Source: Acidobacteriota bacterium (lineage in GTDB: Bacteria > Acidobacteriota > Polarisedimenticolia > SMYD01). Taken from it: DNA of 51,728 nucleotides. Of this stretch, positions 1 to 51,728 are shown in pieces; position 1 is the stretch's first letter, and the number at the start of each line of letters is the position of its first letter. The stretch covers positions 1 through 51,728 of the forward strand of contig SMYD01000008.1 of NCBI GenBank assembly GCA_004356015.1. Direction: 5' to 3'. The notes under the pieces are model-generated. The model was not told the DNA's origin and did not search any database. It worked only from the letters and a program-made list of their open reading frames with translations. The translations under genes were made by a program, and so were the position numbers.

Positions 1-257
1 CCGAACTGGAGCAGGCATGGGATCTGTGCCGTAATGCGGAGCAGGGTGGACTGGATGACAAGACCCTGCGTCTCCTCAAACTGGCCATCGCACTCGCCCG
101 GGAGGCGGAGGGTGCGACTCACTCGGCGGTCCGCAAGGCGCGGCGGGCTGGCGTGTCCCGGGAAGAAATGGAACAGGTGGTGGCCGTGGCGGCCAGCACC
201 ATTGGTTTCCCGGCCGCCGTCAAGGCCCTTCAGTGGGTGACCGAGGTCGGGGACTGA
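1..257 (+). CDS. Carboxymuconolactone decarboxylase/AhpD-like protein, C-terminal part (truncated by window edge)
   Basis: Frame 3 is open from the window start to TGA at 255-257: ...KTLRLLKLAIALAREAEGATHSAVRKARRAGVSREEMEQVVAVAASTIGFPAAVKALQWV, an AhpD/CMD-like helical pattern. Confidence 0.7.
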   Translation, partial: ELEQAWDLCRNAEQGGLDDKTLRLLKLAIALAREAEGATHSAVRKARRAGVSREEMEQVVAVAASTIGFPAAVKALQWVTEVGD

Positions 258-333
258 CCCGCTGGAGCATGGTGACTGGGGGATGTTGACCGTTGCGGTC
301 GGCGCGGGTCTGTTCGCGGCCGGGCGGAGTCGA

Positions 334-544
334 TCACGGCTTGTTGAGGAAGCGCAGGATCTCACCCATGAGTTCCTCGCCCTGTTCGGTCTCGAAGACA
401 TACTGCGCACGGGCGGAACCATCCAGAATGATCAGTTCTTTCGGTTCGGGAGCCCGTTCGTACTGGCCCCGGGGCGGCTGCGAGGGTCACAACGGCCAGA
501 AACATGCCGGCGAGACCCGGCATCTTCAATCTCCGAGGGTTCAA
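334..544 (-). pseudogene. Remnant of a secreted alpha/beta hydrolase: signal-peptide-like start joined out of frame to a hydrolase-like C-terminus
   Basis: Minus strand: MNPRRLKMPGLAGMFLAVVTLAAAPG in one frame, then in another frame QYERAPEPKELIILDGSARAQYVFETEQGEELMGEILRFLNKP*, which resembles the C-terminal end of small alpha/beta hydrolases. The hydrolase core is absent. Confidence 0.5.
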
Positions 545-568
545 GATGCACTCTCTGGCGCAGCGGTG

Positions 569-826
569 CTACGCAGCGGCACGGCGTTGGCCCATGCGCA
601 TCTCGGCATGGCGGAGTTCTTTGCGGAAGCCGCCACCGGTGCCCCGGCTCGATTTCAGCAGGCCGGCCCGGACCAGCGACGGGAGAATCTTGGCAACAAA
701 GTCCAGGGGGATCTTTTGCATACGGGCGATATCCCGGCGCATGGCCGGCCGCCCATCGGGCAGGGAGGCGATATGAATCATGGCCCGGATGGCGTAGTCG
801 GAACCTCGAGTGAGCTTGAGTCCCAT
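569..826 (-). pseudogene. Rrf2-family transcriptional regulator, apparently C-terminally truncated
   Basis: MGLKLTRGSDYAIRAMIHIASLPDGRPAMRRDIARMQKIPLDFVAKILPSLVRAGLLKSSRGTGGGFR is a typical Rrf2 winged-helix N-terminus. The remaining residues do not look like Rrf2 and the ORF stops at 85 aa. Confidence 0.6.
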
Positions 827-876
827 GAGTTGAAAAGGATCATAGCGCCTCCGAGGGGCGGCAATGTTCCTCTGAT

Positions 877-3501
877 TCAGAACTCGACCGGTTCGAGGCC
901 GGGCAGGTAAAGGCTGTTGAAGAGAAGCTTGAACGTTCTCGTGGTCTGGGCGCGGTGCTGGACGCGGAAGCCCAGGAGGACCACGCGCCCGGCGCCGGCT
1001 CTCAGGTCCACCACTGCGGCCCGCCGGGCCAGCAGTTTGGCCCCGGACAGGTATCCGCTGATCAGGATGTCTCGCCGGTCATCGGGGTAGGCAGCCACCA
1101 CGCGGCGCGCGAAGCGGGCATCGGGCGGATAGGTGCGAAACGCCGGCGAGGAGGCGAAATAAGCGGCCTCCTGCGGCTGCAGTCCCCAGGCCAGAAGATG
1201 ATCGGTATTGACTTCGATGCGCAGCATGGCACCCGGGCAGCGGAAGTGGGCGTCATCGACATCCTCGAGGACATTGGTGACGGGCAGCTCCAGGAGTTCG
1301 ATGAGGTAGTCGGCCGATGAATCCAGGGCGACCACCGTGCCGCCTTTCTCCAGGATCCAGTTGCGCAATTTCTCACCGCCTTCATCTCCCAGGCCGCCGG
1401 CATAGTCGGGTGGCAGCGGTGCAGTGCGGCGGCGGCGCGCAGGATCTGAAGGGCGGCCATCCCGCAGAATATCCTTCTCGATGTCCGGCAGGAGAATCAG
1501 GTCCACCTGATCGGCATACGATCCATCGCGCATGTCGGCGTTGCTCAGGTTGCGATAGGGGAACCCGTATTCCTCCAGAAGCCAGCGGGTCCAGCCCTCG
1601 TCCATGCTGGCCACCCATGGCTTGTAGAGGCCTATGGAGACCGGCTTGAGCCGCAGAGCCGCCCCGCCGGGGGCAGTGTCCAGGGAGCGTGCGGGGACAT
1701 GCAGTTCATCGACCAGAGCCTGTAACCGGCCGGCGGCGGGGCCGGCGGACGGCACATAGACATCTCCCGGAGCACCGTTTTCTTGCCTGTCGCGCAACCA
1801 GTAGACCGGATGCCCGGCTGCTAGAAGCCGGTTCATGAACGGGTAAATGGAATCGGCGGCATGGGAGATCCTGAGTCCGGCGGCACCGGTGTGCAGTTGG
1901 GCGCCGGGCCAGTCCGGTTCATCGAGGGATGTCGTCGCCACGGTCACCGGGGCGCCGGCGGGGTCGACCTTGACGCCCATGGAGAGAGGCAGCGACCAGG
2001 AGGTCACGTCATAAGGAGGAAGAATGGCACTGTCACGGCCGGCCCGGACTTCCGGATAGCGCTGGGGTTGCAGCATGGTGAGGAGGAAGGCGCGGTACGG
2101 CTGAGCCGCCGGAATGATGGTGGTGCCGGCGGGGTAGGACCGGTTTTCCACGGTGAAGTCCTTGCGCGCCCGCTGAATCTCGATGCCATGGCGCAGCAAC
2201 AATTCCACCAGGCGTGCGCTTGCCACCGGGTCGTGCTGGTCGGGGGGGATGAGGAAGGCGAACGGCGCCTCCTGGAGGCCCTTCTGCACCTGGCGGCGCC
2301 CCAGTTCATAGAAGTTTGTCAGCAGGCTCTCATGAAATCGGGAGCAACCTTCCAGCAAAGCCATGGTGGCGGTGAGTTCGTAGTCCACGATGTCCCGCAG
2401 GCGCCACCAGCCGCCACTCCATGGCGAGGGATAATTGGAACGCCGGCCGTAGTCGGGAAATCCCTTGCGGTTTCCCTCCAGTTCACCCTTCTCGATGTAG
2501 ACCGGAGAGGCGATGCGGACGCTGGCGACTTCGCTGAGCAGGCCGGTGACATTTTTCCACCAGGCGGTGTTGCGCGTGCCCCCTGGCCAGTAGCTGTCGA
2601 AGATCATGTCGTGTCCCACGCCGGTGCGGCCGTCTTCTTCCAGGCGCATGGACATGATGGTGCCCAGCAGATCCGCCTGGCGAAAGATCAGGGAGTCGAT
2701 CTCCGGGGCCAGGGGGTTGGTCTGGGGGGGCACGAACATGCGTGGTCCGGTCCGGCCCATCTGGTGTTCATCCAGAAAGACCTGTGGAAACCACCGGTGG
2801 TAGAGAACCTGGTTGACCACCCGGGTCTCGGCCTGGGTGAGCATGTAGAAGTCCCGATTGTTGTCGTGACCGACGTAAGGGTGGTAGAGCCAGGGCAGGG
2901 GGCCGCCTTCGTACTCAGTGCCGCGGTAACGCTCATACCACCGGAGCACAATCTCCTGGCCATCGGGATTGATGGAGGGCATGATCAGAAGAATCACATC
3001 GTCGAGCCAGCCCTCGATCTTCGCGTCATCGGTGGTGGCCAGGTTGTGGACCAGTTCCATGAACATCTGGGTCGAACCGACCTCGGTCGCGTGAATGGTG
3101 CCGGTGATCAACACCAGCACTTTTCCCTGGCGGACCAGAGCGGCGGCCTTTTCCGGGTCGAGATCGGCCGGATGGGCCAGACGGCGGGCGATCTCCCGGT
3201 AACGGTCCAGATGGCGAATGTTGTCGGCTGACGAGACAGCCACCACCACCATTTCCCGGCCCTGGCTGGACAGGCCGGCCGTCTCCACGCTGACCCGGGG
3301 CGAGGTGGCTGCAACTTGGCGCAGGTAGGCGACCACGGTGTCATAGGGTGCCAGGTGGCCATCGCTGCCCACCGCGAACCCCAGGACCTCAGCAGGCGCG
3401 GGAGGCACAGCCTTCCCGGCGGCCGGCACTGGGGAAGGAAAAAGTGCCAGCAGCATGATCAGGGCAGGAAGAGGACTGAGCAGCCGCATCGGTGCAGGCA
3501 C
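877..3501 (-). CDS. M14-family zinc carboxypeptidase-like secreted protein
   Basis: 874-aa ORF with signal peptide; TGTIHATEVGSTQMFMELV (HxxE zinc-ligand motif), SINPDGQE, NNRDFY and LDEHQMG motifs. Confidence 0.85.
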   Translation of the reverse strand: MPAPMRLLSPLPALIMLLALFPSPVPAAGKAVPPAPAEVLGFAVGSDGHLAPYDTVVAYLRQVAATSPRVSVETAGLSSQGREMVVVAVSSADNIRHLDRYREIARRLAHPADLDPEKAAALVRQGKVLVLITGTIHATEVGSTQMFMELVHNLATTDDAKIEGWLDDVILLIMPSINPDGQEIVLRWYERYRGTEYEGGPLPWLYHPYVGHDNNRDFYMLTQAETRVVNQVLYHRWFPQVFLDEHQMGRTGPRMFVPPQTNPLAPEIDSLIFRQADLLGTIMSMRLEEDGRTGVGHDMIFDSYWPGGTRNTAWWKNVTGLLSEVASVRIASPVYIEKGELEGNRKGFPDYGRRSNYPSPWSGGWWRLRDIVDYELTATMALLEGCSRFHESLLTNFYELGRRQVQKGLQEAPFAFLIPPDQHDPVASARLVELLLRHGIEIQRARKDFTVENRSYPAGTTIIPAAQPYRAFLLTMLQPQRYPEVRAGRDSAILPPYDVTSWSLPLSMGVKVDPAGAPVTVATTSLDEPDWPGAQLHTGAAGLRISHAADSIYPFMNRLLAAGHPVYWLRDRQENGAPGDVYVPSAGPAAGRLQALVDELHVPARSLDTAPGGAALRLKPVSIGLYKPWVASMDEGWTRWLLEEYGFPYRNLSNADMRDGSYADQVDLILLPDIEKDILRDGRPSDPARRRRTAPLPPDYAGGLGDEGGEKLRNWILEKGGTVVALDSSADYLIELLELPVTNVLEDVDDAHFRCPGAMLRIEVNTDHLLAWGLQPQEAAYFASSPAFRTYPPDARFARRVVAAYPDDRRDILISGYLSGAKLLARRAAVVDLRAGAGRVVLLGFRVQHRAQTTRTFKLLFNSLYLPGLEPVEF

Positions 3502-3644
3502 TCTAGCCCGGTGTGCGGGGTCTGTCCAAGAGCGGGGCCGGGGACAGGCCGGGGTCTATACTGTCCTGGCCGGGAGTGCCCATGGGCCAATGGGCCCCGC
3601 TGCTGGCCCCGGCCTCTGATTTGCATTACGTTCATTTGACTGCC

Positions 3645-6600
3645 ATGCGTCTCCCTGCCAGGTTCCTGCTGCTGGCCCTGCTTCCCATGGGGCCGGCCAT
3701 CTTCGCTGCGGCTCCTGCGGGGCCGCCGGTGAACGGCATGGGAGTTGTCCTTCCTGCCGACTGGCTGACCACCCCGCTGCAGGCGGACGAAGTGCCGCCC
3801 CTGCCCTGGTCCGGCCGCCCGGCCGGCGTGCCTCTTTACGTCCGTGTGACCATCACCAGCGCGGCTCTGGATCAGCCGGACGTCAGTGCCCGTCGGCTGG
3901 GGACTCTCCGGGATCAGGATCTGGTACCGGTGCTGCTGCTGGACTCACCCGGCGCCGGCCGGCCCATGAGCACAGCCCTGGGCTTTGATCTCGACGGGTG
4001 GTTGACCCGGGTGGATCGCCTCCTCCAGGTCATGGACCATGAACCGGTCCTGGTGCAGGTCATGGAGCGTCCCCTGCAGCACATGACGGCACCCCTCTAT
4101 GCCTTTGTGCTGAAGCGCATGGCGGTGATGGTGCGCGCCGTGGCCCCTGGCTCACACATTGCCAGCGGCACTCTTGCGGATGTCAGCGAGGCGCGGGAAC
4201 TGGCCGTGTGGGGGGTGGAACCGTACCTGGATGCTGTGGTCATGGACAGGGCGGCTGCAGGTGCCATGGATCTGGCAGGGGTTCGCATGGCCCTGCCGGC
4301 GACGGAGATATGGCTGTCCGGTGCCGGTGCCGGCGGAGGCTCCTATCTGCGGGAGGCGGGCCTGGCGTTCAGCCGCGCGGTTTCCCTGGTCTTTGCCGCG
4401 CCTGACAGCGGACTGTCACCGGAGATGCTGGCTGCCTGGCAGCGGTTGCTGGGGCCGGAAACCATCGTGGTCCCGCCGGCATTCCGTCGGGTGGAGGTTC
4501 GTGCCGGGGAGCAGGTCCTGCCGCCTGAAGATTTTCTCGAACTGGAAGAGCCCGATGGCAGGCGCTATCTGGTGGCTTTCGCGGCCCCCGCCGGCCTGCC
4601 TCTGGAGATGACCATCCATGGACCACGGGTCAGCGTGGCGTGGATTCTGGATCCCGTCACCGGTACGGAAACCATGGGCGCCGCCGCCGACTGGCTCGTG
4701 GCCGGCGGTGACCCGAGCAGCCACGCGGTGAGCCAGGTGACCCTCCATGTGCCGGGGTTGCCTTTGGTCGTGCGCCTGGGGCGGGTGGGTGGTGCGGCGC
4801 CGCGGCTGGCCGAGTTGGAGAAAGTCGTGGCGGGCCGGAGCCTGACGGTGGAGGAGATCCTGGCTCGCCACCGGGAGGTCCAGGCAGGCCAGGATCGGCG
4901 CCTGCATACCACTGAAGCCGACGTGCGTATCGATTTCCATTTCAGTGTCGCCAATCTCAGCCAGAGGTTCGATGTCGCCACTCTCAACCGCTATTTCCAT
5001 GACAGCACCCGCACGGTGTACGAGGAGCGCGCCCTCTATCTCAACGGCGCCCTGTGGCGCGGCAAGCGCCCTCCGGACCTGCCGTTTGTCCTTCCCGAGC
5101 GTGTGACCGAGGTGCCACTGGACCTGAATCTCGACCTCCGTTACGTCTACGAGCTGGAGAAGACCGCAGATCTGGACGGCCGGCAGGTCTACGTGGTCTC
5201 CTTCGCCCCGGTAGAAGGCAGTGAGGCCCCCTATCGCGGGCGCGTCTGGATCGACACCCAATCGTTTGTCAAGCGCCGTCAGGAGGTGGTGGAACTGCAC
5301 CCCAAGCTCCCGGTCATCAGCAATCGCCTCCTGCAGGAGTTCACGCCGGTGACCCAGGGCGGGCGAACCTGGTGGCTGGTGACGCGCCTGACCGGGCAGA
5401 TGATCTTCACGGCTCTCGGGCGCAACGTGGTCCTGGAACGAGAGCTGATCTACAGCGACTACCAGATCAACCTGCCTGCCTTCGAGGATCGCCTGGATGA
5501 GTCGTACGCCTCCGACCGGCCCCTGTTGGAAGAAACGGAGGACGGATTCCAGCGCCTGGGGGTGGTCGCCGATGGCCGGGGCGGTTTCACGCGGCAGGTC
5601 TCGGATCAGGGTCGCACCGGTGTCAGTCGCCTCGTGGTGGGGGTCTGGTCCATCGGGGACGATCTCGGCCTGAAGGTGCCGTTTGCGGGTGTGAACTATT
5701 TCAACTTCGACTGGCGGGGAACGGGCAACCAGGTGGATGTGATCTGGGCCGGCCCTTTTCTCAATGTGTTCTGGTCGGATCCCAGCTTTGGCGGGGGCAA
5801 GGCCATCCTGGCACTGCAAGGGCGCATCAACCCGCTTTATTCAGGCAACGAGCGGCTGGATGCAGGCGATGACATCGACGGCGAGATCAAGGCGGAGCGC
5901 CTCGAAGAGAGTTCCCAGCGCTTCCAGATCATTCTGGGCCGTCCGCTGGGCGTCCATCACAAGTTCGAGTTTCAGCTGGATCTGGATCACCTCCGCTTCC
6001 GCAGCGAGGATGAGACGGCGGCGGACTTCGTCGTGCCCTCGGACACCTGGCAGGAACTCCTCACCGGGCGCTGGATCTATGCCCGTGCCGGCTGGCGGCT
6101 GGAGGGCTCGCTCCAGGGCGGTTCCCGCAACGACTGGACCTTCTGGGGCGACCCCGACGGGTCGGATTTCAGTGATGGCGATGAGCAGTTCGCGCGCTCG
6201 GCGATGGAATTCAGCAAGGCGTTCTATTCCGCCGGCCGCAACAAGTTCGGCTTCGGCCTGGCCATGTATCACGGCAACGGTCTGGACCGGTTCTCCAAGT
6301 TCGAACTGGGGCGCTCCGGTGTGGCGCGTGTGCCGGGTTACAGCCGCGACGGCATCCGTTTCCGCACCGGCGGAGTGCTGGGACTCAGCGGGGCTTTCGC
6401 CCTGGGCAGCAAGGCTCGGATGGACCTGAGCCTCACCCACGCCCGTTTCCGCGATGAGGAGGACCTGGGCCCCCATGTGGAGCATGCCACCGGGGCTAGC
6501 GTGGCACTCAACTTCTCCGGGCCGTTCAACGCGTTCATGCGGGCGCGCGTGGGCTTCGCCCTGAGCAGTTCCGTCGACGATGCCGACGGCGGCGGCTCGC

Positions 6601-6686
6601 TGCGGGTGACCTACTTCCGCACCTTCCGGCGCTGGTTCTGGCAACGCGCCTCTGAGAAGAAACACAAAAACGGCCCCGGGTCCTGA
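3645..6686 (+). CDS. Large secreted/outer-membrane protein: N-terminal sugar-hydrolase-like region, central LolA-like region, C-terminal beta-rich region
   Basis: ORF 3513-6686; likely start ATG 3645 (MRLPARFLLLALLPMGPAIFAAAP signal peptide). The C-terminal third has alternating beta-strand patterns suggesting a barrel. Confidence 0.6.
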   Translation: MRLPARFLLLALLPMGPAIFAAAPAGPPVNGMGVVLPADWLTTPLQADEVPPLPWSGRPAGVPLYVRVTITSAALDQPDVSARRLGTLRDQDLVPVLLLDSPGAGRPMSTALGFDLDGWLTRVDRLLQVMDHEPVLVQVMERPLQHMTAPLYAFVLKRMAVMVRAVAPGSHIASGTLADVSEARELAVWGVEPYLDAVVMDRAAAGAMDLAGVRMALPATEIWLSGAGAGGGSYLREAGLAFSRAVSLVFAAPDSGLSPEMLAAWQRLLGPETIVVPPAFRRVEVRAGEQVLPPEDFLELEEPDGRRYLVAFAAPAGLPLEMTIHGPRVSVAWILDPVTGTETMGAAADWLVAGGDPSSHAVSQVTLHVPGLPLVVRLGRVGGAAPRLAELEKVVAGRSLTVEEILARHREVQAGQDRRLHTTEADVRIDFHFSVANLSQRFDVATLNRYFHDSTRTVYEERALYLNGALWRGKRPPDLPFVLPERVTEVPLDLNLDLRYVYELEKTADLDGRQVYVVSFAPVEGSEAPYRGRVWIDTQSFVKRRQEVVELHPKLPVISNRLLQEFTPVTQGGRTWWLVTRLTGQMIFTALGRNVVLERELIYSDYQINLPAFEDRLDESYASDRPLLEETEDGFQRLGVVADGRGGFTRQVSDQGRTGVSRLVVGVWSIGDDLGLKVPFAGVNYFNFDWRGTGNQVDVIWAGPFLNVFWSDPSFGGGKAILALQGRINPLYSGNERLDAGDDIDGEIKAERLEESSQRFQIILGRPLGVHHKFEFQLDLDHLRFRSEDETAADFVVPSDTWQELLTGRWIYARAGWRLEGSLQGGSRNDWTFWGDPDGSDFSDGDEQFARSAMEFSKAFYSAGRNKFGFGLAMYHGNGLDRFSKFELGRSGVARVPGYSRDGIRFRTGGVLGLSGAFALGSKARMDLSLTHARFRDEEDLGPHVEHATGASVALNFSGPFNAFMRARVGFALSSSVDDADGGGSLRVTYFRTFRRWFWQRASEKKHKNGPGS

Positions 6687-6701
6687 AGGGACACCGGGGC
6701 C
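6672..6701. terminator. Hairpin between convergent genes; likely intrinsic terminator for groESL on the minus strand
   Basis: GGCCCCGG...CCGGGGCC inverted repeat; on the minus strand it is followed by GTTTTTGTGTT. Confidence 0.7.
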
Positions 6702-6729
6702 GCATCTTGAAAAAGGTGCAGGCTGGGAC

Positions 6730-8720
<1,991 letters not shown>

Positions 8721-8773
8721 CGTGAACCTCCTAAGTTGTTCTGGTTAATGGGTTTGTAGGGGTCGGAAACCCG

Positions 8774-8800
8774 TTAGCACTCACCTTTAACGAGTGCTAG
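8774..8800 (-). promoter_or_regulatory. CIRCE operator (HrcA-binding inverted repeat) upstream of groESL
   Basis: TTAGCACTC-N9-GAGTGCTAG; matches consensus TTAGCACTC-N9-GAGTGCTAA except the last base. Confidence 0.95.
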
Positions 8801-8827
8801 CATAACATTGGGTTCTGAACCTGTCAA
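8799..8827 (-). promoter_or_regulatory. Sigma70-type promoter of groESL
   Basis: Minus strand: TTGACA (8827-8822), 17-bp spacer, TATGCT (8804-8799), abutting the CIRCE repeat. Confidence 0.85.
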
Positions 8828-8940
8828 CTTTTTCTGTCGCGGAATTCTACTTTTTTTCCCGCCCGGGGGCGGGCCTCTCGGAAGGAACGGAATGCGCGGT
8901 GACCTTGCCGCGGTTTTCATAGTTGGCGGTGTCGCGCCTG

Positions 8941-8968
8941 TTGTCGCCGCCGGCGCGAGACGTATATT
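8941..8968 (+). promoter_or_regulatory. Candidate promoter for the AAA+ ATPase/partner unit
   Basis: TTGTCG-N16-TATATT, 21 bp upstream of the probable TTG start at 8990. Confidence 0.45.
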
Positions 8969-8989
8969 CCTGTGCAGAGGAGCATTCCA

Positions 8990-10891
8990 TTGGCCGAGAA
9001 TGAAGTCAGCCGAGTCGAGTCGGTTTCACGGGAGGATCTGGAATCCCGGCTGCGGGAGATTGCCCGGCGCCATCATCCCGAGGAGATCCTGGATCGCCTG
9101 GAACTGACCCACCTGGTGCAGGTTCTGACCAATGATGCTCTCCTGGTGGGTGACCTCTACACCCGCACCGCTCTGGGGCAGATCCTGGATCGGGAGCTTC
9201 CATCGCTGCCGGTGGCGTTGCGTGCCCTGGCCCAACGGGCCGATCGCAAGGGTCCGGAGGACACCAGCCTCCTGATGGAAGTTCGCCGTCTGCCCGAAGA
9301 CCTCAAGGCCGTGGGCGATAAATGCCTGCTGGACGTGGGACTGGTCGGCCAGCGCGAGTTTCGGGGCATTTCCCTCATCGACCTTGGACGGCGCTCCTAC
9401 GAAGTCGCTTCCCGCATCATGGAACGCCTGGCCGCCGACCCCACCCTCAGCCGGTTCTTCAAGGAAAACCAGCTTGCGGCGCTGCCCATCGAGGAGGAAG
9501 TCCTGTTCCTGCAGCAGTGTTCGCGGCGTTTTGCCCTTTATGCCGATCTTCTCCACTGGCTGCGTGCCGATAACCCGGAAAGCCGTGAGGAGAGGGCTCT
9601 GGCTGGAACTCAGCCGGCGACGCTCTCGCCCGGTCCCGGGGCGGGGGCCATTGCGGCCATCACCGCTGTCCCCATGATCGAAGAAGCCGTGGTCGAGGGG
9701 GAGGATGGCAGTCCTGATCCCTCTCCTTCCGCGAGGCCCCAGCCGGCCGGTGATCGGGTGCAGCTTCCCCGGGAGGAATTGCTGGCGGCCTACGAGCGCA
9801 TCCTGCTCTTCTCGGCCCTGGATATACCGGCCCTGGGTGAGCGGCTGGGCGAGACCGTGGTGGGCCAGAGCGGTGCCATCCAGGCGCTCTGCGATGAGTT
9901 CACCCTCTATGCCACCGGGACCCACAACTTGAACAGGCCCCCGTCCTATCTCTTCGTGGGGCCCACCGGGGTGGGCAAGAACTACCTGGTGGAGACGCTC
10001 CTGGAAATCCTGGAGCAGGGCTGGGGCCTGGAGATTCCCCTGCTCATCCTGGAGGGACCCAATTACACCTACCCGGCAGACATCAACGAGTTGCGCGGGG
10101 CCACCCGGGGTTTCATCCGCAGCGACGAGGACGGGGTGCTGACCGAGTTCCACAAGAAGTCTGCGACCTCGCCCCTGTCCGTCATCCTCATCGACGAGGT
10201 GGAGAAAGCCCACCCTCAGCTCAGGCGCTTCTTCCTCTCCATCATGGATCGAGGCACAGTGACCGATAACCGGGGCAAGGTGCTCAGCTTTGCCAATTCC
10301 ATGCTGGTGTTCACCTCCAATATCGGTTATTCGGATCTGAGGCGTCAGGCAGCACCCATCGGCTATGGAGATCAGGCATCCAAGGACCGACGGGACGCCC
10401 AGGACGTGCGCCGGTCCCTGCGCCGTGCCCTGTCCCCTGAGTTCATCAACCGGTTGCGCCCCATCCATTTCGATCACCTGGGGCCTGAATCTCTCGAACG
10501 GATATTCGACCTCGAACTGGAACGGATTGCCCGCCGCTTCCGGGATATCCACGACCTGGAGGTCGAGGTGACTCCTGCGGCGCGGACCGAACTCCTGCGC
10601 CGGGGCACCAGCCATGACCATGGCGCCAGGCATCTGCGGGCGCGGATGGAAACGCTCATCAACGTGGAGATCAGCCGCCGGATCAAATCCGATGAGCGGC
10701 GCCGGGGCTCTGGGCATAATCGCACCCTGAAGTACCTGCGCGCGCTGAAGACAGGGGAGCGGCCGTTTGATCTGGATGAAGTCCGCGCCCGGGTCATGAA
10801 GGTCGCGCGGGCACGGGTCTCGTACCATCGCTTCCGGGTGGACCTGAAGGACGACAACTTCGTGTACGAGGGCGTCAAGGAGCCGTCGTGA
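8990..10891 (+). CDS. Single-module Clp/HSP100-type AAA+ ATPase with an unusual N-terminal domain
   Basis: ORF opens at GTG 8972; TTG 8990 follows an AGAGGAG-like RBS. Walker A GPTGVGKN, Walker B VILIDEVEKAH, sensor FTSNIG, SPEFINRL arginine-finger region, ClpB-D2-like C-domain. Confidence 0.85.
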   Translation: MAENEVSRVESVSREDLESRLREIARRHHPEEILDRLELTHLVQVLTNDALLVGDLYTRTALGQILDRELPSLPVALRALAQRADRKGPEDTSLLMEVRRLPEDLKAVGDKCLLDVGLVGQREFRGISLIDLGRRSYEVASRIMERLAADPTLSRFFKENQLAALPIEEEVLFLQQCSRRFALYADLLHWLRADNPESREERALAGTQPATLSPGPGAGAIAAITAVPMIEEAVVEGEDGSPDPSPSARPQPAGDRVQLPREELLAAYERILLFSALDIPALGERLGETVVGQSGAIQALCDEFTLYATGTHNLNRPPSYLFVGPTGVGKNYLVETLLEILEQGWGLEIPLLILEGPNYTYPADINELRGATRGFIRSDEDGVLTEFHKKSATSPLSVILIDEVEKAHPQLRRFFLSIMDRGTVTDNRGKVLSFANSMLVFTSNIGYSDLRRQAAPIGYGDQASKDRRDAQDVRRSLRRALSPEFINRLRPIHFDHLGPESLERIFDLELERIARRFRDIHDLEVEVTPAARTELLRRGTSHDHGARHLRARMETLINVEISRRIKSDERRRGSGHNRTLKYLRALKTGERPFDLDEVRARVMKVARARVSYHRFRVDLKDDNFVYEGVKEPS

Positions 10892-11586
10892 GCCTGCTTG
10901 CCACGACCCAGGGTCTGCTTGAACGAACCTACGCCACTGTGTCGGGAGTAGGTGACCTGGGGCGGTTTGTCATCGGGGATATGGGTTATCGCCGTCTCCT
11001 GCGCGACCACGATCCCATCCAGGTGGTGAATACCGGCGTCCAGGCGCATGTCTCCCATGCCGGCACGGGCGACACTCCACGTGTCCTGGTCCGGCAGTGG
11101 CACCAGGGCGCGGCCCTGTCCATTTATTTCCCCGATGCCCTCATTGCCCGCCTCGAATCACGTCCGCCCACGGCCGTTCTTGATGATGGCAACGTGGACG
11201 ACTTCGCCGATTTCGTGGAGGAGATTGACCACTTCCTGGTGCTCTACGACGGCATCTGCCGGGGTCGTGAAATGCACCTGCTGGCCCTGGAAACCCGTGC
11301 CAACATCAGCAAGGCCCTGGTGGTCTCCCATTTCCTGGGGAGGTTGTCCGGGCGCCGCCGGCTGGGTCCCGATCAGCGTCAGTGGGTGCGCTACCACCTC
11401 TTCAGCAAGAAGCGGTTCAACGACCCCGACCCCGTGGTGCGTCGCCGCTACAGAGATGCCCGGCGCTTCGCCCTGCGCCTTCTGGAGCGTCTGGAGGGGC
11501 TGTCCGCACGCCAGCGCATCCGGGAGTTGCGGCGCTGGAACAGTCTGCCCGCGCAGGAAAAGATGCGGGAACTGGCCGCGAACTGA
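10888..11586 (+). CDS. Uncharacterised protein translationally coupled to the AAA+ ATPase
   Basis: 232 aa; GTG start overlaps the upstream stop (GTGA). No family recognised. Confidence 0.7.
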   Translation: MSLLATTQGLLERTYATVSGVGDLGRFVIGDMGYRRLLRDHDPIQVVNTGVQAHVSHAGTGDTPRVLVRQWHQGAALSIYFPDALIARLESRPPTAVLDDGNVDDFADFVEEIDHFLVLYDGICRGREMHLLALETRANISKALVVSHFLGRLSGRRRLGPDQRQWVRYHLFSKKRFNDPDPVVRRRYRDARRFALRLLERLEGLSARQRIRELRRWNSLPAQEKMRELAAN

Positions 11587-11616
11587 CGCCCGGCGAGGGT
11601 TCTCTCCCGGCTTCCC

Positions 11617-13206
11617 TCAGCGGGGGAGAGCTGCAGCGGCGCCACCGGCCGGGTGATCCGCCAGCATGGCCAGCTCGCGAGCCTGGGGAAACAGGGTCAG
11701 GGCTTTTTGCACCTGGGCGTCATACTCGTTGCGGACGCGGTTGCTCCAGACCAGCCCGTAACGGGCCGAGAGGACTTCCGAGCGCACGAACATACTGATG
11801 TTGCGCCGGTCCACCTGAAGCTCCGACTCCTCGAAGGGAATCTCTTCATCCAGGAGGAGCTGGCGGAATTCCTCGAGCACCTGGTCGGTCATCTGGAAAT
11901 CTTCGGGGACCTCGGGGTGTCGTGAAAGGTAGGCCACCGCGAAGCGGAAGAAGGCCGAGGTACGGTACATGCGGGTGATGAAGGTGGACGGCTCCTCCAG
12001 CTTGACTTCGGTATCCGGGGCGATACCCCCACCGCCATAGACGGTGCGGCCACCATCCGTGAAGCGGCGTGTGCTCTGGTCGAATGAAGGTTCGTAATTC
12101 TCGTCGGTCCGGTAGGCGACGTAATCTTCCAGGTCGTCATAATCGCGCTGGATCAGACGCCCTGAAGGGGTGTAGTACTTGGCCGTGGTGAGGGCCAGGG
12201 CGTTGCTGTGGGAGAGGGGGTACACGGATTGGACCAGTCCCTTGCCCCAGGTGGTCTCACCGACGATGAGGCCCCTGTCGTGATCCTGGATGGCGCCGGC
12301 GACGATCTCGGAGGCAGAGGCCGAACCGCGGTTCACCAGCACCACCAAGGGCAGGTCCGGGTAGGAGGCATCTTCGTTGGCGTAATAGTCCTTGTTGGAC
12401 CCCTTGATGCGTCCCCTTGTATAGACCAGTTTCTTGCCACGCTCCAGGAAGGTGCCCGAGACGCTCACGGCCTGATCCAGAAGGCCGCCGGGATTGCCTC
12501 GCAGATCCAGGATCAGCCGCTTCATTCCCTGGCGATCCAGTTTTTCCAGAGCGGCGTGCAGTTCCTTGCTGGTGGTCTGGGTGAAGTTGCGAATCTTGAT
12601 ATAGCCGGTATCCGGTTCAATCATGTAAGGACTGACCACACTGTCGGTGGGGATGGTGTCCCGGGTCACCTCGAACTCGAGTTGCTCTGTAAAACCGGGC
12701 CGGGTCACGGTGATATTGACCGAGGTGCCCTTGGGGCCACGCAGGAGATCGACGGCTTCCGATGAAGTCATGCCATCGGTCGTGGTGCCGTTGATGCGTG
12801 CGATGATGTCGCCGGCGCGAATGCCCAGCCGCGCGGCCGGAGTCCCGTCGATGGGACTGATCACGGTCAGAGGCCGGTCACGCCCCAGTTTTTGAATGAC
12901 GATTCCGAGACCGGTGAATGAGCCGCGCTGTTCTTCCCGCATGGAGCGGAACGCCTTGAGGTTGAGATAATGGGAGTGGGGGTCAAGGGTGCGCAGCATG
13001 CCGTTGATAGCCCCCTCCACCAGTTGATCCGGTTTGGTCTCTTCATAGTAATTGTCCTGGACCACCTGCAGGATGGTGGCGAATGAGCGGACAAACGTCT
13101 CATTTTCCCATGTATCGGCTTGAACCCGGCTGGACAGAGCCACACCGGCCAGCGAGCCGGCAACCAGAAGAACGGCTGCCACGGAAGGAAGAGATTTGAG
13201 CCGCAT
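11617..13206 (-). CDS. S41-family carboxy-terminal processing protease (CtpA-like) with PDZ domain
   Basis: Signal MRLKSLPSVAAVLLVAGSLAG; PDZ SFTGLGIVIQK...ISPIDGTPAARLGIRAGDIIARING; catalytic-region motifs RGNPGGLLDQAV, VNRGSASASEIVAGAIQDHDRG, GETTWGKGLVQSV. Confidence 0.95.
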   Translation of the reverse strand: MRLKSLPSVAAVLLVAGSLAGVALSSRVQADTWENETFVRSFATILQVVQDNYYEETKPDQLVEGAINGMLRTLDPHSHYLNLKAFRSMREEQRGSFTGLGIVIQKLGRDRPLTVISPIDGTPAARLGIRAGDIIARINGTTTDGMTSSEAVDLLRGPKGTSVNITVTRPGFTEQLEFEVTRDTIPTDSVVSPYMIEPDTGYIKIRNFTQTTSKELHAALEKLDRQGMKRLILDLRGNPGGLLDQAVSVSGTFLERGKKLVYTRGRIKGSNKDYYANEDASYPDLPLVVLVNRGSASASEIVAGAIQDHDRGLIVGETTWGKGLVQSVYPLSHSNALALTTAKYYTPSGRLIQRDYDDLEDYVAYRTDENYEPSFDQSTRRFTDGGRTVYGGGGIAPDTEVKLEEPSTFITRMYRTSAFFRFAVAYLSRHPEVPEDFQMTDQVLEEFRQLLLDEEIPFEESELQVDRRNISMFVRSEVLSARYGLVWSNRVRNEYDAQVQKALTLFPQARELAMLADHPAGGAAAALPR

Positions 13207-13255
13207 GCACCCTCCATACCGATGGACAAGAGATGAAACAATCGATTTCGTCTCA

Positions 13256-13284
13256 AATATACCGTGGGTCCTCACGCGAGTAAA
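13256..13284 (-). promoter_or_regulatory. Candidate promoter for the S41 protease gene
   Basis: Minus strand TTTACT-N17-TATATT, about 50 bp upstream of the start at 13206. Confidence 0.5.
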
Positions 13285-13385
13285 GGTCGAATCCTCTACC
13301 ATTACAGTAATTTACATGGGCAGGGCGTTCCTTGACCTCGCTGCCGGGGCTGGCCTACCCTAACCTCAGGGTTCTCGGCATCCCC

Positions 13386-13751
13386 ATGGAGGAAAGCTTG
13401 TTCGGCCCCATCGGCGGCCCGGAAATGGTCGTCATCCTCATTGTCGCCCTTCTGATCTTCGGTCCGCGCCGGTTGCCGGATCTTGCCCGCAGCCTGGGCA
13501 AGGGACTCTCCGAGTTGCGGCGGACTTCCATGGATCTGCGTCGCACTCTGGAGCGGGAGATCCACCAGGAGGAGAGGGACAGGAAGCCGCCCGTCCTGCC
13601 CTCGGCAGAGTCGGTGGCCTCCCGGCCCGACGGCAGCGTGCCCCGTGAGGACCGGGCCGCCCCCCCGGAGCAGCCCGATCCGCCCGCCTCCGCTCCCGGC
13701 GACCAGGAGGGAGCGGCAGAGGACGAAGACTCCCCGCGCGAAGACCACTAG
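13386..13751 (+). CDS. Sec-independent translocase TatA/TatB-type protein
   Basis: MEESLFGPIGGPEMVVILIVALLIFGPRRLPDLARSLGKGLSELRRTSMDLRRTL: Tat TM helix, FGPRRLP hinge and amphipathic helix, then an acidic/proline tail. Confidence 0.9.
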   Translation: MEESLFGPIGGPEMVVILIVALLIFGPRRLPDLARSLGKGLSELRRTSMDLRRTLEREIHQEERDRKPPVLPSAESVASRPDGSVPREDRAAPPEQPDPPASAPGDQEGAAEDEDSPREDH

Positions 13752-13783
13752 CCCCCAGCCCTTCAGGAGAGACTTCCCGGCTC

Positions 13784-14581
13784 ATGGCCGCCTCCCGTCC
13801 CGATCCCAACAAAATGAACTTCCTGGAGCATCTTGATGAGCTCCGGAGACGCCTGTTCATCATGGTGGTGTCTGTGGCCGTTGGCTTTGGCGGCGGCTGG
13901 CTGGTGCATAACGAGGTTCTGCGCATCCTCATGGCCCCGGTGCAGGCCAATCTTCCGGAAGGTCTGAAACCTGTCTTCACCACCCTGACCGAACCGTTCA
14001 TGCTGGCCATGAAGGTGTCGTTCTTCGTGGGCCTCATCGCGGTCCTGCCGGTCCTGGTCCTGCAAATCTGGTTGTTCATCTCGCCGGGATTGTTCCCCAA
14101 CGAGCGGCGCTACGCCGTGCCGTTCATTTTTTTCGGGTCGGGGTTTTTCTTCCTCGGCTGCTGGTTCGGATACGCGGTGGTCTTTCCCTATGCCGCTCGC
14201 TTCCTCATCGGCTTCGCCGGCGACCAGTTCGCTCCCATGCTGACCATCTCACGCATCTTCGGGTTCGAGATGCGCCTGATTCTCTCCATGGGCGCGGTCT
14301 TCCAGATGCCGGTCTTCATCTTCCTTCTGGCACGCCTCGGTCTCGTGTCCGCCGGCTTCCTCTGGCGCAACATCAAGTACGCCGTTCTCATCATCTGCAT
14401 CCTGGCGGCGATTCTCACCCCGACACCCGATGCCGTCACCATGGCGCTTGTGGCCGGTCCCATGCTGGGGCTGTACGTGCTGGGGATTCTGGTGGCACTG
14501 GTCTTTGGACGCCGCTCCAAGCCGACCGAGGATGCGGAGAACTCCGATGATGATGAGGGGGAGGAGGATGGTTCCTCATGA
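13784..14581 (+). CDS. tatC: Sec-independent translocase TatC
   Basis: 265 aa; MNFLEHLDELRRRLFIMVVSVAVGF, LPVLVLQIWLFISPGLFPNERRYAVPF, ILTPTPDAVTMALVAGPML. Confidence 0.97.
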   Translation: MAASRPDPNKMNFLEHLDELRRRLFIMVVSVAVGFGGGWLVHNEVLRILMAPVQANLPEGLKPVFTTLTEPFMLAMKVSFFVGLIAVLPVLVLQIWLFISPGLFPNERRYAVPFIFFGSGFFFLGCWFGYAVVFPYAARFLIGFAGDQFAPMLTISRIFGFEMRLILSMGAVFQMPVFIFLLARLGLVSAGFLWRNIKYAVLIICILAAILTPTPDAVTMALVAGPMLGLYVLGILVALVFGRRSKPTEDAENSDDDEGEEDGSS

Positions 14582-15378
14582 CCCATAGCCGGCCCGGATC
14601 CGGGCGGCAGCCGGGAGATCTCCCGGTGAGCGCCATCCTGACCACAAAAAATGAAGAAGAGAATGTCGTTCCCTGCCTGGCCACGGTGCAGTGGGCGGCG
14701 GAAGTGATCGTGGTGGACTCGGGCAGTACCGATGCCACCCTCATGCGGGCGGCGCCCCTGGCTGACAGGGTTCTGCAGCATGAATACGTTTCTGCCGCCC
14801 GCCAGAAGAACTGGATCATTCCTCAGGCCCGTTACCCGTGGGTCCTCATCATCGATGCCGATGAGCGGGTCACGCCCGAGCTCGAGGCCGATATCCGGAG
14901 GGTCATGACCGAAGGCCCTGAGCATCGCGGCTACTGGATCTACCGGCGCAACACTTTCTTCGGGCGGGAAATCCGTCATGGGGGCTGGCAGAGGGACCGG
15001 GTGATCCGGCTCTTTGCCCGGGATCACGGCCGATATCCGGATCTCAGGGTGCATGCCGAGTTGGAAGTGGACGGCAGCGTGGGCGTCCTGAAGGGCCGCT
15101 TTCTGCATCACACCATCCGGTCTCTGCTGGGCTACTGGGCGAAGATGGAGCGCTACTCCGCATGGTGGGCGGAGGGAAAAGCCGCGGCCGGGCAGAGGGC
15201 TTCCACCTGGACCGTTTTCTTTCACACCTTCAGCCGGTTCGGCAAGATGTACATCATCCGGGGCGGTTTTCTGGACGGCCGTCATGGCCTCCTGGTGGCG
15301 ATCCTGGCCAGCTTCTCGGTGTTCCAGAAGTACGCCAACCTCTGGGAACTGAGCCGCTCCAAAGTGGACCCTGAGTGA
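14578..15378 (+). CDS. Family 2 glycosyltransferase (LPS core WaaE/KdtX-like)
   Basis: VSAILTTKNEEENVVPCLATVQWAAEVIVVDSGSTDAT...WVLIIDADERVTPEL; ATGA overlap with tatC. Confidence 0.88.
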   Translation: MTHSRPGSGRQPGDLPVSAILTTKNEEENVVPCLATVQWAAEVIVVDSGSTDATLMRAAPLADRVLQHEYVSAARQKNWIIPQARYPWVLIIDADERVTPELEADIRRVMTEGPEHRGYWIYRRNTFFGREIRHGGWQRDRVIRLFARDHGRYPDLRVHAELEVDGSVGVLKGRFLHHTIRSLLGYWAKMERYSAWWAEGKAAAGQRASTWTVFFHTFSRFGKMYIIRGGFLDGRHGLLVAILASFSVFQKYANLWELSRSKVDPE

Positions 15379-15379
15379 C

Positions 15380-17386
15380 ATGTCGCCCGGTGACGCCCTG
15401 CGAGTTCTGCATCTGGATGACGGCCGCGGCTGGCGAGGTGGCCAGCAGCAGGTGTCCTTCCTGCTCCGCGAGCAGGCCCGCGCCGGCCACCTGCCAGTGC
15501 TGGTCTGCCCCCCCGGGCAACCGCTGGGGCGCTGGGCCCGGGAGTCCGGGATCGAGGTCCATGAGGGTCCGCTGGCCGGTGGGTTGAGTCCGGGTGCCAT
15601 CATCGCGGTGCGGCGAGCTGTGGCCAGGATACGGCCGCACATCGTGCACGCCCACACTTCCGGTGCCCATTCCCTGGCCCTGCTGGCAGTTCGGGGGAGG
15701 GGGCGGCCTCTGCGCGTGGTGACCCGCCGCCTGGCCCGTGTACCCGGAAGGTCGCCTGTGGCACGCTGGAAATACGGTGAGGCCGTGGATCTCTTCATCG
15801 CCGTCTCACGGGCCGTGCGCCGCGACCTGGTGGCCGGAGGGGTGCGACCTCAGAGGATCGTGGTGGCGTTCTCGGCCATCGATCCTGCACGGTTCACGGA
15901 TCCGCCATCCCGCCAGATCGCGCTGGCCGCCCTGGGGCTGCCGCCTGAAGCGCGTGTGATCGGCACTCTGGGCAGCCTGGTCCGACAGAAGAGCCAATGC
16001 GATCTGGTGTCGGCCTTCGGCCTGCTGGCGCCGGGGCACCCGCGCCTGCACCTGGTGATCCTGGGTGAGGGCCCCCTGCGCGCGGATCTGGAAGCGCAGG
16101 TGATCCGGCTGGGTCTCAGGGGCCGGGTCCACCTGCCCGGATTCCGGGACGATGCTGGTGATCTGCTGCCCCACTGGGATCTGGCCGCTCTGCCCTCGCT
16201 GTACGAGGGGATGCCCAACGCCGTGCTGGATGCCCTGGCTGCCGGCGTGCCGGTGGTGGCCACGCCGGCCGGTGGCGCGGCCGAGGTCCTCATGCCCCGG
16301 GCCGGCCGCATGGTCCCGTTCCACGCGCCGGCGCGCCTTGCAGGCGCCATGGACTGGATTCTGGAACATCCCGGGGCTGGTCGGGAGATGGCCCGGGAGG
16401 GGAGGCGGAGGGTGCTGGCGAGGCATGTTCCTGAAGTCATGGCCGCCTCGGTGGAAGAGGGATACCGGCGGGCGCTGGCCCGGCGTCTGCGGGGTGGCGG
16501 CCGCCATGGTGCAAGCGTGCAGGTCGGCCGGGTGCGCGTATGGGGGCGGGACAGCGCCGTGCGCGCCGATCTGGTGCGGCGGGCCGCCGGCCATGAGGGC
16601 CTACCGGCGGCGGGCCTGTCTCCCGGCGGCCACGGAAGCGGCGGCCGGGCGCCGGTCTTGCGCACCTCTCTGGGCGGGTGCCGTGTGGTGCTCAAGATGC
16701 ACCGCCGAGGCGGGCTGCCTGGAACGTTGAGCCGCTTTCTGCCCGGCGACGCCGCCGGTCTCTTTGCCGGCCCCGGCAAGGCGCGTCGCGCGGAGGAGGT
16801 TGCCACAGGATTCCGGGCCCGGGGCGGTGTGGCGCCCGAACCGGTGGGCTGGCTGGCGGTTCGCCGCGGCCTCATGTGCCGGGTCTATGCCGCCGCTGTG
16901 GAGCTGGTCGACGCCGGCACCCTGGACCAGGTGCTGGCGGAAAGTTCCGTGCGCCGACGAGCGCAGTTGCTGTGCGCCCTGGGGAAGGCGCTGGCGCGTT
17001 GGCACCACGCCGGCCTGGTGCATCGTGATCTCAACGCCGGGAATCTGCTGCTGGTCGCTCCGGGGGGACGCACGCCCCGGGCCGAGGACTTTGCCGTGAT
17101 CGATCTGGAGAGCGCGCGCCTTCGCCGGCGCCTGTCCCGGCGGGCGAGGGCGGCGGCCCTGGCCCGCCTGGAGCGCTCCCTCCTCAAGGTGATGGGGAAG
17201 GCGGCCCCTGGATGGCGGGAAGGGCTGCGGGTGCTGGGCGCCTACGGGATGGAGTGGGCTCTGCTGGAGGCAAGGCCGCCCCATGAAGCCGCATCTCTTG
17301 TGCGAGGACTGCTGAAGCCGCTGGCCCGCCATCGCCGCCTGCACAGGTGTCACGGCCTTCTGACCTCTAATCCGAAGAGGGGTTGA
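15380..17386 (+). CDS. GT4 glycosyltransferase fused to a C-terminal Kdo/LPS-kinase-like domain
   Basis: N-terminal half: GWRGGQQQVSFLLREQARAGH...LGSLVRQKSQCDLVSAF...LPSLYEGMPNAVLDALAAGVPVVATPAGGAAEV. C-terminal half: GLVHRDLNAGNLLLV...FAVIDLESARL, protein-kinase-like catalytic motifs. Confidence 0.85.
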   Translation: MSPGDALRVLHLDDGRGWRGGQQQVSFLLREQARAGHLPVLVCPPGQPLGRWARESGIEVHEGPLAGGLSPGAIIAVRRAVARIRPHIVHAHTSGAHSLALLAVRGRGRPLRVVTRRLARVPGRSPVARWKYGEAVDLFIAVSRAVRRDLVAGGVRPQRIVVAFSAIDPARFTDPPSRQIALAALGLPPEARVIGTLGSLVRQKSQCDLVSAFGLLAPGHPRLHLVILGEGPLRADLEAQVIRLGLRGRVHLPGFRDDAGDLLPHWDLAALPSLYEGMPNAVLDALAAGVPVVATPAGGAAEVLMPRAGRMVPFHAPARLAGAMDWILEHPGAGREMAREGRRRVLARHVPEVMAASVEEGYRRALARRLRGGGRHGASVQVGRVRVWGRDSAVRADLVRRAAGHEGLPAAGLSPGGHGSGGRAPVLRTSLGGCRVVLKMHRRGGLPGTLSRFLPGDAAGLFAGPGKARRAEEVATGFRARGGVAPEPVGWLAVRRGLMCRVYAAAVELVDAGTLDQVLAESSVRRRAQLLCALGKALARWHHAGLVHRDLNAGNLLLVAPGGRTPRAEDFAVIDLESARLRRRLSRRARAAALARLERSLLKVMGKAAPGWREGLRVLGAYGMEWALLEARPPHEAASLVRGLLKPLARHRRLHRCHGLLTSNPKRG

Positions 17387-18443
17387 CCCCGGCGAGAATC
17401 TCGCGCGCGGCCGCGATCACCGCCTCCGGCTTGATGGCAGCCATGAGGGATGGATCCCGTCCTCCGGCCAGACGCTGGGCTGTGGTGACTGCGACCTGGC
17501 GGTGACCCGGTCCCCAGGGGGCGTTGACCACAGGGTCGGTGGCGCCATAGAGGGCCACCACCGGCGTGCCCACCAGCCAGGCCAGGTGCATGGGGCCCGA
17601 ATCGTTGCCGATGAAGAGGTCGGCGGTACGCAACAGCTCGGCCAGGAGGAGCAGGGAGGTCGCCGGGAGCAGGTGCACTCCACCTCCGGCGTGCCCTGCC
17701 ACCTCCCGGGCCAGTCCCTCCTCGCCGGGCCCCCAGGCGATCTGGACCGTGGCGCCACCTGCGGCCAGGCTGGCGGCCGCGGCGGCGAACATGCGGGGTG
17801 GCCATCGCTTGTAGCCCTGCCGGTTGCTGGCACCTGGAGATATCAGGATGCGAACGCGGCCAGGCTTGGCGGCCCAGAGAGATTCGGCCAGCGCGGCTGC
17901 GCCGGCCTGCCGGGGCAGCTCCGCCGCCGCCAGGGAGGGGTCGGCTGCCAGCGGCGCCAGCAGCGACAGAGCTTTTTCGACCCGCGACTGGCGGGCCGGG
18001 ACCGGTGTCACATGATGGGTGGCGGCCCCGGGGATGTATTCGCGGGCGACACCGCGGGCGAAGCCGATGCGCAGGGGGGCGCCCGAAAGGCGCATGAGGA
18101 GTGCCGACTTGTACGTTCCCTGGGCATCAAGAACCACCTGGGGTCGCCAGCGCCGGATCGTCGCCAGGGTGGTGCGCAGCCGGCTGCCCGCCCTGAGGAG
18201 GTGCCCCGATTTCAGGCTGCGGGTCAGATCCTGGCGCGGAAATTCCAGCACTTCGTCCACCAGGGGCTGGACCTCCACCACCGGTCTTTGACCCGGTTCG
18301 CAGAGCCAGCCGAGGCGGGCAGCTGGAAAACGCGCCCGCAGGGGCGGGAGCAGCGGCAGGGTCCTGATGACGTCACCCAGAGCCGAAAGGCGGATGATGA
18401 GGATGCTGGCGGGGGAGAAGCCGGAATGCGCGGGATCGGCCAC
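17367..18443 (-). CDS. GT9 ADP-heptose:LPS heptosyltransferase-like protein
   Basis: ILIIRLSALGDVIRTLPLLPPLRARFPAARLGWLCEP...LFIGNDSGPMHLAWLVGTPVVALYGATDP. Confidence 0.9.
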   Translation of the reverse strand: MADPAHSGFSPASILIIRLSALGDVIRTLPLLPPLRARFPAARLGWLCEPGQRPVVEVQPLVDEVLEFPRQDLTRSLKSGHLLRAGSRLRTTLATIRRWRPQVVLDAQGTYKSALLMRLSGAPLRIGFARGVAREYIPGAATHHVTPVPARQSRVEKALSLLAPLAADPSLAAAELPRQAGAAALAESLWAAKPGRVRILISPGASNRQGYKRWPPRMFAAAAASLAAGGATVQIAWGPGEEGLAREVAGHAGGGVHLLPATSLLLLAELLRTADLFIGNDSGPMHLAWLVGTPVVALYGATDPVVNAPWGPGHRQVAVTTAQRLAGGRDPSLMAAIKPEAVIAAAREILAGVNPSSD

Positions 18444-18480
18444 GCCTGGATGCTACCAGAGGATCGAGCAGCGGGCGGCG

Positions 18481-18510
18481 TTGACATGTGAGGGGGGGGC
18501 AACGTAGGAT
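18481..18510 (+). promoter_or_regulatory. Candidate promoter with a G8 tract in the spacer
   Basis: TTGACA-N18-TAGGAT upstream of the Trm112-like gene; the spacer holds GGGGGGGG at 18492-18499. Confidence 0.5.
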
Positions 18511-18531
18511 TGCGCCGCTTATTCTCAGGCA

Positions 18532-18720
18532 ATGGAGGGATGTGTGGGCATCGATCCGAAGCTCCTGGAGATCCTGGCCTGCCCGGTCTGTAAGACGCCG
18601 GTCAAGCTCGAAGAGAACGGTGAGGCTCTTTTCTGCACTCAGTGCCGTCGCCTCTATCCGATTCGCGATGATATCCCGGTCATGCTGGTGGAAGAAGCTC
18701 GTATCAAAGAAGATAAGTAA
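18532..18720 (+). CDS. Trm112/YcaR-like small zinc-ribbon protein
   Basis: 62 aa; IDPKLLEILACPVCKTPVKLEENGEALFCTQCRRLYPIRDDIPVMLVEEA. Confidence 0.9.
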   Translation: MEGCVGIDPKLLEILACPVCKTPVKLEENGEALFCTQCRRLYPIRDDIPVMLVEEARIKEDK

Positions 18721-18776
18721 CCACCCTACCCTGCGGGGAGGGCGCAGCAGATCCGGCCTTGAATCGCGGTCCGTGG

Positions 18777-18805
18777 TTGTCACGACGGGATCCGGTCGGT
18801 AGAAT
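18777..18805 (+). promoter_or_regulatory. Candidate sigma70-type promoter for the OmpA/TSP3 gene
   Basis: TTGTCA-N17-TAGAAT, about 50 bp upstream of ATG 18854. Confidence 0.65.
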
Positions 18806-18853
18806 GATGGCTTCCCGGTGACAATTCCGCTCGGCAAGGACGGAGGCTGGAGC

Positions 18854-20698
18854 ATGAAAAAGAGTGCGGTCGCAACTCTGGTCCTGGTGACCTGCCTGAT
18901 GGGTGCCTCCTCGACCCACGGAGAACAGCGGGCCCACTCGTGGGAAGTCAGTCCCTTCGTGGGGGGTCTCTCCGGCTCCAGTCTTCTCGGCGACTCCTCC
19001 GAGCCCATGGGCGGTCTTCGTGTTGGCTATAACCTGAACCGCTGGTGGCAGATCGAGTTGGGCTATAGCGACTTAGCCGACATGAATGTGAGCAATGTCG
19101 TCGGGAGCGTTCTCCAGCCCGCCACCCCTGTGAGCGGGGACCCGTTCTGGATCGTCGATCCCATCGAGGGATTGGTCGATAGTGACGGGGAGTTCCTGGA
19201 ACTGAACATGCTGCTCAGCACCAGGCCGGTGAAGAAACGGTTGACTTTCTACGGCACCGCCGGCCTGGGGCGGAGCCGCTTCCAGGGAAGTCTCACCCAG
19301 GAACAGATTCTTTCCGCGTTCCCCAGGGGACCCAGTCCGACCCCGGACACCTTTGATTTCAACGAGAACGGGTTGACCTCCGATCTGGTCGACGAGTTTT
19401 CCTGCGAGACCTGTGACCTGCGCTTCGATGATCCCCTGGATCCGGCCATCGACCCCGCTTGCAGCGACCCTTCACAACTGGAATGCTACGCCGTGCCCGA
19501 CGCTGTACCTGCGCGCTCTTTCATTGCCAGTGGTGAGGACCTGGATGAAATTCGTTTCACCCAGTGGAACGTCGGGGCGGGGATGCGCGTGCAGATGACG
19601 GATTCCATGTCCTTGCGCGTGGACCTGCGCAACTACCTGGCGGGAGACTACACCGCGCAAGTCCTGTCAGCGGGTCTCTCGTTCCGGTTCGGCGGTGAAA
19701 GTCCCATCGATGACGACGGTGATGGCATTCCCAGCTTCCGGGACAACTGCCCGGATACCCCTGCCGGTGCCACGGTGGACGGCCATGGCTGTCCTGCCGA
19801 TGGGGATGGTGACGAGATCCTGGACGGGTTGGACGACTGTCCCACCACGCCGGAAGGCTGGCCGGTGGATGACAACGGCTGTCCCACCGATGGCGATGGC
19901 GATGGTGTGCCCGATGGTCGGGATACATGTGACAACACACCCCTGGGTGCGGTGGTGGACTACGAGGGATGTCCCGTGGACTCCGATGGCGACCAGGTTC
20001 CTGATGGTCTCGACGACTGCATGGCGACACCCGAGGGCGCTCTGGTGGACGCTCAGGGCTGTGCTCTGGATGAAGACGGTGATGGCGTTCCCGATGGACT
20101 GGACACCTGCGAGGGCACACCGGCGGGCCTGCCTGTGGATGCCGATGGCTGTCCCATCGACTCGGACGGCGACGGCCTCAAGGATGATGTGGATGCCTGC
20201 CCGGCGTTTGCCGGTCCGGGGGGCGTCGATGAGGAAGGCTGCCCACGCTTCCGCATGGATAAGACAGCCCGTATCTCCATGCCCGGTGTGACCTTTGCCT
20301 TCGGCTCGTCGGTCCTTACCGACGCCGGCAAGGAAGAACTGGGAGCCCTTGTGGCGGCGCTCAACTTCTATGACGACCTGATCTTCGAAATCGAAGGTCA
20401 CACCGACGATGTGGGTTCCGAGAGGGATAACTTCCTGATCTCCATGGATCGTGCCCGCTCGGTGCGGCGCTTCCTGGCGGATGCCGGCATCAACCCCGAC
20501 CGCATGAGTATCCGCGGCTACGGGGAGATTCGGCCCATCGCCGATAACACCACGAAGGAAGGACGTGCCTTGAACCGTCGCATCGAGGTCTTTGTCACCG
20601 GGGTTCTGGAGGTTCCCGAGGAAGAACCCGGAGAGCAGGTCGAGGATGAGGCGGACTCCGAGGCCGGCGATGAGGTCGAGGGAGAAACGGGCGAGTAG
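18854..20698 (+). CDS. OmpA-family outer-membrane protein with thrombospondin type-3 calcium-binding repeats
   Basis: Signal peptide MKKSAVATLVLVTCLMG; beta-barrel N-terminus; six D-x-D-G-D repeats; C-terminal OmpA domain FEIEGHTDDVGSERDNFLISMDRARSVRRFL...NRRIEV. Confidence 0.92.
   Translation: MKKSAVATLVLVTCLMGASSTHGEQRAHSWEVSPFVGGLSGSSLLGDSSEPMGGLRVGYNLNRWWQIELGYSDLADMNVSNVVGSVLQPATPVSGDPFWIVDPIEGLVDSDGEFLELNMLLSTRPVKKRLTFYGTAGLGRSRFQGSLTQEQILSAFPRGPSPTPDTFDFNENGLTSDLVDEFSCETCDLRFDDPLDPAIDPACSDPSQLECYAVPDAVPARSFIASGEDLDEIRFTQWNVGAGMRVQMTDSMSLRVDLRNYLAGDYTAQVLSAGLSFRFGGESPIDDDGDGIPSFRDNCPDTPAGATVDGHGCPADGDGDEILDGLDDCPTTPEGWPVDDNGCPTDGDGDGVPDGRDTCDNTPLGAVVDYEGCPVDSDGDQVPDGLDDCMATPEGALVDAQGCALDEDGDGVPDGLDTCEGTPAGLPVDADGCPIDSDGDGLKDDVDACPAFAGPGGVDEEGCPRFRMDKTARISMPGVTFAFGSSVLTDAGKEELGALVAALNFYDDLIFEIEGHTDDVGSERDNFLISMDRARSVRRFLADAGINPDRMSIRGYGEIRPIADNTTKEGRALNRRIEVFVTGVLEVPEEEPGEQVEDEADSEAGDEVEGETGE
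19709..20248 (+). repeat. Six in-frame 90-bp (30-aa) TSP3-type repeats
   Basis: Units such as DGDGDGVPDGRDTCDNTPLGAVVDYEGCPV and DEDGDGVPDGLDTCEGTPAGLPVDADGCPI recur every 30 aa. Confidence 0.9.
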
Positions 20699-20728
20699 CC
20701 CCCGGCCGGGATCAGCTTTCGCCCGTGT

Positions 20729-21136
20729 CTACACCCCGTAGGGAGGGGGGTCGTCACTGCTGGAGGATGAGCCGGCGGAAGGAACAGCCGGACGGGTGGC
20801 GGGTGTGCCACGTCCGCCGCGGAACGGGCCCCGGTGCACCGGCACCTCTTCAGCCGCCGGTGGTGGCGCGGGCATGGGGAGTTCATCGCGCAGAAGATCC
20901 CGTTCCCGCTGCAGACGCCGGTTGGCGATACGCAGGCGAATGCCATCTGCCAGGGAGAGGACGCCCATGAACAGGGCCCCCACGGCCAGTGCCGTCAGCA
21001 CCAGGTAGATCTGCGGCATACCGCGCAGGTCGGTCCAGGGCAGGGCCACATCCACCCGCTCATCCACGTTGAGAATGGCATAGGTGCCCAGGGATGCCAC
21101 CAGGACCACCATCAGGAACAGAGCCGTGATACGCAT
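20729..21136 (-). CDS. LapA-like small membrane protein
   Basis: Two TM segments with a following coiled region (LRIANRRLQRERDLLRDEL), then a low-complexity tail. Confidence 0.55.
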   Translation of the reverse strand: MRITALFLMVVLVASLGTYAILNVDERVDVALPWTDLRGMPQIYLVLTALAVGALFMGVLSLADGIRLRIANRRLQRERDLLRDELPMPAPPPAAEEVPVHRGPFRGGRGTPATRPAVPSAGSSSSSDDPPPYGV

Positions 21137-21183
21137 CGCTATCTCCTTGTCCTCACCCCGGAAGGGTAGCGAACAAATCGCTG

Positions 21184-21726
21184 TCAGGCCAGAAGCGGTG
21201 CGACCAGCTCATCCCAGCGGCCCTGGGCGTGCAGCAGGTATTCCACCAGTTCCCGCACGGCACCGGCACCACCGGGCCGGCTGCTGACCCAGATGGCCGC
21301 CCGGCGGGCTTCCTGGTGGGCATCGGCCACGGCCGCCCCCAGGCCCACGCGGCGCAGGATCGGCACATCAACAAGATCGTCACCCATGTAGGCGACCTGG
21401 TCCGCATCCATGCCGCGGCGCCGGCACCAGGCTTCAAACACCGGTAGCTTGGGGAAGGCACCCGAAAGAACATCCGGGATGTCCAGTTCTCGCGCCCGCC
21501 GTTCCACAACCGAGGAGCGGCGGCCCGTCAGGAGGGCCACCTGCCAGCCGGCTTCCCGGGCAAGCCTGAGCCCTAACCCGTCATGGCAGTGGAAGGACTT
21601 GGCCTCCTGGTCGGGTCCTTGCGGCAGGTAGAGCAGTCTGCCGTCGGTGAGGACGCCGTCCACGTCCAGGACCAGAGCGCGCACCTGGCGCGCGCGATCC
21701 AGGATCGCCTGCTCGCTGAGAGACAT
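21184..21726 (-). CDS. kdsC: 3-deoxy-D-manno-octulosonate 8-phosphate phosphatase (HAD family)
   Basis: ALVLDVDGVLTDGRLLYLPQGPDQEAKSFHCHDGLGLRLAREAGWQVALLTGRRS...VAYMGDDLVDVPILRRVGLGAAVADA. Confidence 0.95.
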   Translation of the reverse strand: MSLSEQAILDRARQVRALVLDVDGVLTDGRLLYLPQGPDQEAKSFHCHDGLGLRLAREAGWQVALLTGRRSSVVERRARELDIPDVLSGAFPKLPVFEAWCRRRGMDADQVAYMGDDLVDVPILRRVGLGAAVADAHQEARRAAIWVSSRPGGAGAVRELVEYLLHAQGRWDELVAPLLA

Positions 21727-22717
21727 CAGACCATGCCCATGCGCCAGAGGTCATGGAGATGGACCACGCCCACGGGGCGCTGGTCCTTCCCGGCCACCAC
21801 AAGGCTGGTGATCTTGTGGCTTTCCATGAGGCGGAGGGCTTGGGAGGCCAGGGCGTCGGGTGCGATGGTGCGCGGGCTGGCGCTCATGACACCAGCCGCC
21901 CGGAAGGCGAGAAGGTCACGGGCCGAGCCCTCGGCCAGATCGTTCGCCAGCAGCCGGCGAAGATCCCCGTCGGTGATGACACCGGCCAGGCGGCCGTCCG
22001 GCCCGGTGACCACGGCCATGCCCAGCCGGCCGGCGCTCATGATCCCGATGACCTCTCCCAGGGGTGTCTCCGGGGTCACCAGAGGGACTGCGGCGCCTTG
22101 ATGCATCATGTCCCGCACCCGGCGCAGGCGCGCGCCCAGGCGTCCGCCCGGATGAAGGGCGGCGAAATCTTCGTCACGAAACCCTTTTCGCTTCAGCAGG
22201 GCCATGGCCAGGGCGTCGCCCATCACCAGAGCCGCCGTGGTGCTGGCGGTGGGCGCCAGCCCCATGGGACAGGCTTCGGCGGAGACGCCCACGTCGAGCA
22301 CCACATCGGCGTACCTCGCCAGGGTGGAGTCTTTTTTGCCGGTGAGGGCGATGAGGCTGACATCCAGCCTCTTGATGGTCTCCAGCAATCGGCCGATCTC
22401 CTCCGTCTCGCCGGAATGGCTGAGAGCAATGACCAGGTCATGAGTCGTGACAATGCCGAGATCTCCGTGGACCGCCTCGGCCGGGTGGAGAAACTGGGCA
22501 GGTGTGCCGGTGGACGAGAAGGTGGCGGCCAGCTTGCGGGCGATGATCCCGGATTTGCCCATGCCGGTGGTGATCACCCGGCCCCGACAGCCGGACAGGA
22601 GTTCCACCGCCTGGATGAACTGTTCATCCAGGCGCTCCAGCAGCCCCAGGATGGCATCGGCTTCCACCTGCAGGACGCGGCGGGCTTCCTCCAGATCCGG
22701 GTGCTGGTCCTTTGGGG

Positions 22718-22721
<4 letters not shown>
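21726..22721 (-). CDS. kdsD: D-arabinose-5-phosphate isomerase (SIS domain plus CBS pair)
   Basis: GRVITTGMGKSGIIARKLAATFSSTGTPAQFLHPAEAVHGDLGIV; SHSGETEEI; C-terminal CBS repeats. Confidence 0.95.
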
Positions 22722-25440
<2,719 letters not shown>

Positions 25441-25467
25441 TCATCCTAATGGAGCAGGGTCCTACCG

Positions 25468-26211
25468 TCAAGGAGTATCGGCGCGCAAAAGCGCGGCCAC
25501 CCGGGCCAGATCCTGCGGTGTGTCAATGCCGGGAAAGGCCCGCCGGATGAGGATGACACGCAGGCGGCGCCCATGCTCCAGGAGGCGGAGTTGTTCCAGG
25601 CCCTCCGCGCACTCCAGAGTGCCTGGAGGCCATTTGCTGAACTCCTCCAGGAGCTCCCGGCGGAAGGCATAAAGGCCTATATGGTGTAGAAAGTTGGCTT
25701 CGGCCTCCTGGTTCCGGTGGAACGGGACAGGGGAGCGGGAGAAATAGAGTGCGTCGCCGTTGGCCGCGGTCACGACCTTCACCAGGTGGGGGTCATGGAC
25801 ATCGTCATCCCTGGCAAGAGGTGCCGCCAGAGTCGTGGCCTCCACGTCGTTGTCCGCCAGCAGGGGAGCCACGGCGGCGTCCATGGCTTCCGGATCCAGG
25901 AGGGGCTCATCACCCTGGATATTCACCACGATCCGGCAAGAGGTGGCCAGGGCCACCTCGGCGACCCGATCGGTTCCTGAAGGATGGTCCGCTGCTGTCA
26001 TCATCGCCTCGCCGCCGAAGCCGATCACGGCGGCGAGGATCCTCTCATCGTCGGTGGCCACCACCACCCGGCCAATGCTGCGGGCTGCTGTGGCGTGGCG
26101 CCAGACATGTTCCACCAGCGGCAGGCCCGAAAGATCGGCCAGGGCCTTGCCGGGGAAGCGGGTTGAGCCCCAGCGGACGGGAATCACGGCAAGGACATCC
26201 TGTCGGGTCAC
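25468..26211 (-). CDS. kdsB: 3-deoxy-manno-octulosonate cytidylyltransferase
   Basis: VLAVIPVRWGSTRFPGKALADLSGLPLVEHVWRHA...VVATDDERI...NIQGDEPLLDPEAMDA. Confidence 0.96.
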   Translation of the reverse strand: MTRQDVLAVIPVRWGSTRFPGKALADLSGLPLVEHVWRHATAARSIGRVVVATDDERILAAVIGFGGEAMMTAADHPSGTDRVAEVALATSCRIVVNIQGDEPLLDPEAMDAAVAPLLADNDVEATTLAAPLARDDDVHDPHLVKVVTAANGDALYFSRSPVPFHRNQEAEANFLHHIGLYAFRRELLEEFSKWPPGTLECAEGLEQLRLLEHGRRLRVILIRRAFPGIDTPQDLARVAALLRADTP

Positions 26212-26311
26212 ATGGCCTCCGGCGGCGTCGGGAGCAGGGGCGCCGTGGCGGCATCGTAGGCAACGGCGGCAGCGGAATCAAGGCGAGCGACGGGAGGGCT
26301 ATAGTGGGGCC

Positions 26312-27355
26312 ATGTTCCGCTGGACCCGAGCTGGAGTCGAGGACCGCTGGCACAACCCGGATCGCCCCGGCGGGTATGAGTGGTGGGGTTTCGAGGCTCT
26401 GGATGTTGATCGCCGCCTGGCTTTTTCACTGCGCATCGCTGCCGGTGATCCCATGGATCCGGAATACGCGGTCGGCATGGCCCGGACGCCGGGCAGTCGG
26501 GGCGCTCTGGCGCGGGACCACATTCTGGTGCGGGCGGTTCTGTACCGGGATGGCCGCAGGGTCATGGCCCGCTCGTTCCGGCCCGACCCCGACACGTTCC
26601 GGGCCAGTTCCACCTCCGGTGCGGTCCAGGCAAAGGGCATCCGTGTGACGGTGGAAGAGACAGCCGGAGGCCGCACTTACCGGGTGGAGCTGGAGCCCGG
26701 CACGGTTCTTGAGTTCGCCGGGCCGCCAGGCCGTCCGCCTGCGTCCGGGACGCCGGACGGGCCTGTCTGGGATCTGGCCTGGTTGAACCTCGCGGTGAGC
26801 GGGCGGATCCGTCTGGGCCACGGCCACGCCGCCGAGACCGCCACATTCTCAGGGCGGGGTGTTCACGACCACGGTTATGGCCCGGTCTCGCCCCTGAGCA
26901 AGGTCCGGTCATGGGCCTGGGGCTGGGGGCATGCCTGGGAATACGGCATCGCCTGGCGCCAGGTGCACCTGGTCTCCGGTGAGGTGGACACCCTGCTGCT
27001 GCTGGACAAGGAGGGCGAGCCGTTTCTTGCGGAGGCGGCCCGCTCCCGTCCCTTCCGCAGGCGTTATTCGCTGCTGGGCATCCCCTACCGTCGGCAGTGG
27101 CGACTGGACACGCCCTCCGGTGTCGGTCTGGCCGTGGAACGCCAGGCGACCCTGGGATCCAGCCCGGTGGGCATGCGCCTGCTCACCAACCTGCGCCTGA
27201 TGGTACCCCGCCCCGAGACACGCATGCGCCTGGTGGACGGGATCGGTATGTCCTCGGTGGCCCGGCCGCAGCGCGCCCGGCTGCGCTCTCTGCGCTGGCT
27301 GGTGCGTGCCCGGGAGAGCTGGACGACCCGATCGGCGGGCGGCCAGTTTTCCTAG
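26312..27355 (+). CDS. Carotenoid 1,2-hydratase (CrtC)/AttH-like lipocalin-type protein
   Basis: MFRWTRAGVEDRWHNPDRPGGYEWWGFEALDVDRRLAFSLRIAAGDP...GRGVHDHGYGPVSPLSKVRSWAWGWGH; general CrtC/AttH pattern. Confidence 0.55.
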   Translation: MFRWTRAGVEDRWHNPDRPGGYEWWGFEALDVDRRLAFSLRIAAGDPMDPEYAVGMARTPGSRGALARDHILVRAVLYRDGRRVMARSFRPDPDTFRASSTSGAVQAKGIRVTVEETAGGRTYRVELEPGTVLEFAGPPGRPPASGTPDGPVWDLAWLNLAVSGRIRLGHGHAAETATFSGRGVHDHGYGPVSPLSKVRSWAWGWGHAWEYGIAWRQVHLVSGEVDTLLLLDKEGEPFLAEAARSRPFRRRYSLLGIPYRRQWRLDTPSGVGLAVERQATLGSSPVGMRLLTNLRLMVPRPETRMRLVDGIGMSSVARPQRARLRSLRWLVRARESWTTRSAGGQFS

Positions 27356-28161
27356 TACTGGATGAGGGTGCCCTCCAGGCGTGCCCGCCTCAGGGCCAGG
27401 TGAAAGATGGCCAATCCCAGGGGCAGGAAGATTGCGGCGAAGATGGTCAGATACTGGAGGTGGGGCCAGATCGCCGGAAGATCGGCGCTCTTCACGATCA
27501 ACTGCCGGAACCCTTCCACGGCGTGGGTGATGGGCAGCAGATGCGCCAGCATCTGCGCGCCCTCCGGTAGGATGGAGATGGGGAAGAAGACCCCTCCCAG
27601 CAGGGTCGAGCCGGAGGCCAGCAACCAGGTCACCGGGTCGCCCCTCTTGAAATAAATCACCATGCCCGCTGACAGGATGCCGATGCTGGCGAAGGAGGCC
27701 ATGACGACCACGAGCAGCAGGGCCGCCGGCAGCAGCGCCGGCAGATGAAAGGCGGCACCGAACATGCGGCCCATGAACAGCCAGGCCAGGATCCAGAGGG
27801 TCGAGGAGACAAGTTCATAGGCCGAGGACATGAGCACCAGGACTGACGTGCGGTTGGGCGTGACCAGCATGGCCTCGAGAGTGCCGGCCACCTGCTCCTG
27901 GCGCACCTTGCTCGCGAAGGTCGAGTTGAGGCGGGAGAGGTAGCGCAGGAAAGCGATGCCCACCACCGAATAGGAGAAGTAGTCCATCCCTCCCAGGCTC
28001 TCGGCCAGTTGCGGGAAGCGGGCGAAGAAGCTGCCGAGGAAGTACCAGACCGTGAGGCTGGCCAGGACACCCACTATCTGCATGATGAAATTGGTGCGGT
28101 AGGAGACTTCCTGGAGGAAGTCCCGCACCAGGAAGGCCCAGAGGCGCGATCCGCTCTTCAC
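27352..28161 (-). CDS. ABC-2 type transporter permease
   Basis: 269 aa, six-TM ABC-2 pattern; LGGVFFPISILPEGAQMLAHLLPITHAVEGFRQLIV. Confidence 0.9.
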   Translation of the reverse strand: MKSGSRLWAFLVRDFLQEVSYRTNFIMQIVGVLASLTVWYFLGSFFARFPQLAESLGGMDYFSYSVVGIAFLRYLSRLNSTFASKVRQEQVAGTLEAMLVTPNRTSVLVLMSSAYELVSSTLWILAWLFMGRMFGAAFHLPALLPAALLLVVVMASFASIGILSAGMVIYFKRGDPVTWLLASGSTLLGGVFFPISILPEGAQMLAHLLPITHAVEGFRQLIVKSADLPAIWPHLQYLTIFAAIFLPLGLAIFHLALRRARLEGTLIQY

Positions 28162-29201
28162 GGCGTGCTCCCTTCCGAGAACAGCCGGTCGAAGATATCC
28201 TCCAGCGACGGTTCCTGGCGGGTGAATTCCAGGACCCGGGCGCCGGAGGTGGCGAGGCGCGCCATGAGGGCCGACAGGGCGCCATCGCTGTCCTGGTCCA
28301 ACTCCACCAGGAGGCGCACCCGGTGGCTGTCTGCGGTGTCCCGGGGGGCGCCGTTCTCCTCGCCGTCGGCGTTGTCGCTTACCAGCCGGCCCACGCCCTC
28401 CAGATTCACCTGCCGGTCCAGGTCGATGCGATAGGTGCGATGGGCGGCGAAGAGAGCGCGGAACTCATCCAGGCGGCCGACACGCCGCACCTGCCCACGG
28501 TTGAGGATGGCCATGCGATGGCAGAGCCCGGCGGCCTCATGGAGGTTATGGGTGGCCATCAGGATGGTCTTCCCACCCTCTCCGGCGAGCTTGTCGCGGA
28601 TGAATTCGCGGATATGCCGCGCCGTCACCGGGTCGAGGCTGCGAGTGGGCTCGTCCAGAAAGAGAATGGGGGGGTCGTGCAGGAGGGCGCGGGCGATGGC
28701 CAGGCGCTGTTTCATGCCCGACGAGAAGGCCGAGAACGGCTCGTTGCCCTTGGCCTGAAGCTCCACCCGGCGCAGGAGGCTGTCCACGCGCTCCGAGATG
28801 ATGGCGGCCGGCACATGAAAGAGGCGGGCGAAGAAGATCAGGTTCTGCCGCCCGCTGAGGCGCCAGTAGAAGGAGCGTTCATCGGAGGTGACGTACCCGA
28901 TGGCACGGCGCACCCCCATCTCATCCTGCATGATGTCGCAGCCGTTGACCCGGGCCTCGCCTGCGTCGGGGAGTACAAGGCTCGACAGGATCTTGAGGAG
29001 AGTGGTCTTGCCGGCGCCGTTGGGACCCAGGAGGCCGAAGATCTCACCCTGCCGGACTTCCAGGTCCACTCCCTGGAGGGCGACGATCTTTCGACCCTTG
29101 GTGAAAGGATGGCGAATCAACTCCGAGATCTTGCGCCGGCTGCTGAACGACTTGCACAGTCCGCGGGTGAACACCGCCGGGTCATGAGGAGATCTGGGCA
29201 T
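28158..29201 (-). CDS. ABC transporter ATP-binding protein
   Basis: GLLGPNGAGKTTLLKILSSLVLPDAGEARVNG; signature FSSGMKQRLAIARALLHDPPILFLDEPTRSLDP. Start taken as MPRSPHDPAVFTRGL at 29201. Confidence 0.93.
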   Translation of the reverse strand: MPRSPHDPAVFTRGLCKSFSSRRKISELIRHPFTKGRKIVALQGVDLEVRQGEIFGLLGPNGAGKTTLLKILSSLVLPDAGEARVNGCDIMQDEMGVRRAIGYVTSDERSFYWRLSGRQNLIFFARLFHVPAAIISERVDSLLRRVELQAKGNEPFSAFSSGMKQRLAIARALLHDPPILFLDEPTRSLDPVTARHIREFIRDKLAGEGGKTILMATHNLHEAAGLCHRMAILNRGQVRRVGRLDEFRALFAAHRTYRIDLDRQVNLEGVGRLVSDNADGEENGAPRDTADSHRVRLLVELDQDSDGALSALMARLATSGARVLEFTRQEPSLEDIFDRLFSEGSTP

Positions 29202-29233
29202 GGGGAAGCGAGGGTGCGCCGGTTCCGCGTGCT

Positions 29234-29659
29234 TCAGGGTTGGCTGTCGCCGGCAAGGGCGAGGCGCAGGATGTCCACCAGGGCAGAGACCCATGCCGCC
29301 GGGAGAGGGGCTTCGGGATCTGCAGCATCACTGTGCACGCGCAGGCCCGCCGCGACGAACATGGTCGCTGCCCGGACGGCACTGAGCGGGGCGGAGAAGT
29401 CCACCTCGCCCTCCAGGGCCAGGCCGGAAGATCGCAGGAAAGTGAGGGCCTCGGCAGGCGGGACGGTGGCGGGAAGATCGGGGTTCAACGCGTGGGCCAG
29501 GTCGCTGAGAAAAGTGCCCACGGTGACCACCTTTCGGGCGGCCCGGGCCGCTTCAGGAGCCTCGGAGTCGGCCGGATCCTGGCCCGCCGGCACAGGCGGG
29601 GCCAGAACAGCCAGCAGCGGGATGAGCAGCAGTATTTTTGTTGCCTGCGTGATGATCAC
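29234..29659 (-). CDS. Uncharacterised secreted protein upstream of the ABC exporter
   Basis: 141 aa with signal-like MIITQATKILLLIPLLAVLAPPVPAGQ; same strand as the ABC genes. Confidence 0.5.
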   Translation of the reverse strand: MIITQATKILLLIPLLAVLAPPVPAGQDPADSEAPEAARAARKVVTVGTFLSDLAHALNPDLPATVPPAEALTFLRSSGLALEGEVDFSAPLSAVRAATMFVAAGLRVHSDAADPEAPLPAAWVSALVDILRLALAGDSQP

Positions 29660-29699
29660 ACGGCCAGTCTAGCTGAAAACCCCCCTTGGAGGTGGTACC

Positions 29700-30956
<1,257 letters not shown>

Positions 30957-30979
30957 AGCCCGGTACGCGGGAGAAACCC

Positions 30980-31540
30980 ATGCCGCGCATTACCAGGGTG
31001 TACACGCGTACCGGCGATGATGGCAGCACGGCCCTTGGGGATGGGGCCAGGGTGGCCAAAGACGCGGTACGGGTGAGAGCGTTCGGAACGGTGGATGAAT
31101 TGAATTCCATGGTCGGCGTGGTGCGGGCCGCCGGCCTGCACGAGGATCTTGCTCAGCCCATGGCCACAGTGCAGAACGAACTGTTTCACCTGGGGGCCGA
31201 GTTGTGCAGGCCTCCGGCGGCAGGTGCGCCCAAGGGTCCCTGCATCGAGGAGCGTCACGTGCAGGAGCTGGAGAAACTCATGGACCGGCTCATGGTGGAT
31301 CTGCCGCCCCTGGAAAACTTTGTCCTTCCCACCGGCACCCCGGCAGCCGCCCATCTGCACATGGCCCGCGCCATCTGTCGCCGGGCGGAGCGCCGGGTGC
31401 TGACCTTGTCTCGCGAGGAGTCCGTCGGCCCTCACGCCTTGATCTATCTGAATCGCCTGTCGGACGCTCTGTTCGTCATGGCCCGGTATGAAAACCTCAG
31501 GCACCATGTTCCGGATACCCTCTGGGACAGCCGCGCCTGA
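30980..31540 (+). CDS. Cob(I)alamin adenosyltransferase, PduO type
   Basis: RITRVYTRTGDDGSTALGDGARVAKDAVRVRAFGTVDELNSMVGV...LPTGTPAAAHLHMARAICRRAERRV. Confidence 0.95.
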   Translation: MPRITRVYTRTGDDGSTALGDGARVAKDAVRVRAFGTVDELNSMVGVVRAAGLHEDLAQPMATVQNELFHLGAELCRPPAAGAPKGPCIEERHVQELEKLMDRLMVDLPPLENFVLPTGTPAAAHLHMARAICRRAERRVLTLSREESVGPHALIYLNRLSDALFVMARYENLRHHVPDTLWDSRA

Positions 31541-31556
31541 GCAGGAGACTGATCCG

Positions 31557-31961
31557 ATGACCGATACCGTGCAAGTCGGCGCCCAGGTCGAGGCCCAATG
31601 CGGCCGTTGCCACGACGCCACCAACCACATCATTCTGACCATGGATAAGGGCAAGGCCAAGCGCGCCCGCTGCACGGCGTGCGAAGCTGAGCATCTGTAT
31701 CGCAAGCCCAGGGGCAAGGAAGATAAACCGCCGCGCAGGGCAGGGTCGCGAAAGGATGATCCGGAGACGGCCTACAAGAAGGTGCTCGAGGAGACGCCGC
31801 CCGGCGAGGCGGTGAAGTACTCGGTGAAGGCCCATTTCAAGGCAGGCCAGCGGGTCGCGCACAAGAGCTTCGGCGAGGGCGTCGTCCTGCGCATCATGCG
31901 GCCTCAGGTGGCGGAGGTCATCTTCCTGGATGCCACGCGCCTGCTGGCCATGGACCGCTGA
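31557..31961 (+). CDS. Small protein: N-terminal CxxC zinc ribbon plus C-terminal UvrD/PcrA-tudor-like motif
   Basis: CGRCHDATNHII...ARCTACEAEH...FKAGQRVAHKSFGEGVVLRIMRPQVAEVIFLD. Confidence 0.65.
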   Translation: MTDTVQVGAQVEAQCGRCHDATNHIILTMDKGKAKRARCTACEAEHLYRKPRGKEDKPPRRAGSRKDDPETAYKKVLEETPPGEAVKYSVKAHFKAGQRVAHKSFGEGVVLRIMRPQVAEVIFLDATRLLAMDR

Positions 31962-31970
31962 CAGGCCAGG

Positions 31971-32237
31971 CTACTCGGGGCAAGTCACCCGGGTGGGTAT
32001 GCTCCGGCCACAGGCCAGAGAGCCGGCCCGCCCCGAAGCCAGTGCCGCACAGGCGACATCGGTCGCCGCGAGGATGGCCTCATCCCGGGTCGGGCCCGCT
32101 GCCGATGCGCAGTTGGTCCTGCCGTCGTAGGTGATGCAGGCCTCGCATTCGACCCGCGGCGTGTTGAAACTGGACCAGATGATGGCACCCATGAGAAGGA
32201 GCATGCCCACTAGGGCCAGAATGCCGGTTCGCCGCAT
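31971..32237 (-). CDS. Small uncharacterised membrane-anchored Cys-containing protein
   Basis: MRRTGILALVGMLLLMGAIIWSSFNTPRVECEACITYDGRTNCASAAG...LACGRSIPTRVTCPE. Confidence 0.5.
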   Translation of the reverse strand: MRRTGILALVGMLLLMGAIIWSSFNTPRVECEACITYDGRTNCASAAGPTRDEAILAATDVACAALASGRAGSLACGRSIPTRVTCPE

Positions 32238-32271
32238 CACGTTCTCCCATCCCCGCCGAGGGGGTTCGTAG

Positions 32272-33318
32272 TCATGAAATCGCCGCGTTGAAGAGGCGGC
32301 CAAGGCCGTAGGTGGCGACTCCGGCGGCCAGTCCAATGAGCATCATACGCAGCGCACTGAACCAGAAAGCCCGTCCGGTGAACAGGCTCATGCAGCCACC
32401 CAGTACCAGGAGGGCCACGGCGGTGAGCAACAGGCTGGAGCCCAGGGCTCCCGGGCCGGCGCCAACCACGTAAGGTACCAGGGGGACCAGGGCGCCGCCG
32501 GCGAACGAGAAGAACGACGCCACGGCGGCGGCCACAGGTGAGGCCAGGGTATCGGGGTCCAGGCCAAGTTCTTCCCGGGCAAGGGTCTTCAGGCCCTGGA
32601 CCGGGTCTTCCACCAGGCGGCGGGAGAGGGTGCGGGCGGTTTCTTCATCCAGTCCCCGCGCCTGGTAGATCAGGGTCAACTCCCTGATCTCCTCCTCGGG
32701 CATGGCCTCCAGTTCCATTTTTTCCAATTCGATCTGATGCTCGAGCATTTCCCGCTGCGTGCGGACCGAGACATACTCACCGGCGGCCATGGAAAAGCCG
32801 CCCGCAAGCAACCCGGCGGCCCCGGCCATGAGGACCATGCGCGGCTCAGCTGTGGCCCCGGCCACCCCGAGAATGAGGGAGGCGTTGGATACGAGGCCGT
32901 CATTGGCTCCGAAGACGGCGGCCCGCAGGGAACCCCCGCCGCGGCTGTCCCGGTGCCAGGATTCATGGGTGCCGGCAGCCGGTGTGGCCGCCTCGGCGGC
33001 GACCAGGTCCGGGGAGTCCCGATAGATGGACAGGCCGCGCACCTTCATGGCGGCCAGCACGGGCAGTATCTGGCGGCCCCCCAGCCGGTACACCAGCCAG
33101 GACACCAGGCGGGCGCGCAGTCCGGGATGAAACGGCGGCGCCGCCACCTGGATGCCTGCAAGAGCCCGTTCCCACAGGTTGGCCTGGCGGTCGCTCTCAA
33201 CCCCCAGGTCGGCGAACAGTTTGCCCACCGTACCTTCTTCTGTGGCCGCCAGAGCGCGGTACAGGTATTCGGCTTCACGCTCGTCGTGAAGGCTGGACAC
33301 CAGCATCTCTTTCTTCAT
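32272..33318 (-). CDS. Ferritin-like domain plus VIT1/CCC1 transporter (MbfA-like architecture)
   Basis: N-term DEREAEYLYRALAATEE; VIT1 part SLRAAVFGANDGLVSNASLILGVAGA...GGFSMAAGEYVSVRTQREMLEHQIELEKMEL. Confidence 0.85.
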   Translation of the reverse strand: MKKEMLVSSLHDEREAEYLYRALAATEEGTVGKLFADLGVESDRQANLWERALAGIQVAAPPFHPGLRARLVSWLVYRLGGRQILPVLAAMKVRGLSIYRDSPDLVAAEAATPAAGTHESWHRDSRGGGSLRAAVFGANDGLVSNASLILGVAGATAEPRMVLMAGAAGLLAGGFSMAAGEYVSVRTQREMLEHQIELEKMELEAMPEEEIRELTLIYQARGLDEETARTLSRRLVEDPVQGLKTLAREELGLDPDTLASPVAAAVASFFSFAGGALVPLVPYVVGAGPGALGSSLLLTAVALLVLGGCMSLFTGRAFWFSALRMMLIGLAAGVATYGLGRLFNAAIS

Positions 33319-33932
33319 GACTCTTCCTCGTGGGAGGCCGGAGCCTCAGGCGAGGCGGAACCCTCCGCAGGATGCTGGAGAGCGGTCCGAGCCGAACGCA
33401 GTTCGTCGGCGGCCCGGCCCCAGAGAAAGCGGATGGCCGCCACGAGGAGAATGACGGCCCAGCCCACGGCGGCGCCGGGCGCGGTGGCCCTCCAGGGTGA
33501 CCACCATGGCCACGAATCGGACGCGCGCAGTGCCAGATGAAGCCCCAGGTGGAAGGCGACGAAGACAAGCACGGCGGACAGGGTCACCGTCGCCATGAGC
33601 GCGGCGAAGCTGGAAAACGGACGGGTCATGCGTCCCGAGGCGCGCCAGGCGAAGAAGAGCGCGAGCAGCGCCGGGGTCATGGCCAGAAAGCTCGTCTGCA
33701 GGTTTCCGGCATCTGCAGTGTGCCACAGGAGAGCGACCACGGCGGGAGCGCCGCGCACCCCTGGCACGAACGCGGCGCCCACGGTCACCAGCAGCAGCAA
33801 TCCGATGGCTTCCCAGCGCCGAAACAGGGGTCGAGCCACGCCGCGGCGGCGCCCCTGTCTGTAGCGCTCCACTTCCGGGGATGAAAACCGAAAGCCTGGC
33901 GTCCGGCTACCTGTATCGGGACTTGGCGCCAT
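33315..33932 (-). CDS. Uncharacterised multi-TM membrane protein
   Basis: 205 aa with several hydrophobic segments; 4-bp overlap with the VIT1-like gene. Confidence 0.55.
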   Translation of the reverse strand: MAPSPDTGSRTPGFRFSSPEVERYRQGRRRGVARPLFRRWEAIGLLLLVTVGAAFVPGVRGAPAVVALLWHTADAGNLQTSFLAMTPALLALFFAWRASGRMTRPFSSFAALMATVTLSAVLVFVAFHLGLHLALRASDSWPWWSPWRATAPGAAVGWAVILLVAAIRFLWGRAADELRSARTALQHPAEGSASPEAPASHEEES

Positions 33933-33957
33933 GAGGGGGCAACGGCCGCTGCCGCCG

Positions 33958-34899
33958 TCAGGCCGGCGTCAAACTCGAGACCAGTTCGCGGACATGCTGG
34001 ACCGACTTGTCGAACGCCGCCCGCTCCTCGTCATTGAGGTCGATGATATGGATGGTTTCCACGCCACCGGCTCCCAGAGTCACGGGCACGCCCACATACA
34101 GGCCCTGAACTCCATACTCACCTTCAAGATAGGCGGCGCAGGGTGTCACCCACTTGCGATCCAGCAGGATCGATTCAGCCATGCGCACGGCGCACGCGGC
34201 CGGCGAGTAGAAGGCGCTGCCGGTCTTGAGGAGCTTGACGATTTCACCGCCGGCGACCCGTGTGCGGTTGGCGATGGCCTCGATGCGCTCCGCCGTGAGC
34301 AGGCTCTGCAGCGGGATGCCGGCCACGGAGCAGAAGCGGGGCAGAGGCACCATGGTGTCACCATGTCCGCCCATGACTGAGGCACTGACGTTGTCCACGG
34401 AGACGCCCAGTTCTTCGGCGACAAAATGACGGAACCTGGAGGTGTCCAGGGCACCGGCCATGCCCACCACCCGTTGTTTGGGGAAGCCGGTGACCCTTTT
34501 GCAGAGGGTCACCATGGCGTCCAGCGGGTTGCTGATGACGATGATGAACGCGGCAGGGGCCACTTCTTTGATGTGGTTCGCCACATCGGTCATGATCCTG
34601 GAATTGGTGGCAATGAGATCGTCACGGCTCATGCCGGGCTTGCGGGCAATTCCCGCCGTCACGATGAAGAGATCCGCGTCACGGCAATCGTCCCAGCTAT
34701 TGGTGCCGGTGACGGTGCCGTCGAGGTGGGCGGTGGGGCGCATCTCCATGAGGTCGAGGGCTTTGCCCTGGGGCATGCCATCGACAACATCGAACAGGAT
34801 GACGTCTCCGAGATCTTTTTCGAGAATGATGTGAGCCATGGTGCCGCCAATGTTGCCGGCACCGATCAAGGCGATTTTTCTGCGCGCCGAGGTTGCCAT
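33958..34899 (-). CDS. mdh: Malate dehydrogenase (LDH-like type)
   Basis: KIALIGAGNIGGTMAHIILEKDLGDVILFDVVDGMPQGKALDLMEMRP...VGMAGALDTSRFRHFVAEELGVSVDNVSASVMGGHGDTMVPL. Confidence 0.96.
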   Translation of the reverse strand: MATSARRKIALIGAGNIGGTMAHIILEKDLGDVILFDVVDGMPQGKALDLMEMRPTAHLDGTVTGTNSWDDCRDADLFIVTAGIARKPGMSRDDLIATNSRIMTDVANHIKEVAPAAFIIVISNPLDAMVTLCKRVTGFPKQRVVGMAGALDTSRFRHFVAEELGVSVDNVSASVMGGHGDTMVPLPRFCSVAGIPLQSLLTAERIEAIANRTRVAGGEIVKLLKTGSAFYSPAACAVRMAESILLDRKWVTPCAAYLEGEYGVQGLYVGVPVTLGAGGVETIHIIDLNDEERAAFDKSVQHVRELVSSLTPA

Positions 34900-35033
34900 T
34901 TTCCTACCCTCCCAGGGTGTGGAAACGATGCTACCACACGCTTGCAGGGGCCGGAGAGGGGGTCGACGGGCATCTCTCGCCGTCACCGCGCCGGCAGATG
35001 GTGCGCTACCATGAAGCGCGGAAAGGGGCGTGC

Positions 35034-36398
35034 GTGATCACCAGAAGGAGCGACCGGAGAGGGACGTGCCTGACCATCAGCGGCGTTGTTTTTCTTCTCA
35101 CCATGGCGGCCTGTGCCGGCGCACCTGAGCCGCCGCCACGGTCACATCCCAACATTCTGCTCGTCTCTCTGGACACGCTGCGGGCCGACCATCTGGGCGC
35201 CTACGGGTATCCCCGGCCCACCAGCCCGTACCTGGACAGCCTGGCAGCCTCAGGCGTGCGCTTTGCCGACGTCATGACGCCGTCCACCACGACCCGACTG
35301 GCCCACCGGGCCATTCTCAAGGGGCTGCCGGCCGCCGCCGGCAGGGAACAGGGCGTTCCTCTGGCTGTCCGGTTGAGCGCCGCGGGCTACACCACCGCTG
35401 CTTTCGTGGATGGCGGTTTCATGCGCGCCCGCTTCGGCCACGCCAAGGGGTTTGACCTCTATGTGGATGATCTTGCCGAGGCGGCGCCCGCGGGCGCGCG
35501 GCCGGTGGCCGACCGCCTCGGTGGTGGCTTCGAGGTGATTCTTCCCCGGGCCCGGCAGTGGCTGGACGGTGCCGGTGATGCCCCGTGGTTTCTCTTTCTT
35601 CATACTTATGACATCCACTGCCCCTACCAACCACCCGGGGAGGATGCGCGGCCGTTCACCGGTGGTCGTGATGAGCCTCTGGATGTGGCGGGGCTCTGTG
35701 GCAAGGAAGACCTCACCGGCATGGACCTGACGGGGGATCAGCTTGCCTGGGTTCGCGATCTCTACGACGGCGGCATCCATCACACCGATCGGTTGCTGGG
35801 CGAATTCATGGGCGAGCTGGCCGCCAGGGGGATGCTTGAGAACACCATCGTGGCGGTGATTGCAGATCACGGTGAAAGCCTTGGCGAGGACGGTCTATTT
35901 GGCCACAACCTGTTACGCCGCGAGCAGATGTTTGTACCCTGGATCCTTGCAGGTCCCGGTGTGCCGGTGGGCCGGGTGGTGGACGGGCCGGTCCACCTGG
36001 AGGATCTGGTCCCGACCCTGATGGACTACGCCGGCGTGCCCGTGCAGGAGGAGACCGCGGGACAGAGCCTGCGGGCCGTGGTCGCCGGGAAGGAGACTCT
36101 CGCGGAGGACCGGCTGCGGGTCTGCGAGACCCGCGCCGCTCGCGCCCTGGTTCGTGGCCCCTGGAAGCTGATCATGGCCGGCGATGATGGCCGCGTTCTC
36201 CACTTCGGCCGGTTTGACGGGACACTGGCGCCCGAGGTGGATGAGCAGGAGAAAGAAAGCATTCGCGCCGACCTTCTGGATGGGTGGCAAGCTCTGGTGG
36301 AACGGCTTGATCTTCCCGCCACGGGGCTGGATGAGGCGGATATACCTGGCGCGGGTGCTGTCCGCCGGGAACTGCGCACACTGGGCTACGTGGACTGA
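35034..36398 (+). CDS. Sulfatase/alkaline-phosphatase-superfamily putative lipoprotein
   Basis: Lipobox-like FLLTMAAC; NILLVSLDTLRADHLGAYGYPRPTSPYLDSLAASGVRF; ADHGESLGEDGLFGHN; C-terminal LRTLGYVD. GTG start 35034. Confidence 0.85.
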   Translation: MITRRSDRRGTCLTISGVVFLLTMAACAGAPEPPPRSHPNILLVSLDTLRADHLGAYGYPRPTSPYLDSLAASGVRFADVMTPSTTTRLAHRAILKGLPAAAGREQGVPLAVRLSAAGYTTAAFVDGGFMRARFGHAKGFDLYVDDLAEAAPAGARPVADRLGGGFEVILPRARQWLDGAGDAPWFLFLHTYDIHCPYQPPGEDARPFTGGRDEPLDVAGLCGKEDLTGMDLTGDQLAWVRDLYDGGIHHTDRLLGEFMGELAARGMLENTIVAVIADHGESLGEDGLFGHNLLRREQMFVPWILAGPGVPVGRVVDGPVHLEDLVPTLMDYAGVPVQEETAGQSLRAVVAGKETLAEDRLRVCETRAARALVRGPWKLIMAGDDGRVLHFGRFDGTLAPEVDEQEKESIRADLLDGWQALVERLDLPATGLDEADIPGAGAVRRELRTLGYVD

Positions 36399-37168
36399 GT
36401 CACCGGGCAGGGAGCCGGTGATTCGAACGGCCCGCCGCTCAGGTCGCAGGCTGAGACATCCAGCCGCATGGGGGTGACGCAGATGTCGCCGCTGAAGACC
36501 ACATCCACATCGCTGCCCCGGGGCCGGGGTCGATCCGTGTATCGGCCCCGATAGTGGAACACGCTGGTGCTGCCGTCATCTTCGCCCTGTTGGTAGCTCA
36601 CCCTGTGGGGTTCTGCCGCCAGGGGGGCCACCACGATGGCCGGAGTGTCGGCGTCAGCCAGCGGCTGAGGGAGATTCACGTTCCAGAAGAGCCCTGGCTT
36701 CGTCTCCCGGGCCATGATCTGGCCGATGACCTCCGCGGCCCATCTGCCGGACCGTTCCCAGTCGAGATCGGTGGCATCGCGGATGTACTGGGACAGGGCA
36801 ATGGCCGGACGCCCGAGGATGGCGGCCTCCCGGGCAGCACCCACCGTACCGCTGTAGTAGGCGTCGACACCCAGGTTGCCGCCGGCATTGATGCCCGAGA
36901 GGACCCAATCGCTCTCCTTGGCGTAATGGCAGAGCCCCAGGCGGGTGCAGTCGGCCGGTTTTCCATCCACGGCGTGGGCCGAACAGGCGCCCGGCAGGTC
37001 GTGGGGACTCACCTTGAGAGGGGTCCTGTCCGTCATGGCGTGGCTGGCGCCGCTCTGCACGCTCCGGGGCGCCACCACCACCACCTCGCCCAGGCCCGCC
37101 ACCGCGCGCAGCAGGGCGGCCAGCCCCGGCGCGCCAATCCCGTCGTCATTGGTGAGGAGAATCTTCAT
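36386..37168 (-). CDS. surE: 5'/3'-nucleotidase SurE
   Basis: MKILLTNDDGIGAPGLAALLRAVAGLGEVVVVAPRSVQSGASHAMT...SGINAGGNLGVDAYYSGTVGAAREAAILG. Confidence 0.96.
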   Translation of the reverse strand: MKILLTNDDGIGAPGLAALLRAVAGLGEVVVVAPRSVQSGASHAMTDRTPLKVSPHDLPGACSAHAVDGKPADCTRLGLCHYAKESDWVLSGINAGGNLGVDAYYSGTVGAAREAAILGRPAIALSQYIRDATDLDWERSGRWAAEVIGQIMARETKPGLFWNVNLPQPLADADTPAIVVAPLAAEPHRVSYQQGEDDGSTSVFHYRGRYTDRPRPRGSDVDVVFSGDICVTPMRLDVSACDLSGGPFESPAPCPVTQST

Positions 37169-37467
37169 GGGCTTCAGATTCTAGCAAGATGCCGGCCGAG
37201 GCATGGAGCGGGGGAGGCCGGCCGCCAGGGCACATCCGGATGGATGAGGCCGACCCGACTTGACGGCTCCCCGGACCCTCTGGCAATCTTGTCAACGGGT
37301 GATCTTTCATGAGGGACCAGGTCCGAAAGTGCATCTGCCAACGCAAGGTTGACGGGATCTGTATATTTCAGCAGGTCGGGGTCACGCAACCCGTGCCCGT
37401 CATGGAATCGGGAAGCCGCTACCAGGATTGGTGCAGCTCCGGATTCGCAAAATAGCAGGAGGATTCA

Positions 37468-38997
37468 ATGCCGAAAGCCCGCGTCGTAGACCGTAAACCC
37501 ATGCAGGTGGAACTCGAGGCAGGGGAATACCACTGGTGTGCTTGCGGCAAGTCGAGTAACCAGCCTTTCTGCGATGGGTCGCACGCAGGAACCGGGGTCA
37601 CGCCGGTTTCCTTCAAAGTGAGCGAAAAATCCGAAAGCTGGATGTGTCTCTGCAAGCAGACCGGGAATGCTCCTTTCTGCGACGGAACGCACAAGGGGTT
37701 GCCCACAGATGCTGATGAACTGGATTATCCGCCAGAATCGCGAACCGGCATGCCCACGCCGGCCAGGACTGTTGAAGAACCGGCGGTTGAGCTGATCCAT
37801 GCTCTGGCCGTGGATGGGCTGGACAAGGTCGGGCATCACGGCGAGATGGGGGCCATGGGTGTCCCGCGCACGGAGCTTCCACTGTGGGATGACATTCAAA
37901 TTCTGACTGCTCAGCTTCATCGGCGGCCCTTGCTTGACGACACACCTGTTGCAACGGAGCTGGTCATCGGCCCCAACGCACAGAAGCCGCTGCGCCTTGA
38001 GATCCCCATCTTTGTCTCCGATATGAGCTTTGGCGCCCTTTCCGCGGAGGCCAAGACCGCCATGGCCCGTGGTGCTGAGCTGGCCGGAACCGGGATCTGT
38101 TCCGGTGAAGGTGGCATGCTGCCTGAAGAACAGGACGCCAACTCGCGTTACTTTTATGAGCTCGCTTCCGCGAAATTCGGGTATGAGGAGGCGCTCTTGA
38201 CCCGCGTGCAGGCGTTTCATTTCAAGGCGGGGCAAGCGGCGAAGACCGGCACTGGAGGCCACCTGCCGGCGGCGAAGGTCACCGAGAGAATCGCTGCTGT
38301 GCGCAATCTGCCGGTGGGCCAGTCAGCGATCTCACCATCTGCTTTCTGTGAGTTCGAGATACCGGCCGATTACAAAGTATTCGCCGATCGAGTCAGAGAA
38401 ATCACAGGTGGCATCCCCATTGGTTTCAAGATGTCCGCACAACACATCGAAAAGGACATGGACTTCGCGCTCGAGGCGGGTGCCGACTACATCATTCTCG
38501 ATGGTCGAGGAGGTGGTACGGGCGCAGCTCCACTGTTGTTTCGCAACAACATCTCCGTTCCGACCATACCGGCCCTCGCCCGGGCGCGGCGTCACCTTCG
38601 CAAGCTCAATCGTGAAGATGTGACGTTGATCATCACGGGTGGAATTCGCACGCCGTCTGACTTCATCAAGGCCATGTGCCTCGGTGCGGATGGCATCGCG
38701 GTGGCCAACAGTGCCATGCAGGCCATTGGCTGCATCGCAGCGCGCATCTGCAACACGAACAACTGTCCCGCCGGCATTGCAACCCAGAAGGAAGAGCTGA
38801 GGGCGAGACTTCAAGTCGACGTGGCGGCAGAGCGTCTTGCTCGTTTCCTGAGGGCATCGGTGGAGCTCATGCAGATCATGGCACGCGCTTGTGGGCATCG
38901 GACTCTCGGAGAGTTCAATGCAGACGACATCACATCCTGGAAGAAGCCCATGGCCGATCTTGCCGGTATCCAGTATGGCGGCGGAGCGGAAGCGTAA
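37468..38997 (+). CDS. Two CDGSH iron-sulfur domains fused to a glutamate synthase FMN/3Fe-4S domain
   Basis: CACGKSSNQPFCDGSH and CLCKQTGNAPFCDGTH, then IPIFVSDMSFGALSAEAKTAMARGAELAGTGICSGEGGM...ILDGRGGGTGAAPLLF...ICNTNNCPAGIATQ. Confidence 0.92.
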   Translation: MPKARVVDRKPMQVELEAGEYHWCACGKSSNQPFCDGSHAGTGVTPVSFKVSEKSESWMCLCKQTGNAPFCDGTHKGLPTDADELDYPPESRTGMPTPARTVEEPAVELIHALAVDGLDKVGHHGEMGAMGVPRTELPLWDDIQILTAQLHRRPLLDDTPVATELVIGPNAQKPLRLEIPIFVSDMSFGALSAEAKTAMARGAELAGTGICSGEGGMLPEEQDANSRYFYELASAKFGYEEALLTRVQAFHFKAGQAAKTGTGGHLPAAKVTERIAAVRNLPVGQSAISPSAFCEFEIPADYKVFADRVREITGGIPIGFKMSAQHIEKDMDFALEAGADYIILDGRGGGTGAAPLLFRNNISVPTIPALARARRHLRKLNREDVTLIITGGIRTPSDFIKAMCLGADGIAVANSAMQAIGCIAARICNTNNCPAGIATQKEELRARLQVDVAAERLARFLRASVELMQIMARACGHRTLGEFNADDITSWKKPMADLAGIQYGGGAEA

Positions 38998-39035
38998 CTA
39001 GTGTCGTCCCGCGTCGTAGAACAAGGCTCACGGAC

Positions 39036-40037
39036 ATGAATCCAGGGGCCATCCACCAGCGCACATGCGCCCTGCTGTTTCTGTGCATCGCACTCGGTGT
39101 GTACGCCACGGCGCTGGCGGTGGTACGTCGGCTGCCTCATCTGGAAAGTGCGGGCGCCCTGGCAGTTGGGTTGACCGTCGACATGGTTGTCATCGTTCCA
39201 CTGGCGTTTTACTTCCTGGTCGTGCGCCGGCGTGGCCTGTCCGCGGTGACGTTGGTCCCTGTCCTGGTAATCAGCGTGGTGGCGGCCTCCCGAGTTCTTC
39301 CCTCCGGCCACCAGCAGCCGTTGCGTGCCCTGGAAGCCTTGGTGGCCCTGGCGGAGGTCGTCTTGGTCGGGTGGATTTCGTGGCGGTCGGCCAGGGCATG
39401 GCGCAAGGCGCGAGGAGACGCAGCCGCGGATCCGCTGGAGAAATTCACGCGGGCGGCGTTTGATGTGACGCGAAACAGCCGGGTGGCGGGAGTGTTCGCC
39501 TCGGAAATCGCTGTCTTCTATTACTCGCTGGGGTCGTGGCGGTCTCGGCCTCACGTGCCGGTGGGCACATCCGCCTTCAGCCACCACCGGCGCAGCGGGC
39601 AAGCTGCCATGGTCTTCGCTTTCCTGCTCATCATGCTGGCGGAGGGGGCCGCAGTCCATTTCCTGCTTCTCATGTGGAGCACTTTGGCCGCATGGATCTT
39701 CACCGGCGGCACCATCTATGGCGCGCTATGGTTGTTCGCTGACTATCGTGCGACAGTATTGCGGCCCATCCTGGTCAGCAATGAGAGTGTCTTGATCCGG
39801 GCCGGGCTCCGCTGGACCATACGCATCCCTCAAGGACAGATTGCCGAGATTGGCTGCATCAAGCCAGAGGTAGGGAAAGAAATCCTCAATTGCACATTCC
39901 TGGGCACGCCCACGCTCTGGATCACGCTAGAAGAGCCGATGCTGGCCCAGGGGCCGTACGGCTTTCAGCGCCGCGTGCGGGCCATCGGGATGGCGCCCGA
40001 TGAGGCCGCAGATCTGGAGCGCATTCTTTCTACCTGA
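39036..40037 (+). CDS. Uncharacterised polytopic membrane protein
   Basis: 333 aa from ATG 39036, multiple TM segments and a soluble C-terminal domain. Confidence 0.6.
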   Translation: MNPGAIHQRTCALLFLCIALGVYATALAVVRRLPHLESAGALAVGLTVDMVVIVPLAFYFLVVRRRGLSAVTLVPVLVISVVAASRVLPSGHQQPLRALEALVALAEVVLVGWISWRSARAWRKARGDAAADPLEKFTRAAFDVTRNSRVAGVFASEIAVFYYSLGSWRSRPHVPVGTSAFSHHRRSGQAAMVFAFLLIMLAEGAAVHFLLLMWSTLAAWIFTGGTIYGALWLFADYRATVLRPILVSNESVLIRAGLRWTIRIPQGQIAEIGCIKPEVGKEILNCTFLGTPTLWITLEEPMLAQGPYGFQRRVRAIGMAPDEAADLERILST

Positions 40038-40055
40038 AGGATTCAGGACGACGCC

Positions 40056-40988
40056 ATGAATATCCACATGGTCACCGGGGCATTCGGGTATTCCGGAAGG
40101 TACATCGCGGCACGACTCCTGAAAAGGGGTGTGGCCGTGCGCACGCTGACAAATTCCGTCGACCGGCAGAACCCGTTCGGGGGCAAGGTCCAAGCGGAGC
40201 CCTTCCATTTCGAGCACCACGGGAAGATGGTTGCTGCCCTCGCCGGAACCGAGGTCCTGTACAACACCTATTGGGTTCGCTTCAATCACGACGACTTCAC
40301 CTACAGGGCGGCGGTTGAGAACACGCTCAAGCTGTTTGCCGCGGCCAGGGAAGCCGGCGTTGGCCGGGTGGTTCATATCAGCATCACCAATCCATCGGAG
40401 GAGAGTGAACTCGAATATTTCCGCGGCAAGGCACGTTTGGAACGCCTCTTGAGCGAGTCCGGATTGTCGTACTCCATTCTCCGCCCCGCGGTTCTCTTCG
40501 GCAAAGAGGACATCCTGGTGAACAACATCGCCTGGGTTCTCAGAAGGCTGCCGGTCTTCGGCGTGTTCGGTGATGGCGAGTATCGGCTGCAGCCCATCTT
40601 CGTGGATGACCTGGCCGAATTGGCCGTGCGCGAGGGTGCCGCCAGGGGGAACCGGGTCATTGATGCCATCGGCCCGGAGACGTTCACCTTTCGTGCGCTG
40701 GTCAGAACCATTGGCGAGAGCATCGGGAAGCGGCGGCCCATCATCTCGGTGTCTCCCGGGTTCGGATACTTCGCGGCTTCCCTCATGGGCAAGATAGTGG
40801 GAGACGTATTTCTTACCCGGGAGGAAGTTTCCGGCCTCATGCAGAATCTTCTCTGCACCGACTCGGAGCCTGCCGGGGAAACGAAGCTGAGCGAGTGGGT
40901 GCGGAGCCATGCAGACGAGCTTGGTGTTCGCTATGCCAGTGAACTCGCGCGCCGCCGGAATCGAACGGAAGCCTACGAGAATCTCTGA
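40056..40988 (+). CDS. Atypical SDR / NAD(P)-binding epimerase-like protein
   Basis: MNIHMVTGAFGYSGRYIAARLLKRGVAVRTLT (GxxGxxG), VVHISITNPSEESELEYFRGKARLERLLSESGLSYSILRPAVLFG. Confidence 0.88.
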   Translation: MNIHMVTGAFGYSGRYIAARLLKRGVAVRTLTNSVDRQNPFGGKVQAEPFHFEHHGKMVAALAGTEVLYNTYWVRFNHDDFTYRAAVENTLKLFAAAREAGVGRVVHISITNPSEESELEYFRGKARLERLLSESGLSYSILRPAVLFGKEDILVNNIAWVLRRLPVFGVFGDGEYRLQPIFVDDLAELAVREGAARGNRVIDAIGPETFTFRALVRTIGESIGKRRPIISVSPGFGYFAASLMGKIVGDVFLTREEVSGLMQNLLCTDSEPAGETKLSEWVRSHADELGVRYASELARRRNRTEAYENL

Positions 40989-41009
40989 ACAAGAAAGGCA
41001 GCCTGGCCC

Positions 41010-41429
41010 ATGGAGTCATCTACCCTTTTCCTGCTGGCTGCGGATGCATTGCTCCTTCTGCACGTTCTTTTCGTCGTCTTTGTGGTGATGGGTCTTGCGC
41101 TTATTTTCGCCGGTCATGCTCGACGATGGTCCTGGGTCCGCAATGCCTGGTTCCGTGTCATCCATCTCCTGGCAATTGGCGTGGTCGTCGTTCAGTCCTG
41201 GTTCGGAGTGATATGTCCGCTGACGACCTTCGAGATGGCGTTGCGTTCACGGGCCGGTGGCCGCCAGTATCAGGAGTCTTTCATCGCGCACTGGCTGGAG
41301 ACGGTTCTGTACTATCAGGCGCCACCGTGGGCGTTCGCAGTTTGCTATACCGTGTTCGGGGCCATGGTCATGGGTAGCTGGTTCGGAGTGAGTCCGCGAC
41401 CGTTCACCAGAAGGCGCGAGGAGGATTAG
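41010..41429 (+). CDS. DUF2784-type small membrane protein
   Basis: LLAADALLLLHVLFVVFVVMGLALIF...RVIHLLAIGVVVVQSWFGVICPLTTFEMALRSRAG...YQESFIAHWLETVLYYQAP. Confidence 0.8.
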   Translation: MESSTLFLLAADALLLLHVLFVVFVVMGLALIFAGHARRWSWVRNAWFRVIHLLAIGVVVVQSWFGVICPLTTFEMALRSRAGGRQYQESFIAHWLETVLYYQAPPWAFAVCYTVFGAMVMGSWFGVSPRPFTRRREED

Positions 41430-41433
41430 CCGT

Positions 41434-41778
41434 TTGAACATTTTACGAGGTGTCGCGGCCATCGTGATCGGATACCTGGTCATTGCGTTTGTGAGCATGT
41501 CCCTCGGTGGAGTGGTCATGGCCAGGGGAGGCCTGGGGATTGTTGTCCTCGCGCTGGTGGCGCTGGCCATCAGCGGTGGTATGGTCGGCCTGATGACAAG
41601 ACTCATCTCCGGGCGGAATCCCCGGGCGTCCGGATTCACTCTGGCAGGGCTCGTCTCCATCGCCACCCTCGCCAATCTCGTGTTGGGGCTTGGGGCGGAA
41701 CCCGCATGGTTCAAGATCGGAACCCTTCTGGTTTCCGCGCCCGCCATCGTGTTTGTCTGCCTGCGGCAAGCGAAATAA
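41434..41778 (+). CDS. Small uncharacterised polytopic membrane protein
   Basis: 114 aa, TTG start 4 bp after the previous stop; about four hydrophobic segments. Confidence 0.55.
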   Translation: MNILRGVAAIVIGYLVIAFVSMSLGGVVMARGGLGIVVLALVALAISGGMVGLMTRLISGRNPRASGFTLAGLVSIATLANLVLGLGAEPAWFKIGTLLVSAPAIVFVCLRQAK

Positions 41779-41823
41779 TGGATGACATGAACATGGCGCG
41801 GCCGCGCTGGTAGACTTCGGGTC

Positions 41824-44349
41824 ATGGGCACGGCCGGGAGCAGGTGGGGCAGGCTGGGACGCTTGCTGAAATGGGGGCTGGCGGGTCTTGTTCCCGTCCT
41901 GATCCTGGCGGCGGCCGGTGCCTGGTTTCGCTGGCAGGCACCTCTGCCGGTGACCACAGGGACGCTCCTCGTACAAGGGGCGGCCGAGGCCATCACCATT
42001 GTTCGAGATGATTTTGGCGTTCCCCATGTCACTTCCGGATCGGAGAGCGATGCCGCGTTCGCCACCGGCTTCCTGCATGGTCAGGATCGTCTCTTTCAGA
42101 TGGACCTGATGCGACGCAGCACCGCCGGCCGCCTCTCTGAGTTGTTCGGCCCCATGGCGGTGTCGGCTGATCGCCAGGCACGGCGACGAGGTGTGTACCT
42201 GGGTGTGGCCGAGAGCATCGCGCGCACCCCCGGCGCTCGCGATTTTCTGCAAGCGTATGCCGACGGCGTCAATGCAGCCGTGGCGGCGGCATGGGCCCTG
42301 CCCGTGGAATATCTCCTCCTGCGCGCCAGCTTCTCGCCGTGGTCGGCGGAGGATTCGATCCTGGTGATCCGGGCCATGCAGGAGAGCCTGTCCCATTCCT
42401 CCCGCGAGCTTGTGCGCTTTGCGGCGGCGGAGAAGGTGGGCATCCGGGCGGCGGCCTGGCTGCTGGACGGGCGCCTCAAAGATGATGTGGTGATTCTCGA
42501 AGACGTGGTGCCGGCAGGCGCCGTCGATGCGGATGTCGCTGCCCGTCTCACGGCCACTCTCCTGGACCGGCAAGCCGCTGACCTTGGTCTGGCGCTGGAC
42601 ATGCCGGACCTCCCCGCCGCAGAGATAAGTGCCGTGGCGCGCCCGCTGGTCCAGGAAGAGATGACGGCGCTGTGGAGCGACACGGTCTACGGTTCCAATT
42701 CCTGGGTGGTGGCAGGTGCGCGCACCGCCGGTGGTGCGCCGCTGCTGGCCAACGACACTCATCTCGCTCTGAGCATGCCGGCGCCATTCTACATGGTGGA
42801 TCTGAACTGGCCGCAGGTCCATGTGGCCGGTGCCACGGTGCCGGGATTTCCCGGCGTGATCATCGGCCGCACCGGGAAGATGGCCTGGGGGGTGACCATC
42901 CTCACCGCCGATGTGGCCGACTATGTGGTGGAGACGGTGCATCCCGAGGACCCTGGGCGCTACCTGGTTCTGGATGATGCGGCCGGTGCCGGCAGGCCCT
43001 TCCAGGAGAGGGAAGAGCTGATCCAGGTGCGCGGCGGCGAGGCGGTGACCGAGATGGTGCGCAGCACCATCCACGGGCCGGTTGTGGACGAGGAGTGGCG
43101 TCCGGGCCGGGTTCTGGTCCGGGCCACCTGGCCGGCCGGCCGAGTGGGCGCGCTCACGGCTCTGCGCGGATTTGCCCTTGCCGAGAACGGGACCGCCTTC
43201 AGGGCGGCGGCGGCTGAGCACGATCGGCCGGCGGAGAATCTTGTTTACGCCCATGTGGATGGCACCATCGGCTATGTCGCTGCGGGAAACCTGGTGCGGC
43301 GCGCCGGATACAGCGGGCTGTTGCCGGTGGCGGGCCGTGTCCATGGCCAGCTGTTCGACGGCTGGGACGATCCCCTGGACCGGCCCTGGAGCGAGAATCC
43401 GGGAAGAGGTTTCCTGGTCACCGCCAACAACCGCGTGATGCGCGGCCCGCGCGCCCATGGCTGGAACGGTGTCTGGATTCGCGCCGACCGGGCGGCCCGG
43501 GCACGAGCGCTCCTTACTTCGCGCCGGGATCATGACGCCGCTTCATTCCGTGTCATGCAGGGTGACACCTTCTCACGCCGGGCCGCCCTGATCCTTGAGC
43601 CGCTGGCAGAACTCCTCCGGCAGGGCGCCTGGGAAGCGGATCCCGGGGTCCAGAATGCGGTCGAGGCCTGGGACATCCTGGCCGCCTGGGATCATCGCTA
43701 CGATGAGGGCCCTGCCCCGGGTCTCTACGCTCTCTTTCATGAGAACCTGCTGGTGAGCCTCTTCGCGGACGAACTGGGCGACTCACTGAATCGCGCAGCC
43801 GACGCCGGCCTCATGAAGCTGCTTGCTCCTCAGAACTTCGAGGATGGCGCGCCGATGGGCTTGGTCCACGACTGGTGGGATGATACGCGCACATCCGACC
43901 GTGTGGAGACCGTGAACAGCCAGGTGAACGCAGCCCTGGCCGCGGCCTGGGAAGACATGGAGAGCCGTGTGCCGGGTGGTCCCGCAACATGGGATTGGCC
44001 TGACATGCACCGGGTGCATTTTGTTCACCCCCTCGGCCGGCTACCGCTGCTGGCGCGCTGGTTCAACGGCCCCGATTTGCCGGTGGGGGGAGCCGGCGGC
44101 GTTCTCATGGCCGCGGCGTTCAGAGCATCCCGGTCGTTCGATGTGTTCGCCATGCCGGCCATGCGCATGGTGGCCGACATGGGGGAGGGGGGCGGCCTGC
44201 GCATGGTGATCCCCCCCGGCCAGTCGGGCATACCGGCCAGCAGCCACTTCGTGGATCAGGCGCAGTTGTGGCAGGAACTGGGCGATCTGGAAATCGTCAT
44301 GCCCGCGCGTCCCGCTGTCTCGACCCTGATCCTGCAGCCGGCACCATGA
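41824..44349 (+). CDS. Penicillin acylase family (Ntn-hydrolase) protein
   Basis: ITIVRDDFGVPHVTSGSESDAAFATGFLHGQDRLFQMDLMRRSTAGRLSELFG; GSNSWVVAGARTAGGAPLLANDTHL (autoprocessing Ser region). Confidence 0.93.
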   Translation: MGTAGSRWGRLGRLLKWGLAGLVPVLILAAAGAWFRWQAPLPVTTGTLLVQGAAEAITIVRDDFGVPHVTSGSESDAAFATGFLHGQDRLFQMDLMRRSTAGRLSELFGPMAVSADRQARRRGVYLGVAESIARTPGARDFLQAYADGVNAAVAAAWALPVEYLLLRASFSPWSAEDSILVIRAMQESLSHSSRELVRFAAAEKVGIRAAAWLLDGRLKDDVVILEDVVPAGAVDADVAARLTATLLDRQAADLGLALDMPDLPAAEISAVARPLVQEEMTALWSDTVYGSNSWVVAGARTAGGAPLLANDTHLALSMPAPFYMVDLNWPQVHVAGATVPGFPGVIIGRTGKMAWGVTILTADVADYVVETVHPEDPGRYLVLDDAAGAGRPFQEREELIQVRGGEAVTEMVRSTIHGPVVDEEWRPGRVLVRATWPAGRVGALTALRGFALAENGTAFRAAAAEHDRPAENLVYAHVDGTIGYVAAGNLVRRAGYSGLLPVAGRVHGQLFDGWDDPLDRPWSENPGRGFLVTANNRVMRGPRAHGWNGVWIRADRAARARALLTSRRDHDAASFRVMQGDTFSRRAALILEPLAELLRQGAWEADPGVQNAVEAWDILAAWDHRYDEGPAPGLYALFHENLLVSLFADELGDSLNRAADAGLMKLLAPQNFEDGAPMGLVHDWWDDTRTSDRVETVNSQVNAALAAAWEDMESRVPGGPATWDWPDMHRVHFVHPLGRLPLLARWFNGPDLPVGGAGGVLMAAAFRASRSFDVFAMPAMRMVADMGEGGGLRMVIPPGQSGIPASSHFVDQAQLWQELGDLEIVMPARPAVSTLILQPAP

Positions 44350-45764
44350 CCCGCGGGGTGGCCACGGTGGACCTGGATCCCATGCCCGACCCCGGCCATC
44401 TCCTGCTGGGACTGGCCGCCCTGCGCGACCTGGGCGAGAAGGTGGAACCGTTCCTTCTCGGCGGCGATGCCTCCCTGTTCGGCGAGGAAGAAGACCCGTT
44501 CCTGCTCATGGGGGCGTGGCCTGAAGACCGGCTGGAACTGGCTCGGGAGAACGGTCCGGATTTTCCCTGGGAGACCGGTGCCGGCGACCTGCTCGCCGCC
44601 GTGGAGAAGTTCGTCGGTTCTCAGGATGATGAGGACGCCGCCGCGGATGACGATCCCTGGCGCCGCCCCCTGACCGTCGGCTGGATCGGTCACGAACTGC
44701 CGGCCACGGTTCTCAGCCGCCATGCCGCCTATCTCGTCCTCTGGCCGCGGCGTGGTGTGGCGCGGGCGGTGGCCGTCGCGGCCGCGGACAGCACTTCGGC
44801 AGATTCGGCGCAGGCGCGCCTGGCGCTGCTGGTCCAGGATATTCATCAGGCCGGGGCCCGGGGCCGGCGGCTGGCGCCGGACCTGGTAGGCATGCCGGTG
44901 GCAAGCGGCGCCCATGCGCCGGTGGGAAGTGAACAGCATGGCCGGCGGGTGCAGACGGTTCTTGATGCCATTGCCGCCGGTGATGTGTATCAGGTGAACC
45001 TGGCCCACGGTCTGTCTCTCGAAGGGTTCCCCGCCGAAAACAGCAGGCGCGCGGCGGCCTTTCTCCACCTGTGGCGGGAGAACCCGGTCTCCTATCCGGC
45101 CTACGTGCAGCAGGGTGACACGACCATGCTCTCCTTCAGCCCGGAGCGCTACCTGGCGCGGAGGGGCGCCATGCTGGAGAGCAGGCCCATCAAAGGGACA
45201 CGCCCCCGGGGAGAGACCCCGGCCGCGGACGCGCGGCTCGCCCGGGATCTTGAGGTCTCCGCCAAGGATCGGGCCGAGAACATCATGATCGTGGATCTGG
45301 TGCGCAACGACCTGGGGAGGGTGGCCGAGATCGCCAGTGTCTCCGTGCCGGTTCTTTGCCGGCTGGAATCGTTCACGTCAGTTCATCATCTCGTGTCCGT
45401 CGTGCAGGCGCGCCTGCGTCCCGGCGTCGGCCTGGCTGAAATCCTGGCGGCGGTGCATCCGCCCGGCTCCATGACCGGCGCGCCCAAGATGCGTGCCGTC
45501 TCCCTGCTGGCGGCCCTGGAGGGCGAGCCCCGTGGTATTTATGCCGGCGGTCTGGCATGGTTTGCGGGACCTGCGCGCTTCCATCTGTCCATGGTGATCC
45601 GCACCATCCTGGCCGGGAGAACGGGCGCGTCTCTCCACGTGGGAGGTGGCATCGTGGCCGACTCCGATCCCGAAGACGAATATCAAGAGACACTCCACAA
45701 GGCCGATGCCCTGCTGCGCTCCCTGGCGGTGCCGCCGGGCTTCGCACGGTCCAGAGAAGTGTAA
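44346..45764 (+). CDS. pabB: Aminodeoxychorismate synthase component I
   Basis: ATGA overlap with the acylase gene; GDVYQVNLAHGLSLEG, SRPIKGTRPRGETPAADARLARDLEVSAKDRAENIMIVDLVRNDLGRV, HPPGSMTGAPK. Confidence 0.92.
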   Translation: MTRGVATVDLDPMPDPGHLLLGLAALRDLGEKVEPFLLGGDASLFGEEEDPFLLMGAWPEDRLELARENGPDFPWETGAGDLLAAVEKFVGSQDDEDAAADDDPWRRPLTVGWIGHELPATVLSRHAAYLVLWPRRGVARAVAVAAADSTSADSAQARLALLVQDIHQAGARGRRLAPDLVGMPVASGAHAPVGSEQHGRRVQTVLDAIAAGDVYQVNLAHGLSLEGFPAENSRRAAAFLHLWRENPVSYPAYVQQGDTTMLSFSPERYLARRGAMLESRPIKGTRPRGETPAADARLARDLEVSAKDRAENIMIVDLVRNDLGRVAEIASVSVPVLCRLESFTSVHHLVSVVQARLRPGVGLAEILAAVHPPGSMTGAPKMRAVSLLAALEGEPRGIYAGGLAWFAGPARFHLSMVIRTILAGRTGASLHVGGGIVADSDPEDEYQETLHKADALLRSLAVPPGFARSREV

Positions 45765-45851
45765 CTTCAAGAGTACACGCGACTTATGCCGATCTGCTGG
45801 CGCGCGAGTGGGGAACGGAGTAAAATTTGCCGGGTCACTCCCCTCAAGATT

Positions 45852-46769
45852 ATGCGAAGCCTTCGTGCCATCTCGATCTGTGTCGGTGCGTGCCTGCTCA
45901 TGCCGGCGCTCGCGACCGTGTTCCCGACCGGGCCCTCTCTCGCTGCGGACGCCGGCGGGGAGATGCCCTCCTTTGGCATGACCCTGGTTCAGGAAGAGGG
46001 GACTCTGATAGTGCGCGACCTTGTGCCCAACGGCCCGGCTTACCGCGCCGGCGTCCGTCTCGGAGATACCTTCCTCAGCATTGACGGCGTCCGCCTCAAG
46101 GGTGCCACATTCGAGCAGGTGCGGGCGCGCCTCACGGCCCCGCGCGCCGACGCCGTGACCCTGCAGGTCCGCCGACGGGCCGGCGGGAACCAGGAATTGC
46201 GCCTCAAGCGTCCGGCGCCCAATGCCGCCCTGACTGCCGCAGCCCTCGCGTGGCGCTCGTCCGGCGCGCTGGACGCGGGACAGCAGGGCGCCATCCCCGG
46301 TCCTCAATCGACCGGCCGCTCCGATGTGATCGACCGGGGCACCCTGCATGTGGGTGATGATCTCATCGACTTCACCCTGCCCCGCCTGGGAGGCGGCGAG
46401 GTCACCCTCAGCGAGTTCACCGGCAAACCGATCCTGTTGGATTTCTGGGCCACGTGGTGCGGTCCCTGCCGGGCGGCGGCACCGGGCCTGGCGGCGATCA
46501 CCACCAGGTTCGGGGACAAGATCCAGATCATCGGTATCAACATGGATTCGACGCCGGGGATGGCCATCCAGTATGCCCAGGGCGCCGGCCTCACCTATCC
46601 CCACGCCTTCAGCCAAGGGTGGGAGGATCCGGTCATCCGGGAGTACGGCATCCATCTCACCGGTATTCCTTTTAACATTCTGTTCGATGCCCAGGGCCGC
46701 GTTGCGGCCATGGATCTGCACGGGCAGCCTCTGGCAGATGCCCTGGAGCTCCTCCTCCACAGGGAGTGA
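45852..46769 (+). CDS. Secreted PDZ-thioredoxin (TlpA-like) fusion protein
   Basis: Signal peptide; PDZ VRDLVPNGPAYRAGVRLGDTFLSIDGVRLKG; Trx LLDFWATWCGPCRAAAPGLAAI. Confidence 0.88.
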   Translation: MRSLRAISICVGACLLMPALATVFPTGPSLAADAGGEMPSFGMTLVQEEGTLIVRDLVPNGPAYRAGVRLGDTFLSIDGVRLKGATFEQVRARLTAPRADAVTLQVRRRAGGNQELRLKRPAPNAALTAAALAWRSSGALDAGQQGAIPGPQSTGRSDVIDRGTLHVGDDLIDFTLPRLGGGEVTLSEFTGKPILLDFWATWCGPCRAAAPGLAAITTRFGDKIQIIGINMDSTPGMAIQYAQGAGLTYPHAFSQGWEDPVIREYGIHLTGIPFNILFDAQGRVAAMDLHGQPLADALELLLHRE

Positions 46770-46780
46770 GGCCTTCCCCT

Positions 46781-48178
46781 ATGGCGACGATTCTATTTCT
46801 GGATGACGACCTGCTGCCGCAGGTTCTCGGCGACCGCATGAGTGGGGAGAAGACGCCCTATCTCTTTGCCACGCCCAACGGAAATCTGGCCCGCTCCCTG
46901 AAACGCAAGGGACTCAAGGCCGTTTCCGGCAGCCTGCGTTCCAGCCGCCTTTATAACCGCCTCGATCTGAACGGTTCCTCCCGCATCGTCATCGATCTCG
47001 CGGACAAGGGCTCCACCTATGCCGTACTGGAGGAAATTCAGAAGCGCGTCGGGCAGGTGCCCGTGGTGGTGGCTCTCAAGGAGGGGAGCGGCCTGGATGA
47101 AGGGCAGCTTCTCGAGCAGTTTCCCGGGGTCAAGGTGGTGCGCCTCCGTGCCCTCCTGGAGGACGGCCTCAAGGTCGAGATGGAGTACGCGGCCACCCGT
47201 CGCCTCGTGCACCGCTACCAGGAAGATTTTCAGAAGGCGGAGCGCATCCTGATCCTCCTTCATGACGACCCCGATCCCGATTCCATGGCCTCGGCCCTGG
47301 CCCTGCGCACCATTTTGGGCCGCAATCGCCAGACCGCGGTCATCGGCACCTTCGCGCCGGTCACCCGCCCTGAGAATCTGCGCATGACCAGGATGCTCGA
47401 TCTGACCGTGAAGACCCTGACCCAGTCAGACATGGCGCGTTTCCAGCGCATCGCGGTCCTCGACATCCAGCCCCATTACTGGGCCGACCGCTTCCGTGAG
47501 GTCGATCTGGTCATCGATCATCACCCCCAGGCCAAGGGATACAAGGCCCGCTTCAAGGATCTGCGCCCCCGGGTCGGTGCCACGTCCACCATCATGCTGG
47601 AACACCTGCTGGCCGCCGGCGTGTCCGTATCGGAGCGCATGGCCACGGCCATGCTGTATGCCATCAAGACGGACACGCTGTTCCTGGAGCGGGGTGTGCA
47701 CCCTGCGGATCTGCGATCCTTCATGTACCTCTACCAGAGAGCCAACCTGAACGTCATGCGCAAGATCGAAGGCCAGGGCCTCACCATGGAGCGTCTCCAG
47801 TTCATTGACCGGGTGCGCCAGCAGCACATGTTCGCGGATGGATTCCTCTATGCCCATCTGGGTCCCATCCCCCGGGATGATCTGGCCCCCGCGCTGGCCG
47901 ATTTCTTCCTGCAGGTGGATGACGTGAAGTGGTGCGCGATTTCCGGCGAGGTGGGCGGGCAGGTGACCCTTTCGTTGCGCAATCTGGGCTACCAGAAGTC
48001 GGCCGGCGATGTGGTCAAGGCGGTGTTCGGCGATATCGGGAACGCGGGCGGCCACCGCAGCGCCGCCAAGGCGGTCATCCCCATGGACAAGTTCCGCAAG
48101 AAATTCGGCGTCCCGTCCCGTAACGGCAAGGTCGCCGCCGCTGTGTATGCCAAGCTCAGGGAAGCCACCGGCCTGTGA
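46781..48178 (+). CDS. DHH-family phosphoesterase with an additional N-terminal domain
   Basis: RILILLHDDPDPDSMASALALRTIL, AVLDIQPHYW, DLVIDHHPQ, C-terminal DHHA1-like VKWCAISGEVGGQVTLSLRN. Confidence 0.85.
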   Translation: MATILFLDDDLLPQVLGDRMSGEKTPYLFATPNGNLARSLKRKGLKAVSGSLRSSRLYNRLDLNGSSRIVIDLADKGSTYAVLEEIQKRVGQVPVVVALKEGSGLDEGQLLEQFPGVKVVRLRALLEDGLKVEMEYAATRRLVHRYQEDFQKAERILILLHDDPDPDSMASALALRTILGRNRQTAVIGTFAPVTRPENLRMTRMLDLTVKTLTQSDMARFQRIAVLDIQPHYWADRFREVDLVIDHHPQAKGYKARFKDLRPRVGATSTIMLEHLLAAGVSVSERMATAMLYAIKTDTLFLERGVHPADLRSFMYLYQRANLNVMRKIEGQGLTMERLQFIDRVRQQHMFADGFLYAHLGPIPRDDLAPALADFFLQVDDVKWCAISGEVGGQVTLSLRNLGYQKSAGDVVKAVFGDIGNAGGHRSAAKAVIPMDKFRKKFGVPSRNGKVAAAVYAKLREATGL

Positions 48179-48594
48179 AGCAGACAGCCACCGAGTTCGT
48201 GGTGGTGACAGAGGGGCGCGGGATGGTGGAGATCACCGCTGAAGTTCTGGCCTGGGTGGCCGGCAGTGGCCTGGAGCAGGGCCTTCTCACCCTGCATGTG
48301 CGCCACACATCGGCCTCTCTGCTCATCCAGGAGAACGCGGACCCGGAAGTGCAGGCCGACATGGAGCGCTTTCTGTCGCGCCTGATCCCCGACGGCGATC
48401 CTCTCCTGCGCCACACGGCGGAAGGCCCCGACGATATGCCCGCCCATGTGCGTGCGGCCCTCACCGCCACCTCGCTCTCCCTGCCGGTGAGCGGTGGCCG
48501 ACCGGCCCTGGGCACCTGGCAGGGGATCTATCTCTACGAGCATCGCCTGGCGCCTCACCGCAGGCTCATTGCCGCCCACCTCATGGGTCAGTAG
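48175..48594 (+). CDS. YjbQ/UPF0047 family protein
   Basis: ITAEVLAWVAGSGLEQGLLTLHVRHTSASLLIQENADPEVQADMERFLSRLIPD...GTWQGIYLYEHR. Confidence 0.93.
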   Translation: MKQTATEFVVVTEGRGMVEITAEVLAWVAGSGLEQGLLTLHVRHTSASLLIQENADPEVQADMERFLSRLIPDGDPLLRHTAEGPDDMPAHVRAALTATSLSLPVSGGRPALGTWQGIYLYEHRLAPHRRLIAAHLMGQ

Positions 48595-48596
48595 AG

Positions 48597-50300
48597 GTGC
48601 CCGGAGGCGAGACGCGCCCGCTCCCGCCTGCGGTTCCGGCGCGTCACGCCGTGCCCGGATGGATGGCGGCTGTCGTGCTGGCCGCAACGGCCGTCTTTTC
48701 CTGGCTCCCGGCTCTGATCGATCAGGCCCGGGACGTGGATGTCCTGCTTTACGCCGCGGCAGCGGCGCGATCCAATGCCGCCGGAACTCTGCCCTACATC
48801 GCGGCCTGGATTGAAAAAGGACCCCTGGCCATGGGCCTCTTCCAGATCCTGTTCGCCCTGTTCGGCGCCTTCAACCTGGCCGCTCTGGCTCTGGCCTGGC
48901 TGGTTCTCGCCCTGGGCACCATGTGGATGGTGGCATGTCTTGCCCGCAGGTTGGGAGGCGGCGCCTGGTGGGCGGCGGCCTTCTTTGCCGCTGCTCTCCC
49001 GGCCGTGGGAGGCTCTCTCAACACCGAAGTCCCGGCGGCAGCAGCCGCCATGGGAGCTCTATTGATCTGGCTGCGTGCCCGGCAGCAGAGAGGCGGCGGC
49101 TTCCGGCTTGCTGTCGTCGCCGGGCTGCTGGCGGGAACTGCTTTTCTCTGCCGGCAGAATGCAGGCATCCTGGCTCCGGCCCTGGTGGCGGCGGATCTCA
49201 TCAGCACCGGCGGTGTGCACCTGCCGTGGCGGCTGCGCCTGGGCCGGCCTCTTGCCCTCCTGGTGGGATTTGTGGCGCTGCCGCTGCTGACGGTGTTGGT
49301 CTATGCGGCCCTGGGAGAACTCGAGTCATTTCTCTTTTGCTTTCATGGCTACAACGTGAATTTCTACATGGCCGCCACGCGCGTGACCACAGAGAGGCTG
49401 CTGCTGGCTCCCTGGACGGCGGTTACCAATTTCCTCGTGCCGGTGGCCACGGTGGCCACCCTGGGGCTGGCCGGCATGGTGGCGGTGTTATGGGGCCCGC
49501 TCCGCTTCCGGCGTGCCGACCCTGGGCAGGGTGTGGCCAGGCTGGCCGTCCTCTTGCTGGCACTGTCCCTCTTCGCCAGTCTGTTTGCCGGGCTGCGCTT
49601 CTTTGCCCATTACTTCGCTCTGGCCCTGCCTTTCTGGGCAGCCCTGGGCGGCTGGTTCACGGGCACGAAGATCCGTCACGCGCGGCCGCTCCATGCCCTG
49701 GCCGTAACTCTCCTGGTGATGACGGCGCTGGGACTGGAGGTCGGCCGGCGCCCCTGGTTGGATACGCTGAGGCGCACCAGGGAATGGGTGGTCTCGGGCC
49801 GGATCCTGGACGCGGCGGATCCCCTGGCCTGGCCGCGCAGGGACGGCCTCGCGACCGCTGCGGCTCGCTATATCCGGGCGAACAGTTCTCCTGATGACCG
49901 TGTGTTTGTCTGGGGCATGCGCCCCCATGTGCAGGTTTACGCCCGCCGCCTTCCCGCCACCCGCTTCGTCACCAGTACTTTTCTGACCGGCGTGGTGCCG
50001 TGGGAGCGGCTTGAACCGGCGGATGGCACGGCCGACTGGATCGTGCCCGGGTCCTGGGATCTCTTCATGGCCGACATGGAACAGGAGCGGCCCCTGTTTG
50101 TTGTGGACGCCAGCTACGACCATATGTTTGCCAACGGTGCCCACAGTCCAGAGCACTACCCGCTGCTGAGGGATTTGCTGGCGCGCCAGTATGAGCAGGT
50201 GAAATCGTTCGGTGAGATCGATCGGATGATCCTGTGGCGCCGCAAGAGCGAAGAATCATCCGGGACGTTCACCAGCGGGTATCGAGAAACCATTCCATGA
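48597..50300 (+). CDS. GT39/ArnT-like polytopic glycosyltransferase
   Basis: 567 aa, many TM segments; DVDVLLYAAAAARSNAAGTLPYIAAWIEKGPLAMGLFQILF near the N-terminus. Confidence 0.75.
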   Translation: MPGGETRPLPPAVPARHAVPGWMAAVVLAATAVFSWLPALIDQARDVDVLLYAAAAARSNAAGTLPYIAAWIEKGPLAMGLFQILFALFGAFNLAALALAWLVLALGTMWMVACLARRLGGGAWWAAAFFAAALPAVGGSLNTEVPAAAAAMGALLIWLRARQQRGGGFRLAVVAGLLAGTAFLCRQNAGILAPALVAADLISTGGVHLPWRLRLGRPLALLVGFVALPLLTVLVYAALGELESFLFCFHGYNVNFYMAATRVTTERLLLAPWTAVTNFLVPVATVATLGLAGMVAVLWGPLRFRRADPGQGVARLAVLLLALSLFASLFAGLRFFAHYFALALPFWAALGGWFTGTKIRHARPLHALAVTLLVMTALGLEVGRRPWLDTLRRTREWVVSGRILDAADPLAWPRRDGLATAAARYIRANSSPDDRVFVWGMRPHVQVYARRLPATRFVTSTFLTGVVPWERLEPADGTADWIVPGSWDLFMADMEQERPLFVVDASYDHMFANGAHSPEHYPLLRDLLARQYEQVKSFGEIDRMILWRRKSEESSGTFTSGYRETIP

Positions 50301-50941
50301 GCGCCGTCTGGCCCAGATGCCAGAGAGCGGTGAGGGAAAAGAGCCAGAGGCCGGCGCGCGCCGGCCGCTTCCCGTGTCAGGGCCATGGCGAAGAGGGCGC
50401 CGGCAGCCATGAGGGGCACGGCGAAGATCATGTCCATGGAGGTGGCTCCATAGAGGGCCACGGCCGGTGTCATCACCCAGAGGATGGCCGCGGCGCGGGC
50501 GCCACGCTCCGGGAGAAAACAGCGTGCCCAGGCGAGCATGGGCAGGAGGCCGAGAGTGGACAGCAGGACGACCGCCAGGGACACCGGGCCGGCCCGTCCT
50601 CCCGTCGCCCGATCCAGGATCCAGAGGAGGATGCGAGCCCCAGGCCCAGTGCCAGCACCGGGAGCAGCCACCAGGCGCCATCGCCCCGCCGCCACAGGGC
50701 CCAACAGGGGAAAAAGGAAATCGCGGCGCAGAAGGCCCATGGCAGGGGCCAGAAGCGGCAGAACCTTCAAGGCGAAGAGGAGCGCCAGAAAACCCATGGC
50801 TCGGGCCGACTGATCCGCCGCCACCGCGGCATAGGCCGGTTCTCCCGGCCGGTGCAGGCGGCGGGCCCGGTGCAGGCCGCGGGCGAGAACCCAGGCGGTG
50901 AGGGCCAGGCCGAGGCTCAGCAGGATGAGGTTGGCATCCAT
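50269..50941 (-). pseudogene. Polytopic membrane protein (GT39-like) with an apparent frameshift near 50349-50366
   Basis: MDANLILLSLGLALTAWVLARG...MDMIFAVPLMAAGALFAMALTREAAG is membrane-like, then turns into non-membrane sequence. Shifting frame gives LWLFSLTALWHLGQTALMEWFLDTRW* with stop at 50271-50269. Confidence 0.5.
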
Positions 50942-50959
50942 CAGGTCGGCCGAGCGCGA

Positions 50960-51728
50960 TCAGTCCAGGTAACCCAGGCTGCGCAGGCGCTGGCGAATCT
51001 CGGGTGACATTTCCAGGGAAGGGCTGCCGGTGCCGGCAGCGGCACCAGCCGGCAGCCGCTGCTCCAGACTGGCGGCCAGCCTGGACCATGGCTCCTCATC
51101 CGTCATCCCCGCATGGAAAAGGTTGTGTTGCTCCAGCGGATCCGCCTCCAGGTCGAAGGCCATGTGATGTCCATCGGAAGACCGGATCCATTTGTGATCT
51201 TCGCTGCGGATGCCGTCTAGAGAGCGATCCCAGGGCGAAGGGTCGAGACCCAGGCGCGAACGGACCCGATCCAGAACAGGGTCCGGGCGCGCGTACTGAA
51301 AGTAGACCCGGCCGGCGGGAGGGGCCTGTGCGCCGGCTTCATCAGTGCCGGGAAGGACGCCGGCCAGTTGCAGGATCCGGCGCGGGATCGAGGCCAGGGA
51401 GACCAGGCCGTTCTCGGTCGAGCCGGCGGGGACGCCCGCTGGATAGCGGATCAGAAGAGGGACATGAACCAGCGTGTCATAGAGGCCCAGCTGGTGATCC
51501 AGGGGGGCGTGATCGTTCAGGTTCTCGCCATGATCGGAGGTCACGACGATGATGGTGTGATCCAGCCGTTCACTTTGTCGCAGACGATCCAAGATGCGCT
51601 GTAGGATGGAATCCGCGTAGGCCACTTCAGCGGCGTAGAGAGAGCGCAGCAGCCGCGCGTCATCACTTGAAAGAGTGTCACCGCCAAGACCGGTGAGTGG
51701 ATTCTGATCCAGCGCATGAATCTGGTCG
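50960..51728 (-). CDS. Sulfatase-superfamily protein, C-terminal part (truncated by window edge)
   Basis: TIIVVTSDHGENLNDHAPLDHQLGLYDTLVHVPLLIRYP...LRSLGYLD; frame open to the window end. Confidence 0.88.
   Translation of the reverse strand, partial: DQIHALDQNPLTGLGGDTLSSDDARLLRSLYAAEVAYADSILQRILDRLRQSERLDHTIIVVTSDHGENLNDHAPLDHQLGLYDTLVHVPLLIRYPAGVPAGSTENGLVSLASIPRRILQLAGVLPGTDEAGAQAPPAGRVYFQYARPDPVLDRVRSRLGLDPSPWDRSLDGIRSEDHKWIRSSDGHHMAFDLEADPLEQHNLFHAGMTDEEPWSRLAASLEQRLPAGAAAGTGSPSLEMSPEIRQRLRSLGYLD

Follow-up and report, generated by a model that had tools for sequence, protein, structure and literature searches.

A candidate Clp-like unfoldase with a near-constant gene partner beside groESL in an Acidobacteriota class

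To our knowledge, the Clp unfoldases of bacteria are few and well catalogued. The window analysed here, a stretch of 51,728 nucleotides from the 2.7-Mb draft genome of an Acidobacteriota bacterium, raises the question of what kind of machine is encoded by two overlapping genes, one for an HSP100-type AAA+ protein with a single module and the other for a smaller partner protein, which an earlier note made from the letters had put forward as a candidate unfoldase system. Both open reading frames start and stop where that note had placed them and are coupled by the GTGA overlap that it described (Table 1), and the charged partner peptide that it quoted is letter-exact in the translation. An ATGA or GTGA overlap joins the two genes in 13 of the 19 relatives checked, and the gaps in the remaining six are of 31 nt or less. 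Long open frames running across the partner gene (up to 1110 aa) were considered as possible fusions of the two proteins but arose from chance overlap, and wherever the pair occurs it consists of two genes.

Table 1. Position of the gene pair, its motifs and its conserved neighbours in the window
Feature	Coordinates	Strand	Details
groEL	6730..8382	-	conserved neighbour
groES	8433..8720	-	conserved neighbour
CIRCE-type operator	8774..8800		HrcA site, 1 mismatch; groES/AAA+ divergent intergenic region
Weak sigma-70-like promoter	8941..8968	+	21 nt before the AAA+ start; consensus match only
AAA+ protein, single-module HSP100-type	8990..10891	+	633 aa; TTG start at 8990, stop at 10891
N-domain of AAA+ protein (all-helical)	8990..9574	+	aa 1-195 (helical ~14-195); AF2 helices; no Pfam match
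Linker, poorly conserved, predicted disordered	9581..9757	+	aa 198-256; pLDDT <50; alignment
AAA+ module with D2-small lid	9770..10705	+	aa 261-572
Walker A GPTGVGKN	9959..9982	+	aa 324-331; Asn331 invariant 23/23
Pore-loop-1 region ...RGFIRSDE	10097..10129	+	aa 370-380; aligned with ClpA/ClpB GYVG; aa 373-380 invariant
Walker B hhhhDE	10181..10198	+	aa 398-403; DE invariant
Sensor 1 TSN	10313..10321	+	aa 442-444; invariant
P-I-G-Y loop	10355..10366	+	aa 456-459; family P-[IV]-G-[FY]
Arginine finger R488 in PEFxxR	10451..10453	+	invariant
Sensor 2 GAR	10622..10630	+	aa 545-547; invariant
GTGA stop/start overlap	10888..10891	+	4 nt; couples AAA+ and partner genes
Partner protein	10888..11586	+	232 aa; GTG start at 10888, stop at 11586
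Partner motif EExxH	11218..11232	+	aa 111-115; E111, E112, H115 invariant in 25 aligned, distant included
Partner E135...K142	11290..11313	+	both invariant
ctpA-type S41 peptidase	11617..13302	-	conserved convergent neighbour

The AAA+ protein has the architecture that had been proposed for it, with one ClpB-D2-like module in which Walker A, Walker B, the sensors and the arginine finger are all present, and with neither the double modules of ClpA/B/C nor the zinc domain of ClpX. The Pfam scan returned AAA-type domains and ClpB_D2-small only (AAA_2, E=4e-32, 112 bits against a cut-off of 27; ClpB_D2-small, E=8e-12, 45.4 bits against 21.9), with no match to Clp_N or to a zinc domain. The scores against NCBIfam lie far under every Clp equivalog cut-off (ClpA, 158 bits, cut-off 993; ClpB, 151 bits, cut-off 1232; ClpX, 26 bits, cut-off 359). 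Among the matches listed, the nearest solved structures to the module are ClpC, ClpB and Hsp104. A maximum-likelihood tree of D2 modules gathers the family in a single clade (100/100 support; stem length, 3.1 changes per site) that lies inside no named Clp group (ClpA/B/C). With these scores and a clade of its own the protein falls in no annotated Clp subfamily, one of the two points on which the earlier note had staked its proposal. Its orthologues align over the full length at 42-89% identity (22 aligned relatives), the closest named one being from Acidobacteria MAG L034 (89% over aa 1-631), and a scan for close relatives that was not confined to the phylum found two full-length proteins, both from Acidobacteria. 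A PADLOC match to the candidate defence ATPase PDC-M37B was limited to the AAA+ core (aa 271-455) and was not full-length, and membership of a defence system was rejected.

Conservation of the motifs was scored over 23 relatives, and the aromatic residue of the pore loop, F375, is invariant in all of them, as are those marked in Table 1. The Asn noticed at the end of Walker A occupies the Mg-binding place of the Thr or Ser of GxxGxGK[T/S] in 23/23 sequences, and because of this invariance it is a fixed trait of the family and not a defect of one copy. In torsins the equivalent Asn (GXXXXGKN) is thought to lower ATPase activity (PMC7175109); by analogy, the residue probably slows or gates ATP turnover in this family and does not imply inactivity.

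The N-terminal region of about 280 aa, earlier called unfamiliar, has indeed no Pfam match, and its description could be refined into a helical N-domain followed by a disordered linker. The partner likewise matches no family, as had been claimed, with nothing convincing in Pfam or NCBIfam. Its AF2 model is confident (pLDDT 89), and Foldseek found no significant match for it among PDB or viral folds. The partner orthologues are 36-85% identical across the relatives aligned, and R187 and Y188 are invariant in addition to the residues of Table 1, including in relatives at 20-29% identity. No copy was found on plasmids (searched with a distant relative as query) or in viral contigs.

The distribution of both genes was followed in 41 genomes of the window's Acidobacteriota class, mostly drafts or MAGs, in the less complete of which absences are soft. 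The AAA+ gene is present in 27 of them (24 with matches that are complete or nearly so, the one in G025 extending to aa 557 of 633, and three, G002, G008 and G039, with the gene interrupted by a contig end) and the partner in 30, while nine genomes have neither. Both occur in 25 genomes and are adjacent in 25/25 (Fisher p=0.0002, shared ancestry ignored), which bears out the expectation that the two genes travel together. No intact AAA+ gene without partner was seen among the 41 genomes; in G025 and G039, the two with AAA+ gene and no partner, the former runs off the contig end. Both proteins are real conserved families in this class. Five genomes, all of family f7 (G007, G015, G024, G036 and G040), have the partner without the AAA+ gene, at the same slot between groEL and ctpA where this is assembled, and the AAA+ gene has apparently been cleanly lost there with the partner retained; the partner therefore has a function of its own or serves a different client. 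At five such f7 loci (L105, L108, L110, L111 and L113) the lone partner stands beside groESL with its conserved residues kept. The partner gene looks split in two further genomes (G027 and G035; loci L116 and L115), apparently by N runs in the assembly and not by a frameshift. The partnership that gene coupling had suggested therefore stands as regards constant adjacency where both genes occur, but not as regards exclusiveness, since the partner is alone in these five genomes and accompanies a stand-alone N-domain-like protein in a distant branch.

This distant branch sheds light on the N-domain. In four genomes of other Acidobacteriota (G343, G101, G238 and G044) a protein of about 200 aa resembling the N-domain directly precedes a relative of the partner (E 1e-20 to 1e-27, 20-29% identity), and these loci are without this AAA+ motor. 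A search of 149 genomes from a second Acidobacteriota class found further N-domain-like proteins of about 200 aa in 43; in one branch the gene is followed by a relative of the partner, and in the others none was detected. No Pfam family was found for the stand-alone relatives scanned. Their surroundings vary: the partnerless form is typically followed by a dksA-type gene and lon, with relA/spoT near (loci L192-L203, e.g. L194:5672-6262), and at five other loci (L149, L150, L151, L204 and L205) the N-domain-like protein, mostly with a partner relative, adjoins a gene that by sequence likeness resembles a CoA-binding protein, a pilB/gspE-like ATPase being near in some. The pattern GD.aLf..G...lG..aY...rF..yadlL is common to the N-domain and the stand-alone protein. 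Their profiles align over about 70 columns, a likeness that is weak when taken alone (hhalign P=0.002, probability 14%), with a score of 27.9, against a best of 27.2 in 950 column shuffles (0/950 as good), and the two likely share ancestry. Because of this likeness and of the shared partner, N-domain and partner are probably the older module, which the motor would have joined later by fusion in the window's lineage.

The opposite end of the putative machine was approached through an alignment in which the AAA+ family was set beside ClpA and ClpB of E. coli and the host genome's two other HSP100 proteins. The P-[IV]-G-[FY] loop aligns onto IGL, with which E. coli ClpA docks on ClpP, and onto the MGF of the resident ClpC-like protein, while the GFIR of the pore loop falls on GYVG; no such motif is seen at that position in E. 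coli ClpB or the resident ClpB. Compared with the [LIVM]-G-[FL] type, the family has [IV]-G-[FY] at the ClpA IGL position in 23/23 sequences, with G458 throughout and with Tyr as third loop residue in 10, a position held by Phe in ClpX and by Leu in ClpA. Loops of this kind bind hydrophobic pockets on ClpP (PMC9035409), and the presence or absence of LGF served to predict ClpP assembly in the account of ClpI in PMC10149685. ClpP itself is present in 37/41 class genomes, that of the window included (G000:C18, E=2.7e-84); no consistent extra paralogue dedicated to the AAA+ protein was found in the 41. Judged by its loop, the AAA+ protein probably docks on the resident housekeeping ClpP.

These features are best read as an undescribed Acidobacteriota unfoldase system that docks on ClpP and whose partner acts through the N-domain, a reading to which we give a probability of roughly 0.55. 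The protein would probably be a new Clp-like unfoldase serving the housekeeping ClpP, a further Clp machine in addition to the genome's own proteins of ClpB and ClpC type. Its D2-type module is expected to assemble as a single-ring HSP100 hexamer, in which the GFIR pore loops would grip the substrate and pull it through the pore by ATP hydrolysis, at a pace that the Walker A Asn may slow or gate as proposed for torsins; this threading, like the putative unfoldase activity itself, is read from the conserved motifs. The I/V-G-F/Y loop points to the next step, the threaded substrate being presumably degraded by the docked ClpP. For the recognition of substrates the genomic linkage suggests the partner, which together with the helical N-domain might act as an adaptor or regulator that recognises, brings or licenses them. 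The partner is proposed to act through the N-domain because stand-alone N-domain-like protein and partner relative co-locate at motor-free loci, and it is placed there, and not in the ring, because both are read as an old unit; its binding to the N-domain, like the hexamer, the ATPase and the docking, is a prediction. A more elaborate version, quite unlikely to our mind, would make the pair a new kind of regulated AAA+ protease: the older two-protein module would have been captured by fusion to the motor, which would dock on ClpP and be kept slow by the Walker A Asn until a metal-binding or pseudo-peptidase-like partner, with its invariant EExxH...E...K residues, signals through the N-domain.

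The main rival, possible though unlikely, is a remodeller or disaggregase independent of ClpP, like ClpB or mitochondrial Skd3, which would thread its substrates and release them for refolding, the loop being conserved for other reasons. A single D2-type module is also what Skd3 has (CLPB homologue chains are among the structure matches), and the neighbourhood fits a chaperone: the pair lies in a conserved slot between groES-groEL and the convergent ctpA, with a CIRCE-like site upstream of it in most loci, in the intergenic region shared with groES. This site, however, overlaps the groES promoter (TTGACA-17-TATGCT, minus strand) and not the weak promoter of the AAA+ gene, and control of the latter by HrcA is conjectural. 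The loop, with its glycine in 23/23 sequences between I/V and F/Y at the ClpA position, also speaks against a disaggregase, given that the ClpB proteins of E. coli and of this genome are without it. The window further holds tatA and tatC beyond the ctpA-type gene and, at 3513-6686, an open reading frame of 1057 aa for which Pfam gives no match at E 1e-5. That the AAA+ protein and the partner are functionally unrelated and merely share the slot by groESL is decidedly improbable; the lone partners of the five f7 genomes, in the same slot, would agree with it, but the AAA+ gene is never intact without the partner, the two apparent cases being cut by contig ends, and at unrelated loci elsewhere relatives of the partner come after an N-domain-like protein.

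Two other readings concern the nature of the partner and of the Walker A. The partner might be a degenerate zincin-type peptidase, with EExxH...E for HExxH...E, forming an AAA+ and metallopeptidase-like machine as active or pseudo-enzyme. The invariance of E111, E112, H115, E135, K142 and R187 down to 20% identity would suit such a site, an alignment to the M78 profile puts EExxH on HExxH, and weak Foldseek matches to SprT-like, IrrE-like and oligoendopeptidase F structures recur. None of these fold matches is significant (best E 0.2-0.4), 10/300 column shuffles score as well against M78, and the first of the metal-binding His residues is always missing (EExxH in 25/25), so that an assignment to M78/IrrE or SprT is suggestive only and the reading as a whole improbable. 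Hardly credible is a bacterial counterpart of torsins, a crippled AAA+ active only in a mixed ring where the partner supplies an arginine like LAP1/LULL1. The GKN of Walker A in 23/23 sequences is that of torsins (PMC7175109), and the gene partner looks obligate. Torsins, however, are without arginine finger and aromatic pore loops (PMC7175109), whereas this protein has its own invariant arginine finger (R488), sensor 2 and aromatic pore loop (F375); the partner need not supply an arginine finger because the motor keeps its own. LAP1, the torsin activator, is AAA+-like (PMC4358337), whereas the partner model has no AAA+ fold among the Foldseek matches listed. No torsin family appeared in the Pfam scan and none among the best 60 of 73 PDB matches. 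The likeness to torsins is limited to Walker A, and homology beyond it was rejected.

Returning to the preferred reading of a ClpP-docking unfoldase, the family can be set against the known ones. With the D2 of ClpA and ClpC it shares the AAA_2 and D2-small fold, Walker B, sensors, arginine finger, in-register pore loop and a loop of the ClpP-docking type, and it differs from them in having one AAA+ module, no Clp_N, GKN for GKT, GFIR for GYVG in the pore loop and its own clade. Like ClpX it has an N-domain, a single-ring type of AAA+ and an IGF-type loop, but it has no zinc-binding type of N-domain and the module is of D2/ClpB type. Skd3 (mitochondrial CLPB), too, has a single HSP100 module of D2 type preceded by an N-terminal domain that is not of Clp type; in the present family, by contrast, the N-domain is not ankyrin, an I-G-F/Y loop is present and the gene lies in a bacterial operon with a partner. 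The torsins with LAP1/LULL1 are likewise HSP100-related and have a partner protein besides the GKN ending. As described in PMC10149685, ClpI of Actinomycetota is a comparable lineage-restricted Clp unfoldase family recognised from sequence and with ClpP-loop evidence; it is double-ringed and ClpC-like, unlike the present family, and the portions of that paper on which this comparison draws report no dedicated partner.

If this reading is true, the proteostasis network of a phylum that is large and has been little studied would gain a class, an HSP100 family of single-ring type that combines an N-domain of its own with a Walker A like that of torsins and with a dedicated, uncharacterised partner, and this family would let the effect of GKN, a point that torsins leave open, be tested on an otherwise complete HSP100 motor. 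The conserved AAA+ signature and the near-constant partner beside groEL suggest a new protein quality-control machine, which may feed ClpP.
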